Shown: piece after piece, positions 1-64,000 of the stretch
Layout of the letters: each line of letters opens with the position of its first letter
How positions within the stretch are numbered: position 1 is the first letter of the stretch
The notes under the pieces: generated by a model
What the model saw: the letters and a program-made list of their open reading frames with translations, nothing else
The model's database searches: none
Told to the model about the DNA's origin: nothing
Translations under genes and position numbers: made by a program
From: Longimicrobiales bacterium
GTDB taxonomy: Bacteria; Gemmatimonadota; Gemmatimonadetes; Longimicrobiales; Gaopeijiaceae
DNA length: 64,000 bases
Direction: 5' to 3'
NCBI GenBank assembly: GCA_951828585.1
Contig: OX639991.1
Coordinates: 1,272,576-1,336,575 of the forward strand

Positions 1-1107
<1,107 letters not shown>

Positions 1108-1150
1108 ACGGGCAGCGAGGATTTCTGCCGCGGGCTTCACAAGGAGAACC

Positions 1151-2341
1151 ATGGGTCGACCACGATGCTGGCGGTTCGGGCCGATCGCGCTGCTCGTGTT
1201 GTTTACCGCCTGCGAGCAGACGGAGAAGCTGCAGGACCGATTCCGTGATCTGACGCCCCACGAGACCTATCAGGCGCAGCTTGCCGACGCGGGGCTTGCC
1301 GAGACGGCGCTGGGGAGGGACTGGACGCAGGCCGGCGAAAGCGCCCTCGAGGACGCGACCACCATCACCCTCCCCTTCCAGGAGACGGGCCACATCACGC
1401 CGGACCGTCCCTCGGCGGTGGGCTACCGGATCACCATACCGCGTGGCCGCAAGCTGACCTTCGAGGTGTCCCTCGATTCCGAAGAAGGCACCCGCCTCTT
1501 CATCGACCTGTTCCGGGTGCCCGCGAACGAGGAGGATTCGTTCCGGCCCGTGTTCTCGTCCGACTCGGTGTCGCGCACCTTCGAGCACGAACCGTGGCGC
1601 GGCGGCGACTTTATCCTGCGCGTCCAGCCCGAGCTGCTGCGGGGCGGGAACTACCGTGTCACGCTGCGCGAGGAAGCCCAGTTGGGGTTCCCGGTCGAGG
1701 GGCGTGGCATGGGGTCGATCCAGAGCGTTTTCGGGGCGGAGCGGGACGGCGGGCGGCGACAGCATCACGGCGTGGACATCTTCGCGCCGCGAGGGACGCC
1801 GGTGCTGGCAGCCGCCGACGGCAGGGTGCGCCGTGTCAGGGAGACGCGGATAGGTGGAAAGGTTGTGTGGGTCCGTGAGTCTGTCCACGAGGCCAGCCTG
1901 TACTACGCACACCTGGATAGCCAGCACGTGAGCAATGGCCAGATGGTGGAGCGCGGGGACACCGTAGGGTTCGTCGGGAACACGGGGAATGCGCGCACCA
2001 CTCCACCGCACCTGCACTTCGGCTTGTACCGGCGGGGGCCGATCGACCCGTGGCCATTTCTGGATCCGCCGCGCAGAGAGTTTCCCGAGCTGACGGCGGA
2101 CCTGGGGTTGTTGGGGGTCCGGGTTCGTCCGATCAACGAGGGGATCCGGCTGCGTGCGGCGCCGGGGAGGCGGGGTGAGGTCGTGCGGGAGCTGGACCCG
2201 GGGGCGCGGCTTCAGGTGCTCGGGGCGTCGGGTGACTGGTTCCGGGTGCGGCTGCCCGACGGGTCGATAGGGTTCGTGGCGGCGCGGCTGATGGAGAGGG
2301 TCGAAGTGGAGGTGACGGCGGAGGGGGGTGGGCGGGGGTAG
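1151..2341 (+). CDS. M23 family metallopeptidase lipoprotein with C-terminal SH3-like domain
   Basis: A predicted cell-envelope peptidoglycan endopeptidase of the LytM/lysostaphin type. The start follows AAGGAG at 1141. A signal peptide ends in the lipobox LFTAC with the lipidated Cys at about 21. Residues 30-170 form an unassigned beta-rich region. The M23 core keeps the zinc site: His205 and Asp209 in HHGVD and His287-x-His289 in HLHF. The last 70 residues (VRVRPINEGIRLRAAPG onward) look like a bacterial SH3 domain, which would bind the wall. All catalytic residues are present, so it is probably active rather than an EnvC-like activator. It stands alone between pckA and a convergent membrane operon. 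Confidence 0.9.
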   Translation: MGRPRCWRFGPIALLVLFTACEQTEKLQDRFRDLTPHETYQAQLADAGLAETALGRDWTQAGESALEDATTITLPFQETGHITPDRPSAVGYRITIPRGRKLTFEVSLDSEEGTRLFIDLFRVPANEEDSFRPVFSSDSVSRTFEHEPWRGGDFILRVQPELLRGGNYRVTLREEAQLGFPVEGRGMGSIQSVFGAERDGGRRQHHGVDIFAPRGTPVLAAADGRVRRVRETRIGGKVVWVRESVHEASLYYAHLDSQHVSNGQMVERGDTVGFVGNTGNARTTPPHLHFGLYRRGPIDPWPFLDPPRREFPELTADLGLLGVRVRPINEGIRLRAAPGRRGEVVRELDPGARLQVLGASGDWFRVRLPDGSIGFVAARLMERVEVEVTAEGGGRG

Positions 2342-2359
2342 GGGGAGGGTAACTTAGTG

Positions 2360-2390
2360 AACTGTGGTTGACAAAATGTAAAGCACAGTT
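2360..2390. terminator. Inverted repeat between convergent genes, possible bidirectional terminator
   Basis: AACTGTG at 2360-2366 is perfectly repeated in inverted form as CACAGTT at 2384-2390, with a 17-base AT-rich loop. It sits in the 50-base gap between the stops of the M23 gene and the opposing small membrane gene. There is no long T-run, so a terminator role is only tentative. Confidence 0.3.
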
Positions 2391-2391
2391 G

Positions 2392-2754
2392 TCATGACCT
2401 GCGTCCCGCCACATACTGCAGCGCAAGCCAGACCACTGCCGCCACACCCAGCAGGAAGAACCCTGCGACGGACGGGCCTAGCGCAACCCCGACCCCGCTC
2501 CAGGCGGTTGGTGCAGTCACCGTGCCCGCCTGTACCATGACGTCCGCCACAACGCGGACTCCGATCAGGCTTCCGAGGATACCCACGCACGCACCAAGGA
2601 CCCCGAGCACGAGAATCGAGTGGGTCCGCAACGGACTACCGGGGCCATCCGAGCGAACCAGATCGGCGATGCTGCGCACGATCTGCGCGAGCATGAGAAG
2701 GGTCACGATCCAGAGAGGGTATTGGATGCGTCCCAGAGATTCGATGAAAGCCAT
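2392..2754 (-). CDS. Small membrane protein, MotA/ExbB-like fold candidate
   Basis: 120 residues with three likely membrane segments (about 13-30, 46-66 and 92-115). The stretch LGVLGACVGILGSLIGV followed by a Gly-rich third helix resembles the pore helices of MotA/TolQ/ExbB proteins but is far shorter than a full channel subunit, and no ExbD/TolR partner is nearby. Its ATG overlaps the TGA of the upstream membrane gene by one base (TGATG), so the two are translationally coupled in a PadR-headed operon. Function is not established from sequence. Confidence 0.7.
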   Translation of the reverse strand: MAFIESLGRIQYPLWIVTLLMLAQIVRSIADLVRSDGPGSPLRTHSILVLGVLGACVGILGSLIGVRVVADVMVQAGTVTAPTAWSGVGVALGPSVAGFFLLGVAAVVWLALQYVAGRRS

Positions 2755-3572
2755 CAGGGTCCTCCTTTGCGTTCGTGGTCGAGCCCAGCGTCAGAAGCGA
2801 GCGCAAGGTGGCGCCGCGCTTCCGCGAAAAAGTCGGCAATTCGGTTCTCTGCCTCTTCGTCGGTCAGCAGGCGGGGCGTGAGCACGAGCCACCCGAAAAG
2901 TCCGAAAACCGCTGCGGCGAGCCCGGTGCCGGCAACCGTCGCCATCTGCCCAACCGCCTCCCACACAGGTGGCTCGCCCATTGGCCCCTCCGGCGCGGAT
3001 ATCCGCAGAAGTTCGAGCGGACCGAGAGTCACCCGGCCCACCCAGGCGGCGCCCAACGCCCCGAGCGCTACGGCCGCGACAACCAGACCGGCGTGCCGGT
3101 TCCATAGCGACCGGCGCTGGAGGGGACGAAGATCCCCATGAATCAAGAGCTGAATCGCGGCCCAGGACAGGTTCGCGGCGATCGCGGCGATCACGACCGC
3201 AAGCGGCCACGTCACGAAAGCCGCAACATCGGGCACACCGGATCCATACATCGCGACCACGGCGATGAGGCCGGCCAAAGTTGCCGCCAAAGCCACGCCC
3301 AGCACGATCGCCCGGTCGACCCAGCCGGCGGCGCGTGCCCAACGTCCCAGCCGGGGAGCGTGCCGGGCTTCCAGTTCCTCAAGCGCCTTGTGGGTGGGCA
3401 CAACCCATCGCAGCGCTGCCCGGCGAGCCTGGCGCGGAGTCCGGCCGCGGCGCTCCAGTTCGGCCTGCATCGCCCGCGCGTCGGCATCGACCTCCTCGAT
3501 CAGGTCGAGGCGACGGCGCGGTGCGACCTTCAGCTCGCGTTCGACCCTCTTCAGGGGGTGGTCACGCGGCAT
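2754..3572 (-). CDS. Permease-prefix/HAAS-like domain membrane protein
   Basis: 272 residues. The first 70 are a charged helical domain (ELKVAPRRRLDLIEEVDAD, then ARRAALRW) like the permease-prefix or HAAS-type domain that usually accompanies PadR regulators. About five membrane helices follow (roughly 87-110, 117-137, 158-180 and 205-235). Typical relatives carry an FtsX/MacB permease after this prefix, but here there is none. Its start lies inside the 3' end of the padR gene (11-base overlap), and its stop overlaps the next gene. It probably senses or transduces an envelope signal with the PadR protein, which is inference from the pairing. Confidence 0.75.
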   Translation of the reverse strand: MPRDHPLKRVERELKVAPRRRLDLIEEVDADARAMQAELERRGRTPRQARRAALRWVVPTHKALEELEARHAPRLGRWARAAGWVDRAIVLGVALAATLAGLIAVVAMYGSGVPDVAAFVTWPLAVVIAAIAANLSWAAIQLLIHGDLRPLQRRSLWNRHAGLVVAAVALGALGAAWVGRVTLGPLELLRISAPEGPMGEPPVWEAVGQMATVAGTGLAAAVFGLFGWLVLTPRLLTDEEAENRIADFFAEARRHLALASDAGLDHERKGGP

Positions 3573-3891
3573 GTGTGCCTCGGATCAGGCCGAAAAGGGC
3601 TCGAAACTGCCGCTCCAGCTCGGCCGCTCCGGCTGCTAGTTCGGCCCGCCCTGCGGCGGTAAGATGATACGTCTTGCGGCGCCGGCCCTCTCCGTGCCAT
3701 TCGCTCCGCAATCGACCCTCTGCTTCGAGCCGGTGCAGGATCGGGTAGAGGGTGCCGTGCTGGAAGGAGAAAGCGCCGCCGGTCCGTTCCTCGACCGAAA
3801 GGGCGATCTGGTAGCCGTGCGCGGGGCCGTGGCCCAGGACGGCCAGCACCAGCAGCTCGTTGATTCGCTTGGAGAGGGTGCTCTGTTGCAC
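3562..3891 (-). CDS. PadR family transcriptional regulator
   Basis: A winged-helix DNA-binding protein of 109 residues. The PadR hallmark runs LLVLAVLGHGPAHGYQI, then FQHGTLYPILHRLEAEG and KTYHLTAAG. I chose the GTG at 3891 because it follows AAAGAGG by about ten bases and gives the usual family length. An upstream in-frame start would add 25 Pro/Arg-rich residues unlike the family. It heads a three-gene overlapping operon with a permease-prefix protein and a small membrane protein, which it probably represses. Confidence 0.88.
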   Translation of the reverse strand: MQQSTLSKRINELLVLAVLGHGPAHGYQIALSVEERTGGAFSFQHGTLYPILHRLEAEGRLRSEWHGEGRRRKTYHLTAAGRAELAAGAAELERQFRALFGLIRGTHAA

Positions 3892-3962
3892 GATTGTGTC
3901 GCCTCTTTGTGAAGTTGGTCGCGGCCTCGCCGCAGCGCCATGTATCAGGACCGGGTCACGTC

Positions 3963-4755
3963 TCATCCCCGCCGAAGTCGGTGAAGCTGGATGTGGGGAA
4001 CATCAAGTTCGTCCAGCCGGGCCCCGAGCAGGTAGTCGTCCCCGACCTCGTAGAGCCAGAAGTATTTGTCAAACCGGATTTCGCCGCGGAACCGGTCCTC
4101 AAGGTCGAAGGCGTCATACACGGTCGCGTCCCGCATTCCCGGAAGGGGGGCTCGCCGGATCCACACGTCTCCCTAAGCCCCGACGGTCAGTCCGAACGCG
4201 GTCGGAACCAGGTCGGGTGTCTCGGGCGTGGCCGGTGCCGGCCCCATCGGAAAGAGCCGGATCGCCATTTCCAGCCCGGCCTCGATCTCGGGGTCCGTTG
4301 GGGGAAAAGAGGATGTGGCGGTCTCCCGCGTCGACGAGCAGCGTGTCGCCCGGCAAGCGCACGAAGGTCGCGGCGTACTCGAATTCTCCCGGTCCCTCGC
4401 CTCTGCCCCCGGAGGTGCGCAGGTGTTGGCCCTCGCTGTCGAAGAAACGCAGTCCGGAAACCTCGCTCTCCAGAATCACGATGCGTCCGTCACTGAGCCG
4501 AGTGGCCTGGGTGACGTTGTTGAACATGGCCGGGGGGTCGGCCGATGCCCCGCCGATCGACAGGAATGGCTCCGCTTCCACCACCCAGCGGTCCTCGGGG
4601 GACGGGAAGCCGGTGGTCACGGCGATCGGTATCCCGGCGGAATCCCACGTTTCGTAGACGAGGTCCGACGCCGGGGCGGATTCGGTCTGGCAACTCGTGG
4701 CGAAGGTCAGATATCCGGCGACGAGCGCCTTGGTGAGTTGGGGTTTCCGCTGCAT
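3963..4755 (-). pseudogene. Decayed 6-bladed beta-propeller lipoprotein gene
   Basis: The 5' part (4755 down to about 4280) encodes a lipoprotein-type N-terminus (FATSC) and propeller blades with the family signature GRGEGPGEF. At about 4280 the homology jumps to another frame (DPEIEAGLEMAIRLFPM), crosses an in-frame TAG at 4175-4173, and continues with the family C-terminus (WLYEVGDDYLLGARLDELD) to 3963. About 130 central residues are missing compared with the intact neighbours at 5028 and 6804. Internal deletion, frameshift and nonsense codon together indicate a pseudogene. The 5' end faces an AT-rich gap shared with the divergent intact paralogue. Confidence 0.8.
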
Positions 4756-5027
4756 GTCCTCTGCTCCTTCTGGACGCCGCCTTGGCTCCTGGTCCGAAAG
4801 GGTGAAGCAGGTAACGGTCTGTCACGGGCCACAGGGACCGTACCATCCGAAAAATATATCGTGACTCTTTATATCACAAATCTTACTGTCCCATGCTCAA
4901 GCCCGACAAGCTATCCACATATAGGGCATCGGCTGGGTGGGCTACATTGCGACATTGGTCCAATCCAAATCCACGGCTTGGGGTAACCCTTGGTGAAGTG
5001 GAGCAAGCTGGCAGTCGGGAGGTAGTC

Positions 5028-6275
5028 ATGAGATACCGCATCCGCATCGCGATGCTTGCCGTTCTCGCCTGTTCATCCGACCGTGACACCGATGGCCCGG
5101 AAACCCGGAACCGCTTCGAGGATGGCGGTGAACTGTCACAAGCAGAATCCGCCTGGAGCATCGACCCGGAACCAACGCTGGTCCTCGGCCGGCTCGAAGG
5201 CCCGGACGCGCACCTCTTCTCCCAGATCCGCGGCGCCGTCCGCCTCTCCACCGGAACCGTCGTCGTGCTGGACGGTGCTTCTAGACAGTTGCGCGCCTTC
5301 TCCCCCGACGGCACCCATCTCTGGACGGCAGGCGGCCCCGGCGAAGGCCCGGGAGAGATGCGAAACCCGACACACATCGAGACCCTCCCCGGCGACACCC
5401 TCCAACTGCAGGACGGCCTCTCCAGGATTCGCTACGCCGCCGTCGGCACCCTGATCGCCCACGAACGTCTTGCCACGGCGGACCTGATGAGATTCGGCCG
5501 GTATTACGCCTCCGAGTGTGCCGTCCCCAGCTTTGTTGGGAACCGCGTACTCGCATGTTCAGGTGACGGTTTCGATGTCCGCGAGGCGCCCCGTGAGGAG
5601 GGGCCTTGGCGAGGCGAGACCGAGCTGGCCGTGCTACCATGGAATCTGGACTCGATTGCCCATCTGGGAGTGTTTCTGAAGGAGGAGGGCTGGGCGCTCC
5701 CGTTCGAGGGCTTGCCGCCCCTCTCCGACCAACTCGTGATACTTGGTGGCGGTGGGATGGGATACGCCTCCCCGCCCATGGCCCGAAAGGGAATCTTCGC
5801 GGTGGGTGGATGGCCGCGGAAGCTGGCGGTGGCGGACGGCTGGGGGGACGAGGTGCAGACCTTCGACCTTGCGGCGGACCCGGCGCTTCCCGGTATGACC
5901 ATCCCCATCAGGAATGTCCGTCGACCTCCCACCGCTGATGAACTCGCGGCCGCCTGGGAGGCAGTTTCGGCCAGGTGGAGAGTGGGTTCGCCGGAGTACG
6001 TCCGTGAACATCTCCCCGCACCCGACTCAATACCCAACGTCGATCATCTCTTGGTCGATGACCTGGGCATGGTGTGGGTCGGATCGTACCAGGCCGACGC
6101 GTCGGCACCGCGATCCTATCACGTATACCACACCGAAGGGCCGTTCCTGGCCCACGTGACGATGCCGGCGGGCGTGGAGGTCCTCGAAATCGGGGCGGAC
6201 CACGTCCTCGGAATCACGCACGACGAGCTGGATGTCGAGCGAGTCGTCCTGCTCAATCTGGAAAGGAGCCCGTAG
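5028..6275 (+). CDS. 6-bladed beta-propeller lipoprotein
   Basis: 415 residues from the ATG at 5028, preceded by GGGAGGT at four bases. Earlier in-frame starts lack a ribosome site and would bury the signal peptide. The signal MRYRIRIAMLAVLAC puts the lipidated Cys at 15. Blade motifs recur: VVVLDGASRQLRAFSPDG, then GGPGEGPGEM, then LPGDTLQL, and near the end LLVDDLGMVWVGSY. This is a secreted or periplasmic propeller family expanded in Gemmatimonadota-type genomes, and ligands are unknown. It lies divergent from a decayed paralogue at 3963-4755 and upstream of another at 6804. Confidence 0.82.
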   Translation: MRYRIRIAMLAVLACSSDRDTDGPETRNRFEDGGELSQAESAWSIDPEPTLVLGRLEGPDAHLFSQIRGAVRLSTGTVVVLDGASRQLRAFSPDGTHLWTAGGPGEGPGEMRNPTHIETLPGDTLQLQDGLSRIRYAAVGTLIAHERLATADLMRFGRYYASECAVPSFVGNRVLACSGDGFDVREAPREEGPWRGETELAVLPWNLDSIAHLGVFLKEEGWALPFEGLPPLSDQLVILGGGGMGYASPPMARKGIFAVGGWPRKLAVADGWGDEVQTFDLAADPALPGMTIPIRNVRRPPTADELAAAWEAVSARWRVGSPEYVREHLPAPDSIPNVDHLLVDDLGMVWVGSYQADASAPRSYHVYHTEGPFLAHVTMPAGVEVLEIGADHVLGITHDELDVERVVLLNLERSP

Positions 6276-6339
6276 AAAGGGCGGACCCGGCCCCCCGGTT
6301 GTATCTTCGGAATCCCCCCTTCACCCTCCGGAGACCCCC

Positions 6340-6807
6340 ATGCCCCGCCAGCACTGGCTCATGAAGAGCGAGCCCTACGTCTACTCCATCGACGACCTCG
6401 AGCAGGACGGCGCCACCCACTGGGACGGCGTCCGCAACTACGCCGCCCGCAACCTCATGCGCGACAAAATGAGGATCGGCGACCGCGTCCTCTTCTACCA
6501 CTCGAACGCCAAGCCCCCCGGCGTCGCCGGAATCGCCGAGGTCTGCCGCGAGTCCTACCCCGACTTCACCCAGTTCGACCCGGCCAACAAGTACTTCGAC
6601 CCCAAGGCCACGCCCGACAACCCCCGCTGGTTCATGGTGGACGTCCGCTTCGTGGAGAAGTTCGCGCGCGAGGTCGGCCTGCCCGAGATCCGCGCCACGC
6701 CGGAGCTGGCCGACATGGTGCTGGTGAACCGCAGCCGCCTTTCGGTGCAGCCGGTGAAGGAAGCCGAATTCGAGCACATCGTCGCGATGGTGGGGAGTGG
6801 GCCGTGA
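6340..6807 (+). CDS. EVE domain-containing protein
   Basis: 155 residues forming a single EVE (PUA-like) domain, opening with HWLMKSEPYVYSIDDL and containing DGVRNYAARN and GDRVLFYHSN, the typical pocket of this family. EVE domains are related to YTH and ASCH folds and read modified bases in DNA or RNA. Short stand-alone versions of this type are common and usually unassigned. The ATG at 6340 follows GGAG at six bases. The stop overlaps the GTG of the next propeller gene (GTGA), so the two are co-translated. Confidence 0.9.
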   Translation: MPRQHWLMKSEPYVYSIDDLEQDGATHWDGVRNYAARNLMRDKMRIGDRVLFYHSNAKPPGVAGIAEVCRESYPDFTQFDPANKYFDPKATPDNPRWFMVDVRFVEKFAREVGLPEIRATPELADMVLVNRSRLSVQPVKEAEFEHIVAMVGSGP

Positions 6808-8027
6808 AACTACGGCGTCCTGCCCGGGCAGCCCATGGCGGCTTTGTCCACGGATTGCTCGCCATGATCGGCGGTGGGACCTTCTGCCTTGCTTGCACGG
6901 ATGTGCCGGACGATCTCCAGCAATCGGAGGTTGCGGAGTGGGAGCTCGTCGAGGATCTGCGGCTCGACGCGAACGCCGAGGACTTTTCTGTTGTCCGGCG
7001 GGTCTTCGTCGGACCGCAGGGCGAGATCGTCGTGCCGGAGCCTCAGGACAGGCGGTTGCGTCTGTATGACTCGACTGGAACGCTGGTGGCCGTGATCGGG
7101 AGGATGGGGGAGGGGCCCGGAGAGTTCCAACATGTGGGTCCTGTCTTTTGGGCTGCGGACACGTTGGTCGTATTTGATATGCAACTGGCCCGCGCGACGT
7201 ACCTGCTGCCGGACGGGACTCCGGCCCGTACGGAGGCCGGCCGGTTCTTTCGCCCGGACTTCGGTGCCTCGGGTGCGGATAGCTCCTTCATGGCCTTCAC
7301 ACCCGAAGCCGCCGATGAAGAGGGGGCGATGCTCGGGTCGGCCTATCTGAGTGTTTCAACCGACGGCCAGAGCGGGTCGGCGCGACTGGTGATTCTGCGG
7401 GTGTCGCGTGATGGCGAGCCGCGCGTTGTTGCCTCGCCCCCGCGATGGGACGACGAACGTTGGAACGTCACCATATCCGGCCTCACCAACCCGGTTCCCT
7501 TCGCATTTCAGCCATGGCCCAAAATCGCACCGGATGGAAGCCGATTCCTCTTCGCGACGGCTGATCAGTCCACCCTCGACGCCACCTACAACCTGACGCT
7601 TGTCCGCCCGACCCATGACACTGTATTCACGCGCTCCTATCCGTACGCCGCCGAGCCAATCCCCGATTCGGCAATGGACCGCGGCATCGCCGGGATGGTG
7701 CCGGAAAACAACCTTGCCCGCCGCTTCAGGGCCCTGGCCCGCGAACGCGCGCCCGTAGCGTATCCCCCAACAGCCGTTAAGCTCGGTCTCGACGGGACGA
7801 TCTGGGTAACCCTGCGCCCCACGGACCACGGAACGCCCGTGCACGTGCTGAGCGAGACAGGAGCCCCGATCGCCTCTCTGCTTCTGCCGAAGCGAACGCG
7901 CATTCAACAGGCCAGCATGACGCATGTGTGGGTCACCGAATACGACCCCCTCGATCTCGCAAGCGTGGTTCGCTACCGGATAGTTCAGCACCCCGGCACA
8001 GGCCCTGAAGGAGGGATGGAAGGATGA
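6804..8027 (+). CDS. 6-bladed beta-propeller lipoprotein
   Basis: 407 residues from a GTG that overlaps the stop of the EVE gene. The signal peptide runs to a lipobox TFCLAC (Cys31). Propeller signatures include GRMGEGPGEFQHVGP, DTLVVFDMQLARATYLLPDG and, near the end, LGLDGTIWVTLRPTDHG. It is paralogous to the gene at 5028 and to the C-terminal half of the M56 protein at 10005. It is coupled to the next gene, mmsA, by ATGA at 8024. Substrate or binding partner cannot be read from the sequence. Confidence 0.82.
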   Translation: MKLRRPARAAHGGFVHGLLAMIGGGTFCLACTDVPDDLQQSEVAEWELVEDLRLDANAEDFSVVRRVFVGPQGEIVVPEPQDRRLRLYDSTGTLVAVIGRMGEGPGEFQHVGPVFWAADTLVVFDMQLARATYLLPDGTPARTEAGRFFRPDFGASGADSSFMAFTPEAADEEGAMLGSAYLSVSTDGQSGSARLVILRVSRDGEPRVVASPPRWDDERWNVTISGLTNPVPFAFQPWPKIAPDGSRFLFATADQSTLDATYNLTLVRPTHDTVFTRSYPYAAEPIPDSAMDRGIAGMVPENNLARRFRALARERAPVAYPPTAVKLGLDGTIWVTLRPTDHGTPVHVLSETGAPIASLLLPKRTRIQQASMTHVWVTEYDPLDLASVVRYRIVQHPGTGPEGGMEG

Positions 8028-9484
8028 CGACCACCCCACACGCCCCCGTTGGCAACTACATAGCCGGTGAGTGGCTACCCAGTGACGCCTGCGGGAGGCT
8101 GGCCATCACCGACCCGGCCACCGCCGAGACGCTTGGCACCGTCCCCGACTCGGGACGGACCGAGGTGGACCGCGCCGTCCAGGCCGCCCGCGCCGCCTTC
8201 CCAGCCTGGCGCCGCACCCCCGTCCCGGAGCGCGCCCGCGTCCTCTTCCGCCTCAAGGCGCTCCTCGACGAACACCACGACGACCTCGCGGTCAGCCTTT
8301 CGCGCGAACACGGCAAGAACGTCGCGGAGACGTGGGGCGAAGTTCAGCGCGGCATCGAGAACCTTGAGCACGCCTCCGGTATGCCCACCCTCATGATGGG
8401 CGACACACTCGAGGATATCGCGCGCGGCGTCGACTGCGAGACGGTGCGGCAGCCCATCGGGGTCTTCGCGGTGATCACCCCGTACAACTTCCCCGTCATG
8501 ATCCCGCTCTGGTTCTGGCCGTACGCGGTGGCCGCGGGCAACACGGTCGTGCTCAAGCCGAGCGAGCAGGACCCGCTCACGCACCAGCGCGTGGTCGAGC
8601 TGGCCGTGCAGGCGGGGCTGCCGCCGGGCGTGCTGAACGTGGTGCACGGGCGGCGCGAGGCGGTGGAGGCGCTGATCGACCACCCGGATGTGGTGGGCGT
8701 GTCGTTCGTGGGGTCGAGCGAGGTGGCGAAGATCGTGTATGCGCGGGCGGGGGCGGCGGGAAAGCGGGTGCAGGCGCTCGGGGGCGCCAAGAACCACATG
8801 ATCGTGTTGCCGGACGCGGATCCGGAGATGGTGGCCGAGGCGGTGGTCGGATCCGTGTTCGGGTCGGCGGGGCAGCGATGCCTGGCGGGGTCGGTGGTGG
8901 TGGGGGTGGGGGACGTGTACGAGCCGGTGAGGGAGGGGATTCTGGACGGGGCAGCGGGGTTGCGGATAGGTAGGGGGCTGGACGAGGGGGTGGACATGGG
9001 GCCTGTTATTTCGGGGGCGCACCGGGACCGGGTGAAGGGGTTCATCGACGAGGGGGAGCGGGACGGGGCGCGGCTGTTGATGGACGGTCGTGGCGTGGAG
9101 GTGCCGGGGTACCCGCGTGGCCACTGGGTCGGCCCCACCGTCTTCGAAGACGTGACGCCGGAGATGCCGATCGGCCGCGAAGAGGTGTTCGGGCCGGTGG
9201 CGGGGCTGGCGCGGGCGTCGAGCCTGGAGGCGGCGCTCGAGATGCTGGCGAGGAGTCCGTATGGCAACGCGGCGTCGATCTTCACGCAGTCGGGGCGTGC
9301 GGCGAGGGAGTTCCGCTACCGGGCGGGGATTTCGATGATCGGGGTGAACATCGGGGTGGCGGCGCCGATGGCGTTCTTTCCGTTCGGGGGGACGCGGAAC
9401 TCGTCTTATGGGGACTTGAAGGCGCAGGGGAGGGATGCGGTGTCGTTCTTCACGGACCAGCGGGTGGTGATTTCGCGGTGGTAA
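8024..9484 (+). CDS. mmsA: CoA-acylating methylmalonate-semialdehyde dehydrogenase
   Basis: 486-residue ALDH-superfamily enzyme that converts methylmalonate or malonate semialdehyde, NAD and CoA to propionyl- or acetyl-CoA and CO2 in valine, myo-inositol and beta-alanine breakdown. Family marks are ITPYNFPVMIPLWFWPYA, KPSEQDPLT, and VQALGGAKNHMIVLPDAD, where the general-base Glu of ordinary ALDHs is replaced. The catalytic Cys is in GSAGQRCLAGS. Its ATG overlaps the stop of a propeller gene. A class-III aminotransferase at 12509 and a transporter at 14060 could supply semialdehyde substrates, which would make a beta-alanine-like route (inference). Confidence 0.93.
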   Translation: MTTTPHAPVGNYIAGEWLPSDACGRLAITDPATAETLGTVPDSGRTEVDRAVQAARAAFPAWRRTPVPERARVLFRLKALLDEHHDDLAVSLSREHGKNVAETWGEVQRGIENLEHASGMPTLMMGDTLEDIARGVDCETVRQPIGVFAVITPYNFPVMIPLWFWPYAVAAGNTVVLKPSEQDPLTHQRVVELAVQAGLPPGVLNVVHGRREAVEALIDHPDVVGVSFVGSSEVAKIVYARAGAAGKRVQALGGAKNHMIVLPDADPEMVAEAVVGSVFGSAGQRCLAGSVVVGVGDVYEPVREGILDGAAGLRIGRGLDEGVDMGPVISGAHRDRVKGFIDEGERDGARLLMDGRGVEVPGYPRGHWVGPTVFEDVTPEMPIGREEVFGPVAGLARASSLEAALEMLARSPYGNAASIFTQSGRAAREFRYRAGISMIGVNIGVAAPMAFFPFGGTRNSSYGDLKAQGRDAVSFFTDQRVVISRW

Positions 9485-9554
9485 AGTGTGGACGGCCCAT
9501 GCGGGACACCCCTGTCAGGCGTGCGTCGGCGATTGGTCTCCCAGTGTATTCCGC

Positions 9555-9584
9555 TTGACAGAATACTGCGCGCTGTAGTATCAT
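9555..9584 (+). promoter_or_regulatory. Promoter of the blaI-M56 operon with dyad operator between -35 and -10
   Basis: TTGACA at 9555-9560 and TATCAT at 9579-9584 form -35 and -10 boxes with an 18-base spacer. Between them lies an imperfect dyad (9564-9580) whose outer half-sites are TACT and AGTA, the same half-sites as the BlaI/MecI box. Binding there would block RNA polymerase. It lies 53 bases upstream of the BlaI-type gene, as expected for autorepression. Confidence 0.7.
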
Positions 9585-9636
9585 TAATGCGGAATGCAGT
9601 AACGGCCGATATCCAGGACTGAGGGAGAACACCGCG

Positions 9637-10008
9637 ATGGGCTTGCCGAGAATACCGAACTCCGAGTTGAGCGTGATGGAACTGCTCTGGCGGAAAGGCC
9701 GGCTGTCCGCACGCCAGATCCTCGAACACCTGTACCCGGACTTGGCCCGGTCCCAGCACGGGGCGGTTCAAAGCTTGCTGCAACGCCTTATGCGGAAGGG
9801 CTTCGTGGTCCGCGACCGCGACGTGGGCGTCTACCTCTTCTCCGCCGTCCCGAGCCGAGAGGAGTACGCGAGTGATCGGCTTGATGCGCTCGCCGGCCGG
9901 CTAACCGGTGGATCGGTGGTTCCGATCATCACGCAACTGCTTGAGGCGGACAGGCTGCCGAAGGAGGAGATCGAGAGGCTGCGAAGGATTCTGGAGGAGT
10001 GGAAATGA
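9637..10008 (+). CDS. BlaI/MecI/CopY family transcriptional repressor
   Basis: 123-residue winged-helix repressor. The N-terminal half has LSVMELLWRKGRLSARQILEHL and VQSLLQRLMRKGFVVRDRD, typical of the BlaI/MecI DNA-binding domain. The C-terminal half is a helical dimerisation region. The start follows GAGGGAGAA. In known pairs an M56 membrane protease cleaves or inactivates the repressor when an inducer is sensed, and here the M56 gene overlaps the stop (ATGA at 10005). It probably binds the dyad at 9564-9580 and controls its own operon. Confidence 0.92.
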   Translation: MGLPRIPNSELSVMELLWRKGRLSARQILEHLYPDLARSQHGAVQSLLQRLMRKGFVVRDRDVGVYLFSAVPSREEYASDRLDALAGRLTGGSVVPIITQLLEADRLPKEEIERLRRILEEWK

Positions 10009-12329
10009 CCGATATCCTACTGCAAATCGGCGCTACGAAGCTGGTCCTCGCGGTTGTGCTGGCCGGCGCGGTCTGGCTGGTGACGCGGCGCGTCGCGCGA
10101 CCCGCCATCGCGCACTCCCTTTGGCTCGTGGTCTTCGGGGCGATGCTGGTTCCTGCGGTCGTGCCCCTTCGCGTCTTGCCGGAGGAGGCGGTAGTGGAGG
10201 TTGTGGCGCAGCCCGGGGTCGCGGCGCAGCCCGGGGTCCTGCCGATTCGAGTTCAGTCTGAGGAGGTGATGGTGGAGGTGGCCCAACCCGAGGTCAGCGC
10301 GCCGGTGGTAGTCCGCGACGCCGGCATGAGCGGGGATGGCATGGCCCCCGGAGGTTGGCTCCCGCTGAGCGGAAAGCCGCTGGCGGTGCTCCTGTGGCTT
10401 CTGGGCTCCGCCGGATTTTTCGGGTGGACGGCGGTGCGGACGGTGGGTTTTCAGCGAATGCTTACAAAGATCGCCCGGCCGGCCCCACAGTTGCAACGGC
10501 TTGCGACCGAGATCGGCAAGAGGTTGGGCCTGCGGCGAGTGCCGCCAGTCTACACCACGGGTGCGCGGTTGCGCCCTCTGGTGTGGTGGGCGGGTGGGCG
10601 CGTCCGGATCCTGATACCCTCGGTGCTAGTCGCCGATCTCGACAAGACGGAGCTTCGCGCGGTGCTCGCGCATGAACTGGCCCACGTGCGGCGCCGGGAC
10701 TACCTGGTGCGAGTGGTGGAATTGCTGGGGTGCGCGGCCTACTGGTGGAATCCGGTCGTCTGGTGGGCCAAGCGGCAAATGAGGTCGGCGGAGGAGTCGA
10801 GTTGCGATGTGCTTGCCGTCTCCGCGTCGAGGTTGTCGCAAGATCGGTACGCCAAGTCATTGTTGCGCGTGGTCGAGGTCATGTCGGCTGTGCCGATCCC
10901 GCGGGCACCGGCCCTGGCGAGCGCGGCTGACAGTTGCCGGGATTCGAAGCGGCTGGAGAAGAGGCTGAGGGCTGTCCTGACAACTGCTCCTACAGCTTCG
11001 CCCACGACCGGTGGGCTCCGCGTGTCAGGTGCGGCCGCGCTGGTGTTCGGGTTGTCCCTCGGGCTTGTGTATTGCGCCCCTGGCGTGCAACAAGCCATCG
11101 ACCAACCGCAGTTGCCGACTCCCACACTATCAGAGGACAGTGCTGGTATTCGCATCGTCGAGTACGCCGGCGCGCCGGACGGCCAGGCATCCTTCGGCTT
11201 CTCCGCCGTACCGCTTTACCGCCACGACAACAACCCGGGTGATAACCGGTTGCGCTATGTTTCCGCGGGTGCCCTGCTCGCGGACGGCAGTGCCGTCGTC
11301 GCCGATGCGTTCACCAACGAACTGATCGTGTTGAGCCAGGACAGCACACCGCCTAAGGTGCTGGCCAGGCGGAGAGCAGGACCGGGCGACTACTACTCCG
11401 CCGACGGCGAATATGCGCTGGGTCGGGACAGTGTCATGGTTTCCGGTCGCGACCGGGGTGCCGTAACCTTCACCGTCAGCGGCGTATACGCGCTGGGTCG
11501 GGACAGTGTCATGGTTGCCGATCGGGACCCGGGCTCCGTAACCCTCTTCGTCGGTGGTTTGGTCGCCCGCAAGCTGGATGCACCGATTCGATTTCGCCGT
11601 GATATGCGGGGAATCGGTTCCACCGGCCACCTGCTGCTGGCCACCGGGACGACTACGTACGGATTTGAGGAGGAGTGGCTCCCTGGGCACATGGCCCGTT
11701 TCGACATGGACACCGGCGCCCTGGACACGATTGCGTCCTACGATCACCAGTCTCGCCCTCCGTCGGGAATGTTCCGGAATCCGATCGGAGCGCGTGGCTC
11801 GGTGAGAGTCTCGAACGGGCAATTCGTCTACACGCGGTCCGACAGGCCGGAGATCATCTGGCGGCAGCCGGACGGCACAGTAGCGCAGATCGTACGATGG
11901 CAGGCCGAACCGGCTCCGCTGACAGAGGAGCTGCTGGAAGGTGTGGAGGCAGCATTCCGAAAACACAATCGGAGGGTCAACCCCGACGCGCCGGATGCCG
12001 ACATCGAGCGGATGACGGCGTCCGACATGGCCCCCTATCGCGCCGTCCTCGGCTACCCGATGCCCCTCTTCGGGCCCCCCATCGGCGACGGGGAGGGGCG
12101 GATATGGCTACCTGCCTACCTGCCCACTGCCTACCTGACCGGAGAATGGCACGTAACCGCGCTGGACCACACCGTCATTTCCGCCGACGGCCAGTGGCTG
12201 GGCACGGTAGAAACCCCGCCGGGGCTTCGCATCCTCGATGTGGCCGGCGGACTCGTCCTGGGCGTGCTGGGAGACGGAATGGGTGTGAAGAGTGTTGTGG
12301 TGTACGAGCTGGTGGAGCGCGGTTCGTGA
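10005..12329 (+). CDS. M56 family metallopeptidase fused to a 6-bladed beta-propeller sensor
   Basis: 774 residues from the ATG at 10005, which overlaps the blaI stop and follows GGAGGAG. The N-terminal membrane region is BlaR1-like. A periplasmic linker with repeated Q-P/E-E units is followed by a second hydrophobic helix near 127-150. The zinc site HELAH is at 223-227, with the distal motif AEESSCD. After a further membrane helix (about 340-358) the penicillin-binding sensor of BlaR1 is absent. Instead about 400 residues resemble the neighbouring propeller lipoproteins (SEDSAGIRIVEYAG; GDGEGRIWLPAYL). It is probably a signal-activated protease that inactivates the adjacent repressor. Confidence 0.85.
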   Translation: MTDILLQIGATKLVLAVVLAGAVWLVTRRVARPAIAHSLWLVVFGAMLVPAVVPLRVLPEEAVVEVVAQPGVAAQPGVLPIRVQSEEVMVEVAQPEVSAPVVVRDAGMSGDGMAPGGWLPLSGKPLAVLLWLLGSAGFFGWTAVRTVGFQRMLTKIARPAPQLQRLATEIGKRLGLRRVPPVYTTGARLRPLVWWAGGRVRILIPSVLVADLDKTELRAVLAHELAHVRRRDYLVRVVELLGCAAYWWNPVVWWAKRQMRSAEESSCDVLAVSASRLSQDRYAKSLLRVVEVMSAVPIPRAPALASAADSCRDSKRLEKRLRAVLTTAPTASPTTGGLRVSGAAALVFGLSLGLVYCAPGVQQAIDQPQLPTPTLSEDSAGIRIVEYAGAPDGQASFGFSAVPLYRHDNNPGDNRLRYVSAGALLADGSAVVADAFTNELIVLSQDSTPPKVLARRRAGPGDYYSADGEYALGRDSVMVSGRDRGAVTFTVSGVYALGRDSVMVADRDPGSVTLFVGGLVARKLDAPIRFRRDMRGIGSTGHLLLATGTTTYGFEEEWLPGHMARFDMDTGALDTIASYDHQSRPPSGMFRNPIGARGSVRVSNGQFVYTRSDRPEIIWRQPDGTVAQIVRWQAEPAPLTEELLEGVEAAFRKHNRRVNPDAPDADIERMTASDMAPYRAVLGYPMPLFGPPIGDGEGRIWLPAYLPTAYLTGEWHVTALDHTVISADGQWLGTVETPPGLRILDVAGGLVLGVLGDGMGVKSVVVYELVERGS
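10203..10238 (+). repeat. 18-bp tandem duplication in the M56 periplasmic linker
   Basis: Two adjacent 18-base units (10203-10220 and 10221-10238) differ at only two positions and encode V-A-Q-P-G-V then A-A-Q-P-G-V. A related E-E-x-x-V-E-V-x-A-Q-P segment follows about 20 residues later. The linker therefore seems to grow by slippage. Confidence 0.7.
11412..11561 (+). repeat. 75-bp tandem duplication inside the propeller domain of the M56 protein
   Basis: Bases 11412-11486 and 11487-11561 are near-copies in frame, each encoding Y-A-L-G-R-D-S-V-M-V followed by a diverged R-D-x-G-x-V-T segment. The first 30 bases are identical except for one. A 25-codon duplication of part of a blade suggests recent change in the sensor domain. 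Confidence 0.8.
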
Positions 12330-12508
12330 GAAGACCCCCTGCGGATCGTCTTGGGGCTACGGCGGGATCAGGCGTCTGAAGAATCCGCACGACGAGGTGC
12401 ATCTGACCACAATCCTGCGGGAAACCGGCGACCTTGGCGGTCACCTGTGTTCCATGTCGGCGAAGATAGGATAGTCTGCACTGGACGGAACTGCCCAGCC
12501 GCGCGAAT

Positions 12509-13933
12509 ATGACTCGCGCTCCCACCGACAACACACTTGCGACCCCAGCGAACCCCATGACGACCACCACACGCGGCGCTCCCGCCGCGTCCATCGACCC
12601 CGGCCACCCGGAACCTTCCCATCCCCCCACCCCCTCCCCCACCCCCCACCTCCTCGCCGAACAGCACCGCTACCTCTTCGACTGCGTCAAGCCCCTCTAC
12701 GATGAGCCCCTCGCCATCGCCAGCGGCTCCGGCTGCCGCGTAACCGACTACGACGGACGCGAATACCTCGACGCCTTCGCCGGCATCCTCACCACCTCGC
12801 TCGGCCACTGCCACCCCGCAGTAGTCGCCGGCATCCAGGAACAGACCACCCGAGTCGGCCACCTGTCGACCCTCTACGTCAACGACCGCCAGGTCGAGGC
12901 CGCCCGTGGCCTCGCCGAGATCGCCCCCGGCGACCTCTCCCGCACCTTCTTCCTCAACAGCGGCACCGAGGCCATCGAGACCGCCCTTGCGACGGCGCGA
13001 CTCCACACCGGACGCTCCGAGATCATCGCGCTGCGCCAGGCGTACCACGGCCGCACCAGCATGGCCGCCGCGCTCACCGGACACGCCCCGTGGCGCGTCC
13101 TGCCCAGCACGGTGACCGGAATCACGCACGCGCTCTCCCCCTATCCCTACCGCGCCCCCTTCGGCGACGCCTCCGACGAGGAACTGGTCGAGATCTACGC
13201 GCGCGACCTGATCGAGGTCATCGAGACCACCACCAACGGCCGACCCGCCGCCTTCATCGCCGAGACGATCCAGGGGGTGGGCGGCTACATCGTTCCCCCA
13301 CGGGGCTACTTCCAGCGCATGGCCGAGATCATCCGTTCGTACGGCGGCCTCTTCATCGCCGACGAGGTGCAGGCCGGGTTCGGGCGCACGGGCACGCACT
13401 GGTTCGGGATCGAACACTGGGACGTGGTGCCGGACATCATGGTGATGGCCAAGGGGATCGCGGGGGGGATGCCGGTCGGGGCCGTGACCGCCACGAGCGA
13501 GATCGCGGGGAGCTGGCGCGGCAAGACCATCTCGACCTTCGGCGGCAACCCGGTCTGCATGGCGGCGATGGTCGCGACGCTGGGCGTCATGCACGCCGAA
13601 GATGTGAGAACCCGGGCCCGTGACCGTGGCGCACAGCTGCGGCGGGCGCTGGATGACCTCGGCGCGCGCCATCCCTGGATCGGTGACGTACGCGGAATGG
13701 GCCTCATGCAGGCGATCGAACTTGTAGAAGACCCGGCCACCAGGGAACCGGCTTCGCGCCTGGCCGGCATGCTCCTGAACGCTGCCCGCGACGAGGGCCT
13801 GCTGGTCGGCATCGGGGGCCTCCACGGCCACGTGATCCGGCTGGGACCCTCGCTCTTGATATCGAACGACGAAATGGAGGAGGTGGGTGCGAGACTTTCC
13901 CGTGCCTGCGCGACCGTTGAGGCGGCCCGATGA
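12509..13933 (+). CDS. Class-III pyridoxal-phosphate aminotransferase (AGXT2/omega-type)
   Basis: 474 residues. It transfers an amino group between an omega- or alpha-amino donor and pyruvate or glyoxylate. Visible motifs are DAFAGILTTSLGHCHP, LNSGTEAIETA, the cofactor Asp in FIADEVQAGFGRTG, and the Schiff-base Lys315 in VMAKGIAGG. The N-terminal 45 residues are Pro/Thr-rich, and ATG 12557 is an equally possible start because neither has a clear ribosome site. The stop overlaps a 45-codon gene (ATGA), and a symporter follows. Best match by motif is the alanine-glyoxylate 2 / beta-alanine group, and exact substrate is unproven. Confidence 0.88.
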   Translation: MTRAPTDNTLATPANPMTTTTRGAPAASIDPGHPEPSHPPTPSPTPHLLAEQHRYLFDCVKPLYDEPLAIASGSGCRVTDYDGREYLDAFAGILTTSLGHCHPAVVAGIQEQTTRVGHLSTLYVNDRQVEAARGLAEIAPGDLSRTFFLNSGTEAIETALATARLHTGRSEIIALRQAYHGRTSMAAALTGHAPWRVLPSTVTGITHALSPYPYRAPFGDASDEELVEIYARDLIEVIETTTNGRPAAFIAETIQGVGGYIVPPRGYFQRMAEIIRSYGGLFIADEVQAGFGRTGTHWFGIEHWDVVPDIMVMAKGIAGGMPVGAVTATSEIAGSWRGKTISTFGGNPVCMAAMVATLGVMHAEDVRTRARDRGAQLRRALDDLGARHPWIGDVRGMGLMQAIELVEDPATREPASRLAGMLLNAARDEGLLVGIGGLHGHVIRLGPSLLISNDEMEEVGARLSRACATVEAAR

Positions 13934-14067
13934 TCGGCGGACTTTCCCTGGGCACATGGCTCCTGATGGCCGCCAGCACCTTGCCGGGCGTGATCCTGGT
14001 CGTGCTCGCCTACCGGATCCACCGCGACGCGGATCTCCGCAAGGGCGGGGGGGACTCCGATGGGTAA
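13930..14067 (+). CDS. 45-residue single-pass membrane peptide preceding symporter
   Basis: Starts at ATG 13930, overlapping the aminotransferase TGA, and ends at TAA 14065-14067, which lies within the symporter start (ATGGGTAA, 8-base overlap). The product begins MIGGLSLGTWLLMAAS, has one membrane helix (about 8-27), and ends in a charged tail with RIHRD and a Gly/Asp-rich stretch. Both overlaps argue that it is translated as part of the operon. Small membrane proteins encoded beside SSS transporters (for example YhdT with PanF) offer a precedent, but this one is not recognised as that family. Confidence 0.7.
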   Translation: MIGGLSLGTWLLMAASTLPGVILVVLAYRIHRDADLRKGGGDSDG

Positions 14068-15565
14068 CGCCGGCGCCAACACCGCCATCATCGCGGTCCT
14101 CATCGGCTACTTCGCGGTTCTGGTCGGCATCGGCTGGTGGGCCAGCCGCGAGAGCCGCTCGGTCAAGGGCTTCTACGTTGCCGGGAAGAAGCTTCCCTCG
14201 TGGGTGATCGCCTTCTCGTCGAACACGACCGGGGAAAGCGGGTGGCTGCTGCTCGGTCTGACCGGAATGGGCTACCTCGTAGGCTTCCACGCGCTCTGGG
14301 TGGTCCTGGGCGAAGTGATCGGCGTGGCGCTCGCCTGGTCGATCGTGGCGCGCCCCTACAAGGAATACACCGACCGCTACGACGCGATCACAGTCCCCGA
14401 CTACCTCTCCGACCGCTTCGCCGACCGCGCCCACATCATCCGCTTCGTGAGCGCGGTCATCATCTTCAGCATGGTGTGGGCGTACACCTCGGCGCAGCTG
14501 ACCGCGTCGGGCAAGGCGTTCTCGTCCTTCCTGGGCACCAGCTACGAGGCGGGCGTGCTGATCGGCGCGGGGGTGATCTTCCTGTACACGAGCATCGGCG
14601 GCTTCAAGGCCGTGGCCTACAGCGACGTGCTCCAGGGCGTTCTGATGTTCCTGTGCCTGCTGGTGCTGCCGATCGTGGGGATCTGGCACGCGGGGGGCTG
14701 GGGCGAGCTGATGGCCGCGATCGGGGCGGCGGATCCGGCGCTGCTGAAACCGATGGGTGAACACGGCCTGACGCTGACGGGGGTGATGAGCGCGGTGAGC
14801 TTCGTGGGGATCGGGCTGGCCTTCCTGGGGGCGCCGCAGCTCTTGACGCGCTTCATGTCGGCGCGCAGCCGGGGCGAGATCCTGGGGGGCGGGGTGATGG
14901 CGGTCGTGTGCATGATCGTCTTCGACATCGGGGCCGTGCTGACCGGGATCGCGGGACGCGCCCTCTTCCCCGGCCTGGCCGACCACGAAACGATCCTTCC
15001 CGTAATGTCCACCGAGTTGTTCCCTGCGATCGTCGCGGGGGTGATTCTGGTGGTGGTCCTGGCAGCGATCATGTCGACCGTCGACTCGCTGTTGATTCTG
15101 GCGTCGTCGGCGGTGGTGAGGGACGTGGTGCAAAAGGTGTACAGGCCGGACTACCCCGACCGGAAGCTGTCACGGATCGGACGGGTGCTGACGATCGTGA
15201 TCGGTCTCGGGGGACTCGCGGTGGCGCTGCCGGAGAGCCGCATGCTCTTCTGGTTCATCCTCTTCGCATGGTCGGGGCTGGCTTCGGCCTTCACCCCGGT
15301 CGTGCTGTTGTCGCTCTTCTGGAAGCGGACCACCCGTGCCGGGGTGATCGCGGGGATGATTTCGGGGTTCCTGACGGCGGTGATCTGGACGCTGTTCATC
15401 AAGCAGCATTTCTACGACCTCTACGAGATGATTCCGGGCTTCGCGGTCGGGTTTGCCGTGACGATCGTGGTGAGTCTCTTCACGGAACCGCCGGAGGAAG
15501 CGGATGCCGTCATGGACGACGTGAGACGGGTGGTCGGCGGACCGTTTTTGGCTGGGGAGGGGTGA
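14060..15565 (+). CDS. Sodium:solute symporter family protein (SSS/PutP-like)
   Basis: 501 residues with about 13 predicted membrane helices. SSS features include the start of TM1 (AIIAVLIGYFAVLVGIGWWASRE cut short here), VKGFYVAGKKLPSW, the loop YDAITVPDYLSDRFADRAH, and LAAIMSTVDSLLILASSAVVRD late in the protein, where Na-binding Ser/Thr of the PutP fold normally lie. It resembles proline, pantothenate or amino-acid symporters. Linked by overlaps to an aminotransferase and a small membrane peptide, it probably imports the aminotransferase substrate, which is an inference from context. Confidence 0.9.
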   Translation: MGNAGANTAIIAVLIGYFAVLVGIGWWASRESRSVKGFYVAGKKLPSWVIAFSSNTTGESGWLLLGLTGMGYLVGFHALWVVLGEVIGVALAWSIVARPYKEYTDRYDAITVPDYLSDRFADRAHIIRFVSAVIIFSMVWAYTSAQLTASGKAFSSFLGTSYEAGVLIGAGVIFLYTSIGGFKAVAYSDVLQGVLMFLCLLVLPIVGIWHAGGWGELMAAIGAADPALLKPMGEHGLTLTGVMSAVSFVGIGLAFLGAPQLLTRFMSARSRGEILGGGVMAVVCMIVFDIGAVLTGIAGRALFPGLADHETILPVMSTELFPAIVAGVILVVVLAAIMSTVDSLLILASSAVVRDVVQKVYRPDYPDRKLSRIGRVLTIVIGLGGLAVALPESRMLFWFILFAWSGLASAFTPVVLLSLFWKRTTRAGVIAGMISGFLTAVIWTLFIKQHFYDLYEMIPGFAVGFAVTIVVSLFTEPPEEADAVMDDVRRVVGGPFLAGEG

Positions 15566-15569
15566 GGAC

Positions 15570-16958
15570 ATGACTCCGAAGCGCGCGAAGGAGAGTCGCA
15601 TCCCCGTCGGCACACAGTTCTCACCCAAACTGATTTCACTTTCCGGTTTTGTCGCGGCCGCCGTCGAGCACTCTGGGGACAGGGAGGCGCTCCTGGAAGC
15701 GGTGTGGCGGCCTGAAGTGAGGATTCAACGACCGAAGAAGGAGCCCACAAAAAGACAGCGGAGTCTGCCGCTCGAGAGTGCCGTCCAGTACGGACTTCTC
15801 GCGGAGGACACCTACGAGGCGACGTCGCTGGCCCGCGAATTGGCCTTGTTGGAGCCACCCGAGCTGTTTGAACGCTTTGCCCGACACATTCTGCTGAATC
15901 GCGGGGGACTCAGGGTGGTCGAGGGAATCGAACAGATGCGGGTCGACGCTCTGAAGGTCACCGGCGATTCCCTGGCCGAGTTCCTGTCTTCGCAGGGTTT
16001 TCGCGTCACAGTCCACAACACGGCAGTCAACACGTTGCGGATGTGGCTTGCGAAGGCGGGTCTCTTTCCCTCCGGAAGAGCGCGCGCCTGGGACGTGAAT
16101 CCCGGAGCGAAACGTCGGTTGCTGCGACTGGACGACGAGCAGATCGCGGCGCTGGCCGGTTTGACACCGGCTCAGGTGGCGTTCGTCGAAGGACTCTGCG
16201 CATTGGAACCGAAGGATTGGGTGCCGGCCAACGAAATCCGGGACTGGGCCGAGGCCTGCAGGGGGGTAAGAATCGGTCGAGGATCCCTGCCGAAGGAAGT
16301 CCTGATCACCCTGACGGACGCGGGGCTCATAGAGTACGAGACCGGGGGAACAGGGGGCGGTAAGTCGTCCCGGCTGCGCACCACCGATCGGTTCGACAAG
16401 GAAGTGCTCGGCCCGTTCGTACGGAACGCCATTCGAGCCCTCGACCCAACCCTGAGTGCCTACTACCGTAAGCGGCCGGAAGACATCTTCGAAGATCTCG
16501 GGTCCACCGATCCAGACACGAAAGGCAAGGCCCTGGAAGCGTTTGCGATCCTCGTGATGCGAATGTTGGGTCTGCGGTTCGTCGGATGGCGGAAGCGGGC
16601 CACGGCGGAGATAGACGCGCTGCTGGAAGGCGTGCTGGGTCCAGTAGCCACACGCTGGCAGATTCAGTGCAAGAATACTCCGAGCAGTGCGGTGCGGCTG
16701 GAGGACATCGCGAAGGAGGTTGGTCTCCTCCCCATCACGGGTGCCACGCACCTGCTCTTCATCGCGAACGCGAACTTCTCCAATGACGCGGTGGATTATG
16801 CCAGGGAGGTTTCGTCGAGGATGGCCGTGGGCATCTATCTCCTGGACCGGGATGACTTCAACGCGTTGCGGGAGTCCCCGATGAGCATCGCCCGGTTGTT
16901 GAGGGTCCGGGCCGAAGAGATGCTGGACGCCGGAAGACCGGAGATGTACAGGCGATGA
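15570..16958 (+). CDS. Restriction endonuclease with Mrr-like nuclease domain
   Basis: 462 residues. The C-terminal part has a PD-(D/E)xK-type core of the Mrr kind: Asp349 in AEIDALLEG, then Gln366-Cys367-Lys368 in WQIQCKN, followed by an alpha/beta region (HLLFIANANF, VGIYLLDRDDF). The N-terminal 250 residues are helical with winged-helix-like segments and may recognise the target. It lies tail to tail with a DNA methyltransferase, seven bases apart, so it is most likely the restriction half of a type II system. Specificity cannot be read from the sequence. Confidence 0.78.
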   Translation: MTPKRAKESRIPVGTQFSPKLISLSGFVAAAVEHSGDREALLEAVWRPEVRIQRPKKEPTKRQRSLPLESAVQYGLLAEDTYEATSLARELALLEPPELFERFARHILLNRGGLRVVEGIEQMRVDALKVTGDSLAEFLSSQGFRVTVHNTAVNTLRMWLAKAGLFPSGRARAWDVNPGAKRRLLRLDDEQIAALAGLTPAQVAFVEGLCALEPKDWVPANEIRDWAEACRGVRIGRGSLPKEVLITLTDAGLIEYETGGTGGGKSSRLRTTDRFDKEVLGPFVRNAIRALDPTLSAYYRKRPEDIFEDLGSTDPDTKGKALEAFAILVMRMLGLRFVGWRKRATAEIDALLEGVLGPVATRWQIQCKNTPSSAVRLEDIAKEVGLLPITGATHLLFIANANFSNDAVDYAREVSSRMAVGIYLLDRDDFNALRESPMSIARLLRVRAEEMLDAGRPEMYRR

Positions 16959-16965
16959 CCGCCCG

Positions 16966-18096
16966 TCAGTCGGTTTCCAGCCCCAGCCTCCCGGTTCCCC
17001 GACCTCCCGAAGCGCGCTTTTCCGGAGCCTTGGTGGCTGGCGCGGGCCTCTTCCGCCCTCCGTCGGCCGCGAGCGGTTCGGTCGGAGAGCCGTCCCAGAG
17101 TATGTCCGGTCGCGGCACCCGGTAGTAATTCTCGGCTCGGTCGGGATCCCGCGGGATGCGCCGTGTCGGTGGCCGCTCGAAGCGCCCTTTGGCCCCCTTG
17201 AGGTATTCCTCCACGATTTCGACGCAAACCCACCGCCGGTTCAGACGCTCGCAGACCTCGCCGGTCACGCAGGATCCCCCGAAGGGATCGAGGACCAGGT
17301 CGTCCTCGTCGGTGAGCATGCGAATGAAGTACTCGGGGAGCTCAGCCGGGAACCGGGCCGGGTGCGGTCGAATCCCGTGTTTCTTGCAGTAGCGTTGGTA
17401 GTAGGCGTTGCTCTCGGTGTGTGCGACGGCGATCAGGTTGGGCGGAATCGAAGCGCCGTTGTCGCGTGAGAACTTCGTGCTAATGTCATGGCCGCTGGGA
17501 CGCTTTTTCGCCCGGTAGCCAGTCCGCAGGAGACTCAGCATGCTCTTGCTGTACGGCTGGAGCACCCGTCGGTTGGTCGCCTTCGGCCATGGTGTGGGCG
17601 AAAGCCAGTAGACGGAGTTCACGGCGTCCTTCACGCGAATCCGGCGGATGTTCACCCACTCCGCCGGAGTCGGGAGCTTCGAGGGATTCCACCAGTAGAA
17701 TTCCTGCGCCAGATTGAACCCATGTCTGTCGCAGAGCATGATCAGCAACCGGAAATGATAGAGACTCCGGGTCGGAGCACCCTTGATCCATGCCCCGCCG
17801 ATGTCGATGACCAGACTGCCCCGAGGCTTGAGAATCCGACTGAACTGCTTGCCGAAGGCGTCGAACCAGTCGACGTAGTCCTCCGCGTCCTCGTTCCCGT
17901 AGTCCTTCTTGCGGACCAAGCCAAATGGGGGACTCGTGACGATGAGGTCGACGCTCTCGGGGGCCAGATCCTCCATGTAGTCGAGGGAATCCCCGAGCAC
18001 GGCATCGCCCAGGTCGGTCGAAATTCGGGTTGCTTCCTCCCACGAACCGTGAGCCATCGGCCTCCAAATCGATCTCTGGTGGGCGAACCGAGCCAT
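16966..18096 (-). CDS. DNA methyltransferase, beta class (probable N4-cytosine)
   Basis: Modifies target DNA with S-adenosylmethionine, protecting the host from the adjacent endonuclease. Motif IV TSPPF precedes the motif I equivalent DPFGGSCVTGEVC, which defines the beta class, and SPPF favours N4-cytosine. The start is uncertain. ATG 18096 follows GGAG at five bases and gives 376 residues with TSPPF at 54-58. ATG 18057 would place it at 41, and an open frame extends to 18246 without methyltransferase character. The C-terminal 60 residues are low complexity. No vsr or control gene is nearby. Confidence 0.85.
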   Translation of the reverse strand: MARFAHQRSIWRPMAHGSWEEATRISTDLGDAVLGDSLDYMEDLAPESVDLIVTSPPFGLVRKKDYGNEDAEDYVDWFDAFGKQFSRILKPRGSLVIDIGGAWIKGAPTRSLYHFRLLIMLCDRHGFNLAQEFYWWNPSKLPTPAEWVNIRRIRVKDAVNSVYWLSPTPWPKATNRRVLQPYSKSMLSLLRTGYRAKKRPSGHDISTKFSRDNGASIPPNLIAVAHTESNAYYQRYCKKHGIRPHPARFPAELPEYFIRMLTDEDDLVLDPFGGSCVTGEVCERLNRRWVCVEIVEEYLKGAKGRFERPPTRRIPRDPDRAENYYRVPRPDILWDGSPTEPLAADGGRKRPAPATKAPEKRASGGRGTGRLGLETD

Positions 18097-18410
18097 GAGC
18101 TCCACTCCACTATCAAGGTATCCCAGGACCGGCGTTCCGGCAAAGCGCGCGGACCGCCGGAACGACGCGGCCTCAAGTTGGGGCCTGTGGTTGGGCGCGA
18201 GAATTGTCGAATGGGACAAGTTGACGAGTACGCTCACAGTGGGCACCGTGAAACCAGCGGCTCGCGGCGGTGTGGCTAAGATTGGTCGCGGGTTCCGCTC
18301 GCCTGCGGGAAACGAGAGCCCCCGGGGTTCGCGACGGGGAGACGGTCGCTACGGCGAGGGCGACGATGGGCATCGGGTTGCGAATCGAACGACAATCAGG
18401 AGAACCACAA
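18097..18410. other. Intergenic region between divergent methyltransferase and amidohydrolase genes
   Basis: 314 bases with no convincing gene. Open frames run through both strands but show no family resemblance. It presumably holds the two divergent promoters. AGGAGA at about 18398 serves the amidohydrolase. I could not place -35/-10 boxes with confidence. Confidence 0.5.
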
Positions 18411-20111
18411 ATGCTGACGAAGTCATTCACCCGAGGCCAGTTCCTCGGAGCCGCGGCGGGCGCGGCCGGAGTAGGACTGCTGACCGGCTGCGAAGGCCGG
18501 GAAGTCGTCCTGCGGACCGGCTCGGCCACCACCACCGCCCCCGACCTCATCGCGCACGGCCGCCTCATCCACACCATGGACGACGCCAACCCCACCGCCG
18601 AATCCCTCGCGGTGAAGGACGGGCGCTTCATGGCCGTCGGTTCCCGTGCCGACATCGATTCCCTGCGCGGCGCGGACACCCAGGTCCTCGACCATCGCGA
18701 CGCCGTCATCACCCCCGGTTTCATCGACGCGCACACCCACCCGGCGGGCGCGGGAGTCCGCGAACTCAAGGACGTCAACGTCGACGTGCGATCCATCGCC
18801 GAGATCAAGGACCGCATGGCCGCCCGCGCCCGCGAGACGCCGCCCGGCGAGTGGATCCGCGGCTTCAAGTACGACGACACCAAGCTCGCCGAAGGCCGGC
18901 CCCTCAACCGCCTTGACCTGGACGATGCCGTGCCCGACCACCCGGCCGTAGTCGGCCACCGGGGCGGCCACACCAGCGTCTACAACTCCCGCGCGTTCGC
19001 GCTCGCGGGCGTCACCGCCGAAACCCCCGACCCCGATGGCGGCAAGTTCTACCGCGAAGACGGCGAGCTCACCGGCCTCGTCGCGGAGCGCGCCAACTAC
19101 GTCATCTCGCGACTGATCCCCAGCGCCCACACCGACGACGACCGCCAGGCCGGCGTCAAGCTCATCACGGAGCTGATGGCCAAGGCCGGCCTCACCTCCT
19201 TCCACGACGCGGGCACCTCGTCCAGCAGTCTGCGCGCCTACCAGGCCGCCTACCGGGCCGGCGAATTGTCAACTCGGGTTTACATGATGTTACGTGGACC
19301 TTACAACAGCCTGCGCGAAGCCGGCGTCTCGACCGGGTTCGGCGACGAATGGCTGCGCGTCGGCGGGGTCAAGTACGGGGCGGACGGTTCCGCGTCCGAA
19401 CGCACCATGCGCATGAGCACCCCCTACGTCGGCCGCCCCGACGACTACGGCATCCTCACCATGCGCCAGGAGGAGATCCACGAGGTCGTCGAGCGCGCCC
19501 ACCGTTCCAACTGGCAGGTCGGCATCCACGCCAACGGCGACGTCACCATCGACATGGTGCTGAACGCCTACGAGCGCGTGCAGGAGATGTGGCCGCGCCC
19601 CGACCCCAGGCACCGCATCGAACACTGCTCCCTGGTGAACCCCGACCTCCTCGCGCGCATCAAGGCCGTCGGCGCCGTCCCCACCCCCTTCTACACCTAC
19701 GCCCACTACCACGGCAACAAGTGGGTCGAATACGGCCCTGAGAAGATGGAGTGGATGTTCGCGCACCGCTCGTTCCTCGACCACGACATTCCCGTGGCCC
19801 CCGCGTCCGACTACACCCCCGGCCCCTACGAGCCGCTGATGGCCATCCAGAGCATGGTCACGCGCAAGGACTTCGACGGGCGCGTGTGGGGGCCGAGCCA
19901 GCGGATCACCGTAGCAGAGGCGATGCGCATCTGCACCATGGGCGGAGCCTACGCGTCCTTCGAGGAGGACATCAAGGGTTCGGTGACGGTGGGGAAGCTG
20001 GCGGACTTTGCAGTGCTGGCGGCGGACCCGCATGAGGTGGATCCGGACGGGATCAAGGAGATTCCGGTTTTGAGGACGGTGGCGGGGGGGAGGGTGACGT
20101 GGGAGGGGTGA
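18411..20111 (+). CDS. YtcJ-like amidohydrolase, exported
   Basis: 566 residues from ATG 18411, preceded by AGGAGA at eight bases. An N-terminal signal with RGQFLGAAAGAAGVGLLTGC looks like a Tat or lipoprotein export signal. The enzyme shows the metal-dependent hydrolase layout: a small beta domain (GRLIHTMDDANPTAESLAVK), the first metal motif DAHTHP, a later H in GIHANGD, H in RIEHCSLV, the final Asp in APASDYTPGPYEP, and the closing GSVTVGKLADFAVLA. Members cleave amide-like bonds of small molecules, and substrates are mostly unknown. An inverted repeat of the vapBC operon begins right after its stop. Confidence 0.9.
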   Translation: MLTKSFTRGQFLGAAAGAAGVGLLTGCEGREVVLRTGSATTTAPDLIAHGRLIHTMDDANPTAESLAVKDGRFMAVGSRADIDSLRGADTQVLDHRDAVITPGFIDAHTHPAGAGVRELKDVNVDVRSIAEIKDRMAARARETPPGEWIRGFKYDDTKLAEGRPLNRLDLDDAVPDHPAVVGHRGGHTSVYNSRAFALAGVTAETPDPDGGKFYREDGELTGLVAERANYVISRLIPSAHTDDDRQAGVKLITELMAKAGLTSFHDAGTSSSSLRAYQAAYRAGELSTRVYMMLRGPYNSLREAGVSTGFGDEWLRVGGVKYGADGSASERTMRMSTPYVGRPDDYGILTMRQEEIHEVVERAHRSNWQVGIHANGDVTIDMVLNAYERVQEMWPRPDPRHRIEHCSLVNPDLLARIKAVGAVPTPFYTYAHYHGNKWVEYGPEKMEWMFAHRSFLDHDIPVAPASDYTPGPYEPLMAIQSMVTRKDFDGRVWGPSQRITVAEAMRICTMGGAYASFEEDIKGSVTVGKLADFAVLAADPHEVDPDGIKEIPVLRTVAGGRVTWEG

Positions 20112-20112
20112 G

Positions 20113-20139
20113 GAATATCTAAATCATTGCGTGATATTC
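20113..20139. promoter_or_regulatory. Inverted repeat upstream of vapBC, candidate autoregulatory operator
   Basis: GAATATC at 20113-20119 and GATATTC at 20133-20139 are perfect 7-base inverted arms around a 13-base centre, 22 bases before the vapB start and directly after the amidohydrolase stop. Type II antitoxin-toxin complexes normally bind such palindromes to repress their own operon. Confidence 0.6.
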
Positions 20140-20161
20140 TCAATACATCCATCTTAGAATC

Positions 20162-20374
20162 ATGAAGACCACTGTAGATATTCCAGACGAAGAGCTGGCA
20201 GACGCAATCAGGTTCACCAACGCGAAGACCAAGCGCGCGGCCATCGTCGGCGCCATCATGTACTTCAACCAGCGCATGCGAATGGCGGAGCTCACCAGGT
20301 ACGCCGGAAGCTGCCCCGACCTGATCACGCCGGAGGAGATTCAGGCGAAGCGCCGAAGGGGGCTGGGCGATTGA
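20162..20374 (+). CDS. vapB: Type II antitoxin, VapB-type (DUF2191-like)
   Basis: 70 residues starting MKTTVDIPDEELADAIRFTN, the ribbon-helix-helix opening of VapB antitoxins, followed by TKRAAIVGAI. The C-terminal part (PEEIQAKRRRGLGD) would wrap the toxin. Its TGA overlaps the TTG start of the PIN-domain toxin (TTGA at 20371), the standard antitoxin-first arrangement. It probably binds the palindrome at 20113-20139. Confidence 0.9.
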   Translation: MKTTVDIPDEELADAIRFTNAKTKRAAIVGAIMYFNQRMRMAELTRYAGSCPDLITPEEIQAKRRRGLGD

Positions 20375-20778
20375 TCCTCATCGATACTTCGTCCTGGATC
20401 CACTTTCTCCGACCGGACGGCGACCCGAATGTGCGCGCACGCGTCGAAAGGTCGTTGAGGAGCGGGGAAGCCTGCTGGTGCCCGCTGGTTCAGCTGGAGC
20501 TCTGGAATGGCGCAGGGGGGAAGCGCGAACGGAGGGTGCTGAGGGAATTCGCCCGTGTGCTGCCGGAGCTTTCGATCGACCGGGAGGTCTGGACCACGGC
20601 GCACCACCTGTCAACCGGGCCGCGCGCCAGGGAAGCCACCGTTCCGGCGACCGACATCTTGATCGCTGCTTGTGCCTCGCGGCACGGGGCCGAACTCGAA
20701 TGCGCCGATTCGCACTTCGATCACCTGAATGTCGATCGGGGGCAGACAGGGCTCAGCGTCCCGATGATGGTGTCGTGA
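20371..20778 (+). CDS. vapC: Type II toxin, VapC PIN-domain ribonuclease
   Basis: 135 residues from a TTG overlapping the antitoxin stop. PIN catalytic acids are visible: Asp5 in ILIDTSSWI, Glu in QLELWNG, Asp in PATDILIAA, and Asp in CADSHFDHL. VapC toxins cleave tRNA or rRNA and are neutralised by VapB. All four acids are present, so it is probably active. Confidence 0.92.
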   Translation: MILIDTSSWIHFLRPDGDPNVRARVERSLRSGEACWCPLVQLELWNGAGGKRERRVLREFARVLPELSIDREVWTTAHHLSTGPRAREATVPATDILIAACASRHGAELECADSHFDHLNVDRGQTGLSVPMMVS

Positions 20779-20840
20779 CGGCCCCGTGTCGTGACGGCCT
20801 CGCCAGTTTCGCTGATGACCGGGGACTATCTTTCGACACG

Positions 20841-21560
20841 ATGAGCGAGCATCCCCACCTCGTTAATGCGCCGATTCGCGAGGCATTGATCGACTTTCGG
20901 GTCCGGCTCCCCCCGGATTCCTCGCCTGAGACCTTGCTCGCGCTGCCCCAGGAGTTGCGCGCGGAGTATCCGAAAGTCGGCCCGATTCACCAGTTCCAGG
21001 GCGCGATTCAGTTGAGTGGCGAAGGTCCTTTGTCAGTCCAGAGCCCCCCTCAACTGCTCGGTTACCGACTGGAGAGCGCCGATGGGCTCAACATCGCGCA
21101 GATTCGGATCGACGGATTCACGTTCAGTCGGCTTGAGCCCTACCAGTCCTGGGACCGGATGGTCGAGGATGCCTGGGTCGTATGGAGGAAGTACCTGGAG
21201 GGATCCGGTCCACTCGGCGTCGAACGGATCGCCACCCGGTTCATCAATCGCATCTTCCTTCCGCCTTCGGGGCAACTTGCCGAGGTCTTCAGTGTACCCC
21301 CTGCGGTGCCGGGCGGCAGGGTGGACTCCCTCCTCTTCCGCTATCAGCTGGCGCCGACGAACGGGGTGACCGCGATCGTGTCGCTGGCAACCGAAGACGG
21401 TCCTGAACAGTCTATGATACTGGACATCGATTGTTTCGTGAGGAGATCCTTTCCGACTGATGAGGACGCACTTCAACGCCAGCTTCGAAAGGTCCGGGAT
21501 GCGAAGAACCGGATCTTCTTCAGGAGCCTTACCACCGAGGCCATAGAGAGGTTCAAATGA
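20841..21560 (+). CDS. TIGR04255 family protein
   Basis: 239 residues starting at ATG 20841 (MSEHPHLVNAPIREALIDFR). The pattern of APIxEAxxDFR, LLGYRLESADG, ARFINRI-type (here ATRFINRIFLP) and ILDIDCFV matches the TIGR04255 family, whose function is unknown. It overlaps the next gene by ATGA at 21557 and is followed by a third short gene, giving a set of three. It lies 62 bases after VapC. Members often lie in accessory regions. A defence or regulatory role is conjecture. Confidence 0.8.
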   Translation: MSEHPHLVNAPIREALIDFRVRLPPDSSPETLLALPQELRAEYPKVGPIHQFQGAIQLSGEGPLSVQSPPQLLGYRLESADGLNIAQIRIDGFTFSRLEPYQSWDRMVEDAWVVWRKYLEGSGPLGVERIATRFINRIFLPPSGQLAEVFSVPPAVPGGRVDSLLFRYQLAPTNGVTAIVSLATEDGPEQSMILDIDCFVRRSFPTDEDALQRQLRKVRDAKNRIFFRSLTTEAIERFK

Positions 21561-22057
21561 CGGCTAGCGCAGCGAGCATGGTCCTGCCCGGGCCAAGATT
21601 TCCTCATCTGAGCACGGACCGGGGGGCCAGTCGAGAGTCATACGTCGTCCGGAGGGCGATTCGGTCAGTCGAGCGCAGCGCGTGGGATACGGAGCAGAGC
21701 CATGTCCGGCGCCAGCGTGATCTCGCCCTTGCCGAGGCATTCCACGAATGTTCCGAGCCTGACTGGGACGGGTACGGTGCCGAACCAGCGAACGAGTTGT
21801 CCATGGGATGGGCGAGAAAGGTGCTTTCGAACTTTCCCGATTGCCTGGGTGTTCCGGACATCGCGTTCGAGCCGGATGGAGATGCAGGGCTGGAGTGGTG
21901 GCGGGGGCCAGACAGGGTGCTATCGGTCAGCGTTGGTCGAAATGGCGAACTTCGGTACGCCGCGCGGCTGAACGCGGCCAGGGTCATTGGGACCGAAGTC
22001 TTTGCCGACGGGCTGCCGAAACGCTTGGTTGAGGCGGCATACGAGCTAGTTGAGTAG
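21557..22057 (+). CDS. Hypothetical protein, second member of TIGR04255 set
   Basis: 166 residues, soluble and acidic towards the C-terminus, with CSEPDWDGYGAEP, WARKVLSNFPDCLGVPDIAFEPDGDAGLEWW and VSVGRNGELRYAARL. The pattern of W-D-G-Y-x-A and E-P-D-G is seen in small hypothetical proteins beside TIGR04255 genes, but I cannot name a fold. Overlaps on both sides (ATGA at 21557, 8 bases at 22050) indicate one transcript. Confidence 0.75.
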   Translation: MTASAASMVLPGPRFPHLSTDRGASRESYVVRRAIRSVERSAWDTEQSHVRRQRDLALAEAFHECSEPDWDGYGAEPANELSMGWARKVLSNFPDCLGVPDIAFEPDGDAGLEWWRGPDRVLSVSVGRNGELRYAARLNAARVIGTEVFADGLPKRLVEAAYELVE

Positions 22058-22468
22058 GCAGGATCGCTCGGCTTCGAGCGAGCGGCTCCCGCTCACCCGT
22101 TTTGCCTTCACCAGGAAGTGGATATCCAAGGCGGACGGCGGGTTCAGGCTGAAGTACCACGCCTTCATGCCCAGATCGGCGCACGGTCGCCCGCTGGAGC
22201 TCTCGGTTTTCCGGGTGGACGGTCTGACCGAACCGCAGATCTGGGAACACGGTCGTCAGCACGCCCTTCCGCGGGGCGGAACTTCCATGGCCGAGGGGAT
22301 GTGATGCTGGGGGTGGTGGATGCCACGGGCCCGCTGCGAGTGGACTTCGATGAGCCGCCTCCAAGGCATGCCAACGTGCTCGGGTGGCCGAGGGAACGGG
22401 ATCAGCAGCTGGCCCTCGCCCAGAGTCTGGCGACAGCTGCCCGGTCGGTGGCGCCAGTGGCTGGGTGA
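22050..22468 (+). pseudogene. Third gene of TIGR04255 set, frameshifted
   Basis: The first part reads from a TTG at 22050 (8-base overlap with the previous stop): RFAFTRKWISKADGGFRLKY, HGRPLELSVFRVDGL, and IWEHGRQHALP, then hits TGA at 22302. The coherent continuation is in another frame: R-G-R-N-F-H-G-R-G-D-V, then VDFDEPPPRHANVLGWP, ending at 22468. Restoring one G in the GGGG run at 22273-22276 rejoins both parts into about 139 residues. Either a single-base loss inactivated the gene or the base was missed in sequencing. Confidence 0.7.
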
Positions 22469-22603
22469 CCTTCCCCAAAGAAAGGCGATCCCAGCGAGGC
22501 ATCAAAGTCAGGACGCGCGCCTGTACCAACTGCCCACCAACCGCTACCGTAGCAGCCGCCCCCCACCGTAGCAGCGGACCACCACCACCCGGAAACCCAC
22601 CCC

Positions 22604-23446
22604 ATGTTCGGACTGGACTTCATCCCCAGCCCGCTCGAAGGCGCCCCCTTCGGAACCGCGCTCGAGGTCTGCTTGATCATCGCGTTCGTCGCGTGGTTCC
22701 TGTCCGTCGTCACACGCGAGTCCTCGTGGATCGACCGCCTCTGGTCCCTCTGTCCGCCCCTTTTCTGCCTGATCGTAGCCTTCGCGACCGACTTCCAGTG
22801 GGCGCGGGTCAACGTCATGACGCTGCTCGTGGTCCTGTGGGGCGCGCGTCTGACCTTCAACTTCGCCCGCAAGGGGGGCTACCGGAAGGGTGACGAGGAC
22901 TACCGGTGGGCGCATGTCCGCGAGAGGATGAGCCCGGCGGCCTTCCAGGTGCTCAACATCACCTTCGTCCACCCCGTCCAGTTGGTTCTCCTGTGGCTGT
23001 TCATCTCACCGGTACACCGGGCCTGGGAGTTCGGCGATGCACCGCTGGGCGGGCTCGACTTTCTGGCCGCCGGGCTGTTCCTCGTGCTCCTGATCGGTCA
23101 GACCGTCGCGGACAACCAGCAGTGGAACTTCCAGCAGGACAAGAAACGGCGGATCGTGGCGGGCGAGGACATCGCGCAGCCGTTCCTCACGACCGGACTC
23201 TTCCGCTACAGCCGGCACCCGAACTACTTCTGCGAGATCGCCATGTGGTGCGTGTTCTACCTGTTCTCGGTCGCGGCATCGGGCCAGTGGCTGCATTGGA
23301 CGGGGCTGGGCTGCATCGGGCTGATCCTGCTCTTCATCCCGTCGCTCCGCATGACCGAAGAGATATCCGCCGCCAAGTACCCGGCGTACAGCGACTACCA
23401 GGCGACCACCTCGGCGCTCATCCCGCTGCCGCCGAGAGGGGAGTAG
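22604..23446 (+). CDS. DUF1295 family membrane protein (steroid 5-alpha-reductase-like)
   Basis: 280 residues with about seven membrane helices. The C-terminal motif TGLFRYSRHPNYFCEIAMWC is the cofactor-binding signature shared with the isoprenylcysteine methyltransferase and 5-alpha-reductase superfamily. SSWIDRLWSLCP near the N-terminus is also typical of DUF1295. It lies 10 bases before a penicillin acylase gene and could share its transcript. Substrate is unknown. Confidence 0.9.
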   Translation: MFGLDFIPSPLEGAPFGTALEVCLIIAFVAWFLSVVTRESSWIDRLWSLCPPLFCLIVAFATDFQWARVNVMTLLVVLWGARLTFNFARKGGYRKGDEDYRWAHVRERMSPAAFQVLNITFVHPVQLVLLWLFISPVHRAWEFGDAPLGGLDFLAAGLFLVLLIGQTVADNQQWNFQQDKKRRIVAGEDIAQPFLTTGLFRYSRHPNYFCEIAMWCVFYLFSVAASGQWLHWTGLGCIGLILLFIPSLRMTEEISAAKYPAYSDYQATTSALIPLPPRGE

Positions 23447-23456
23447 TCGCTCGAGA

Positions 23457-26084
23457 ATGGCCGTCCCCGTCCACTACCTGGCCGCTCTGGGCGCGGCAGC
23501 CCTCCTCGCCCACGCTCCCGCCTCCGTCCTGGCCCAGAAGACCGCCACACCAGGCGTCTCCCCGCCCGCCGCGCTCACACCCGCGCCCACCACCCTCACC
23601 CTCCCCAACCTCCGCGCCCCCGTCGAGATCATCCGCGACCGGTGGGGCATCAACCACATCTACGCCGAAACCGAGTACGACCTCTTCTTCGCGCAGGGCT
23701 ACGCGGCCGCCCGCGACCGCCTCTTCCAGTTCGAGGTGTGGCGCGCGCAGGCCACGGGCACCGTCGCCGAGATGCTCGGCCCCGACGAGCTGCAGCGCGA
23801 CATCGGCTTCCGCCTCTTCAGGTATCGGGGCGACATGACCGCCGAGATGAATCACTATCACGACCGCGGTTCCGTGATCATCCCGGCGTACGTGGACGGC
23901 GTGAACGCGTACATCGCCGAGACCGAGGCCAACCCCGAGCTGCTCCCGATCGAGTTCGAGCTGCTCGGCATCCGCCCGAAGCCGTGGACGCCCGAGGTTG
24001 TGATCTCCCGCCACCAGGGGCTGCTGGGGAACATCGGTTCGGAGCTGAGCTACGGGCGCGCGGTGGCCGCGCTGGGCGCCGAAGCGGTCAAGCGTGTCGC
24101 GAATTTCCATCCCGGCGACCCCGACATCACCCTCGATCCGGCCATCGACGCCTCGCTTCTGAGCCGGAACATCCTGCGCCTCTACAACGCCTTCCGCGGC
24201 CCGGTGCGGTTCCGGCGCGAACACCTGGTCCCCGAGCATCGAGGGGACGATGAGGCGTTTGGGAGACTGGAAGCGGCTGCGGGCGGCGTGCGCGGCGCAG
24301 CGGCACCGCCCGGCGCGGTGGGGGAGTCCACCGGGGCTGTCGCGGGAAGGTTTGCAGACGCCCTCGACCGGGCGGGTGTCCTCGCCTGGCCGGAGATCCC
24401 CGAGTCGCCGGAGGCTGCCGATCCCGGTGCCCCCGAATGGCCTGACGCCTTCACCTGGCCGGACCTCGAAAGCCTCGGCTCCAACAACTGGGTCGTCAGC
24501 GGGCGTCTGAGCGAGAGCGGCTACCCACTCATGGCGAACGACCCCCATCGGGCACAGTCGGCCCCCTCGCTGCGCTACTGGGTGCACCTCGTCGGCCCGG
24601 GCTGGAATGTCATCGGCGGCGGCGAACCCGAGATCCCCGGCGTGAGCATCGGCCACAACGGATACGGCGCCTGGGGGCTGACCGTGTTCCGCACCGACGG
24701 CGAGGACCTGTACGTCTACGAGACCGACCCCGACGACCCCAACCGCTACCGCTATCGCGACGGCTGGGAGAAGATGACCGTCATCACCGAGGAGATTCCG
24801 GTGAAGGGACAGGCGCCCCACACGGCCGAGTTCAAGTACACGCGCCACGGGCCGGTCGTCTTCGGGGACTCCGACAACCACGTCGCCTACGCCGTCCGCG
24901 CCGCGTGGCTGGAGCCGGGCGGCGCCCCCTACCTGGCGAGCCTGCGGATGGACCAGGCGAAGACCTGGGAGGAGTTCGTCGAGGCGTGCAACTACTCCAA
25001 CATCCCGGGCGAAAACATGGTCTGGGCGGACCGGGAGGGGAACATCGGCTGGCAGGCGGTCGGGATCGCGCCCATCCGCCGCAACTGGTCCGGCCTGGTC
25101 CCGGTCCCCGGTGACGGCCGCTACGAGTGGGACGGTTACCTGCCGATCCGCGCCAAGCCCAGCGTCTACAACCCGACCGAGAGCTTCTTCGTCACCGCCA
25201 ACAACCACCTCACCCCGGCCGACTACCCCCACATGGACGCGATCGGCTTCGAGTGGTCCGATCCCTACCGCTGGGCGCGCGCCGCGGAAGTCCTCGGCTC
25301 GGGACGACTCCATTCCATGGCCGACATGATGGCGCTGCAGACGGACTACCACTCCATCCCGGCACGCACGATCGTCCCCCTGCTGCGCCACGTCACGGCT
25401 ACGGACCTTGACACCGAACGGGCCCGCCAGCTTCTCCTGGCGTGGGACAACGTGCTGACACCGGAGTACGTCGCGGCCGGAATCTACACCGCCTTCGAGT
25501 CTCGTGTGCGCGCGAATGTCCGCGACCTCTTCGTCCCGGCCACGGCACGGGGGCTGCTGCGCGGCATGGCGATGGTCAAGGTGATCGGCCACCTGACCGC
25601 GCCCGGCGGGGAGTTCGGCGACGATCCCATCGCCGGGCGCGACGGGGTCCTGCTGCGCAGTCTGGAAGAGGCGGTCGCCGGACTGCGCGAAAAGCTCGGC
25701 GGCGACATGGACCGGTGGCGGTACGGCCAGCCCGGCTACAAGCACGCCACCATCTTCCACCCTCTCTCCCGCGCCGTCCCGGCGGACATCGCCGCCCGCC
25801 TCACCGTCGGTCCGCACGCCCGAGGCGGCAACAGCTACACCCTCAACAACACCGGCGGCGGCGACAACCAGACTTCGGGCGCGTCGTTCCGGATGATCGT
25901 CGACACGGGGGACTGGGACCGCACGGTCGGCAGCAACACCCCCGGCCAGTCCGGCGACCCGGATTCGCCCTTCTACGACAACCTCTTCGAGCTCTGGGCC
26001 AAAGATCGCTTCTTTCCGGTCTTCTACTCGCGCGAGCGGGTCGAGTCGGTGGCGGCCGAGCGCTGGGTGCTGACGCCGCGGTGA
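23457..26084 (+). CDS. Penicillin acylase family protein (Ntn hydrolase)
   Basis: 875-residue exported precursor. An N-terminal signal (AALLAHAPASVLAQ) precedes the alpha region, which opens with VEIIRDRWGINHIYAETEYD. A Pro/Ala/Glu-rich spacer leads to the autocleavage site, where Ser342 in LGSNNWVVSG becomes the N-terminal nucleophile. The beta part has NDPHRAQSAPSLRYW, GVSIGHNGYGAWGLT, and NNHLTP. Such enzymes hydrolyse amide bonds of beta-lactams or acyl-homoserine lactones. Both quorum quenching and antibiotic side-chain removal are possible. It is coupled to the next gene by GTGA at 26081. Confidence 0.92.
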   Translation: MAVPVHYLAALGAAALLAHAPASVLAQKTATPGVSPPAALTPAPTTLTLPNLRAPVEIIRDRWGINHIYAETEYDLFFAQGYAAARDRLFQFEVWRAQATGTVAEMLGPDELQRDIGFRLFRYRGDMTAEMNHYHDRGSVIIPAYVDGVNAYIAETEANPELLPIEFELLGIRPKPWTPEVVISRHQGLLGNIGSELSYGRAVAALGAEAVKRVANFHPGDPDITLDPAIDASLLSRNILRLYNAFRGPVRFRREHLVPEHRGDDEAFGRLEAAAGGVRGAAAPPGAVGESTGAVAGRFADALDRAGVLAWPEIPESPEAADPGAPEWPDAFTWPDLESLGSNNWVVSGRLSESGYPLMANDPHRAQSAPSLRYWVHLVGPGWNVIGGGEPEIPGVSIGHNGYGAWGLTVFRTDGEDLYVYETDPDDPNRYRYRDGWEKMTVITEEIPVKGQAPHTAEFKYTRHGPVVFGDSDNHVAYAVRAAWLEPGGAPYLASLRMDQAKTWEEFVEACNYSNIPGENMVWADREGNIGWQAVGIAPIRRNWSGLVPVPGDGRYEWDGYLPIRAKPSVYNPTESFFVTANNHLTPADYPHMDAIGFEWSDPYRWARAAEVLGSGRLHSMADMMALQTDYHSIPARTIVPLLRHVTATDLDTERARQLLLAWDNVLTPEYVAAGIYTAFESRVRANVRDLFVPATARGLLRGMAMVKVIGHLTAPGGEFGDDPIAGRDGVLLRSLEEAVAGLREKLGGDMDRWRYGQPGYKHATIFHPLSRAVPADIAARLTVGPHARGGNSYTLNNTGGGDNQTSGASFRMIVDTGDWDRTVGSNTPGQSGDPDSPFYDNLFELWAKDRFFPVFYSRERVESVAAERWVLTPR

Positions 26085-26668
26085 GCGATCCCGTCTTCTT
26101 CCCCACCCCCGCCGACCTGCGCGCCTGGTTCGAGGCCCACCACGACAGCGCAGACGAACTCTGGGTCGGCTACTACAAGAAGGCGACCGCAATCCCCAGC
26201 ATCGACTGGCCCGAATCGGTGGACGAGGCGCTCTGCTTCGGCTGGATCGACGGGATCCGGAAATCGATCGACGACAAGAGCTACAGGATCCGCTTCACGC
26301 CACGCCGCAAGGGCAGCCACTGGAGCGCGCGCAACCTCGGTCGCATGAAGCACCTCATCAAGGCGGGGCTCGTGACCGAGGCGGGGATGGCCGCGTACCG
26401 GGCCCGCGACCCGGAGAACGAAAAGCGGGCGGCGTACGAGCATGGGGAGGTGTCGCTGCCAGCCAGGTACGAGCGGCAGTTAAAGGCCGTGCCGGAGGCG
26501 TGGCGCTACTGGGAGCGGGAGCGGCCGTCGTACCGAAAGCAGGTGACATGGTGGGTGGTGAGCGCGAAGCGCGAGGAGACTCGTGAGCGGCGGCTGGGGA
26601 TCCTGATCGAGTCCTGCGCGCAGGGCGAAGTGATTCCGCCGATGCGGAGGATGGCGAGGGGGAGGTAG
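26081..26668 (+). CDS. YdeI/OmpD-associated family protein
   Basis: 195 residues from GTG 26081, overlapping the acylase stop. Family marks are VFFPTPADLRAWFEAHH, ELWVGYYKK, VDEALCFGWIDGIRKSID, and FTPRRKGSHWSARN, then a C-terminal AKREETRERRL helical segment. YdeI proteins have been linked to tolerance of cationic peptides and bacteriocins, though biochemistry is unknown. The coupling with penicillin acylase is probably coincidental. Confidence 0.9.
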   Translation: MSDPVFFPTPADLRAWFEAHHDSADELWVGYYKKATAIPSIDWPESVDEALCFGWIDGIRKSIDDKSYRIRFTPRRKGSHWSARNLGRMKHLIKAGLVTEAGMAAYRARDPENEKRAAYEHGEVSLPARYERQLKAVPEAWRYWERERPSYRKQVTWWVVSAKREETRERRLGILIESCAQGEVIPPMRRMARGR

Positions 26669-26701
26669 TCGCGGGGACTGGCCTTGCCGAGAAACCACAG
26701 T

Positions 26702-26726
26702 GGACTAAGTTCATTAAACTAAGTCC
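26702..26726. promoter_or_regulatory. Palindrome upstream of Phd-VapC, candidate operator
   Basis: A 25-base imperfect palindrome (GGACTaAGTT, a 5-base centre, AACTaAGTCC, one mismatch per arm) sits 31 bases before the Phd-type start. It also contains ACTAAGT twice in direct orientation. Phd/YefM antitoxins bind short palindromes of this kind for autoregulation. Confidence 0.6.
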
Positions 26727-26757
26727 ATACGCCACTGCCCCGAATGGGAAAAATCCG

Positions 26758-27003
26758 ATGCGTGTCTACAACATCCACGAAGCCAAGACCCACCTCTCAC
26801 GCCTGATTCGGGCAGCCGCGGCCGGCGAGCCCTTCATCATCGCCCGTGCCGGGACGCCGCTGGTGAAAGTGGTCGCGGTGAGCGCGCCGGAGGAAGGGGA
26901 TGGCAACCGCACGGGATTCCTGGCCGGCAGAATTGCGGTTCCCGACGACTTCGACCGGATGGGTGGAGACGAAATCGCCGCCATGTTCGGAGGCGCCGAA
27001 TGA
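26758..27003 (+). CDS. Type II antitoxin, Phd/YefM family
   Basis: 81 residues beginning MRVYNIHEAKTHLSRLIRAA, then GEPFIIARAGTPLVKVV, the classic Phd/YefM DNA-binding half. The acidic C-terminus (DDFDRMGGDEIAAMFGG) would bind the toxin. Its TGA overlaps the ATG of the PIN toxin (ATGA at 27000). Confidence 0.92.
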   Translation: MRVYNIHEAKTHLSRLIRAAAAGEPFIIARAGTPLVKVVAVSAPEEGDGNRTGFLAGRIAVPDDFDRMGGDEIAAMFGGAE

Positions 27004-27407
27004 CCGTCCTGATGGACACCCACGTCCTTCTATGGGCCGCGGGCTTCCCCGACCGGTTGTCGCGTGGGACCCGCGACCTGATTGACGACGATGAGACGGA
27101 GCTCCTCTACAGCGCGGCTTCGATCTGGGAGGTGGCGATCAAGAGCAGTTTGGGACGCGCCGATTTCGATGTCGATCCGCGGATCCTGCGTCGCGGCCTG
27201 CTCGAGAACGATTACACGGAGCTTCCGGTTACCGGCGCGCACGCCGCTGCGGTCGACCTGCTGCCGCCCATCCACGCCGATCCCTTCGACCGCATCCTGA
27301 TCGCCCAGGCCCGCATCGAAGGGGTGGTTCTCCTGACCGCGGACAGGATCGTGGGCCGCTATCCGGGGTCGATCCGCGTGATTCGGGGGCGTGCGGGGGT
27401 TTCGTAA
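27000..27407 (+). CDS. vapC: Type II toxin, PIN-domain ribonuclease (VapC family)
   Basis: 135 residues. Catalytic acids are in VLMDTHVLLWAAG (Asp6), AASIWEVAIKSSLG (Glu), HADPFDRILIAQA (Asp) and LLTADRIVGRYPG (Asp). This DTHxLLW subfamily usually pairs with Phd-type antitoxins, as here. It is distinct from the VapC at 20371. Confidence 0.93.
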   Translation: MTVLMDTHVLLWAAGFPDRLSRGTRDLIDDDETELLYSAASIWEVAIKSSLGRADFDVDPRILRRGLLENDYTELPVTGAHAAAVDLLPPIHADPFDRILIAQARIEGVVLLTADRIVGRYPGSIRVIRGRAGVS

Positions 27408-27433
27408 GCCGGTCGGTTGACTGCACGCGCCCC

Positions 27434-28627
27434 CTATGCCCGCGCGGGCCGGAAGGCGCGCATCGAGTCCACCTTCGCCCGGTAGCCGTCCTCTCCTCTC
27501 TCCACAAAGTCCCGCTTCACCAGCCAGTTCATGTCCCGGGTGAGCGTCTTGCCGGTCCTGTCCGCGTAGCGCCTGGCCAGGTTGGGGCTCAGATCAGGTA
27601 TCGCCTGCTTGCGGACCGCCGCGGCCAAGCGACCAAGCGCCAGAGTAACCTCGCGGCGGCGGCGCATGGCCGGTGATGACGGTATCCGTCGGAATTCACC
27701 GTAAACGAAGTGCTCCCAGGCCAGCTTCAGTTGGACCCTCTCGATGAATCGGCTCTGCTCCCGCAGGCCGTCGACGAACCCCTGCAGGGAGTAGAGCAGG
27801 AAACCCAGCGGATCACCTCGACCGGAGTTCGCGCGGCTGGACCGGTCAAGCCGCCGGTAGTACTCGGAACGGGTGAGGTTGTAGTGATTGCTGAGAAGAT
27901 GGGCGCAGGGTGACGGCACACCCTCGCTGGCAAGAATCATGAACTCGGCCAACCGCGCGGTCCGCCCATTGCCGTCACCGAAGGGGTGGATCCACGCGGT
28001 GTACAGATGAACGAAGACGGCGCGCAGAATCGCCGACGCGGTGCGGTCTTCGCGCCGGTCCGGGCGGACCGGCCAGTCGTCACCTGCAAGCCACCCGCAG
28101 AGTCGGTGGAGGAGGAAGGCGCAATCCTCCCTGGGCGCACCCCGGTAACGCAAGACTCCGACGGGATGGGTCGGTATCTCTCCCGGAACCACGCCCTCCT
28201 CGAGGTGTTCCTGGAGGCCCGCGAGCAAGCGGCGATTCGCGCCGGCGATCCAGTCCGGAGTCAGTCCCGGCGGCTGTCCCCTCACGATCTCCGCGAAGAT
28301 GTGGTTGACGGCTTGCAGAACGTTTGCGACCTCCCGTTTCAGGTATTCCCGGGATGGCGGGAGCTCTAGGCGCCCTTCCAACTGCGCCCTGATCTGTTCC
28401 TCGCTCAGCGTATTCCCCTCGATCGCGGTCGTGGCCCGGGCACCCTTGGCCAGGTAGAGCTGGTACATCTCTCGGGCATCGGCGGGCGGAAGGATCGCCT
28501 GAGCGACCTGATCGCACCTGGCGGCCGCTTCGCCGAGCAACGCCCAATGAATGGGGTCGGCACGTTCCAGATGGTGGCGGAAGCTGATCCAGGGGTGGGT
28601 GCGCCGGTATTCGCGGTCATTCGTCAT
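27434..28627 (-). CDS. Fic family protein with N-terminal inhibitory helix and C-terminal winged helix
   Basis: 397 residues from ATG 28627, which follows AAGGAG at eight bases. The full Fic motif HPFGDGNGRTAR is at 214-225, so it should AMPylate targets. The N-terminal segment T-T-A-I-E-G-N (66-72) matches the inhibitory [S/T]xxxE[G/N] helix, with Glu70 expected to block ATP, so the enzyme is probably autoinhibited. The final 90 residues contain a helix-turn-helix-like region (LTRDMNWLVKRDFVERGEDGY). The reading frame stays open upstream but lacks a ribosome site. It may regulate itself through the palindrome at 28656. Confidence 0.92.
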   Translation of the reverse strand: MTNDREYRRTHPWISFRHHLERADPIHWALLGEAAARCDQVAQAILPPADAREMYQLYLAKGARATTAIEGNTLSEEQIRAQLEGRLELPPSREYLKREVANVLQAVNHIFAEIVRGQPPGLTPDWIAGANRRLLAGLQEHLEEGVVPGEIPTHPVGVLRYRGAPREDCAFLLHRLCGWLAGDDWPVRPDRREDRTASAILRAVFVHLYTAWIHPFGDGNGRTARLAEFMILASEGVPSPCAHLLSNHYNLTRSEYYRRLDRSSRANSGRGDPLGFLLYSLQGFVDGLREQSRFIERVQLKLAWEHFVYGEFRRIPSSPAMRRRREVTLALGRLAAAVRKQAIPDLSPNLARRYADRTGKTLTRDMNWLVKRDFVERGEDGYRAKVDSMRAFRPARA

Positions 28628-28655
28628 GGTCGGGGCTCCTTGAGGATTCCAGATT

Positions 28656-28673
28656 GATATCCTACAGGATGTC
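28656..28673. promoter_or_regulatory. 18-bp palindrome upstream of fic
   Basis: GATATCCT-AC-AGGATGTC has 8-base arms with one mismatch, 29 bases before the fic start. The sequence ATGTCCA then appears twice within 13 bases (28669-28687). This is a candidate binding site for the Fic C-terminal winged helix or another regulator. Downstream of it, 28690-28770 is markedly AT-rich. Confidence 0.4.
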
Positions 28674-28910
28674 CAGCGCAATGTCCATTTGTGATCAATC
28701 GCGAACGGTGAAACAGGCATACCGATAAACAATTGATATAAAATAGGTTATAATCTCATATCGTGCCGTCGTTCGTGGGATTATGACACACGGAATGACT
28801 GTCCACATGTCCAGTGCGTTTCCATCCGCCGTAGTCTCTTGGCGCAGCTGCCCTTCAGCCTTGGCACCTCTACGCCGATCTCGCGTGCCGCCGCAGCGAA
28901 GTGGCGCACT

Positions 28911-30002
28911 TCATCCCGCTCGCCGCCCGCTCCCAACCACCACCCCACCCAGCCACCGCTCCGGCGCCACCGCCCTCTCCCTCTCCCGGGGACGCCGGTT
29001 GAACCACGACACCGTCAGCAACACCTCCGCCGCCGCGTCCCCATCCAGTCGCCCATCACGATCCCCCGGCACCGGCTGAAACACCTCCTCCACCGCCTCA
29101 TTGGCGCGCCGCCGCGCCCGGCTGGACTTCGGCATGGGCAGGTCGGCGCACGGCCTGCCGCGGCGAATGAGGTAGATCCGGTCGTCGCCCTCATACCCGG
29201 GCACGGAGTAGACCAGGTTCAGGTTCTCCATCTGGCCGCGGAAACCGGAAAGGTGGCTCCACAGCTTCTCCAGCGTCTCCATGCGGTCACGGATGGTGGC
29301 TGCGTACTCGAAGCGCAACTCGGCGGCCGCCGCCGTCACGGAATCCTCCAACTCGGCCAGCGGCGCGCGGCTGCGGGCTTCGAGGAAGGCGCAGGCCAGC
29401 CGAAGGCGCCGGTTGTATTCCGCCGTGGTGCAGCGGCCGGCGCAGGGCGCGGGGCAGGTCCCCGTGTCGCCGCGGATGCACCGGGGCACCCTGCCGCCCG
29501 AGAAGATCTCCAGTTGGTCGCCGAAGTGGATCGGGGTGTGGGCGGGACAGTCACGCAGGCCGGTCGCCAGGGACAGGTCGTGCACCGCTTGCGTGAGCCA
29601 GCCGGTCTGCGCAAAGGGTCCGTAGTAGCTCGCGCCATCGTTGTGGACCCGCGATACGGGGACCAGTCGCGGCGCCGGCTCCCGCGTGATCTTGATGAAC
29701 CCGTACCGGCGGTCGCGCTTGTGCTGAACGTTGTACTCGGGTTGCCACGCGCGGATGAGGCGCATCTCGCGGATGAGCGCCGCGAATTCGTTCGGCCTCT
29801 GGTCCCAGTTGACGTCCTCCGCCTCGGCCACCATGCGGGCCGCCTTTCCCCTCTCTTCCCGGAAGTAGGAAAGAAGGCGCGACCTCAGCCTCACGGACTT
29901 GCCGACGTAGAGAATCCTCCCGCCGGCGCCGAGCCAGCGGTAGACGCCGGGGCGGTCCTCGGCCCGCGTACGGACCTTTTCGCGGAGGGGGGAAGGTGCC
30001 AT
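28911..30002 (-). CDS. UvrC-like GIY-YIG nuclease lacking the RNase H domain
   Basis: 363 residues. The GIY-YIG domain begins GVYRWLGAGGRILYVGKS at about 19 and has the expected ALIREMRLIRAWQPEYN helix. A four-Cys cluster (C-x17-C-type spacing around VPRCIRGDTGTCPAPCAGRC) resembles the iron-sulphur site of UvrC. A UVR-like helical segment follows. The protein stops where UvrC continues into its RNase H and helix-hairpin-helix domains, so it could make only the 3' incision. It resembles the UvrC half of DnaQ-UvrC fusions and Cho-type nucleases. The true uvrC is presumably elsewhere. Confidence 0.85.
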   Translation of the reverse strand: MAPSPLREKVRTRAEDRPGVYRWLGAGGRILYVGKSVRLRSRLLSYFREERGKAARMVAEAEDVNWDQRPNEFAALIREMRLIRAWQPEYNVQHKRDRRYGFIKITREPAPRLVPVSRVHNDGASYYGPFAQTGWLTQAVHDLSLATGLRDCPAHTPIHFGDQLEIFSGGRVPRCIRGDTGTCPAPCAGRCTTAEYNRRLRLACAFLEARSRAPLAELEDSVTAAAAELRFEYAATIRDRMETLEKLWSHLSGFRGQMENLNLVYSVPGYEGDDRIYLIRRGRPCADLPMPKSSRARRRANEAVEEVFQPVPGDRDGRLDGDAAAEVLLTVSWFNRRPRERERAVAPERWLGGVVVGSGRRAG

Positions 30003-30111
30003 GGGAACGCAACTTCGCGATTTATTCGGGTCGGGTCAACGAAGATTGCTTCACAAATCAGTCCCAAGTCCATATTGCGGCGTCCCGCCTCATGCACTAT
30101 TGTCGCCCTCC

Positions 30112-31443
30112 ATGCAAGGGCATGGTCGTTCCCTCGTCATACGTGATCCGGTCTGGAACACGATCCGGATGGACGCCGTCGCCGTCGCCATCATGGATAC
30201 GGCGGCCTTCCAGCGTCTCCGCTACATCCGTCAGCTGGGCTTGGCGCACTTGGTGTATCCGGGGGCCACCCACACGCGCTTCGATCACGCGCTGGGCGTC
30301 TATCACCTGGCGGTGCGAGCGCTCGGGATCCTCAAGGCAGGTCCGCCGGTTCCGGACCACGTGTGGCGAGGCGCGCGTCTGATCCCCTACGCCGCCCTTC
30401 TCCACGACATCGGCCACTACGCCTTCTCGCACGCTCTCGAAGAACTCGAACCCGAGCGGATCGCGGGCGACCACGAGGAGATGAGCGCGCGGTTCTTCGA
30501 GTCCGCCCCCCTCAAGGCGGCCCTGGAGCCGCTGGGTGCCGGCGCGGCCGACGAGATCTTCCGCATCATCAGGGGAGAGGGCGGCAACGCGCTCCGCGGC
30601 CTCGTGAGCGGCAGCCTCGACCTGGACAAGATGGAGTATCTGCGCCGCGACGCGCGGTTCTGCGGAGTGCCGTACGGCGAGGTTGACGTCGAGCGTCTCC
30701 TGCAGGGTCTGGCCGTCCTGCAGGACCCGGTCACGGGCGCATGGGAGGTCGGTTTGCGCGGCAAGGCGATGAGCACGCTGGAGTCGCTCCTCTTCTCCAA
30801 GTACCAGATGTTCCGGACCGTGTACTGGCACCACGCGGTGAGGGCCGCCACCGGTCTGTACAAGCGGATCGTGGAGACCGCGGTCGAGGCGGGGCTGGTG
30901 TCTCCCCACCAACTGATCGGCCCCACCGACGAGGAACTGCTCTACCAGCTCACTGAGCGCGCCCGCGCCGATCGGGGCCCGGCCGCGGCCCGCCTGGCAC
31001 GGCGCTGGCTGCCGGCCCTTCGGGAACGCCGGCTGCCGAAGCGGGCAACCGAAATCCCTGCTTGGCAACTCGAAGATACGACGCTGCCCGAGTGGGTGAG
31101 CGGCGATACACCTGCGAAGCGGCGCTGGGAAGACGGGATCGCCGCCGAGCTGGGGCTCGCCCCCGGAGAGGTCATCCTCGATTTCCCCGTCAAGAAAGCG
31201 ATGTTCCAGCTGGACGCACTGGTGGACAGGGGCGGCCAGGTGATACGTCTCGGGCGCGAGGGAATTCCGGGGCTGATCGATCTGCCCAGCCTGGCGGAGG
31301 AACTGTACCGCACGGCGCGGGTGCTGCGCCTCTTCACCTTCGAGCGCCGCGAGGTGGCGCCGGATTGGTTGCTGGAGAAACTCGCCGGCGCGGAAAGTCC
31401 CGAAAAACCAAATGCCGCCAGCTCCGTAGGGGTTCCGGTATGA
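30112..31443 (+). CDS. HD domain phosphohydrolase
   Basis: 443 residues from ATG 30112 (MQGHGRSLVIRDPVW). The dGTPase-like HD site is intact: His59 in TRFDHALGVYHLA, His98-Asp99 in LLHDIGHYAFSH, and a later Asp in GSLDLDKMEYLRRDA. This DxxKMxYLxRD motif is typical of the YdhJ/SAMHD1-like group. Substrates could be dNTPs or another nucleotide. It is separated by 190 bases from the sigma factor gene, which has its own promoter. Confidence 0.88.
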   Translation: MQGHGRSLVIRDPVWNTIRMDAVAVAIMDTAAFQRLRYIRQLGLAHLVYPGATHTRFDHALGVYHLAVRALGILKAGPPVPDHVWRGARLIPYAALLHDIGHYAFSHALEELEPERIAGDHEEMSARFFESAPLKAALEPLGAGAADEIFRIIRGEGGNALRGLVSGSLDLDKMEYLRRDARFCGVPYGEVDVERLLQGLAVLQDPVTGAWEVGLRGKAMSTLESLLFSKYQMFRTVYWHHAVRAATGLYKRIVETAVEAGLVSPHQLIGPTDEELLYQLTERARADRGPAAARLARRWLPALRERRLPKRATEIPAWQLEDTTLPEWVSGDTPAKRRWEDGIAAELGLAPGEVILDFPVKKAMFQLDALVDRGGQVIRLGREGIPGLIDLPSLAEELYRTARVLRLFTFERREVAPDWLLEKLAGAESPEKPNAASSVGVPV

Positions 31444-31533
31444 AAATGCTCGGGAACCAAACGGCGCGCAGGTGTACATGACGGCGTCCGCGGCACCGCG
31501 GGCAACGAAATGGGCACTCAAGGTGTCAGGTCA

Positions 31534-31562
31534 TTGACCAACGGAGACTACAACCTTACGAT
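31534..31562 (+). promoter_or_regulatory. Sigma-70-type promoter of the sigma factor gene
   Basis: TTGACC at 31534-31539 and TACGAT at 31557-31562 are separated by exactly 17 bases, giving a leader of about 70 bases to the ATG at 31638. Confidence 0.6.
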
Positions 31563-31637
31563 TAAAGGCTGTATATGCTGCACACAGTGCGGTCGGGGCG
31601 TGAACCGGCCAGCACTTCAGAAACCGAGAAAAGAACC

Positions 31638-32540
31638 ATGGCCACAAAGACACGGCGGGGCCGGCGCCCGAAGGGGCGGGTGAACCCGCTTACCGGATTC
31701 GACGCCAGCCTGGACGAGCAGACCGCGCTGGATCAGTACCTGCGGGATGTCAGCCGTCACGAGCTGATCACGCCGGATATGGAGAAGATCCTGGGCGCGC
31801 GTGCCCAGAAGGGTGATGAAGAGGCGATTCAGGCGCTCGCCAAGGCCAACCTGCGCTTCGTCATTAGCGTCGCGAAGAAGTACCAGAACCGGGGCGTCTC
31901 CCTCACGGACCTGATCCAGGAGGGGAACGTGGGACTCGTAACCGCGGCCCGGAAGTTCGATCCCGAGCAGGGAGTGAAGTTCATCTCGTACGCGGTATGG
32001 TGGATCCGGCAGGCCATCCTGGCTTCGCTGGCGAACCACGGACGTCCCGTGCGGGTGCCGCTGAACCGCGCCTCGGACCTGGCCCGGATCTTCCGCGAGA
32101 AGGAGCGGCTCAAGCAGGAGCTGGGGCGCGATCCCACCAGCGAAGAGCTGGGCAAGGCCACCTTCCTGACGCCGGCGCTCGTGGAGTCGCTGCAGACGCT
32201 GAACGCGGCGGAGATCCGCCTGGACGCGCCGATCGGCGACAGCGAGGACTCGCAGCTGGTGGAGCGCTTCATCACCGAAGAGGCCGCCGAGCCCGAGCTG
32301 GAGGTCGAGAACCGTCTCCTCGCGGAGGCGGTGGGCAACGCCCTGGGGACGCTGGAGCCGCGAGACGCCAAGGTGCTGAGGCTGTACTTCGGCCTCGAGG
32401 GCGAGCGCGAGCACACCCTGGAGGAGATCGGCAACATCCTGGGGGTCACGCGGGAGCGGATCCGCCAGCTCCGGGATCGGGCACTAAAGCGTCTGCGCGA
32501 AGGGGACAAGGGCAAGGCTCTGAAGTCCTTCGCGGCGTAG
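31638..32540 (+). CDS. rpoD: RNA polymerase sigma factor, RpoD/SigA family, short form
   Basis: 300 residues from ATG 31638. All core regions are present: 1.2 (TALDQYLRDVSRHELIT), 2.1-2.4 (ANLRFVISVAKKYQNRG, LIQEGNVGL, FISYAVWWIRQAI), 3 and 4 (LEEIGNILGVTRERIRQL). Region 1.1 and the non-conserved insert of E. coli RpoD are missing, giving a short primary-type factor as in Bacteroidota and relatives. The highly conserved 2.4 helix suggests housekeeping use. It may be either the main sigma factor or a close group-2 paralogue. Confidence 0.92.
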   Translation: MATKTRRGRRPKGRVNPLTGFDASLDEQTALDQYLRDVSRHELITPDMEKILGARAQKGDEEAIQALAKANLRFVISVAKKYQNRGVSLTDLIQEGNVGLVTAARKFDPEQGVKFISYAVWWIRQAILASLANHGRPVRVPLNRASDLARIFREKERLKQELGRDPTSEELGKATFLTPALVESLQTLNAAEIRLDAPIGDSEDSQLVERFITEEAAEPELEVENRLLAEAVGNALGTLEPRDAKVLRLYFGLEGEREHTLEEIGNILGVTRERIRQLRDRALKRLREGDKGKALKSFAA

Positions 32541-32602
32541 TGAGCGCGTAAGGAGATTGCGTCCGGCCGGAATGGGCGCAGCTTGATCATGCGCGGGTGC
32601 GG

Positions 32603-32640
32603 ACACCCCTGCGGCGGCATGACCGTCGCGGGGGTGTTTT
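32603..32640 (+). terminator. Rho-independent terminator after the sigma factor gene
   Basis: ACACCCCTGCGGCGG pairs with CCGTCGCGGGGGTGT (13 of 15 positions), with a 5-base loop and a short T-run at 32637-32640. It lies 62 bases after the stop. It also argues that rsgA starts downstream, at 32663. Confidence 0.75.
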
Positions 32641-32662
32641 CGTTCGCGGGGGGATAGCGCGA

Positions 32663-33556
32663 GTGACGAGGGGCCAGGTGATCGAGGCAACGGGGGGTAT
32701 CTACACGGTGCGCACCGGCGAGGGCACCGTGGAAGCGACGGTGCGGGGGCGGCTCAAGCTTTCCGGAAACGTGCGCGACAAGGTGGTGATCGGGGACCGG
32801 GTGGGGGTGGTGGAGGTGTGGGGCGGCGGCAGGGTGATCGAGTCGGTGGAGCCGCGGCGGACGTACCTGGCAAGGAGGGCGGCGGGCGGCCGCGTGGCCA
32901 AGGTGGTGGCGGCCAACCTGGACCGCCTGGTGGTGGTGGCGTCGGTTGCGGACCCGCCCGCGACCCCGGGAGTGATCGACCGGATGTTGGTGATGGGAGA
33001 GGCGGGGGGGATGGACGCGTGCGTCGTTCTGAACAAGGTGGACCTGGCGCGTGGCCGCGCCGTGGCGGCCGAACTGGCGGAGTTGTACCGCTTCGCGGGC
33101 TATGGCGTCGTGCGGACGTCGGCGGTGACGGGCGAGGGGATGGAGGCCTTTCGCGAGGTGATCCGGGCCGGGTCGTCGGCGCTGGCGGGGCCGTCGGGGG
33201 TGGGGAAGTCGACGTTGCTGAACGCGATCGACCCGAGGCTCGAACTGCGGACCCGCGAGGTGGGGAGGAGATCGCGGGCGGGGAGGCACACTACGGTCTC
33301 CAGCCGGCTCATCTTCCTGGACGGTGGTGGGGTCGTGGCCGACACGCCGGGCTTCAGCGATGTCGGCTTGGGCGATGTGTCCCGGGCGGAGCTGGACCAC
33401 TGCTTCGCCGACTTCCGTCCTTTCCTGGGCGGCTGCCACTTCAACGACTGCGTCCACATCCACGAACCCGGTTGCGCGATCCTCGCCGCGGTGGGCGCGG
33501 GAAAGATCCGGAGGGCCCGCCACGACAGCTACGGAACGATCCTCGAGGAGCTGTAG
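32663..33556 (+). CDS. rsgA: Ribosome small-subunit-dependent GTPase A
   Basis: 297 residues. It is a circularly permuted GTPase that matures the 30S subunit. The permuted order is visible: G4 NKVD (124-127), G1 GPSGVGKST (176-184), G3 DTPG (227-230). The N-terminal OB fold starts GQVIEATGGIYTV, and the C-terminal zinc site is C-H-F-N-D-C-x-H-x5-C. I chose GTG 32663 because an earlier in-frame start at 32597 would run through the preceding terminator hairpin. It is followed by a three-gene operon after 137 bases. Confidence 0.93.
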   Translation: MTRGQVIEATGGIYTVRTGEGTVEATVRGRLKLSGNVRDKVVIGDRVGVVEVWGGGRVIESVEPRRTYLARRAAGGRVAKVVAANLDRLVVVASVADPPATPGVIDRMLVMGEAGGMDACVVLNKVDLARGRAVAAELAELYRFAGYGVVRTSAVTGEGMEAFREVIRAGSSALAGPSGVGKSTLLNAIDPRLELRTREVGRRSRAGRHTTVSSRLIFLDGGGVVADTPGFSDVGLGDVSRAELDHCFADFRPFLGGCHFNDCVHIHEPGCAILAAVGAGKIRRARHDSYGTILEEL

Positions 33557-33693
33557 CTGGCTGGCCAGCTAGCCGTGCGGCAAGACCTGTCGCGGGCGGG
33601 GCGGGTTGGTCCCCGGTCCCCCGAGAGGGTAGAATCCTCCATGAACAAGCATCCCGGCCAGACGGCCATGAAGTCCTGCAACAGAGGGCGCCG

Positions 33694-35019
33694 GTGAATC
33701 GCGCCCGGCGTGTGATCTGGGTGCCCTCGCTCCTGGTGGGCGCCGCCGTCGCCACGGCCGTGGTGACCGGCGCCGGGGTGCTCCTCTACGACTCGCAGGG
33801 ACTGGCGCGGGAGATCATGAATCCGGAGCGGGAGGGTTCCCTGGTCGCCCTGCTGCTCGGCGACTCGGAGGGAGTCGTCCGGGCGGCCGCCGTGCTGATC
33901 GGAGTGGCCGTGCTGTCGCTGGCCGCGGGGCTCCGGATGGGGAGGGCCGGGGACGAGGACCCAGCCGTTCGCACGGCGGTGCGGTGGTGGGTGGGGTTCC
34001 TTGTGGCGCTCCTGGCTGGGTCGGGGTTCACCGGAGCGTGGGAGCTGATGGACGGTTTCGCCGCCACGTCGGTCACGCAGGGCCTGGGGCTGGCGGTTAC
34101 GGGTGCGCTTCCGGCGTACTTCGCGGGCGGGGTATGGGGACGTCTCGGGCGCTTCGCCGCTTCGCTAGGTGCCGGAAAGCAGGTCCTGATCGGAGCCGTG
34201 ACCGGGGTGGCGGGGGGGGCGGCGCTGGTCCTCATCCTTCTTGGGCGTCCGGTGCTGGCGGTTACGGCCTTCCTCGGCGCGGCGGTGTTCGCGTCCGGCG
34301 GAGCGCGCTGCCAGGGCTGGATCTTCGACCGCGTGCCGCGCCGCCGCGTCGCGCTGCACGAAACCACGAGGCCCGGGCTGCTCTTCGAGGCGTGGCACAC
34401 CGCGGTACCGGAGACCGAGGTGAAGGTCCTGTGGGACGGTGGACGGGTACGGATGGTCGATCCGCCCCCCACGGGAGACTGGCGACTCGGCGTGGCCGGC
34501 ACACTGGACGGAGCCGGTTCGGTGCTGTTCGTGGGTGCCGGGAGCTGGTTTGCACGGGAGGGAGAGGGCGGATGGCGGTTGCATGAGCCGGACGCCGACG
34601 TGCGGGCGTTGGTGAAGGAGGGCTTCGAGTGGCAATCGGAGTCGCTTGCGGGCTCTCCCGTGCCCGAGGGGCGGGGCCACGCGGTGGTCCTGGATTGGGA
34701 GACCGCGGGGCAGGGGCTGAGGGAGAGCCTTGCCGGTGGCGAGCTGCTGGCCGAGTTGCGTGAGGCCGGGACCGAGAGGGTGTGGGTGCGGGCGGAGCGG
34801 GGCCGTCTTCCCGGTAAGCTGGCCGAATCGGCGGCTGCGGCGGGGTTCGGGGTGGCGCGGTACGTGGCGGTGGCGCCCGCTGTCCAGGGGCCGCCCCGTT
34901 TGGCGCCCCGTGGGGACGAAGTCTGGTGTCTCGATCCGGGGGAGACGCCGCCTGGACCGGTCGCCGGGTTGAAGGTGCTGAACGAGGACGGCAGGCCGGT
35001 CGGCCAAGAGGACGTCTGA
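33694..35019 (+). CDS. Membrane protein heading SbcD/SbcC-like operon
   Basis: 441 residues from GTG 33694, which follows GAGGG at six bases. The first 200 residues contain five to six membrane helices (about 9-30, 50-75, 92-115, 125-145, 165-200). The last 240 residues are soluble, with repeated alpha/beta segments (GSVLFVGAGSWF, AVVLDWETAGQGL, TERVWVRAERGRLPG) of no family I recognise. The frame is open far upstream, so the start is uncertain. Its TGA overlaps the ATG of the phosphoesterase (TGATG). The coupling suggests that the SbcD/SbcC-like pair works at the membrane. Confidence 0.7.
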   Translation: MNRARRVIWVPSLLVGAAVATAVVTGAGVLLYDSQGLAREIMNPEREGSLVALLLGDSEGVVRAAAVLIGVAVLSLAAGLRMGRAGDEDPAVRTAVRWWVGFLVALLAGSGFTGAWELMDGFAATSVTQGLGLAVTGALPAYFAGGVWGRLGRFAASLGAGKQVLIGAVTGVAGGAALVLILLGRPVLAVTAFLGAAVFASGGARCQGWIFDRVPRRRVALHETTRPGLLFEAWHTAVPETEVKVLWDGGRVRMVDPPPTGDWRLGVAGTLDGAGSVLFVGAGSWFAREGEGGWRLHEPDADVRALVKEGFEWQSESLAGSPVPEGRGHAVVLDWETAGQGLRESLAGGELLAELREAGTERVWVRAERGRLPGKLAESAAAAGFGVARYVAVAPAVQGPPRLAPRGDEVWCLDPGETPPGPVAGLKVLNEDGRPVGQEDV

Positions 35020-36062
35020 TGAAGGTGGCCCACCTGTCGGATCTGCACCTGGGATATGCGGGGGCAGGGCCGGGGCGGGCGGGGGATGTGCTCCGGGCCT
35101 TCGAGAGAGCGCTGGCCCGCATCGCGGAGCTCGGTCCGGATCTGGTGGTCGTCGCGGGCGACGTGTTCGACCATCCCGAGGTGACCGCGTCGCCGATCGC
35201 CACCTTTTCCAGGGCGGTTCGCAAGCTGCGCGACAGCCTTCCCGAGGTGGTGGTAGCGGTAGCCGCCGGGGTCCGTGACATTCCCCTGGAGGCGGGCGCG
35301 CACGGGCCGCTCATGGTGATCGGCGCCCTGCCCGGCGTCGAGGTGGCCACGACGACGGTGCGGCGCGTCGGTCTGCAGGGTGGAAAGCTCTGCGTCACCC
35401 TACTTCCCCACCCCGCGGTCATGGCCTCCCGTTCGCTGAACGTCTCTCCCGACCCGGCTGCGAAGTGGAATGTACTGGTTGCCCACGCGGCGCTGGCGTC
35501 GGGGCGCTCACATGCGCCGGCCATCGCCCGCCGGGGCTGGGACTACGTCGCCCTGGGCTCCAGCCACGCCTACACGCCGGTGGCCGAGCGGGTCTGCTAC
35601 TGCGGTTCCCTGGAGCGGGTCGGCACCGACCCGTGGGAGGAATCGGCGATCGACAAGGGTTTCGTCACCGCCCAGCTCGAGTCGGGAGAGGTGACCTTCT
35701 GGCCGGTCGAGGCACGGGCCGCGGTGAGCCTGGCACCGATCGAGGCCACGGGAGGAGGCACGGCCACCGTGGCGCGCCGGCTGGGCGAAGCGCTGGCGGG
35801 CGTGCCGGGGGGGATCGACGGGAAGCTCCTTCGGGTTCCGGTGCGCGGCCTGTCCGCCGAGGATCTGGCCGCGCTCGACCGGGAGGTGCTGGCCGGGGTG
35901 CGCCGCCGGGTCGCCGAGCTGAGGGTGGATGCGCTTCCCGGGCAGGGCGCGTCGCATGGGTCGGGTGGGGCGGGGGCGTGGCGCGATGCGTCGGCCGCAG
36001 GTGAGAGGTCTTCCCGTGCCGGGGGGCGGGGGCGGGTGGGGCCGCGAGCGGTGGGCCGATGA
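35019..36062 (+). CDS. SbcD/Mre11-like metallophosphoesterase with degraded active site
   Basis: 347 residues. The fold is clearly calcineurin-like: Asp8-x-His10 in LSDLHLGY, Gly47-Asp48-x2-Asp51 in VVAGDVFDHPEV, His156 in VLVAHAAL, and His183. However the canonical GNHD box is GVRD (84-87) and the GHxH box is GSSH (180-183), so the metal-binding Asn, the catalytic His and another metal His are lost. It therefore probably lacks nuclease activity. The C-terminal 50 residues are Gly/Arg-rich. It overlaps the upstream membrane gene by one base and the downstream SbcC-like gene by four (ATGA at 36059). Confidence 0.8.
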   Translation: MKVAHLSDLHLGYAGAGPGRAGDVLRAFERALARIAELGPDLVVVAGDVFDHPEVTASPIATFSRAVRKLRDSLPEVVVAVAAGVRDIPLEAGAHGPLMVIGALPGVEVATTTVRRVGLQGGKLCVTLLPHPAVMASRSLNVSPDPAAKWNVLVAHAALASGRSHAPAIARRGWDYVALGSSHAYTPVAERVCYCGSLERVGTDPWEESAIDKGFVTAQLESGEVTFWPVEARAAVSLAPIEATGGGTATVARRLGEALAGVPGGIDGKLLRVPVRGLSAEDLAALDREVLAGVRRRVAELRVDALPGQGASHGSGGAGAWRDASAAGERSSRAGGRGRVGPRAVGR

Positions 36063-37537
36063 GGATTTCGTCGCTGCAGGCGGGGTCGCGCGGTCCGGTG
36101 CTGGACCTGCGCGACTCGCGCGGGCTGGTGGGCTTCGTGGGCGAGAGCGACCCGTTGTGGGATGAGTTCCTGCTGGGCCTCCGGACGGCCTTCGGCAGCA
36201 GGGGCGGTCACCGCGGTCCCGGGCCGGTGGTGGAGGGGGCGGAGGGGCCGGTCGTTGTCGGGACCGCTGCCTTCGAAGCGGAGCTGGAGGCCGTGCTGGC
36301 GGCGCACGGGCTGCGGCGCGAGGAGTACGGAGCGCTCTGGTTCGGCGATGGGCCCGCGAGGACCTGGCTGGCCGCGGCGGGAGCGTTGTTGCTGGGTCCG
36401 GCGGGGGCGGATGAGATGCGTGGGGGGGGTGGGGGGGGTGGGGATGGGTCGGCGGGTGGTCTGGCGGATGTGTGGGTGGCGCGCCTGGCGCGGGATGCAC
36501 GCGGCGAGGTGGAACGTCTGATGCGGTTGCAGGAAGAGGTGGGGGGACTGGAGGCGCGACTGAGCGAAGCACGCGAGGAGGCGGCAATCGCCCGTGGCGA
36601 CGCGGAAGCCGGCACGATGGCGTGGGTGCGCGAGCGCCAGGACGCCGAGACCCGCCTTCTGCTGTATCGCGACCGGGAACGTGAACTGCGCGGGCAGCTG
36701 ACGAGCACGGACGAGGCGGGGGAGGACGGTCCGTGCGGCAGGTGCGGCAGGGAGCTTGGAGATCGTGCCGGGCCGGTGGGGGAGGCGCTCAGGGAGGAGT
36801 GGGAGTCCGTGGTGCAGGACGGGCGCTGGTGGCGCCGCCGGAGGGACCAGCTCGAAGGCAAGCCCGACGACCTGCAGGGAAGCGAAAACCGGGCCATGGC
36901 GCTGGGGGCGGAGGCGGAGAGCCTGGCCGAAGAACTTGCCCGCCGGAAGGTGCAGGGGTTGGAGTTGGAGGCTGCGGCGCGGCGGCTGGATGGGCTGTTG
37001 GAACTGTCGGCGCGGTTGCGCGGGGGTGGTGGTGGCGGGGGGGAGGACCGGAAGGGAGCCGGCGCGGGCGGGGAGGAGAGGCGAGCCAGGTTGTTGTCGG
37101 AGACGCGCCGTCGCGTGAGGGCGCGGATTCACGGCAAGGTGGTGGCGCTGACCGGGGGACGGCTACTTGGGGCGTTTCCGGAGCTGTTCGCGGTGTGGGC
37201 GGGGGGTGAGGGGCGGGGTGGGGAGGACGTTGCCGTGCTCGAAGTGGCGGCGCGGATCGCCCTCGTCGAGCTGGCGGCGGACGCGGGAGCGAAACTGGAC
37301 TCGGTCATCTTCCCCGAGGGCCTCGACCGGTTGCACCGGGAGGACCGCGCCCGCGTGGTAGCGGCCCTGGCGCGCCTGGCGCGAAGCATACCGGTGGTGC
37401 TGGTCTGCGCGGCGCCACGCGTGGCGGCCGCTGTGCCCGAGTGCTTCGACTTCCTCTACCGGGTGAGGGGCGTGGCGGAGGGCGGCGGGATTCGCCGCCA
37501 GAGGTCAGGAATCGGGGCTGTCTGGCTCGGGGGGTAG
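36059..37537 (+). CDS. SbcC/Rad50-like coiled-coil protein lacking Walker A
   Basis: 492 residues, about half the length of SbcC. A central coiled coil (about 145-330) is broken at its apex by CGRCG (Cys226, Cys229), which mirrors the Rad50 zinc hook. The N-terminal strand-loop that should be GxxGxGKS reads GFVGESDPLWDEF, with no Lys or Ser/Thr. Near the C-terminus, LTGGRLL, WAGGEGRGGED and LDSVIFPEGLDRLHREDR correspond to pre-signature, signature and Walker B segments in order, but the catalytic DE pair is absent. Two glycine-rich insertions (122-128 and about 322-330) interrupt it. It is probably a structural partner of the pseudo-phosphoesterase. Confidence 0.72.
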   Translation: MRISSLQAGSRGPVLDLRDSRGLVGFVGESDPLWDEFLLGLRTAFGSRGGHRGPGPVVEGAEGPVVVGTAAFEAELEAVLAAHGLRREEYGALWFGDGPARTWLAAAGALLLGPAGADEMRGGGGGGGDGSAGGLADVWVARLARDARGEVERLMRLQEEVGGLEARLSEAREEAAIARGDAEAGTMAWVRERQDAETRLLLYRDRERELRGQLTSTDEAGEDGPCGRCGRELGDRAGPVGEALREEWESVVQDGRWWRRRRDQLEGKPDDLQGSENRAMALGAEAESLAEELARRKVQGLELEAAARRLDGLLELSARLRGGGGGGGEDRKGAGAGGEERRARLLSETRRRVRARIHGKVVALTGGRLLGAFPELFAVWAGGEGRGGEDVAVLEVAARIALVELAADAGAKLDSVIFPEGLDRLHREDRARVVAALARLARSIPVVLVCAAPRVAAAVPECFDFLYRVRGVAEGGGIRRQRSGIGAVWLGG

Positions 37538-39898
37538 CTCCAGGGAATTGGCGAGGTCGGTCCACGCTCTCCGGCGTGCCTCCACTTCGGACCAGGCATC
37601 AACATCATCCTGGACCTCCGGATCCTGCCACAGGGACTGGTACAGCCACGAATAGTAGTTCGGAATTCCCCGGGTGGATCGATCCGGCCAGTACTCCCAT
37701 TCTTCCGGAATCCCCGAGTGGTGCATGAACACGCTGTCGGCCAACAGCCTGGTGCGCGCAGTGTCCAGCCAGGCCCCGAGCAGGCCGGCGAGGGGTGTGG
37801 TATCCCGGTTCACAATGAAGCCCATCGATGCGAGCTCCTCGGCCCCTTCCGGCCGGAGCTGGAACGCCAGCCCCTGGCGCACCACATGGCGGCTGATGCC
37901 GAAGGTGACAGAGGGCGATCCGGCTGAAGCGAAATAAACCGGCCGGTCACCCAGGGAATTCGCGATGGCGGCCAGCGCGAACTGGTGCCAAGGGTAGAGG
38001 ATTTGGCCTCCGGCCATCCTCGCCGTGAGGAGGCCCAGATCGTAGCTGCGGCTTTCGCGCAGCGGAGGGTGGAGGCCGACCACCTGCTCGATGGTGGCGT
38101 CCGTCAGATCGTCGCGGAACATCCCGCGGGAAGGGACGCGAACCGGTTCGGCCAACAGGATCGGCACCTTGCCGGCGGCCCTGGCCTCGGCGGGGTCGTG
38201 GGTGTACATGGCGTCCGTGTTCTCCGCCGTGTACGGACGCTGGCACAGGATGAGGGTGGGGTCCGCGTCCGGGTCCTGGCCGGGCTCGCAGGGACGGGTG
38301 AGGTCGCGAAGCTGCTTCACGTACCAGGGCGTATTGGCGTACGAAGTCACTACAACGGTTACATCGCGCCGGATGCCCTCGACTTCCTGCACGTACCACA
38401 ACGGGAAGGTGTCGTTGTCGCCGTTGGTGAAGATCACGCCGTACGGCTCGACGCTCATGAGGAGGTTGTGGGCCCAGTCGCGCGCCGTATGGTCCCCCGC
38501 GCGGCTCGCCCAGCCGAAGTTCAGCACGAGGGGGATGAGCGCCAGTCCGAGCACGGGCGAAGTGGCCGCCAGCGAGCGGCCCGACATACGCGTGACCCGG
38601 TCCCATAGGGCCGCGATCCCGATTCCCGCCATGAGGCCCCAGACCGAGAAGCCCACCACGAAGAAGTAGTCGCGTTCGCGCACTTCGCGCAGATCCCCGG
38701 TGGTACGCGCGTTCCTGTCCTCCATGAGCTGCCGGAGTTCGCCCTCCTCTGGAAGCGGCATCGAATACCCGTACTTGAAGTTCAGGTAGTAGACGAGGCC
38801 GGCGGAAAGGATCCCGAAGAGCGAGACCATGTAGATCCAGCTGACCCGTTCGCGGCGGTAGTGTTCCAGGATCCCGAAGATGCCCAGGCCGATGAAGAGC
38901 GCCGTGATGGGGATCCGTGCCCGGCCGAAGAGCATGTTGTTCCTCGACAGAGTGCGGGCCCACTGCCAGTCGAAGTACTGCAGCCAGTTGCCGCCCTGGG
39001 AGACGAGGGGCGCCTGCCGTGTGGTGAGCGGGGGCTTGTTGTACTGCTTGCGGTGCAGCGCATCCGACAGGTCCTCGCAGCCGGTGTGGAAGCCATAGGT
39101 GACGGCACCGGTGAGCGCCGCGCCGATGCTCTCGCAGGTGGGCTGGGCTTCGTTGATGATGGGCCCGAGTTCCGAGCGGATGGGCAGGAGGAGGTGGACG
39201 GAAAGTCCGAGCACGATGGCGGGCACCCCGAACAGGTACAGGCGGGGATTGAGGAGACAGCGGGGCCGCACGAGCAGGACAAAGAGCAGGAGCGCCGGTC
39301 CGGCCAGCAAGGCCATCTGGTGGTTCCCCACCGAGAGGACCACCACGAATGCTATCAGGATCAGGAGGTTGTCGTCGCCCGCCTTCCCGATCCTCTCCTG
39401 CCAGCGGAAGGCGAGCCACGACAGCAGGGCGATGGTGAGGAGCGACACCGTGTAGACCTTCTCGTTCACATTCGACTGGTTCCAGACCGTGAAGGCGGTG
39501 GCGCTGACCAGCACCGCGGCGAAGGCGCCGACGAGGCGGAATGTGCGGTCGTCGGAGAAATGCCTGAGGATGTGGTGCACCACCAGGAACCAGAGGCCGT
39601 GGGCAAGTGCGCCCATGAGGGCGGAGAAGAGGTTGATCTTGACGGCGGTCGAGAGGCCGAAGATGCCCAGCAGGATGTCCCAGGTGCGGGCCAGAATGAT
39701 GAAGAGGGGGTTACCGGGGGGGTGGGGGATGCCCATGATGTGCGCGGTAGCGATGTACTCGCTGGTGTCCCAGAACGCGGTGGTCGGCGCCAGGGTGATG
39801 GCGTAGAGCAGGCCTACCGCGGCGGCCGCGACCGCCGCCCACCTGTACGGAGGCGAACCGTCCGGGGTGGTCCGGGGGGACTTTGTGTGGGGCCGCAT
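37505..39898 (-). CDS. DUF2723 family membrane protein (glycosyltransferase-like)
   Basis: 797 residues from ATG 39898, which follows AGGAG. About twelve membrane helices fill the first 480 residues, with the DUF2723 hallmark LAPTTAFWDTSEYIATA and IPHPPGNPLF, where Asp47/Glu50-like acids resemble the GT-C active site of protein O-mannosyltransferases. A large extracytoplasmic C-terminal part has TNGDNDTFPLWYVQEVEG, typical of the family. The last 33 bases overlap the 3' end of the SbcC-like gene on the other strand. Confidence 0.92.
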   Translation of the reverse strand: MRPHTKSPRTTPDGSPPYRWAAVAAAAVGLLYAITLAPTTAFWDTSEYIATAHIMGIPHPPGNPLFIILARTWDILLGIFGLSTAVKINLFSALMGALAHGLWFLVVHHILRHFSDDRTFRLVGAFAAVLVSATAFTVWNQSNVNEKVYTVSLLTIALLSWLAFRWQERIGKAGDDNLLILIAFVVVLSVGNHQMALLAGPALLLFVLLVRPRCLLNPRLYLFGVPAIVLGLSVHLLLPIRSELGPIINEAQPTCESIGAALTGAVTYGFHTGCEDLSDALHRKQYNKPPLTTRQAPLVSQGGNWLQYFDWQWARTLSRNNMLFGRARIPITALFIGLGIFGILEHYRRERVSWIYMVSLFGILSAGLVYYLNFKYGYSMPLPEEGELRQLMEDRNARTTGDLREVRERDYFFVVGFSVWGLMAGIGIAALWDRVTRMSGRSLAATSPVLGLALIPLVLNFGWASRAGDHTARDWAHNLLMSVEPYGVIFTNGDNDTFPLWYVQEVEGIRRDVTVVVTSYANTPWYVKQLRDLTRPCEPGQDPDADPTLILCQRPYTAENTDAMYTHDPAEARAAGKVPILLAEPVRVPSRGMFRDDLTDATIEQVVGLHPPLRESRSYDLGLLTARMAGGQILYPWHQFALAAIANSLGDRPVYFASAGSPSVTFGISRHVVRQGLAFQLRPEGAEELASMGFIVNRDTTPLAGLLGAWLDTARTRLLADSVFMHHSGIPEEWEYWPDRSTRGIPNYYSWLYQSLWQDPEVQDDVDAWSEVEARRRAWTDLANSLELPPEPDSPDS

Positions 39899-39981
39899 CT
39901 GCACCTCTCCTTCGTTGACTTTCTTCGAGGATCCTTGGAAGGTATCCGTTCTCTCCGAATCGGACCTTCCCTTCCTGTCAC

Positions 39982-41481
39982 TTGAACGTCGAACCCACCT
40001 TCGAATCCTTCCTCGCGGAGGCCGCGCCGGGCAACCGCCTTCCCGTCTGGTGCGAGTTCCTCTTCGATTCCGACACGGCCGTCACCGCGTATCACAAGCT
40101 GCGGGACGGCGCCTTCGGCTTCCTGCTCGAATCCGTGGTGGGGGGTGAACAATGGGCCCGCTACAGCTTTCTGGGAAGTCGGCCGCGCGAAGCATGGATG
40201 CTGGAAGGTAGCGACGTTTCCGTCTGGAATCCTCAACAGGGGTGGCGTCCTCACGAGACCGACGACCCTCTGGCGGACCTGCAGGCACGTTTGACCGCAG
40301 CCCTCCCACGCCCCGACCCCCGTCTCCCCCGCTTCTGGGGCGGCGCCGTCGGCTACTTCGGCTACGACCTCGTCCGGCGCATGGAGCGGCTGGGACCGGG
40401 TCCCCCCGACGATCAGGGCCTGCCCACCGCGATGGTCATGTTCTCCGACGTGGTCATCGCGGTCGACAATCTGTACGGCCGGGCCAGGGCGATCACCACC
40501 GTGGAAACCGGCGACGCCACCGATTCGGGCACGCTCGAGCTTCTCTATCGCGAGGCCGTGGATCGCCTGGCGGAGGTGGTGGATCGGCTCGGTTCCGGCC
40601 CCCTCCCCGCCCCCCTGTCATTGGAACTCGGCCAGACCGCGGCCGACATCGCATGCGAGAGCAACTTCGAACGGAACGATTTCGTCGCCGGAGTACGTCG
40701 GATTCAGGAATACATCGCGGCGGGCGACGCCTTCCAGGTGGTGCTGAGCCAGCGCCTGACGACCCGTTTCGAGGAGGATCCCTTCGATCTCTACCGGGCG
40801 CTGCGCACCATCAACCCGTCGCCGTACCTGTACTTCCTCGAACTGGACGGCTTCAGCATCGTGGGTTCGTCGCCGGAGGTGCTGGTGCGTCTCGAGAACG
40901 GGGTGGTCACGGCGCGACCCATCGCCGGCACGCGCAGGCGGGGCCGCACCCCCGCGGAGGACCGGGAACTGGCGCGAGAGCTCGCCCGGGACGAGAAGGA
41001 GCTGGCGGAGCACCGCATGCTGGTGGACCTGGGGCGCAACGACGTGGGGCGCGTATCGGAGTACGGAACCGTCACCGTGCCCGAACTCATGGCCGTGGAG
41101 CGGTACTCGCACGTGATGCACCTTTGCAGCCAGGTCGAGGGCCGGGCGCGCGCGGGGCTGTCCGCACTCGACGTGCTCGCTGCCTGCTTTCCCGCGGGCA
41201 CCGTGTCGGGGGCTCCGAAGGTGCGCGCCATGGAGATCATCGACGAGCTGGAGCCCACCGCGCGGGGGCCGTATGCGGGTGCGGTGGGGCACATAGGGTG
41301 GGGTGGGGCCCAGATGGATACCGCGATCGCCATCCGCACGATGGTGGTGCGGGGTGGGCGGGCCCATGTGCAGGCGGGGGCGGGGGTGGTGGCGGACTCG
41401 GACCCGGAGGCGGAGTTCACCGAAACGATGAACAAGGCGCGGGCGCTTCTGCGGGCGGCCGCGATGGTGCGGCGGGGTTGA
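39982..41481 (+). CDS. trpE: Anthranilate synthase component I
   Basis: 499 residues. It uses chorismate and ammonia to make anthranilate for tryptophan. The start is a TTG at 39982 without a strong ribosome site. Conserved segments are SPYLYFLELDGFSIVGSSPE, ARPIAGTRRRG, EHRMLVDLGRNDVGRV, FPAGTVSGAPKVRAMEIIDELE and, near the end, VQAGAGVVADSDPEAE. Both the N-terminal regulatory half and chorismate-binding domain are present. trpG and the other trp genes are not adjacent. The gene is divergent from DUF2723 with only 83 bases between. Confidence 0.93.
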   Translation: MNVEPTFESFLAEAAPGNRLPVWCEFLFDSDTAVTAYHKLRDGAFGFLLESVVGGEQWARYSFLGSRPREAWMLEGSDVSVWNPQQGWRPHETDDPLADLQARLTAALPRPDPRLPRFWGGAVGYFGYDLVRRMERLGPGPPDDQGLPTAMVMFSDVVIAVDNLYGRARAITTVETGDATDSGTLELLYREAVDRLAEVVDRLGSGPLPAPLSLELGQTAADIACESNFERNDFVAGVRRIQEYIAAGDAFQVVLSQRLTTRFEEDPFDLYRALRTINPSPYLYFLELDGFSIVGSSPEVLVRLENGVVTARPIAGTRRRGRTPAEDRELARELARDEKELAEHRMLVDLGRNDVGRVSEYGTVTVPELMAVERYSHVMHLCSQVEGRARAGLSALDVLAACFPAGTVSGAPKVRAMEIIDELEPTARGPYAGAVGHIGWGGAQMDTAIAIRTMVVRGGRAHVQAGAGVVADSDPEAEFTETMNKARALLRAAAMVRRG

Positions 41482-41522
41482 AGGGTGGTGCGCCGTGGCG
41501 CCGTGCGTTGGCCGAGCTGGCT

Positions 41523-42914
41523 TTATCCACGGACTAAGCCGGCATCAGCGGTCGCCGCCAGCTCGTCGTACAGGTGGATCAGCGTGTCGATCCCCTTCTC
41601 GAAGCACTCCGTAGCGAACCACTCGTTGGGGGCGTGCATGTTGGCGCCGGGGAGCGCGAATCCGAGGAGTAGCGAACTCGCGCCCAGGATCTCCTCGAAT
41701 TCACCCACGATGGGAATCGTGCCGCCCTCGCCGGCCAGCACCGGCCGCGCCCCGAAAGAGCGCTCCAGCGCCCGCGACGCGGCCTCGAAGAGCGGTCCCT
41801 CCGGCTGGGCCCGCCAGGGATGGCCGCCGTGCAGCTCCACCACCGTGAGTTCCACGCCGGCGGGCGCCACCATTGCCAGGTGCTCTTCCAGCAGCACCTT
41901 CACCCGATCCGGCGACTGGCCCGGCACCAGGCGGAAGCTGACCTTCGCCATCGCCTTGGCGGGAAGCACGGTCTTGGCGCCTTCTCCCGTGTAGCCGGAG
42001 AGCATGCCGTTGACGTCGCACGAGGGGCGGGTCCACAAGCGCTCCAGCGGTGAATAGGCCGACTCGCCACCGGAGGGGATGGTCCCCACCTGGCGCGCGT
42101 AGGCCTCGGCGTCGAAGGGGAGGGAGCGGATCCCTGCGAGCGTCTCAGGCGACGGGGCGATGATATCGTCGTAGAAGCCCGCGATGGCGATACGGCCCGT
42201 TTCGTCGTGAAGGCTGCTGATCACCCGCGACAGTGCGTTGGCCGGGTTGGGTATGGCGCCGCCGTAGGCACCGGAGTGAAGGTCCGAACGGGGCCCCTGT
42301 GCGTGAATCTCGAAGTAGGCCAGGCCGCGCAGCGAGAAGAGCAGCGATGGAACACCGGGTGCGAACATGGCCGAATCGGAGATGACCACCGTTTCGGCCC
42401 CGAGGCGTTCCCGGTGCGCCTCGACGAAGGGGACGAGGTTCGGAGAGCCCACCTCCTCTTCGCCCTCCGCGAGAACGACGACGTTGACGGGCAGACGGCC
42501 GCGCGTGGCCAGGTGCGCCTCGAGCGCCTTGATGTGCAGGAAGAGCTGTCCCTTGTCGTCGGCGGAGCCCCGCGCATAGATGCGACCGTCACGGATGGCG
42601 GGCTCGAAGGGGGGGCTGTCCCATAGATCGAGCGGCTCCGGGGGCTGCACGTCGTAGTGCCCGTAGATGAGAACGGTCGGCGCATCGGGGCCCGCTCCCC
42701 GCCATTCGCCGAGGACGACGGGGTGGCCGGGGGTGGGGATCGTCTCGGCTTGAAGGCCAGCGCTCTCGAGCTGGCCGCGGACCCACTCGGCGGCCCGCTC
42801 CGTGTCCCTGTCGTGCTCCGACTTGGCCGACACGGAGGGGATGCGCAGGAAATCCCACAGCTCGTCGTAGAAGCGGCCGCGTTCCCTGTGGGCGAATTCG
42901 ACGGGGTGGGTCAT
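41523..42914 (-). CDS. M20 family dipeptidase
   Basis: 463 residues. It hydrolyses dipeptides or N-acylated residues with a dinuclear zinc site. The ligand motifs are GHYDVQPPEP, ARGSADDKGQL (bridging Asp), EGEEEVGSPN (catalytic Glu pair), and SDSAMF, with a late His in GANMHAPNEW. A central lid domain (SDLHSGAYGG) gives the dimerisation insert. It belongs to the carnosinase/CPG2-like branch (PepV/DapE relatives). It lies 28 bases downstream of a small membrane gene. Confidence 0.92.
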   Translation of the reverse strand: MTHPVEFAHRERGRFYDELWDFLRIPSVSAKSEHDRDTERAAEWVRGQLESAGLQAETIPTPGHPVVLGEWRGAGPDAPTVLIYGHYDVQPPEPLDLWDSPPFEPAIRDGRIYARGSADDKGQLFLHIKALEAHLATRGRLPVNVVVLAEGEEEVGSPNLVPFVEAHRERLGAETVVISDSAMFAPGVPSLLFSLRGLAYFEIHAQGPRSDLHSGAYGGAIPNPANALSRVISSLHDETGRIAIAGFYDDIIAPSPETLAGIRSLPFDAEAYARQVGTIPSGGESAYSPLERLWTRPSCDVNGMLSGYTGEGAKTVLPAKAMAKVSFRLVPGQSPDRVKVLLEEHLAMVAPAGVELTVVELHGGHPWRAQPEGPLFEAASRALERSFGARPVLAGEGGTIPIVGEFEEILGASSLLLGFALPGANMHAPNEWFATECFEKGIDTLIHLYDELAATADAGLVRG

Positions 42915-42942
42915 GGAGTCTGGTGGGACGGGTGCGGAGGCC

Positions 42943-43221
42943 TCAGGTGAGACCCTTGATCCCCCAGCGGTAGACCCAGGTCATGAGCACCGCAAGACCG
43001 GTCGCGCCCGCCATCCCACCCAGGCTGAGCGCCACTGGATGGTCGAACTCGAGGATGCCCACGCCCAGCATGCCGCCGATCACCGCGGCAAATGCGCCCA
43101 GGGCGCACAGCACCCGGGTGTGTCCCGGGGTGGTATCGGGGCGCTTGACGACCACCTTCATCCCGAGGCCAATCGCCACGCCCATCACGATCCAGACTGC
43201 AACTCCGATCCAATTTTCCAT
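42943..43221 (-). CDS. Small membrane protein, GlsB/YeaQ/YmgE-like
   Basis: 92 residues with three hydrophobic helices (about 5-22, 38-57, 65-85) and Gly-rich packing (GAFAAVIGGMLGVGIL, LGGMAGATGLAVL), as in transglycosylase-associated/YeaQ stress proteins. Function in the family is unclear. It may be cotranscribed with a PspA-like gene 67 bases upstream, which would fit an envelope-stress role. Confidence 0.65.
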   Translation of the reverse strand: MENWIGVAVWIVMGVAIGLGMKVVVKRPDTTPGHTRVLCALGAFAAVIGGMLGVGILEFDHPVALSLGGMAGATGLAVLMTWVYRWGIKGLT

Positions 43222-43288
43222 GCCCCGAATTTAGCAGTTCGTGGAGAGATTCGCACGAGCCGAGAGCGGAGGGACGCCCGACGGGCTG

Positions 43289-43939
43289 CTACCCCTTTCG
43301 CATACGTCGCTTCAACTCTTCCAGACGGGTGTCGATCGCCTCCTCGCGGCGGGACGCCCCCAGCTGGTCGTCGAAGTCTCGCGCGTCGTCGAAGAGCGCC
43401 TCCTCCGCGCCGGCGGCCGCCTCGCTGTCGACGATCCTTTCGGCCATCCGGTCCAGCTCCCCGAAGAGGTCGTCGGACCCGCCGAGTGAATCGCGCGCCT
43501 GCGTCCGTCCGGCGCTCGACGCAAGGCGGTCGCGGTTGGCGCGCGCCTTTCTGATCTGGGACATCATCTCGGTGTACTCCGCCTCCTGGAGGCAAATCTC
43601 GGCCTCGATTGCCTTTGCCTTGTCGGAGAGGACCTTGCTGCGGGCGTCGTGTTTGTCGGCGTAGGTGGCGGCCAGGTCGGCCGTGTCAGTGTCGCCGATA
43701 TCGCGCGCCATGGTCTCGCGGCGCCTGCAGACCTCGACGTTGTGCGCCTCTTCGCTGGAACGCTTCCGCGCGACGGCCAGCTGCTTTTTCAGCCCCTCCA
43801 GCGCCGCCTTCGCGTCAACGGCCTCCCGCTGCATGCCCTTGAGCAGCTTGTCAACGGCCTCGGGCACGGCGTCGCGGTCGAGCTCCTTGTTGAAGTTGTC
43901 AACGGCCTCCCTGAAGGCCCGGCGGAGATTCTCGAACAT
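43289..43939 (-). CDS. PspA/IM30-like coiled-coil protein
   Basis: 216 residues, nearly all helical and highly charged, starting MFENLRRAFREAVDNFNKEL. Heptad-rich segments (AKAALEGLKKQLAVARKR, AEICLQEAEYTEMMSQI) and the final EELKRRMRKG match the helical hairpin of PspA/Vipp1 proteins, which bind stressed membranes. Sequence is divergent, so the assignment is to fold rather than orthologue. No pspF/pspC genes are adjacent. It is 10 bases after the E1-alpha gene. Confidence 0.65.
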   Translation of the reverse strand: MFENLRRAFREAVDNFNKELDRDAVPEAVDKLLKGMQREAVDAKAALEGLKKQLAVARKRSSEEAHNVEVCRRRETMARDIGDTDTADLAATYADKHDARSKVLSDKAKAIEAEICLQEAEYTEMMSQIRKARANRDRLASSAGRTQARDSLGGSDDLFGELDRMAERIVDSEAAAGAEEALFDDARDFDDQLGASRREEAIDTRLEELKRRMRKG

Positions 43940-43949
43940 GGCGTCAATC

Positions 43950-45086
43950 CTATTTCCCCCGGCCGTCCACCGCCAGCCGCCCCTTCAGGCAATGGAGCAC
44001 GCCGCCCTCGGAGATGCCCCGGTAGAGGGCATTCTCGGGGGGCGGTCGGTCATCGCGCGATGCGAGGGCTTCCTCGGCGGCATGCTCGACCGCTTCGGTG
44101 GCGTCGGCCTCCACCTCGGCGAGCGTGGCGGCTGGGATGCCTTCGTCCAGCAGGTACGCCTCGAAGAGGCCGACCGGATCGCGGCGTCCCCAGTGTTCGA
44201 AGAGCTCAGCGGCGAAGGTCTCGCGGGCCTCCCGCTCGTCGTGGGTGGCGTGGCCGCCCATGCGGAAGGTCTCCGCGACGACCACGGCGGGGCCATCGCC
44301 GCGCACGCACCGTCTCCTGGCCAGGGTGGTGGCCGCGAAGACGTCCAGCACGTTGTTGCCGTCGCAAAGGAGGGGGGTGATGCCGTGAGCGGCGGGGACG
44401 TCTTCGGGCTTGCCGGCACCGTGCTGGTCGATGCGCGTGCCTAGGGCGACCTGGTTGTTCTGGATCACGACGATCGCGGGCACCCCCAGCCGGGAGGCGA
44501 AGACCAGCCCCTCGTGGCAGGCGGCGGTCTTGGTGGCTCCGTCACCGGTCCAGGTGAGGGCAACCCGATCCTGGCCGCGGTTCTTGAAGGCCAGAGCCGC
44601 GCCCGCCACAACCGGAACGCTGGTGCCCATATGGCTCACCGGCTGAATCACGCCCTGGGCTACATCGCCGTAGTGGAAGTCGCGTCCGGCGCTGGGGCTG
44701 TCGGCGGTGGCCAGGTAGGAGGTGAAACCGTGCACCAGGGGCAGCCCCATCATGTGACCGGCTCCCGCGTTGCGGATCATGGGGATGACGACATCCCGGT
44801 CCGGCTCCAGGGCGGCCACGCACCCGACCGTCACCGCCTCTTCTCCCACACCGAGCCACGCCTTGCTGATGACGCCCTGGCGCACCCAACGCTTGAGCCC
44901 GATGTCCTGCAGACGTGTGTGGAGGAGGTCGCGGTAGACATCGAGCAAGCGGTCGGTGGCGAGTTGGCGCACCACGGCGCTACGCTTCGGGTCCTGCTGA
45001 ATCCGGCTGCGGTACTCACGCATGAGGGCGGCATCCGGTTGCCAGTTCCGGTATTCGGGCGGATCGAAGGCCGCGTATCGTTTCAA
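43950..45086 (-). CDS. Thiamine-pyrophosphate-dependent dehydrogenase E1 component, alpha subunit
   Basis: About 378 residues. It is the E1-alpha subunit of a 2-oxoacid dehydrogenase complex (branched-chain or acetoin type). The TPP motif runs WTGDGATKTAACHEG to IQNNQVALGT, and HYGDVAQGV, ISKAWLGVGEEAVTVG and FRMGGHATHDE fit the family. The start is unclear: TTG 45086 gives a normal N-terminus but lacks a strong ribosome site, and the frame stays open to 45221 with Pro-rich sequence. No E1-beta, E2 or E3 gene lies nearby, so the complex must be assembled from elsewhere. Confidence 0.88.
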   Translation of the reverse strand: MKRYAAFDPPEYRNWQPDAALMREYRSRIQQDPKRSAVVRQLATDRLLDVYRDLLHTRLQDIGLKRWVRQGVISKAWLGVGEEAVTVGCVAALEPDRDVVIPMIRNAGAGHMMGLPLVHGFTSYLATADSPSAGRDFHYGDVAQGVIQPVSHMGTSVPVVAGAALAFKNRGQDRVALTWTGDGATKTAACHEGLVFASRLGVPAIVVIQNNQVALGTRIDQHGAGKPEDVPAAHGITPLLCDGNNVLDVFAATTLARRRCVRGDGPAVVVAETFRMGGHATHDEREARETFAAELFEHWGRRDPVGLFEAYLLDEGIPAATLAEVEADATEAVEHAAEEALASRDDRPPPENALYRGISEGGVLHCLKGRLAVDGRGK

Positions 45087-45338
45087 GGAAGGTGTCGGTG
45101 ATGAGTGGGGTGGAAGTGCAGCGTGGGGCCAGGTCCCGGCCGGTCGCGCCCGGGGTGCGGCGGCAACGCAAGGGACCGCCGACAGCACCGGAAGGTAGAA
45201 AGGGGGACAGGGCCCGGGCAATCGGTTGTCAGCATCACCCCTTTACGATTGCTCCAAACCGATCGGATTGGTCAGATTGCAAATCGGGCCGGGTGACCTG
45301 GGTACCGACATCGACAGCGACAGGAACGAGATCCGCAA

Positions 45339-45941
45339 TTGAGCGAAGTCCGTAAGCCTCGCGTGGCAGCAGAAGTCGCCCTGTCACTGCTGGAGGCCCT
45401 TCGCTCCGTCGACAGTCCCGGCGAGATCCTCGAAGACGAGGTGGTGGCCCGCACCATCCCGCGCAGATTGGGGTTGAGCGAGGTCGTCGGCCGGCAGATC
45501 GAGCTGTATCGCGATTACGTCCGCCAGGGCAGGAAGCTGTCCGATGAAGAGCTGGCTGAATTCACCCGCCTCGTCAAGAAGCGCCCCGACGCAGGCAAGG
45601 TCTTCTTCGAGATGGGGGTCAGGCTGGCGGAGGAACAGATGCCGGGACGGAAATGGTGGCTGCCGCGGGTCTTCCGGTTCCGGATGGTCAGGCGCGCCAC
45701 CCAGCGCACGTTGAGCAAGCTGTTCGGGCAACGCGTCGGCGGCTTTGTGTCAGGGACTTTTTCGCTGGAGGTTTCGGCGTCGCCCCTTGTGCAGCTGGAC
45801 CCGTCCGGGGACGCCTGCGGACTGGTCACGGGATTCTGTCAGCGCGCGGTGCGAAAGGGGGTGGGCGGGTACCTGTCGGTGGTCAAGCTCAGTTGCGAGA
45901 CCCTGGGGGACAGGGTCTGCAAGTGGTCCCTGAAGGAGTAG
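45339..45941 (+). CDS. Hypothetical protein with V4R-like C-terminus
   Basis: 200 residues from a TTG at 45339. The N-terminal half is helical and charged. The C-terminal 70 residues have the pattern D-A-C-G-L-V-T-G-F then LSCETLGDRVCKWSLKE, resembling the 4-vinyl-reductase/hydrocarbon-binding domain, where paired Cys can hold metal or small ligands. Photosynthetic Gemmatimonadota carry V4R in bchJ, but no other photosynthesis gene is here. Ligand and role are unknown. Confidence 0.6.
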   Translation: MSEVRKPRVAAEVALSLLEALRSVDSPGEILEDEVVARTIPRRLGLSEVVGRQIELYRDYVRQGRKLSDEELAEFTRLVKKRPDAGKVFFEMGVRLAEEQMPGRKWWLPRVFRFRMVRRATQRTLSKLFGQRVGGFVSGTFSLEVSASPLVQLDPSGDACGLVTGFCQRAVRKGVGGYLSVVKLSCETLGDRVCKWSLKE

Positions 45942-45945
45942 ACTG

Positions 45946-46377
45946 CTAGCCGTACAGGTGGTACAGCATGAGGTAGACGAAGAGCCCGGTGACGGAGACG
46001 TAGAGCCAGATCGGGAAGGTCCACCGGGCCAGGCGCCGGTGCGCCTTGAACCGGCGGTGCCTGAGGAGATGTAGCAGGCGAAGGACCAGCGGCACGACCG
46101 CCGCGGCCAGGACCATGTGGCTGAAGAGGACCACCAGGTAGATGCGCCGCACCATCTCGGGCCCCTCGAAGGTGTGCGTGCCGGTCAGCGAGAAACGCAG
46201 CAGGTACAGGACGAGGAAGAGGGCCGAAGCCGTCACAGCGCCGATCATGCAGCGACGGTGTTTCCTGATCTCCCTGCGGCGTATGTAGCCGAACCCGGCG
46301 AGGAGCAACACGGTGCTGGTCAGGTTCAGCCCCGCGTTGATCGTTGCCAGTGCGTCGCCGACGGTCGCGGCGGTCAT
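45946..46377 (-). CDS. DUF420 family membrane protein
   Basis: 143 residues, four membrane helices, with INAGLNLTSTVLLLAGF, RREIRKHRRCMIGAVTASALF, VVLFSHMVLAAAVVPLVL, and HRRLARWTFPIWLYVSVTG. His residues at helix ends are typical of DUF420, a family linked to cytochrome c oxidase assembly. Its ATG overlaps the stop of the heme A synthase gene (ATGA at 46374), which supports a role in making the terminal oxidase. It converges on the V4R-like gene with four bases between. Confidence 0.9.
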   Translation of the reverse strand: MTAATVGDALATINAGLNLTSTVLLLAGFGYIRRREIRKHRRCMIGAVTASALFLVLYLLRFSLTGTHTFEGPEMVRRIYLVVLFSHMVLAAAVVPLVLRLLHLLRHRRFKAHRRLARWTFPIWLYVSVTGLFVYLMLYHLYG

Positions 46378-47255
46378 TGCGGGTCGCGCTCCCAGGCGTG
46401 CGTGGCCATGGCCACCCCGAGCGCGAGGAGTATCGCGGCCAGCAGCGTGTGCGCCGACACATAGGGTGGTGCCAGACGGCCCGCCAACGACGCGAATCCC
46501 AGGAGCACCTGGGCGATCACTCCCGCCGCCAGTGCCGTGGCCATCCTGCTCGCGAAGGGCGCCCGGGTGCGCGCCACCACCATCCAGCCGTAGCGGAGCG
46601 TCACCACCGCCACGACGATTCCCAGCACCCGGTGCAGGAAATGAAGCTGGACGGTCGGGTACTCGAGCGGCGGAATCACGCGGCCGAGACACAGGGGCAC
46701 GTCGGGACAGGCCATCCCGGCGTCGGTGTGGCGCACCAGCGCCCCGACCACCGACTGTGCGAACACGAGCCCGGCCGTCACCAGCCCGGCTCGCCGCACA
46801 AGCCGCCGCTCTGGGTCCGCGTCCCGGTAGTCGTCGGCTTCGGGTCCGGTACGGACCAGGATCACCGTGACCAGCGCCAGGAACAGGAAGGCCAGCGCCA
46901 GGTGGGAGGTCGAGATCGCATCGGGCAGCTGATAGATGACCGTGAGGCCGCCGAGCAGCGACTGGACGAGCAGGAGCCCGATCCCGGCCAGCCCGAGACG
47001 GAAGAGGGCCGTCCGCTCCGGATGCGCGCGGCGTGTCAGTAGCACCGCCACGGGGAAGAGGACGAGCAGTGCGCCTGCCCAGAGGCGGTGGAGGTGTTCC
47101 CAGAAGACGCCGCCGGTCATCTCGGGCAACATCGTGCCGAAGCAGGTGGGCCAGTCGGGGCAGGCCAGGCTGGCCCCGATGGCGTGCACGATGCTGCCCA
47201 GAAGGAGCAGAGCCAGGGTCCACACGAGGACAGCGAGGAGGAGAGGACGGTACAT
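46374..47255 (-). CDS. ctaA: Heme A synthase, CtaA/COX15 family
   Basis: 293 residues from ATG 47255. An eight-helix integral membrane protein that oxidises the C8 methyl of heme O to make heme A. Both helix bundles repeat the family pattern: LACPDWPTCFG and EHLHRLWAGALLVL in the first, and HTDAGMACPDVPLCLG and QLHFLHRVLGIVVAV in the second, with the heme-ligand His residues and Cys pairs. The overlapping DUF420 gene supports oxidase assembly. No ctaB or cox genes are in the window. Confidence 0.93.
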   Translation of the reverse strand: MYRPLLLAVLVWTLALLLLGSIVHAIGASLACPDWPTCFGTMLPEMTGGVFWEHLHRLWAGALLVLFPVAVLLTRRAHPERTALFRLGLAGIGLLLVQSLLGGLTVIYQLPDAISTSHLALAFLFLALVTVILVRTGPEADDYRDADPERRLVRRAGLVTAGLVFAQSVVGALVRHTDAGMACPDVPLCLGRVIPPLEYPTVQLHFLHRVLGIVVAVVTLRYGWMVVARTRAPFASRMATALAAGVIAQVLLGFASLAGRLAPPYVSAHTLLAAILLALGVAMATHAWERDPQ

Positions 47256-47274
47256 CAAGTCGGAGGATGTGCGG

Positions 47275-49227
47275 TCAACCGGGTACCGGCTCCGCGACCT
47301 TGCGGGGCTGCGGCGGGTCGGCCGGAGCTGTTGCCGGGGATTCGGCGGGCGCGTCCGCGACGGGGTTGCGGCAGATCCCCAGCTCCAGCCATTCGTAGTG
47401 ATCGGCCATGGCGCGGCGCGCCACCTTGTACATGTCGGTGTCGTCGTTGCGGAAGACGGCGCGGAAGTTTCTCCGGATGCGGCGCCGCGCCAGCTTGCAG
47501 GCCGCGTCGGCCAGCTCGTAGGGCGTCCGGTCGCCGGGTTGCTCGATGACCAGCTTCATGGCGCGCACGCAGGAAGCCGTGATGATGAAGAGGTCGGCGC
47601 CGATGTCGACGAGCCTGCCCAGCACCGCCTGCCGCTGCTCGAGCCTGGGCCCGAAGCGCACCATGGCGTGGAAGAGTGTGCGGGCGAGCTTCCGCGACGC
47701 GCGGTTCGCGAAGCGCACATGTCCGGCCAGGGGGCCGAAGGAGCCGTAGCGCGGCCAGTGTCCCCAACCCAGCCACCTGCGCGGATACCAGGCCGCGTAG
47801 TGCAGCCCGGCCTTGAGGAAGGCGCCCCCACGCGTGGAGAGCGGCAGCCGCGGGTCGATGGCCGCGCCCGCCACGGTGAGATGCTCGTCGACCGCCTCGC
47901 GCGCAATGAAGAGGCGCATGATCTCGCTCGACCCTTCAAAGATCAGGTTGATGCGCGAATCACGCAGAGTCCGCTCGACGGGGAAGGGATCCTCGCCGCG
48001 CTGCCGCAGGGAGTCGGCGGTTTCGTAGCCGCGGCCTCCCCGGATCTGCACCGCGTCGCTCACCAGGTCCCACGCCTTCTCGCTGTGCCACAGCTTGGCC
48101 GTGGCCGCCTCGAGGCGCATGTCCAGGGTGCCGAGGCCCGACATGGCCGCGGCCAGCTCCACGGCCGCCTCCATGGCGTAGCTCTCGGCGGCCATGCGTC
48201 CCAGCATCTGGGCGACGGCGTCGTGCTTGCCGATCGGCGTGCCCCACTGGACGCGCTCAGCCGCCCACTTGCGGCAGGCGCGCAGCAGGCCCTTGCCGGC
48301 GGCGGCACAGAAGGCCGGGAGCGCCAAACGGCCCGTGTTGAGCGTGATCAGCGCCAGCTTCAGCCCCAGTCCCTCGCCCCACAGCAGGTTTTCACGGGGG
48401 ACCTTGACGTCGTGAAAGTGGAGGACGCCGTTGGAGATACCGTTCAGCCCCATGAAACGGCAGATGTGGCCCACCTCCACCCCCGGCCACGCCGTCTCGA
48501 CGATGAAGGCGCTGATCGGACGCTTCCCCCTGACGCCCTCGCGCGGAGCGGTGCGCGCCATGACGACCAGCAGGTCGGCGCGGGGACCGTTCGTGGTCCA
48601 CAGCTTCTCGCCGTTGAGGATGTAGTGCGTGCCTTCCGCCGAGAGTTCGGCGAAGGTGGACATGTTGGCCGGATCCGACCCCACATCCGGTTCGGTCAGG
48701 GCGAAGGCCGACAGCTCGCCGCTCGCAGCGCGGGGAAGGTACTTGCGCTTCTGCTGCTCGGTGCCGAAGAGCACCAGGGGCGTGGGAACGCCGATGGACT
48801 GGTGCGCCGAGAGGAACGCCGCCGTCGATGCACAGCGGCTGGCGACCAGGGCGAGGGCCCGGTTGTAGGATGTCTGCGACAGTCCGAGACCCCCGTACTC
48901 GCGCGGGATCTTGATGCCGTAGGCACCCAGCTCGGCGAGGCCCTGAAGCACCGAGTCGGGAACCCAGCTGTCGCGGTCGACGGCGTCGCCGTCCACATGC
49001 TCCTCCACGAACCGGCGGATGCTCTCGAGGAATGGTGCGGCCCTGGCGGCCTCCTCGGGATCCTGGACGGGGTGGGGATGTACGAGGTCCAGCGACAGGC
49101 GGCCGCCAAAAAGCTCCTTCATGAAGCTGCGCTTTTCCCACCTGTCCTGCCGGGCCCCTTCCGCGACCTCCCGCGATTCGCGAGCGTCGCTCATCTGGCG
49201 GGAGTCGTTTGCGGCGCTCGAGTTCAC
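47275..49227 (-). CDS. Acyl-CoA dehydrogenase family protein with C-terminal extension
   Basis: 650 residues from GTG 49227, which follows GGAG at six bases. FAD-dependent alpha,beta-oxidation of acyl-CoA. Core motifs are FALTEPDVGSDPANM, TNGPRADLLVVMA, VQIRGGRGYE, and LIFEGSSEIMRLFIAREAV, where the Glu in FEGSSEI region corresponds to the catalytic base of long-chain types. About 200 extra C-terminal residues resemble the VLCAD/ACAD9 extension that mediates membrane association. It is followed after 19 bases by ctaA and preceded by patatin, which could release its fatty acid substrates (inference). Confidence 0.92.
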   Translation of the reverse strand: MNSSAANDSRQMSDARESREVAEGARQDRWEKRSFMKELFGGRLSLDLVHPHPVQDPEEAARAAPFLESIRRFVEEHVDGDAVDRDSWVPDSVLQGLAELGAYGIKIPREYGGLGLSQTSYNRALALVASRCASTAAFLSAHQSIGVPTPLVLFGTEQQKRKYLPRAASGELSAFALTEPDVGSDPANMSTFAELSAEGTHYILNGEKLWTTNGPRADLLVVMARTAPREGVRGKRPISAFIVETAWPGVEVGHICRFMGLNGISNGVLHFHDVKVPRENLLWGEGLGLKLALITLNTGRLALPAFCAAAGKGLLRACRKWAAERVQWGTPIGKHDAVAQMLGRMAAESYAMEAAVELAAAMSGLGTLDMRLEAATAKLWHSEKAWDLVSDAVQIRGGRGYETADSLRQRGEDPFPVERTLRDSRINLIFEGSSEIMRLFIAREAVDEHLTVAGAAIDPRLPLSTRGGAFLKAGLHYAAWYPRRWLGWGHWPRYGSFGPLAGHVRFANRASRKLARTLFHAMVRFGPRLEQRQAVLGRLVDIGADLFIITASCVRAMKLVIEQPGDRTPYELADAACKLARRRIRRNFRAVFRNDDTDMYKVARRAMADHYEWLELGICRNPVADAPAESPATAPADPPQPRKVAEPVPG

Positions 49228-49249
49228 GATGGTCTCCAGGGTTCCTTGT

Positions 49250-50428
49250 TCATTCCACTTCCGCGGCGGCTCCGCCGGGCTCCAGCAGATCCGCCAGATC
49301 CGCTTCGCGGGCCTCGGCGTCGGCTTCGCCTACCCTCATAAGTTCGCCCAGGTAATCCGGCTGGAACATGATCAGGCTGAGGAAGTCTGGCGCTTCCGTG
49401 TGCTTGGTGCCAAGTCCCCGGGTCATGTAGCGGATCGCTCTGGGCAACTGCGGCTCGAACCTGTTCGCCAGCCTTCCCAGGTCGACCGAAGGCCGAAGTG
49501 TCAGGAGGCGGACGTGCCGCATGCCCTGCCGCTGGTCGGGATCCAGCCCGGCGAGGAGCTGGTTGACGCGGGAAAGGCGCAGGGCGTCCTCGTCCAGGAG
49601 GTCGAGAAAGATCGCATTCATCAGCACGCCGGCGACCTGCACAGGCGGTGGATAGCCGGTCACCGAAGGCGAGTCCGCTTCGGTATGGGAACGCGCCCGG
49701 CGGGTGCTGATGGCCAGGATTCGGTCGGCCCCCAGGTGCAGTGCCGGGGACAGCGGCGCCGTGAGCCGGATGCCGCCGTCGCCGTACCAGTGCCCTCCGA
49801 TCGGCACCGCCGGGAAGACGATCGGGAGCGCCGCCGAAGCCATGACGTGGTCGACGGAGAGCGTGGTGACCCGGGAGCGCCGGTAGGGACGCTCCCACTC
49901 CTCGACATCGTGGCCCTGTACCCAGAGAATGGATTGCCCGGTCGAGTAGTTCGTGGTGCTGAGGGCGGCGGCCCTCAGCCTGCCCGTCGCCAGGTTGTAG
50001 TGGATACCCGTCAGTTCGCCGTCTAGCGCGTGCATCGCTTCGGTCAGGTATTCGCGCAGTGGCTGGGTGTCCAGCAGACCCCGGACCTTGAGGCGGCCGC
50101 CCTTGCCTCCGGAAAGCAGTTGCCGGCTCCAGCGGAACAGATGCTGGCGAAGCGACCCGAGGTCCGTGCGGAAGACCTTGTCGACCGTCAGCTCGCCCCA
50201 GAGCTGGGTCAACTCGTCCGTCGCCTGGCGGAAGGTGCCGTGGTGCGCGGCCAGGTGGGCCGCATTGATGGCTCCGGCACTGACCCCGGTAATGATCGGG
50301 ATCTCGAGATCCGGAAAGCGCCGCGACAGGTATCGCAGAACGCCCGCCTGGTAGGCCGAGCGGGCGCCGCCGCCCCCCATCACGAAGGCGAGCAGTCCGG
50401 GATTGCCGTTGGTGGTTCGGTGTGTCAT
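49250..50428 (-). CDS. Patatin-like phospholipase
   Basis: 392 residues. It hydrolyses phospholipids or acylglycerols using a Ser-Asp dyad. Visible are the oxyanion loop GGGGAR (18-23), the nucleophile Ser50 in TGVSAGAINA, and the Asp of YGDGGIRLTAPL. The C-terminal 100 residues are helical and end acidic (AEVE). No signal peptide is seen, so it is cytoplasmic or secreted by another route. It lies 22 bases upstream of the acyl-CoA dehydrogenase on the same strand. Confidence 0.92.
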   Translation of the reverse strand: MTHRTTNGNPGLLAFVMGGGGARSAYQAGVLRYLSRRFPDLEIPIITGVSAGAINAAHLAAHHGTFRQATDELTQLWGELTVDKVFRTDLGSLRQHLFRWSRQLLSGGKGGRLKVRGLLDTQPLREYLTEAMHALDGELTGIHYNLATGRLRAAALSTTNYSTGQSILWVQGHDVEEWERPYRRSRVTTLSVDHVMASAALPIVFPAVPIGGHWYGDGGIRLTAPLSPALHLGADRILAISTRRARSHTEADSPSVTGYPPPVQVAGVLMNAIFLDLLDEDALRLSRVNQLLAGLDPDQRQGMRHVRLLTLRPSVDLGRLANRFEPQLPRAIRYMTRGLGTKHTEAPDFLSLIMFQPDYLGELMRVGEADAEAREADLADLLEPGGAAAEVE

Positions 50429-50468
50429 GTCGGGTTCAGTCTAACAGGTTGGGCCGCGGATTTCCGCC

Positions 50469-51226
50469 GTGGCTGCGACGCTCCCGTGTCTGGCCGCGGC
50501 CGGAACCGTGGAGCCGACAATGCTAGGGAAGGCCTACCTCTGGGCGGGCTACGCGTGTCGCCTGCTGGGCGAGAACTTCTGCGACGCGGTGATCGACGGG
50601 GTACCCAGGGAGCCGCGCAGCGTCTACTACGAACGGGCCATCGCCCGCTTCGACGAGGCCCAGCGCCTCGGGTCGGGCGACGTGGCCATGGCGGTCGTCG
50701 CGGCCCGCGCCTCGGTCAAGGCATTCCTGGGCGACTGGACAGGAGCGGTCGCCGATGCGACCTCCGTGCCGGACGACTTCGTGTTCAACATGCCCTACCA
50801 CTCGACTGAAGGCACCACCACACGGGGGCGGACATCCCCCTATCGAAAGGGACGGAGATGCGGCTGATAGAGGCCGAGGCAATGCTCGTGTCAGGGGACT
50901 GGCAGGGTGCCATGCCCAGGATCAACGGATTGCCTGAGGCGGCGGGGGTCGAGCCGGCCACCGTTTCCAGCACGGTCGAGGCGTGGACGGCGCTCAAGCG
51001 CGAGCGCGGCATCGTGTTGTGGCTGGAGAGGCGCCGCCTGGGCGATTTCTTCCGCTGGAACCGGGACAACACGCCCGGAGGACCGCCATGCGCTGGAGGT
51101 GGCGTCGGGGAGCCAGGACGAGGGCTCGCACCTGGTTCAGCAGGTTCTCTGTTCCCCGATTCACGCAGCGAGATCGAAACGAACGACAACAGTGCGAGCA
51201 GTTCCGGGAATTGTGGAAGCAGGTAA
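50469..51226 (+). pseudogene. Remnant of a RagB/SusD-family outer-membrane lipoprotein gene
   Basis: The first piece (50469-50867) has the SusD pattern of WAGYACRLLGENFCDAVIDG and VAARASVKAFLGDWTGAVADA. The homology then moves to another frame (from 50858) with RLIEAEAMLVSGDWQGAM and RGIVLWLERRRLGDFFRW, ending in a decayed SLFPDSRSEIETN. The N-terminal half is gone, because the 5' end abuts the patatin promoter region. No SusC/TonB receptor is nearby. Truncation plus frameshift make it a pseudogene. Confidence 0.75.
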
Positions 51227-51277
51227 GAAAGAGGTAAGACCCGCGAGAACAGGGGTCCGGGTAGTCGGTGTCCCTCC

Positions 51278-51670
51278 CTACATCGTACTCTGCAGCACCC
51301 CCCGCCCGATCGCGAGAATCCCCGCCGCCACAAGCCCCAGCGCCACCACCGCCCCCACGAGATGGGGTCCGTAGGTCTTCTTGTCCTGTGGGCGGCGCCT
51401 GACCACGCTGCTGGTAAGCTGGGCCACGACGGCCGCCATCAGCATCAGAAAGAGGTGGCCGATGATGCTGTTGTAGAAGGGCCGGGTGAAGAGCACCGCG
51501 ACCCCGGTAAGCACCTGGATGTGCAGCAGTCCCGTGAAGACGGCCGCGAGGCGCCCCATCGCGGTCGAGTACTCGCGCTTGCCGAAATGCCCGACCAGCG
51601 CGTAGAGAACCACGAAGAGCCCGGCCAGCAGGAGCAGAAAGCGGAGGCCGGAGTGAGCGGCGAAGAGCAT
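51278..51670 (-). CDS. Four-helix membrane protein, cytochrome b-like candidate
   Basis: 130 residues from ATG 51670, preceded by GGGAG. Four hydrophobic helices (about 8-26, 45-65, 75-92, 103-125). HSGLRFLLLLAG in helix 1, FTGLLHIQVLTG in helix 2 and IGHLFLMLMAAV in helix 3 place His residues where a heme might bind, as in b561-like proteins. This is an inference because I do not recognise the family. Confidence 0.6.
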   Translation of the reverse strand: MLFAAHSGLRFLLLLAGLFVVLYALVGHFGKREYSTAMGRLAAVFTGLLHIQVLTGVAVLFTRPFYNSIIGHLFLMLMAAVVAQLTSSVVRRRPQDKKTYGPHLVGAVVALGLVAAGILAIGRGVLQSTM

Positions 51671-51929
51671 GGTGGAGTCTCCCGGAGTCGGTGGTGTACA
51701 ACGTGGGGGAGTCTGCATTGTGGACCGGGGCGGGGCAATGGGTGGCCTCAACGATGCTCAACGATGCGGTATTCCGGCGTGTCTATGGTGAGGGCTCGGA
51801 CTCGCACCCTGGCCGACTTGAACGGGGTGCCAGACGGGCGCCAGCCTGTCACCTGACCGCAAGGACTTCAGCATAGATGACCATGGACCAAGTGCGGAAC
51901 ACGTCTGCGCCGGCAGGCGGACCGCAACC

Positions 51930-53273
51930 GTGCTGACCCGAACCACCATCCTTCGCCGCGCCCGGACCTTTCTGTTCCTCTCGCTGGCCGCGCTGGCGTG
52001 CGCGAGCGGGCCCCTCTCCGCGCAGGAGACCGAAGGCGTGAACGGCGACCGGCCGAGCGTCTTCCTGGACTGTGCGACCCGCGGCTGCAACCGGGAGTAC
52101 TTCCGCACGGAGCTCACCTGGGTGAACTGGGTGCGGGTGCCCGAGAGCGCGGATGTCCACGTCATCATGACGGGCCAGACGACCGGAGCGGGCGGGCGGG
52201 AATACCAGCTGGACCTCATGGGCAGGGGGGACTTCGAGTACGAGCACCAGCTCCTCTACCAGGCCCCGCCCACCGCCACGGATCGCGAGACGCTCGACGA
52301 ACTCGTCCACACCATCGGCGTGGGCCTGCTTCACTTCGCCACCGTAAACGGCTTCTTCGAGACGGTGGAGGACTTCCGTGAGGTTGCCGATGTCGTGGGC
52401 GCCCCCACCGAGGAATTCGATCCAGGCGAGCGCGTAGTGGCTCAGGACGAAGTAGAAGATCCGTGGAACTTCTGGGTATTCCGCCTGGGGGGACGGACGG
52501 AGCTCGACGGCGAGCAGACGCGCCGCACCAACCAGATCAACGGAAACATGAGCGCGTCGCGCGTGACCCCCACCTGGAAGATGAATTTCCGGGCGAACGT
52601 GGAGTACAACCGCCGGGAAATCGACCTTTCAAACGACTCGACCTTCATGGACCGGCGGACGGACTGGGGGTTCAGCGAACTGATTGCATACTCGCTGGCC
52701 AATCACTGGTCGATCGGGATCGAGGGGGAGGCCCGCAAGATCGTCCGGTTCAACCAGACCTTCCGGATCGAGGCTACACCTGCGCTCGAGTACAGCTTCT
52801 TCCCCTACGAAGAGGCCACGCGCCGCTCCTTCACGGTCTTCTACCAGATCGGGCCCGCCTACAGGCGCTACATCCAAAAGACCGTCCACGGGCAGCTTGA
52901 GGAGACCCGCTGGGAGCAGGCACTCGAGATCGAGCTCTCCCAGCGCCAGCAGTGGGGCGACGCCTCCATCCGCCTGCAGGGGTCGCATTTCCTCCACGAC
53001 ACCGGCCTCTACAACATCTCGATGCGGGGGGACGTGGACTTCCGCATTGCCCGCGGCCTGAGCATCAGCGGCGAGGCGAATATCTCCTGGGTGAACGACC
53101 AGATCTACCTCTCGGCGGAGGGCGCCACCGACGCCGAGGCATTGCTCAACCTCCAGCAGCGGGCCCAAGATTTCAATTACAGTGTCGAAGTCGGCTTCTC
53201 CTTCCAGTTCGGTTCGATCTACAACAATGTGGTCAACAACCGGTTCGGGGGCGGCGGCTTCAACTGGCGCTAA
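51930..53273 (+). CDS. Exported protein with C-terminal outer-membrane beta-barrel
   Basis: 447 residues with a signal peptide ending near ALACASGPLSAQ. The N-terminal part (DCATRGCNREYFRTELTW) has a Cys pair and a periplasmic alpha/beta segment. From about 180 to the end, alternating amphipathic strands (MNFRANVEYNRREID, WSIGIEGEARKIVRFN, YSVEVGFSFQFGSIY) suggest a barrel of twelve or more strands. No named family is recognised. It lies 19 bases upstream of another small exported protein and is probably cotranscribed. Confidence 0.72.
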   Translation: MLTRTTILRRARTFLFLSLAALACASGPLSAQETEGVNGDRPSVFLDCATRGCNREYFRTELTWVNWVRVPESADVHVIMTGQTTGAGGREYQLDLMGRGDFEYEHQLLYQAPPTATDRETLDELVHTIGVGLLHFATVNGFFETVEDFREVADVVGAPTEEFDPGERVVAQDEVEDPWNFWVFRLGGRTELDGEQTRRTNQINGNMSASRVTPTWKMNFRANVEYNRREIDLSNDSTFMDRRTDWGFSELIAYSLANHWSIGIEGEARKIVRFNQTFRIEATPALEYSFFPYEEATRRSFTVFYQIGPAYRRYIQKTVHGQLEETRWEQALEIELSQRQQWGDASIRLQGSHFLHDTGLYNISMRGDVDFRIARGLSISGEANISWVNDQIYLSAEGATDAEALLNLQQRAQDFNYSVEVGFSFQFGSIYNNVVNNRFGGGGFNWR

Positions 53274-53292
53274 CCTAATGGAGGAAAGAACC

Positions 53293-53883
53293 ATGCGTCC
53301 TGTCGCGATCGGTGTACTGACTTTTCTGGGTCTCGGCCTCATTGCCGCGGGAGGAGTGGCGGCACAGGAAGATGATCAGGCCGAGGGCAGGCTCGTCAGC
53401 CTTGTCCTGCTGCCCTACGCGGGCGTCGCCGACAACCCGCGCGAAGTCAGATTGCCGGTCTCCCCAATGGCGGGAATGCGCGCCGCCGCCGAGATCCGGA
53501 TTCCGCTTCCCACCCCCGTCCAGCTCGCTGCATTCCTGGGGGGCGCCGGTTCCATTCTGGCCGTGAACAGCGAGGCCGGTCTGGAAATGGACTACCTGAC
53601 AACCGTGGAGGGCGGGATCAAGGTCGATGTCCCGGGCCAGCCCTATCTGATCGGATTCTTCGGCCGGGCGTATCCCGTGGCCAACCGGACCTACGACACG
53701 GAAGCCCGCAAATGGCTGGGCGGGGACTCGGTGGTGTACGGCTGGGGCGCGGGACTGTCGCCGGTTGTGGGAAGGTCGTCCTTCAATATCGAGGGGCGGT
53801 ACCTGCGGGATCAGCGTTTTGACGCGCACCTCGACGAATCGTTCGAGATCCTGTTGGGGTTCCCGACGCGGATCAGTTGGTGA
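53293..53883 (+). CDS. Small exported outer-membrane-type protein
   Basis: 196 residues from ATG 53293, which follows GGAGGA at seven bases. The signal is MRPVAIGVLTFLGLGLIAAG. The mature part is rich in short beta segments (EIRIPLPTPVQLAAFLGG, YLIGFFGRAYPVANRTYD, SSFNIEGRYLRD) and ends in an aromatic residue (Trp), consistent with a small barrel. Its TGA directly abuts the opposing stop of the BNR gene, with no base between. Confidence 0.68.
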   Translation: MRPVAIGVLTFLGLGLIAAGGVAAQEDDQAEGRLVSLVLLPYAGVADNPREVRLPVSPMAGMRAAAEIRIPLPTPVQLAAFLGGAGSILAVNSEAGLEMDYLTTVEGGIKVDVPGQPYLIGFFGRAYPVANRTYDTEARKWLGGDSVVYGWGAGLSPVVGRSSFNIEGRYLRDQRFDAHLDESFEILLGFPTRISW

Positions 53884-56832
53884 CTACGCCACGAGCCCCA
53901 TCCGCCGCAGGGCCTGCCTGATCCGTTCCAGCTGTTCGCGCTGGGTGGTGGTCGGGGGGTGTAGCGTGCCCTGCCGGACCCCGCCGCCGTTGATCGCGCC
54001 ATAGAGTTGCGTGAGCTGGCGACGGTAGGCGGAAGCGCCGTCGTTTCCGCGCTCGCCAAGCTGGCTGGTCAGTTCGAGGATCTCGAGGAGGAAGGCTTCG
54101 CGCTCGCGGTAGTCTTCCACGGTGAGGGGCAGGTCGGGGTCGCCCGCCACGCTCACGTTTCCCGTCACGGTGGCGCCGCGCGCGGTGAGTTCCAGCGTGT
54201 AGATGCCCGGTGACACGAAGGGGCCGCGCCGGTCCAGGGTGCGGGGGACCACCGCGGGATCATGCGCGGCCCACTCGGAGCCGTCGTCACCCGGAAGCGC
54301 GTGGCGGAGGTCCCAGTCGACCCGGTGCAGTCCCGGCGCCGAGGGTACCGCCAGTTCCCGCACGACATCGCCGGCGGCGTTGCGTATGGTAAGCCGGGCG
54401 GCACCGAAACCCGGGCCGAGGCGGTAGGTAACGAGCGTCCCGTCCAGAGGATTGTCACCCATGAAGGTGGCCTGGGCACGGTAGGAGGTGTCCTTCCAGT
54501 AATTCATGATCGTGCCGGGACGGGTGTCGTAGAGCGCCGCGGCGTCGGCGGCGGTGGCGCCGTAGCGGGCCAGAGGGCTGATGTCGTCCAGGATGATGAT
54601 CGAGCGGCCGTGGGTTCCCAGCACGAGGTCCCTCTCGCGGGGGTGGATGACCATGTCGTCGTAGGCCGTGGTGGGAAGGCCGGGAAAGCGGGCCCAGGAA
54701 GCGCCCCGGTCGGTGCTGGCGAAGAGGTGGTGCTCGGTGCCGAGAAAGAGCACGTCGGGGTTGTCGGGGTGCTGCACGATCACGTTGGCCGAGCCGGAGG
54801 GAAGGCCGTCGTGAAGGGGTGTCCAGGCGGCGCCGAAGTTGTCGGTGCGGTACACGTACGGCCGGAAGTCCCCGTCTCGATGGGCGTCGAAGGTGACGTA
54901 GGCGGTGCCGCGTTCCCCGGCCGAGGCGAGGACGCGGCTGACGTAGGTGCCGTCCGGGAGGCCGGGCGCGCCGCCCGAGACCTCGTTCCAGCTGCGGCCA
55001 CCATTCATCGAGACCTGAACATTGCCGTCGTCGGTGCCCACCCAGAGGACGGCCGGGTCGAGGGGTGACTCGGAGATCGTGACGATTTCGCCGTACGAGG
55101 AGGTGCCGTCGTTGCGTGACAGTTCGATGTCGGCGCCGCGCACCCCCATGATTTCCAGCGTGTCGCGGTCCTGCCGCCGCGTGAGGTCCTCGGTGCGGGT
55201 GAAGCCGTCGCCCCGGTCCCGCGAGATGAAAAGGCGGTTGCCCCCCAGGTAGACCACGTTGGGATCGTGGCGTGAAACCAGGCTGGGCGACACCCAGTCC
55301 CAGCGGTACGAATCCTCGCCTTCGGGCGCGCTCAGGCGCAGGCTCATCATGTCGCCCGTCACGTTGTCGAAGCGCGTCCAGCCCCCGTTCTGCGTATTGA
55401 TGTAGATCGTTCGCCCGTCTGGGTCGGCCTGCTGGTACATCCCGTCGCCGAAGCCGCTCTGCCGCCACTCGTCACCCACGATCCCCTCCCAGGAACGGGT
55501 CGCCGACGGCCCCATCCAGGAGTGGTTGTCCTGCATTCCCCCGTAGATCCAGTACGGGTCACGGTTGTCCACGGTGATCCCGTAGAACTGGCCGATCGGC
55601 AGGTTGTTGATGCGCCGGAAGGTGACGCCCATGTCATAGGTCTCGTGCAACCCGGCGTCCCCGGCCAAGTAGAAGTGTTCGGGATCGCCGGGATCGATCC
55701 ACATGGTGTGGTGGTCGGCGTGCACGCCCACGTCGTAGGTGGGCCGCTCGGCGATCTCCGCGAAGGTGCGGCCGCCGTCCTCGCTCCGGTGCGCGGAGGT
55801 GGCCAGCGTGTAGACCCGGTCCTGGTTCGAGGGGTCGATGAAGACGTGTGAGTAGTACATGGGACGAATGTTCCGGTCGCTGACCTTCTCCCAACTCTCG
55901 CCGCCGTCCTCGCTGCGGTAGCCGCCCGACTCGTCGTCGTGCTGCACGAGCGCGTTGAGGACGCTCGGGTTCGACTCCGAAATGGCGATCCCGATCCGCC
56001 CCTTGTCGCCCTCGGGCAGCCCGTTGGTGAGTTCACGCCAGATCTCGCCGCCGTCGGTGGTCTTGTAGATGCCGCTGCCCGGGCCGCCGCCGTTGAATCC
56101 CCAGGTGCGGCGCTGGCGCTGGTACATGGCCGCGTAGAGTACATCGGGGTTGGAGGGATCGATGGCCAGGTCGACCGCGCCTGTGTTTTCGTCGATGTAG
56201 AGGACCTTGTCCCAGCTCTGCCCACCGTCGCGGGAGCGGTACACGCCCCGGTCCGGCGAAGGGCGCCACAGGTTCCCAAGCGCTGCCACGTATACGACAC
56301 CGGGGTCCGCAGGGTGGACGCGCACGCGCCCCGTGTGGCGAATCTCCTCAAGACCCAGATGACGCCAGGTGGCGCCCGCGTCGTCGGAACGGTAGAGGCC
56401 GTTGCCCCACGACGTGCTCTGCCGGTTCTGCTGCTCACCGGTGCCGGCGTAGAGGACGTTGGGGTCGGAGGGTGCGATGGCCAGGTCGCCGAAGGTGCTG
56501 ACCGGCATGTGCTCCCATAGGTTCGTCCAGCTTATCCCGCGGTTCACGCTCTTCCACAGCCCGCCCGAGGCGGTGGCCAGATAGATCGTCGACGCGTCGC
56601 CCGGCAGGGCTTCGACGTCGTGGATGCGGCCGCCGGTGACGGCTGGACCGACGTGGCGGGGGCTGAAGGCGGCGAGGTCGGCCTCGGTGATGGCCTGCTG
56701 GGCGGAAAGGGGGGCCGCAAAGACCAGGGTGGCCAGAACCAGGCCGCCGAGGGCAAGGGTGCCGAAGCCGGCTGCTGTGTTCAGGGCGCGGACAGCGCGA
56801 TGGAAGTTGCTGACTGTATTCGCAAGGGTCAT
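53884..56832 (-). CDS. BNR/sortilin-like beta-propeller repeat protein, exported
   Basis: 982 residues from ATG 56832. The signal ends near APLSAQQ. The mature protein opens FSPRHVGPAVTGGRIHDVEA and contains more than ten repeats of the S-x-D-G-G-x-x-W or similar type (YRSDDAGATW, YRSRDGGQSW, YKTTDGGEIW, YRSEDGGESW), the Asp-box of VPS10/glycosyl hydrolase-like propellers. The C-terminal region has a FlgD-like segment (VVRELAVPSAPGLHRVDWDL). Often annotated as glycosyl hydrolase, but no catalytic residues are evident. Its start overlaps the stop of a truncated VOC gene (ATGA). Confidence 0.9.
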   Translation of the reverse strand: MTLANTVSNFHRAVRALNTAAGFGTLALGGLVLATLVFAAPLSAQQAITEADLAAFSPRHVGPAVTGGRIHDVEALPGDASTIYLATASGGLWKSVNRGISWTNLWEHMPVSTFGDLAIAPSDPNVLYAGTGEQQNRQSTSWGNGLYRSDDAGATWRHLGLEEIRHTGRVRVHPADPGVVYVAALGNLWRPSPDRGVYRSRDGGQSWDKVLYIDENTGAVDLAIDPSNPDVLYAAMYQRQRRTWGFNGGGPGSGIYKTTDGGEIWRELTNGLPEGDKGRIGIAISESNPSVLNALVQHDDESGGYRSEDGGESWEKVSDRNIRPMYYSHVFIDPSNQDRVYTLATSAHRSEDGGRTFAEIAERPTYDVGVHADHHTMWIDPGDPEHFYLAGDAGLHETYDMGVTFRRINNLPIGQFYGITVDNRDPYWIYGGMQDNHSWMGPSATRSWEGIVGDEWRQSGFGDGMYQQADPDGRTIYINTQNGGWTRFDNVTGDMMSLRLSAPEGEDSYRWDWVSPSLVSRHDPNVVYLGGNRLFISRDRGDGFTRTEDLTRRQDRDTLEIMGVRGADIELSRNDGTSSYGEIVTISESPLDPAVLWVGTDDGNVQVSMNGGRSWNEVSGGAPGLPDGTYVSRVLASAGERGTAYVTFDAHRDGDFRPYVYRTDNFGAAWTPLHDGLPSGSANVIVQHPDNPDVLFLGTEHHLFASTDRGASWARFPGLPTTAYDDMVIHPRERDLVLGTHGRSIIILDDISPLARYGATAADAAALYDTRPGTIMNYWKDTSYRAQATFMGDNPLDGTLVTYRLGPGFGAARLTIRNAAGDVVRELAVPSAPGLHRVDWDLRHALPGDDGSEWAAHDPAVVPRTLDRRGPFVSPGIYTLELTARGATVTGNVSVAGDPDLPLTVEDYREREAFLLEILELTSQLGERGNDGASAYRRQLTQLYGAINGGGVRQGTLHPPTTTQREQLERIRQALRRMGLVA

Positions 56833-57080
56833 CGTGTTGGTTTCTCCTGATCGGGGTATTGCAGTCCTGGATCCGTCACTTCGATGTCCTGCCCGAAGAG
56901 CAGCACATGACCCTCCGGGTCGACGACCTCGAACTGACGCAGTCCGTAGAAGCGATCGACGCAGTCCGTTGCGGGCCAATCGGCCTCGACCACGCGACGG
57001 CGCAACGCGGCCACATCGTCAACGTACAGATAGCAGGCGGCCTGGGGGTAGCGGCCGTCCACGCGGGGGGCTTCCGGCAC
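56829..57080 (-). pseudogene. Truncated VOC (glyoxalase/bleomycin resistance) gene
   Basis: 83 residues from a GTG: QAACYLYVDDVAALRRRVVE, then FYGLRQFEVVDPEGHVLLFGQDI, the second half of a VOC domain with the metal Glu-type E-V-V-D-P-E-G-H. Complete VOC proteins are about 120 residues, so the first beta-alpha-beta module is missing. It is separated from an upstream exonuclease stop by 44 bases. Its stop overlaps the BNR start. It may still be translated to couple the BNR gene, but as an enzyme it is probably dead. Confidence 0.55.
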
Positions 57081-57124
57081 GCAGGTGGGGCTTGACCCAC
57101 CCGGTCAAACTTCGCCTTGCGCGG

Positions 57125-57904
57125 TCACGGGGCGGGCCTGGTGCCGAGGGCCGTGCGCACGACCTCCAGCACCCCGTCCGGCATATCGTCGGCGCGCGTC
57201 ATCCATTCCAGGTAGTCGGGGGCGGTCCGGGCCACCTCGGCGAGCGCGACGTCCTTGTGCTTTCCCCGGTTGAACACGAGCTCCCCGCCCTTCTCGGAGA
57301 ACCAGCGGTCGAACTCGGTCACGAAGGGCCTCCACTCGTCGCAGTAGGCGTGGAGTCCGGCCACGTCGCGAGGGAGGTGTCCGTAACGGTCCAGTTGGGC
57401 CGTCAGGACCGCGGCGGTGGTGCGAATATCCCCCAGCGCGGTGTGCGCGTCCTGGTGGTCCCGGGCCAGGTAGAAGCGGGCCGCCGCCGAGAGGTCGCGG
57501 GGCTCTTCGCGGTGAAAGATCACCTTCATGTCGATCAGGCGACGCCCCTTCACGTCGAAGGTCACGCCCGCGCGGCGAAACTCGGCCAGCAGGATGGGCA
57601 GGTCGTAGTCGCGAATGTTGAAGCCCGCCAGATCGCACGGCTCCAGCAGCGTGGCCAGAGACTTCGCGGTCCTGCGAAACGGGTGCTCGTCCGCCACCAC
57701 TTCATCCGTGATACCGTGAATGGCCGCCGCCTCGGGGGGAATGGGGATTTCGGGGTTGTAGCGGCGTACCTTCTCGAACACATCGCCCTGTGGTGATACG
57801 CGCAGGACGGCGAGTTCCACGATCCGGTCGCGCGAAAGGTTGAGGCCGGTAGTCTCGAGGTCGAAGAAGATGACGGGGCGGTCGAGGTCGAGGGGCAGTT
57901 TCAT
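57125..57904 (-). CDS. 3'-5' exonuclease, DnaQ-like DEDDh
   Basis: 259 residues from ATG 57904. DEDDh catalytic residues are all visible: Asp15 and Glu17 in FFDLETTG, Asp in GFNIRDYDLPIL, and His and Asp in HTALGDIRTT. The C-terminal 80 residues (WFSEKGGELVFNRGKHKDVAL, YLEWM) look like the small domain shared with some RecJ/TrmD-unrelated exonucleases and with the exodeoxyribonuclease-X-like C-terminus. It probably proofreads or trims DNA/RNA ends. No polymerase domain is attached. Confidence 0.9.
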   Translation of the reverse strand: MKLPLDLDRPVIFFDLETTGLNLSRDRIVELAVLRVSPQGDVFEKVRRYNPEIPIPPEAAAIHGITDEVVADEHPFRRTAKSLATLLEPCDLAGFNIRDYDLPILLAEFRRAGVTFDVKGRRLIDMKVIFHREEPRDLSAAARFYLARDHQDAHTALGDIRTTAAVLTAQLDRYGHLPRDVAGLHAYCDEWRPFVTEFDRWFSEKGGELVFNRGKHKDVALAEVARTAPDYLEWMTRADDMPDGVLEVVRTALGTRPAP

Positions 57905-58033
57905 GGACGGTAGTCTAACGGGTCGGCGCGGAGCCGGCATTGTCCCGGGTCGGTGTGCCGGTAAGTCGTCCGTTTTGTCGACTGTGGCGGGGTCGGCGCT
58001 CATCTATTTCGCGGGCCGGCTTATATTGCTCCG

Positions 58034-59032
58034 ATGCGAGCCGTTGTGATCCCCGAATTCGGCGGGCCGGAAGTCTTCCGGCTCGCTTCCGTGCCCGACC
58101 CGGAGCCGTCTCGCCGTGAGATGCTGGTGCGGGTGCACGCGTCGGGCGTGAACCGCGCCGACCTGTTGCAGCGCCGTGGCCTTTACCCTCCGCCGCCGGG
58201 CGAGTCCGAGGTGCCGGGGCTGGAGTTTGCGGGCGTGGTCGAGGAGGTGGGCGCCGGCGTGTCGCGCTGGCAGCCCGGCGACCGGGTGATGGGGATCGTG
58301 GGGGGAGGGGGGTACGCGGAGCGGGTGGTCGTGGACGAGCGGGTGGCTATAGGGGTGCCGGAGGGCATGCCGATGTCGATGGCCGGGGCGATCCCGGAGG
58401 TGTACATGACCGCCTTCGACGCGGTCTTCCGGCAGGCGGGGCTGCAGCGCGGGGAAACCCTGCTGATCCATGCGGTGGGCAGTGGGGTCGGGACGGCGGC
58501 CGTGCAGTTGGCACGCCGCGCCGGGGCGCGCACGATCGGGACGTCGCGCACGAAGTCCAAGCTCGAGGAAGCCGCCGGGATGGGTCTTGACGTAGGGCTG
58601 GATGGAGGGAGGGCGTGGGAACGCGATGTGCTGGATGCGACGGGTGGCACGGGGGCCGACGTGATTCTGGATCTGGTGGGGGCGCCGTATCTGTCCCGGA
58701 ACCAGGCCGCGATCGCGGTGGGTGGGCGGCATGTGGTCGTTGGCGTGCCGGGAGGTAGCCGGGCGGAAATCGACCTGCGGGCGCTGATGGCGCGGCGGGC
58801 GCGGCTGTTCGGGACGGTGTTGCGGGCGCGTGGGGTGGAGGAGAAGGCCGCGCTGGCGAAGGAGTTCAGCGAGGAGGTGGTGCCGGGCTTCGTGGATGGG
58901 TGGCTGCTCCCGGTGATCGACAGCGTCTTTCATGTGACGGAGGCGGTGGACGCGCATCGCCGCATGGAGGCCAACCTGAACTTCGGGAAGCTCGTGATGG
59001 TGTGGGGTGCGGAGGGGCGGGGGGGCGGGTAG
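58034..59032 (+). CDS. NAD(P)H-quinone oxidoreductase, PIG3/zeta-crystallin family
   Basis: 332-residue MDR-superfamily enzyme without catalytic zinc. Signatures are SGVNRADLLQRRGLYPPPPG, LEFAGVVEEVGAGV, and the NADPH-binding loop LIHAVGSGVGTAAVQLARRAG, which contains the AxGxxG-like turn. It reduces quinones or related carbonyls. It is divergent from the exonuclease gene with about 130 bases between, which include a TTATATT box at about 58021. Confidence 0.92.
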   Translation: MRAVVIPEFGGPEVFRLASVPDPEPSRREMLVRVHASGVNRADLLQRRGLYPPPPGESEVPGLEFAGVVEEVGAGVSRWQPGDRVMGIVGGGGYAERVVVDERVAIGVPEGMPMSMAGAIPEVYMTAFDAVFRQAGLQRGETLLIHAVGSGVGTAAVQLARRAGARTIGTSRTKSKLEEAAGMGLDVGLDGGRAWERDVLDATGGTGADVILDLVGAPYLSRNQAAIAVGGRHVVVGVPGGSRAEIDLRALMARRARLFGTVLRARGVEEKAALAKEFSEEVVPGFVDGWLLPVIDSVFHVTEAVDAHRRMEANLNFGKLVMVWGAEGRGGG

Positions 59033-59080
59033 GTTGGAGGGGTCTGTTGACTTGGCTTACGGAATGTAAGGAAGAGGGAA

Positions 59081-60460
59081 ATGGTACTTTGCGGATCGAC
59101 GGGAGCGGGCCTTGCGGTCGTCCTCATCGCCGCGGCCCCGCAGGCGTTGCTCGCCCAGGCACCCCCCCAGACCGACCTGCGCATCTACGACATCGTCGCG
59201 GCGGCTTCGGCGGAGCGCGTCGAGGCCGACATCCGCATGCTGGCCGGTTTCGGCACCCGCAACACCTTCTCCGACACCCTGTCGGCGACGCGGGGGATCG
59301 GCGCGGCCCGCCGGTGGATCAAGGCGGAGTTCGACCGCATCTCAGCGGCGTGCGGTGGGTGTTACGAGGTCGTCTATCAGCGCAGCCTCGTGACCTCGGA
59401 GCAAAGCCCGCGGATCCCGCGGGACACCTGGGTCGTCAACGTGCTGGCGATCAAGTGGGGGACCGTCGACCCGAACCGCTACGTCATCATGTCGGGCGAC
59501 ATCGACTCGCGCGCCTCGAACGGCTCCGACGGGGAGTCGGACGCCCCCGGTGCCAACGACAACGCATCGGGGATGGCGGGCGCGATAGAGGCAGCGCGGC
59601 TGCTTGCCGACCACGAATTCGGCAATTCGGTCATCCTGGCCGGGCTCTCCGGCGAGGAGCAGGGGTTGTGGGGAGGACAGCACATGGCGAGCGTGGCCCG
59701 TGACGAAGGCTGGGAGATTATCGGCGTCCTCAACAACGACATGATCGGCAACATCGAAGGTGTCGACGGAGTAATCGAGAACAACACCTTTCGCGTCTTC
59801 TCCGAACCCACTCCGGTGACCGACACGGAGGCCGAAAGGCGTCGCTACCGCGTCTACGGGGGCGAAGTGGACGGCCCCTCCCGTCAACTGGCCCGTTACG
59901 TGGCCGCCGCGGCGGACGCGTACGTTCCCAACCTCGACCCCATCATGATCTACCGCCTCGACCGCTTCGGGCGCGGCGGCCATCACCGCCCCTTCAACGA
60001 CCAGGGCTTCGCGGCGGTGCGCATCATGGAGACGCACGAGAACTACACGCGGCAGCACCAGAACATCCGCACGGAGAACGGCATCGCGTACGGGGACGTC
60101 ATCGAGGGCGTCGACTTCGACTACGCGGCGAAGATGACCGCGCTGAATGCCGCCGTGCTCGCGCAGCTGGCCTGGGCCCCGCCTGCTCCCGCCGAAGTCA
60201 GGATCGGCGGCGCGGTTCGTCCTTCGACCACCCTGCAGTGGGAAGCGGTTGACGACCCCCGTCTGGCCGGCTACAAGGTGTACTGGCGCGACACGACCGC
60301 GCCGCGCTGGCAGCGCTCCCGCTGGGTGGGAGACATGACCGAATTCACGCTGGAGGGACTCGTGATCGACAACTACCTCTTCGGCGTCGCTGCGGTGGGC
60401 CGCGACGGCACCGAGAGCGTAGTCGCGTACCCTTCCGGGCAGATCCGGCGACGCCGATGA
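59081..60460 (+). CDS. M28 family peptidase with C-terminal fibronectin-type III domain
   Basis: 459 residues with a signal peptide ending near ALLAQA. The M28 zinc residues are mostly present: bridging Asp in PGANDNASGMAG, the Glu-Glu pair in LSGEEQGLWGG, Asp in LNNDMIGN, and a late His in TRQHQNIRTENG. The first ligand, normally His in G-H-x-D, is Asp140 in SGDIDSR. The last 90 residues (LQWEAVDDPRLAGYKVYW, LFGVAAVGRDG) form an FnIII-like domain. It is probably a secreted aminopeptidase, with altered metal affinity possible. Confidence 0.88.
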   Translation: MVLCGSTGAGLAVVLIAAAPQALLAQAPPQTDLRIYDIVAAASAERVEADIRMLAGFGTRNTFSDTLSATRGIGAARRWIKAEFDRISAACGGCYEVVYQRSLVTSEQSPRIPRDTWVVNVLAIKWGTVDPNRYVIMSGDIDSRASNGSDGESDAPGANDNASGMAGAIEAARLLADHEFGNSVILAGLSGEEQGLWGGQHMASVARDEGWEIIGVLNNDMIGNIEGVDGVIENNTFRVFSEPTPVTDTEAERRRYRVYGGEVDGPSRQLARYVAAAADAYVPNLDPIMIYRLDRFGRGGHHRPFNDQGFAAVRIMETHENYTRQHQNIRTENGIAYGDVIEGVDFDYAAKMTALNAAVLAQLAWAPPAPAEVRIGGAVRPSTTLQWEAVDDPRLAGYKVYWRDTTAPRWQRSRWVGDMTEFTLEGLVIDNYLFGVAAVGRDGTESVVAYPSGQIRRRR

Positions 60461-60519
60461 CGTTTGCGTTGATCGAAGACTCGACGCTGGCTAGGCTAGG
60501 CTTAGCGACCCACCACAGA

Positions 60520-60820
60520 CCTTGACAGCCGGTCCACCTCGAACCGCCGGCCCGGCCGCCGAAGCCGGAGCCCGCCGCGCCCTACATGCGCACCTCGCAG
60601 TTCGCGATCATGTGGACGGTTTTCTTCTTCAACATCGCGGCAGGCATTTCGGTGATCAGCTTCCAGTCGGAGTTGTTGCAGGATGGTGGTCTTCGGCGTG
60701 CTCATGACCGAGAACAACCCGTGGATCTTCTCGGTGCTGGTCTGCTACGTGCTCCTCTGCTTCGGGGACGGCTTCCCGACCTTGCCGTCGTTCATCGTGG
60801 ATGTCTTCCGTTCCCTTCCC
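60520..60820 (+). pseudogene. Remnant of an OFA-type MFS transporter
   Basis: Two pieces match the C-terminal half of oxalate/formate antiporter-like MFS proteins. One reads MRTSQFAIMWTVFFFNIAAG and ISVISFQSELLQD (from about 60535 to 60680), and the other, in a different frame from 60683, reads WIFSVLVCYVLLCFGDGF and PTLPSFIVDVFR. Both ends and many helices are missing. It fills the gap between the M28 gene and the opposing ilvA gene. Confidence 0.7.
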
Positions 60821-60821
60821 C

Positions 60822-62033
60822 CTACCCCACCTCCTCCACCCGGTGACCCAGCTCCCTCAGCTGCGCCACGATCCCCGCCACATGCTCCCGCCCCCGCGTC
60901 TCGACCTTCATCTCGATTGCGACCTTGCCCACGGCGATGTCCCCGAACGCGCGCGTATGCTCGATGTGCAGCACATTCGCGCCCGCGATGGCCACCACCC
61001 CGGTCACCTCGTTCAGGTAGCCGGGACGGTCGCGCACCACCACGGACAGGCTGGCCAGACGGCCATCGGCCCAGAGCCCGCGGTCGATGATCCGCGACAC
61101 CATGTTCATGTCGATGTTGCCGCCGGACAGGATACACACCACGGAGTCGCCCGCCGCCACCTTGATCTTCCCTTCGAGCAGCGCCGCCACGCCCACCGCC
61201 CCCGCCCCCTCCACCACCAGCTTCTCGCGCTCCAGAAGGAAGAAGATCGCGCGGATGATCTCCTCCTCGCTCACCAGCACGACATTGTCGGCCAGCGCCT
61301 CGAGGTGCGGGTAGGTCAGGTCGCCGATCCGCTTCACGGCGATTCCGTCCGCCAGCGTGTCCGACATCTCCACGTGCGCAGGCGCGCCGGCCTCCAGCGA
61401 CCGCACCGCCCCGGGTGAGGCCTCGGCCTCGACGCCGATGATGCGCACGGCGGGCTTCTCGGCCCTCACCGCCGTGGCGACGCCGGATAGCATCCCGCCG
61501 CCGCCCACCGGTACCACGATCGTGGTCACGTCGGGGACCTGCTCCAGAATCTCCAGCCCCATCGTGCCCTGGCCGGCCATCACGGCCAGGTCGTCGAAGG
61601 CGTGCACGAGGGTGAGCCCCTCCTCGGCGACCAGCCGGTCGACGACCACCATTCCGTCCGAAAGCGTCTCACCGGTCTGAATGACGCGGGCACCGCTCGC
61701 GCGGGTATTGCTGACCTTGATCAGGGGCGCGTTGTTGGGCATGACGATGGTGCACGGGATCCCCAGGCGCTCGGCGTGGCGGGCAAGCGCCTGGGCGTGG
61801 TTGCCCGCGCTGGCCGCGACTAGCCCGGCGTCGCGCTGGGCCTGGCTGAGCAGCATCAGCTTGTTGAGCGATCCCCGGTCCTTGAACGAACCCGTGCGCT
61901 GTCTCAATTCGGCCTTGAGGTAGACGCAGCAGCCGACGGCTCCCTCCAGGGCGGACGATTCCGGGCACCCTGTCCGCAAGACGTGAGGGCCGATGCGGGC
62001 ATGGGCGGCGGCGATGTCGGCAGCGGTGAGCAT
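60822..62033 (-). CDS. ilvA: Threonine ammonia-lyase with ACT domain
   Basis: 403 residues from ATG 62033 (a TTG at 62078 would add 15). PLP-dependent deamination of threonine to 2-oxobutyrate, the first step of isoleucine synthesis or a catabolic route. The Schiff-base Lys is in TGSFKDRGSLNK, the phosphate loop is VGGGGMLSG, and the cofactor region is SAGNHAQALA. The C-terminal 75 residues (LSVVVRDRPGYLNEVTGVVA) are one ACT domain, as in TdcB-like or single-ACT forms. The stop lies close to a decayed transporter. Confidence 0.93.
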   Translation of the reverse strand: MLTAADIAAAHARIGPHVLRTGCPESSALEGAVGCCVYLKAELRQRTGSFKDRGSLNKLMLLSQAQRDAGLVAASAGNHAQALARHAERLGIPCTIVMPNNAPLIKVSNTRASGARVIQTGETLSDGMVVVDRLVAEEGLTLVHAFDDLAVMAGQGTMGLEILEQVPDVTTIVVPVGGGGMLSGVATAVRAEKPAVRIIGVEAEASPGAVRSLEAGAPAHVEMSDTLADGIAVKRIGDLTYPHLEALADNVVLVSEEEIIRAIFFLLEREKLVVEGAGAVGVAALLEGKIKVAAGDSVVCILSGGNIDMNMVSRIIDRGLWADGRLASLSVVVRDRPGYLNEVTGVVAIAGANVLHIEHTRAFGDIAVGKVAIEMKVETRGREHVAGIVAQLRELGHRVEEVG

Positions 62034-62117
62034 GGCGGAGGCTGGACCGTCAGGAACGCTGGCCCGCGGGCCGGTCAACCGGTCCAGCGCCTCGCCGCTC
62101 TCGGAGCGCGCTCGGAT

Positions 62118-64000
62118 TCATCCACGGACGGCCAGCGCCCTGGCCACGATGTCGCGCTGAGCGACGGCGTGATTGCCGGGGTTGCCCTCGGCCGGGCTCG
62201 CCCGCTCGGGGCGCGACACGTGCAGCAGCCGGACCTCACGCGGGAACACGCCCCGCAGGCGCGGCAGGATGTAGGTCAGCGCGCCCATGTTCATCGGCTC
62301 CTCCTGGGTCCAGATCACCGCCTCCACATTCGGGTAGCGGTCGTGCAGGGCCCGGATTCCCTCGGTCGGGAAGGGGTAGAGCGTCTCGACGCGCGCGATC
62401 GCGGCGTCCTTCGCCTCGGCCCGCTCTTCCGCACCCGCGAGATCGTAGTAGACCTTCCCGCTGCACAGGATCAGCCGCCGTACCCGCTCCGCGTCCTCCG
62501 TCCTCTCGATCGCGGCGTCGTCGATCACCTGCCGGAAGCCGCCCTCGGCGAGTTCGCGCACCGCCGACTTCGCTTGGGGATGCCGCAGCAGGCTCTTGGG
62601 CGACATGACGATCAGCGGCCGCTCCGGTTCGCTGAAGGCCTGCCAGCGCAGGAGATGGAAAAACTGCGCCGGCGTTGTGGGGTACACCACCCGCATGTTG
62701 TCCTCGGCGCAGAGCTGCAGGAAGCGCTCCAGTCGCGCGCTGGAGTGCTCTGGACCCTGGCCCTCGTACCCGTGCGGCAGCAGGAGCGTCAGCCGCGACC
62801 GCTGTCCCCACTTCGACCACCCCGACGACAGGAACTGGTCGATCATCACCTGCGCGACGTTGACGAAGTCCCCGAACTGTGCTTCCCAGAGCACGAGATC
62901 GCGGTCGGCGGCGACTGCCACGCCGTACTCGAAGCCGATCGTGGCCGCCTCGGTCAGCGGCGAGTTGTAGATCTCGAAGCGCGTGTCCGACACCTCGGCC
63001 AGCGGTGAGTACTTTTCACCGGTCTTGGCGTCGTTGAGCACGAGATGGCGGTGGCTGAAGGTGCCCCGCTCCGAGTCCTGGCCGGAGAGCCGGATCGGGA
63101 TGCCGTCGGCTAGGAGGGACCCGATGCCCAGGGCCTCGGCCTGTCCCCAGGCCACCCGGAAGTCCGGTCCGAAGCCCTTGCCGCGCCTTGCGAGCTGCCG
63201 GGCCAGCTTGGGGTGGACGGTGAACCCGTCGGGAACGGTCAGCAGCGCCCGGTTGATCCGTTCGAGCTCGTCGAACGACACACCGGTGTCCCGCTGGAAC
63301 TCCTGGTCCACGGCGCTGTAGCTGGGCACCTGCCAGGGCGGGGCGGTCTCCTCCGGCGGGCGCTCGCGGCCATCCTTGATCTCACGAAGCCGGTCGGCCA
63401 TCGTGCGGACCCGCTCGTTGGCGTCCTGGGCGGAAATCAGTCCGCGCGCGACGAGTTCCCCGGCCCACTGCATGCGCACGGTCGGGTGGTCGTGGATCCA
63501 TCCGTAGAGGACGGGCTGTGTATACTCGGGCTCGTCGGCCTCGTTGTGGCCGTGGCGCCGGTACCCCATCAGGTCGATCACGGCGTCGGCGCGGAACCGG
63601 GCCCGGTAGGCCATCGCGAGACGCACCGCGGCCAGGCACTCCTCGGGTGCGTCGCCGTTGGCGTGGATGACCGGGATGTCGTACCCCTTGGCGAGGTCGC
63701 TGGAGTAGCGGGTGGAGCGGCCGTCGCCCGGGTTGGTCGTGAAGCCGACCTGGTTGTTGCCGATGATGTGGATGGTTCCTCCGACCTCGTAGCCGCGCAG
63801 ACGGGCCAGGTTGAGGGTCTCGGCCACGACGCCCTCGGCGGCGAAGGCGGCGTCCCCGTGGATGAGGATCGGCACGACCAGCGCCGGATCCCGCTCGCCG
63901 CCACCGTTTCGATCCACGTACTGCTGGGTGCGCGCCATTCCAAGAATGACCGGGTTCACGAATTCGAGATGGCTGGGATTGGGAGCCATGGTCACACGGA
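62118..64000 (-). CDS. sucA: 2-oxoglutarate dehydrogenase E1 component, 5' end beyond window
   Basis: The C-terminal 627 residues or so of an enzyme of about 930. It decarboxylates 2-oxoglutarate with TPP and reductively succinylates E2 in the citric acid cycle. Visible are PSHLEFVNPVILG, the TPP half-site HGDAAFAAEGVVAET and IIGNNQVGFTTNP, DLMGYRRHGHNEADEP, ERGTFSHRHLVL, GFEYGVAVA and LPHGYEGQGPEHSSARLERFLQL cut short here. The frame remains open past base 64000. It is 84 bases upstream of ilvA on the same strand. Confidence 0.95.
   Translation of the reverse strand, partial: RVTMAPNPSHLEFVNPVILGMARTQQYVDRNGGGERDPALVVPILIHGDAAFAAEGVVAETLNLARLRGYEVGGTIHIIGNNQVGFTTNPGDGRSTRYSSDLAKGYDIPVIHANGDAPEECLAAVRLAMAYRARFRADAVIDLMGYRRHGHNEADEPEYTQPVLYGWIHDHPTVRMQWAGELVARGLISAQDANERVRTMADRLREIKDGRERPPEETAPPWQVPSYSAVDQEFQRDTGVSFDELERINRALLTVPDGFTVHPKLARQLARRGKGFGPDFRVAWGQAEALGIGSLLADGIPIRLSGQDSERGTFSHRHLVLNDAKTGEKYSPLAEVSDTRFEIYNSPLTEAATIGFEYGVAVAADRDLVLWEAQFGDFVNVAQVMIDQFLSSGWSKWGQRSRLTLLLPHGYEGQGPEHSSARLERFLQLCAEDNMRVVYPTTPAQFFHLLRWQAFSEPERPLIVMSPKSLLRHPQAKSAVRELAEGGFRQVIDDAAIERTEDAERVRRLILCSGKVYYDLAGAEERAEAKDAAIARVETLYPFPTEGIRALHDRYPNVEAVIWTQEEPMNMGALTYILPRLRGVFPREVRLLHVSRPERASPAEGNPGNHAVAQRDIVARALAVRG

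What the first reader, a model, noticed from the sequence alone, without database searches (positions are those of the whole stretch)
9555..12329. BlaI repressor with M56 protease whose sensor is a beta-propeller
The classical BlaR1 penicillin sensor is replaced by a propeller related to the neighbouring lipoproteins. The signal is therefore probably not a beta-lactam. A dyad with TACT/AGTA half-sites sits exactly between -35 and -10, as expected for BlaI control.
Basis: partly seen in the sequence, partly recalled or inferred. Interest (0 to 1): 0.6.

Follow-up and report, generated by a model that had tools for sequence, protein, structure and literature searches.

The report
Repressor-protease receptor with beta-propeller sensor
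A probably marine Gemmatimonadota bacterium has the two-gene switch that other bacteria use to detect penicillin, but the part facing outside is a six-bladed propeller that close relatives swap for other propellers resembling neighbouring surface-protein genes, so the switch probably senses something other than penicillin.

Summary
Window 9637-10008 encodes a BlaI/MecI-type repressor. The overlapping gene at 9999-12329 encodes an M56 (BlaR1-type) four-helix membrane protease with HELAH and ESSCD zinc motifs. Its C-terminal ~400 residues model as a confident six-bladed NHL-like propeller (Z 18.5 to Brat-NHL), not a penicillin-binding sensor.

The 9564-9580 dyad is half of a tandem operator; a second copy lies 21 bp downstream (9585-9601). 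The pair precedes blaI in 12 of 12 orthologous operons read, operators about 83% conserved against 46% in the flanks. In the 4.47-Mb genome exact matches to the degenerate operator occur only here and at a broken paralogous copy.

The next gene is often a stand-alone propeller lipoprotein of the same type. Protease and propeller trees disagree, so the sensor appears to be exchanged with neighbouring lipoprotein genes.

Best reading: a BlaR1-like receptor in which ligand binding to a periplasmic propeller triggers BlaI cleavage and derepresses the operon. Binding, cleavage and ligand are untested. New variant of a known kind.

The parts
9555..9584 (+). sigma-70-like promoter TTGACA-18-TATCAT
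   Evidence: 11 of 12 matches; 0.1 expected in the region
9564..9580 (+). operator O1, TACTGCGCGCTGTAGTA, between -35 and -10
   Evidence: conserved in 12 orthologous operons
9585..9601 (+). operator O2, TAATGCGGAATGCAGTA, just downstream of -10, 21 bp from O1
   Evidence: conserved in 12 orthologous operons
9637..10008 (+). BlaI/MecI-family winged-helix repressor, 123 aa
9999..12329 (+). M56 (BlaR1-type) membrane metalloprotease fused to a C-terminal six-bladed propeller, 776 aa; GTG start overlaps the end of blaI by 10 bp
10671..10808 (+). zinc site of the protease: HELAH (residues 225-229) to ESSCD (266-270)
   Evidence: motif rule from PMC9834060
11022..11078 (+). TM4 (residues 342-360) leading to the periplasmic domain
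   Evidence: hydropathy
11109..12326 (+). six-bladed NHL-like propeller, the putative sensor (residues 371-776)
11393..11542 (+). in-frame tandem duplication of 75 bp (two copies, 83% identical) between blades 1 and 2, absent from homologues
   Evidence: pLDDT under 50 at residues 467-487

Best explanation
An autoregulated signalling operon that works like BlaI/BlaR1. BlaI dimers bind O1 and O2 and block the single promoter. The membrane protein places its zinc protease in the cytoplasm and a six-bladed propeller in the periplasm. Ligand binding to the propeller (a peptide, glycan, envelope fragment or partner lipoprotein; identity unknown) moves TM4 and the protease, which cleaves BlaI and releases the operon. 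In relatives the operon is followed by a stand-alone propeller lipoprotein, often of the same propeller type, so sensor and product probably handle the same ligand, much as the penicillin sensor of BlaR1 resembles beta-lactamases. In this genus the sensor domain has repeatedly been exchanged with neighbouring lipoprotein genes. Shown: the genes, motifs, fold model, conserved tandem operators and differing C-termini. Inferred: BlaI binding, cleavage, ligand sensing, and the mode and direction of exchange.
For: BlaI and M56 families. Zinc motifs and topology. Propeller fold. Tandem operators exactly 21 bp apart in 12 of 12 operons, majority-base fraction 0.81 and 0.84 against 0.46-0.47 in the flanks. 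Exact matches in the genome only at the two blaI operons. Differing C-termini among orthologous M56 proteins: PROP in L065, L066, L070, L071; TYPEB in L067-L069; TYPEC in L068; TYPED in L072; short tails in L074-L076. Same-type lipoprotein next door in L104, L105, L106, L110, L067, L114 and L115. Tree discordance: the broken second own-genome copy groups with G029 by protease (91/82) but with G026b by propeller (100/98); G026a's sensor is closest to its own downstream lipoprotein (100/99). Precedent for a propeller as extracytoplasmic sensor: PknD (PMC3322341; Z 14.9).
Against: No ligand, binding or cleavage data. The Asn-Phe bond cut in S. aureus BlaI is not conserved at the aligned place (alignment). 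The protease half of the AlphaFold model is of low confidence at 236-307 and around TM4. In this window no lipoprotein follows the fusion. The regulon appears to be only the operon itself. Trees rest on few sequences, mostly from fragmented metagenome bins, and one fused row (G022a) is a long branch. Type matching fails for TYPED, whose neighbour is PROP.
Confidence: 0.7

Rival explanations
1. The propeller is not a ligand sensor but a structural or docking domain: it tethers partner lipoproteins, and BlaI is released by a general membrane-stress or peptidoglycan signal acting on the protease or on BlaI directly.
For: M56 proteins of the phylum carry very different C-termini (HEAT repeats, coiled coils, TonB_C, Amidase_3), and orthologues in this genus carry only a short tail of about 130 residues. 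For B. licheniformis a cytoplasmic peptidoglycan dipeptide has been proposed to inactivate BlaI (PMC3305447).
Against: The propeller type and the neighbouring lipoprotein type tend to match, which suits ligand or partner specificity.
Confidence: 0.2
2. The sensor is an accidental read-through fusion between an M56 gene and an adjacent lipoprotein gene, with no signalling role.
For: Sensor and downstream lipoprotein are paralogues; the second own-genome copy is broken; a 75-bp duplication sits in this copy.
Against: Fusions in open frames occur in seven genomes of the genus with at least four propeller types, and an unrelated M56 gained a DUF5128 propeller in L178; recurrent retention argues for use.
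Confidence: 0.07
3. It is a true beta-lactam receptor with an unrecognised penicillin-binding site.
For: BlaI and M56 parts are homologous to the beta-lactam system.
Against: No transpeptidase or beta-lactamase domain at E up to 1; the whole C-terminal half is a propeller.
Confidence: 0.03

Closest known systems
BlaI/BlaR1 and MecI/MecR1 of staphylococci and Bacillus licheniformis
   Same: Repressor and M56 protease genes in one operon, HEXXH...EXXXD zinc site, four helices, C-terminal domain outside, several operators at the promoter
   Different: Sensor is a propeller, not a penicillin-binding domain; operator consensus close to TACnGCAnnnTGCnGTA, whereas B. licheniformis OP1 is built on TTACATATGTAA; no beta-lactamase or PBP gene in the operon
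M56 proteins with TonB_C, HEAT, coiled-coil or Amidase_3 C-termini in Gemmatimonadota
   Same: Same protease, different C-terminal module
   Different: Unrelated C-terminal folds
PknD of Mycobacterium tuberculosis
   Same: Six-bladed NHL-type propeller as the outer sensor of a membrane signalling protein (PMC3322341)
   Different: Output is a Ser/Thr kinase, not repressor proteolysis
DUF5128/DUF4221-type six-bladed propeller proteins (e.g. 4raa and 3s9j of Bacteroides)
   Same: Fold and size (Z 15.5 and 16.9)
   Different: Free-standing; here fused to a membrane protease

Membership tests
BlaI/MecI repressor family | Penicillinase_R winged-helix plus dimerisation domain over full length | tested here: met
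   Pfam 75.1 bits against cut-off 22.6, residues 8-121 of 123
BlaI/MecI repressor family | binds dyads over its own promoter | not testable with these tools
   tandem dyads conserved at the right place; binding itself needs an experiment
M56 (BlaR1-type) peptidases | M56 domain with HEXXH and EXXXD zinc motifs and BlaR1 topology | tested here: met
   Pfam 87.3 bits against 31; motifs at 225-229 and 266-270, four hydrophobic segments
BlaR1 beta-lactam receptor proper | NCBIfam BlaR1 equivalog score over cut-off | tested here: not met
   56.4 bits against 400; match ends at profile position 276 of 585
BlaR1 beta-lactam receptor proper | C-terminal penicillin-binding (class D beta-lactamase-like) sensor | tested here: not met
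   no such Pfam domain at E up to 1; the C-terminus is a propeller
Six-bladed NHL-like propellers | six four-stranded blades, structural match to NHL domains | tested here: met
   VIA-align Z 18.5 to 1q7f over 263 residues; profile match to NHL chains E 7e-28
Six-bladed NHL-like propellers | curated Pfam propeller model over cut-off in the window protein itself | tested here: not met
   no propeller family reached cut-off for P0002; an independent M56 fusion, L178, does reach it for DUF5128
BlaR1-like signalling | ligand-triggered cleavage of the repressor | not testable with these tools
   needs biochemistry

The most novel reading that the evidence does not exclude
A receptor with a swappable sensor cassette: within one genus a conserved BlaI/M56 chassis keeps exchanging its outer propeller with those of adjacent lipoprotein genes, so that receptor and co-regulated lipoprotein change specificity together.
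Probability: 0.5. Interest if true: 0.75.

Novelty: new variant of a known kind. Interest (0 to 1): 0.58.

Why it matters
BlaI/BlaR1 is known mainly as a penicillin detector, yet this genome holds 13 M56 and 10 BlaI genes. A clear case with a different, modular and naturally exchanged sensor makes it testable what the widespread BlaR1-like receptors sense, and offers a natural domain-swap series for asking how an outer domain drives the protease. It also gives a handle on the large families of propeller lipoproteins in these Gemmatimonadota, whose function is unknown.

Tried and rejected
TM4 ending in GLVYC as a lipobox: rejected, the Cys is replaced by Phe in L066 and L069. A distant regulon: TAATACAGAATGCCGTA recurs in many genomes of the genus, but in this genome the site lies inside an S9-like peptidase gene, so it is probably coding conservation. 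TACT-N9-AGTA alone as a regulon marker: not enriched. TAATGTAAACTGTAGTA-like sites at three places in the genome: part of a small repeat with further palindromic sequence, not linked to this operon. Literature on M56 with beta-propeller sensors: no paper found in the open library, which is not proof of absence. No metagenome scan was available.

Full report
Setting. The window lies at 1272576-1336575 of a 4.47-Mb single-contig genome. Relatives found by the propeller are mainly Gemmatimonadota metagenome bins, including Candidatus Palauibacter; two of the 30 loci are labelled Gammaproteobacteria.

The two genes. 9637-10008 encodes a 123-residue BlaI/MecI-type repressor. 9999-12329 starts inside its last codons and encodes a 776-residue protein. 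Residues 10-297 match Peptidase_M56 at E 1.4e-24 and residues 192-290 align to solved BlaR1 structures. HELAH at 225-229 and ESSCD at 266-270 fit the HEXXH and EXXXD zinc motifs described for BlaR1 (PMC9834060). Hydrophobic segments at 10-28, 37-55, 128-146 and 342-360, with Lys/Arg-rich first and third loops and an acidic second loop, predict both ends outside, as in BlaR1.

The sensor. Pfam alone does not recognise the C-terminal half. A profile of the window protein and 48 relatives matches NHL-repeat propellers at E 7e-28. The AlphaFold model has pLDDT mostly above 90 from residue 371 on and about six blades, with a helical hairpin at 643-682. It aligns with Brat-NHL at Z 18.5 and rmsd 3.6 over 263 residues, and with the PknD sensor at Z 14.9. 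The main poorly modelled patch, residues 467-487, falls in a 75-bp tandem duplication at 11393-11542 that homologues lack. The protease half is modelled less well, so its identification rests on the sequence profile.

The operator. O1 at 9564-9580 sits between -35 and -10. A second 17-mer, O2, sits at 9585-9601, 21 bp (two helical turns) on. In twelve orthologous operons of the genus the pair recurs with exactly 21-bp spacing; the majority-base fraction is 0.81 for O1, 0.84 for O2 and 0.46-0.47 in the flanks. The degenerate pattern TAMKRCRNNNTGYMKTA, derived from these sites, occurs without mismatch in this genome only at the two tandem pairs, here and at 573 kb ahead of a paralogous blaI. The regulon is therefore probably the operons themselves. 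In one relative (L115) the same kind of site in a promoter setting (TTGACG, operator, TATTGT on the minus strand) lies upstream of an AhpC/TSA-family redoxin gene, so other genomes may have extra targets.

Sensor exchange. Among operons of the genus the M56 half stays about 67-84% identical in the propeller-bearing forms, while the C-terminus is one of four propeller types (PROP in the window, TYPEB, TYPEC, TYPED) or a short tail of about 130 residues. TYPEC and TYPED are propeller-like by sequence similarity to each other and to the window lipoprotein at 4893-6272; TYPEB is called a propeller by its length, its shared entry motif and its repeats by eye, and was not modelled. The gene after the fusion is a stand-alone protein of the same type in L104, L105, L106, L110 (PROP) and L067, L114, L115 (TYPEB); L117 (TYPED followed by PROP) is an exception, and short-tailed forms are followed by a lipoprotein related to window 4893-6272. 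In the M56 tree TYPEB appears in separate places and needs at least three changes of label. In the PROP tree fused and free forms interleave, also with at least three changes; G026a's sensor groups with its own neighbour (100/99), and G029's does so weakly (81/82). The broken own-genome copy groups with different partners in the two trees. Exchange or repeated fusion is the simplest reading. Fused TYPEB forms, however, are one clade, so not every operon exchanges with its own neighbour.

Wider context. This genome has 13 M56 and 10 BlaI genes. Across the phylum M56 proteins carry HEAT repeats, coiled coils, TonB_C or an Amidase_3 domain, and a separate M56 in G033 carries a DUF5128 propeller (L178), so propeller fusions probably arose more than once. 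No penicillin-binding domain was reported in the M56 proteins scanned with Pfam here.

Conclusion. The finding is real and somewhat larger than stated. By its anatomy it works like BlaI/BlaR1 up to the sensor, but it is not a BlaR1 beta-lactam receptor. The ligand, cleavage and binding steps remain inferences.

Noticed in passing
L064 (own genome 566000-575500), 4273-7307 minus strand: Second copy of the operon with the same tandem operators; its M56 frame is interrupted and its two propellers are joined in one frame, so it looks like a decaying copy.
   Followed up: partly
window 11393-11542: 75-bp in-frame tandem duplication (83% identical copies) in the propeller coding sequence, absent from homologues.
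   Followed up: yes
L115 6245-7702 minus strand, operator at 7682-7698: AhpC/TSA-type redoxin gene with the BlaI-type operator between -35 and -10; related redoxins lie near propeller genes in L114 and L117.
   Followed up: partly
L181 (G228:C10) 575-4132 minus strand: M56 protease fused to an N-acetylmuramoyl-L-alanine amidase domain (Amidase_3, E 7e-16): a possible peptidoglycan-linked BlaR1-like receptor.
   Followed up: no
L178 (G033:C1:3406000-3410500) 215-2956: Separate M56 fusion to a DUF5128 six-bladed propeller, over the Pfam cut-off.
   Followed up: partly
L074, L075, L076: Orthologous M56 proteins with a short Cys-containing tail of about 130 residues instead of a propeller; in L076 the next gene overlaps it and is a lipoprotein of the window 4893-6272 type.
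   Followed up: partly
own genome near 3982261, 4089236 and 4152567 (L136, L137, L138): Small repeated element, about 42-50 bp conserved, with TACTACACTTTACATTA-like and ATTACATAATG-like sequence; function unknown.
   Followed up: partly

Follow-up and report, generated by a model that had tools for sequence, protein, structure and literature searches.

Introduction

Mre11-Rad50 complexes (SbcCD) are among the most conserved DNA-repair machines, and their function is taken to need both ATP-driven head engagement and a nuclease, in which the histidine of the GNHD motif is a general catalytic residue of the Mre11 type. Retention of a calcineurin-type fold as a structural element after loss of its catalytic residues is known from Vps29 and from the B-subunits of eukaryotic replicative polymerases, although these belong to another family, with other partners and another process, than the phosphoesterase described below (no sequence link was tested). 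Two further systems resemble SbcCD: YhaO-YhaN, a second bacterial pair of a phosphoesterase and an SbcC-like ATPase, and fusions of the Mimivirus R555 type, in which Mre11 and Rad50 domains share one chain (PMC3175470).

We analyzed an operon in a 64,000-nucleotide stretch of DNA from a Longimicrobiales bacterium (the window). The operon resembles Mre11-Rad50/SbcCD in the order of its genes, its Mre11 fold, its layout of head, coiled coil and hook, and its CxxC motif; profile matches, structural comparison and synteny shared with intact relatives support homology. It differs in lacking the catalytic histidine, two metal-2 ligands, Walker A, the signature and Walker B, in its shorter coiled coil (∼490 aa versus ∼815 aa), and in that a membrane protein is usually coupled to the disarmed pair, which is often fused. 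The fusions found in the window's GTDB family (f1; order Longimicrobiales, phylum Gemmatimonadota) have the same domain order as the R555 type; however, in the latter Walker A/B and almost all catalytic residues are still present, and its occurrence is sporadic and virus- or plasmid-associated, whereas the f1 fusion is a vertically kept bacterial family. A YhaN-like ATPase (L204) is encoded in the window genome ∼12 kb beyond the window end but, unlike the third gene of the operon, its product has retained Walker A (GPNESGKS) and lacks a CxxC hook. The initial annotation of this DNA knew of no described system of such make-up, and our literature search likewise found none like a disarmed Mre11-Rad50 with a membrane protein.

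Results

Organization of the operon

The window contains three open reading frames on the same strand, chained by stop/start overlaps as initially described, with start positions that we corrected:

33694..35019, + strand: gene 1 (MEM), membrane protein, GTG start, 441 aa
35019..36062, + strand: gene 2 (MPE), Mre11/SbcD-type phosphoesterase, ATG start, 347 aa
36059..37537, + strand: gene 3 (HOOK), mini-Rad50/SbcC, ATG start, 492 aa

The gene 1 stop and gene 2 start share the A of ATGA, and an overlap of MEM stop and MPE start recurs in most f1 loci; the junction of genes 2 and 3 is likewise an ATGA overlap. Homologous Mre11 and Rad50 domains thus lie in adjacent genes, as expected of SbcCD. 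On comparative evidence, the conserved genes are not chance open reading frames, because they show genus-wide conservation, pairwise dN/dS within the genus of mostly 0.09–0.32 and Mre11/Rad50 profile matches.

The neighbors of the operon within the window are housekeeping genes (a sigma factor, RsgA and an anthranilate-synthase-like gene). A PADLOC search for Lamassu LmuB and other anti-phage systems gave no significant match that would place the operon in one of them; the best match, to LmuB, covered only the coiled coil (E 0.09 for the window, E 0.004 for a fused relative). Given these weak matches and the housekeeping neighbors, a defense system was rejected.

Loss of catalytic residues in the phosphoesterase and hook proteins

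Profile searches, proposed earlier as a check, matched gene 2 to Metallophos (34 bits, cutoff 21.5) and to SbcD TIGR00619 (41.9 bits, below the curated cutoff of 77.65), in both cases over the N-terminal 80 residues only. For gene 3 no family scored above threshold (Rad50_Halo, 17 bits), and there was no match to AAA_27, the YhaN ATPase family with Walker A. Residues were examined in 68 f1 loci for the phosphoesterase and in the 62 of these in which the hook gene was readable. The positions in the phosphoesterase are:

35040..35048, + strand: motif I DLH (D8, H10), metal-1 ligands kept (D 68/68, H 67/68 loci)
35160..35162, + strand: motif II Asp (D48, equal to D49 of P. furiosus), kept (66/68 loci)
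35271..35276, + strand: former GNHD, reads GVRD (N84 to V, H85 to R; alignment of 68 loci)
35484..35486, + strand: motif IV His (H173 equivalent), kept in the window, variable in the family (48/68)
35559..35567, + strand: former GHxH, reads GSSH, first His replaced by S, second kept (H206 6/68, H208 66/68)

Neither N84 nor H85 occurs in any of the 68 loci, and 65 of them have arginine in place of H85. With D8, H10, D49 and H208 taken as ligands of metal 1 and N84, H173 and H206 as ligands of metal 2, the former are present in 66–68 of the 68 loci; of the latter, N84 and H206 are lost and H173 is variable. The full two-metal site (D8, H10, D49, N84, H173, H206, H208) plus H85 is accordingly not complete in f1, and the window protein carries V, R and S at the altered positions, whereas all tested ligands, including N and H of GNHD, are kept in 16 of 16 intact relatives. 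With metal-2 ligands uniformly lost and metal-1 ligands kept, the family offers a natural test of the two-metal mechanism. Some members still have H173 and H206, so these residues leave room for weak phosphodiesterase activity. The numbering of H173, H206 and H208 is backed by PMC3175470; no literature source was found for the complete Mre11 metal-ligand numbering.

By sequence and fold comparison, gene 3 encodes a mini-Rad50/SbcC with a head-like pseudo-ATPase, short coiled coils and a CxxC hook:

36140..36163, + strand: Walker A position, GESDPLWD replacing GPNGAGKS (alignment)
36554..36973, + strand: hook module and flanking helices, the best conserved part
36734..36745, + strand: CxxC zinc-hook motif (CGRC)
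37202..37228, + strand: ABC signature position, SGGEED in intact relatives (alignment)
37304..37336, + strand: Walker B/D-loop position, VIFPEGLDRLH replacing LILDEVFGSLD (alignment)

Walker A is absent from all f1 loci with a readable hook gene (0/62), and no Walker B pattern was seen when it was looked for in the f1 loci. The protein does not qualify as an ABC ATPase (Walker A, signature, Walker B) and does have a CxxC hook between coiled coils; CxxC is kept in 62/62 loci, with the caveat that the loci were identified through this motif. The hook module (consensus WxRERQDAETxL...C..C...EEWExVVQDGxWWRRRxQLExKP) is present in 114 of 154 genomes of the order and 239 of 298 of the phylum. All five motif readings of the initial annotation (GVRD, GSSH, GESDPLWD, VIFPEGLDRLH and CGRC) were correct, and its statement that both partners had lost key catalytic motifs held across the family for the metal-2 site, the histidine and Walker A; it had overlooked the retained metal-1 ligands.

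Fusion and structure of the two soluble proteins

In 34 loci, about half, MPE and HOOK are fused as one polypeptide of 705–876 aa, a feature that had escaped earlier notice. A model of a fused chain (pLDDT 84.8) begins with a Mre11 domain, followed by the head N-lobe, a coiled coil, the hook, a second coiled coil and the C-lobe; Foldseek ranks Mre11 and Mre11-Rad50 complexes highest among its matches. A profile built from the fused relatives matches Mre11 of known structure (E 1e-18), the C-terminal lobe of Rad50 (E 4e-8) and, weakly, the Rad50 hook.

The membrane protein

Gene 1 is predicted to have two parts:

33718..34332, + strand: membrane part, six TM helices, residues 9–213 (AlphaFold2 model, comparison of variants)
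34339..34980, + strand: degenerate spermidine-synthase-like domain, residues 216–429 (Foldseek, hhalign, relatives)

In the AlphaFold2 model (pLDDT 86.4, pTM 0.79) the second part is a Rossmann-like domain on the predicted cytoplasmic side, related to spermidine-synthase/SAM-methyltransferase folds; Foldseek matched it to SAM methyltransferases at E 5.5e-4 and to spermidine synthase 1inl at E 1.1e-3. An hhalign chain connects gene 1 to TM-spermidine synthase fusions and, although its f3 set contained one wrongly framed row (L070), a direct tblastn match from L187 to L070 (E 7e-10) is independent of that row. The window protein itself gives no match to the fused MFS/spermidine synthase family NF037959 (cutoff 40 bits), which relatives L069 and L074 in sister family f3 pass with 104 and 110 bits. 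The fold relation to NF037959 is kept, but the domain has diverged: in f1 it is degenerate where not lost, and it is absent from at least 8 related loci, the short variants retaining the six-helix membrane part. The Pfam 'Sensor' family PF13796 was not accepted for gene 1 (16.7 bits, cutoff 28.2).

The initial annotation regarded the membrane protein as an addition to SbcCD. This did not hold, since in some f3 genomes a MEM relative fused to a spermidine-synthase-like domain already lies upstream of the intact pair. The support that it had named was found: the triad is conserved in many genomes, and the same residues are lost. The membrane link is common, not obligatory, because ∼8 f1 loci have no recognizable membrane gene adjoining the pair, and genus members G009 and G011 have the membrane gene, whole or partial, without the pair.

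Descent and selection

Sister families f2 and f3 and Gemmatimonadales have an intact phosphoesterase/Rad50 pair; in the sister families it shows GNHD, GHYH and Walker A/B, and in two of them it occupies the same genomic place as the disarmed pair. A convergent DUF2723 gene lies downstream in f1, f2 and f3 (positional orthology), and in f1 as well as at one f3 locus RsgA lies upstream. On alignment and gene order, comparison shows that the operon descends in place from the phylum's own Mre11-Rad50 pair. The disarmed forms group as a single clade, which is separated from the intact forms with 100/100 support, and are spread over the whole of f1, with some genera lacking the operon; small genomes that retain it include G133 (1.8 Mb) and G138 (2.0 Mb). 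Within the genus dN/dS fell to 0.06 in MPE residues 241–280 and to 0.11 in the region of the hook. A separate SbcCD (L205), in which GNHD, GHIH, Walker A and CPVC are all intact, is encoded in the window genome, and genus members likewise carry one that passes the SbcD cutoff; most other f1 genera keep the disarmed pair with no SbcD match above cutoff.

Discussion

The sequence argues against ATP-dependent nuclease activity. We consider it reasonably likely, if far from settled, that the disarmed operon encodes a non-catalytic scaffold, dimerized by a zinc hook and docked at the membrane, whose most likely cargo is DNA; this is inferred, in the absence of zinc, complex, DNA-binding or activity data. 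With the catalytic histidine of f1 fixed as arginine and two metal-2 ligands gone, and with a Rad50 partner that has lost Walker A, the signature and Walker B but still has CxxC, a head-like fold and a coiled coil, now shortened, the complex would be non-catalytic and ATP-independent. Two pseudo-Rad50 chains would be joined via the zinc hook, each head bearing a pseudo-Mre11, often as part of one chain with it; the six-helix protein encoded alongside would dock the assembly to the membrane, which is probably where the scaffold is located. The one-metal-plus-arginine pocket would bind a phosphate group, be it of a DNA end, a nucleotide or a ligand, and leave it uncut, and the most likely role would be a static tether or scaffold. 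DNA as the cargo, taken on its own, is an unproven guess with less than even odds. Only tentatively, and with more doubt than confidence, we extend the reading to the whole family as having domesticated Mre11-Rad50 into a membrane-anchored SMC-type tether without an engine, a structural complex dimerized by its zinc hook and free of enzyme activity, holding DNA ends or the nucleoid through this pocket with no ATP cycle, which would make it the first selected pseudo-Mre11-Rad50.

A lineage with the architecture under selection and the ATP cycle and nuclease discarded would separate hook and Mre11-dimer structure from catalysis, and the disarmed pair is a natural test of the role of the hook alone. 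Annotation of disarmed genes as 'exonuclease SbcD/SbcC' would mislead.

The initial annotation had suggested a structural or sensing complex rather than a nuclease. The structural part agrees with the inferred scaffold; sensing remains a rival, one of several. Because the metal-1 ligands are nearly invariant, arginine replaces the catalytic histidine in 65/68 loci, which resembles selection more than drift, and dN/dS is low throughout the MPE domain, the pocket might instead be a re-tuned enzyme in which a single metal and the new arginine act on a small substrate (a cyclic nucleotide, phospholipid headgroup or nucleotide) and the hook dimer merely holds the enzyme at the membrane. We think this unlikely, though it is the most serious competitor, since N84 is lost in 68/68 loci and H206 in 62/68, the GNHD histidine is gone and H173 is also variable. 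Still less probable is a zinc, redox or metal sensor, with CxxC pairing that answers Zn or oxidation and a membrane protein that relays the signal: the operon has no output domain or regulator and in several loci the membrane protein has no soluble domain left, even if CxxC is kept in every readable locus and the six-helix partner has a cytoplasmic domain. RloC is a known Zn-responsive hook protein (PMC2610378), but the Rad50 hook has been reported as a constitutive dimerization module (PMC6969161).

Two readings that turn on the separate SbcCD of the window genome have very little in their favor. Slow decay would have a redundant sbcCD fading since the other SbcCD took over, which fits the presence of L205 and of SbcD above cutoff in genus members. 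Intact homologues had been named in advance as a sign of a decaying copy, and they do exist; decay nevertheless fails, and was rejected on dN/dS and conservation, since the disarmed forms are a monophyletic, family-wide clade under purifying selection (dN/dS mostly 0.1–0.3), frames stay open across the family and in small genomes, residue changes are uniform, and most other f1 genera keep the pair without an SbcD match above cutoff. Equally hard to credit is a regulator or decoy of active SbcCD acting through hetero-hook pairing. Both systems are present in the window's genus, but in genera such as g4, g5, g6 and g7 the disarmed pair occurs without an SbcD match above cutoff, and genus g12 has SbcCD-type matches and no disarmed pair.

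A conserved operon with uniform residue losses

In the window genome (4.47 Mb in a single contig, with the window at G000:C1:1272576-1336575), ATGA overlaps chain the three genes of the operon:

33694-35019, MEM, membrane protein, 441 aa
35019-36062, MPE, Mre11/SbcD-type phosphoesterase, 347 aa
36059-37537, HOOK, mini-Rad50/SbcC-like protein with CxxC, 492 aa

In family profile searches, the first 80 residues of MPE matched Metallophos, with a weak SbcD/Mre11 match, and HOOK had no match above threshold. Across 68 loci of the window's family (f1), D8, H10, D49 and H208 (P. furiosus Mre11-type numbering) were kept in 68, 67, 66 and 66 loci, and N84, H206 and H173 in 0, 6 and 48; H85 was kept in none, with R in its place in 65. 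All these positions were kept in 16 of 16 intact relatives. We take the metal 1 ligands of P. furiosus Mre11 to be D8, H10, D49 and H208, and those of metal 2 to be D49, N84, H173 and H206. The residue counts, read with this assignment, indicate that one putative metal site of MPE retains its ligands and that the other site and the catalytic His are gone. None of the 62 readable HOOK genes of the family contained a Walker A motif and all 62 contained CxxC, the latter partly by construction, since the motif itself served to locate HOOK genes. Disarmed forms, lacking nuclease and ATPase motifs, split from intact forms in the tree with 100/100 support.

Origin of the disarmed pair

The homologous pair was intact in two sister families of the same order (f2 and f3), with GNHD and GHYH in MPE and with GPNGAGKST, SGGEED, LILDEVFGSLD and CPTC in a Rad50 of ~800-830 aa. 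Gemmatimonadales examples were also intact, with no adjoining MEM. The hook profile matched in 114 of 154 genomes of the order and in 239 of 298 in the phylum sample, and its members outside the window's family had frames mostly ~800 aa or longer; the 80 loci of the named scan lay almost throughout in Gemmatimonadota, several of them titled as Longimicrobiales. Because the pair is intact in f2, f3 and Gemmatimonadales and the frames outside the window's family are long, we conclude that the intact pair is the phylum's ancestral Mre11-Rad50. A convergent DUF2723 gene lies downstream of the locus in all three families, and RsgA lies upstream in f1 and in one f3 locus; this shared context shows that the disarming happened in place. 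In one f3 genome (G054, locus L074), the Rad50-like partner had intact Walker A/B and signature motifs, and AGDRD and GHHP replaced GNHD and GHxH in the Mre11-like partner, an independent half-step toward disarming.

Simple decay of the operon is excluded by low dN/dS, which was mostly 0.09-0.32 for all three genes among close genus members (Nei-Gojobori; a single HOOK pair was at 0.46). Along the proteins, the values were lowest in residues 241-280 of MPE (0.06) and in the same residue range of HOOK, at the hook flank (0.11); linkers and termini were looser. Replacement by a separate SbcCD was also considered. The window genome does encode a separate SbcCD, L205, whose motifs are intact. It also encodes a further SbcCD-like pair (L204, G000:C1:1347518-1348929, ~12 kb beyond the window end), in which a phosphoesterase match adjoins a YhaN-like ATPase that carries GPNESGKS as its Walker A. 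However, an SbcD match above cutoff was found in all sampled genus members but not in most other genera of the family, and replacement is thus not a general explanation. The disarmed operon is absent from one genus of the family (g12; G033, G059-G068), where SbcD-type matches exceeded the cutoff and no hook-profile match was found. In the window's GTDB genus, MEM was present in all genomes and MPE and HOOK relatives in nearly all; two members lacked recognisable MPE and HOOK genes at the locus, with the membrane gene whole in one (L106, G009) and reduced to its TM part in the other (L108, G011).

Fusion and predicted fold

MPE and HOOK form one protein of 705-876 aa in 34 loci. The model of one fused chain (L123, 843 aa; pLDDT 84.8, pTM 0.70) runs from Mre11 domain through head N-lobe, coiled coil, hook and coiled coil to head C-lobe, and its Foldseek matches were to structures of Mre11 and of the Mre11-Rad50 complex, the best at E 4e-14. 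Sequence profiles matched Mre11 at 1e-18 and the Rad50 C-lobe at 4e-8; their match to a Rad50 hook structure was weak (0.04). Interacting Mre11 and Rad50 are fused elsewhere too, but the known fusion retains ATP-binding motifs (PMC3175470), whereas the disarmed fusion does not.

The membrane protein

In the MEM model (pLDDT 86.4), six TM helices are joined to a Rossmann-like domain; the soluble part matched SAM methyltransferases and the spermidine synthase 1inl in Foldseek (E 5e-4 to 1e-3). In f3, the intact pair is preceded by genes for TM-spermidine-synthase fusions that score above the NF037959 cutoff. By hhalign, MEM of the window's genus aligned with other f1 MEM (E 1.9e-24) and the latter with f3 MEM (E 2.4e-9, one f3 row being wrongly framed); tblastn matched f1 MEM directly to L070 and L074. 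The MEM stop overlaps the MPE start, or nearly so, in f1, and hundreds of bases separate the two in f3, where the gap in L069 and L070 holds an opposite-strand ORF. The TM part stands alone in at least eight loci (L144, L146, L153, L171, L172, L176, L182, L183). MEM was not recognisable at eight loci (L138, L141, L148, L150, L151, L154, L168, L174), in all of which MPE and HOOK are fused. Upstream of the intact pair in an f2 locus (L072, G037; 6304-8010), a single reading frame, read by eye, encodes a TM domain and then a domain resembling short-chain dehydrogenases in place of the spermidine-synthase-like domain.

Proposed function

Descent, uniform residue loss, selection, fusion and fold are established for the operon. 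We infer that MPE and HOOK would have neither nuclease nor ATPase activity, that HOOK chains may dimerise through the zinc hook, that MEM would dock the complex to the membrane, and that the MPE pocket, with one metal and Arg, may bind phosphate. A literature search limited to open-access papers found no such system. The Rad50 hook is reported to be a constitutive dimerisation module, exchangeable with an SMC hinge (PMC6969161), which suits a static-tether reading. That DNA is the cargo held by the complex is a guess.

Elsewhere in the window, the protein encoded at 28911-30002 (- strand) has an N-terminus that resembles UvrC/Cho-like GIY-YIG, as judged by eye only.
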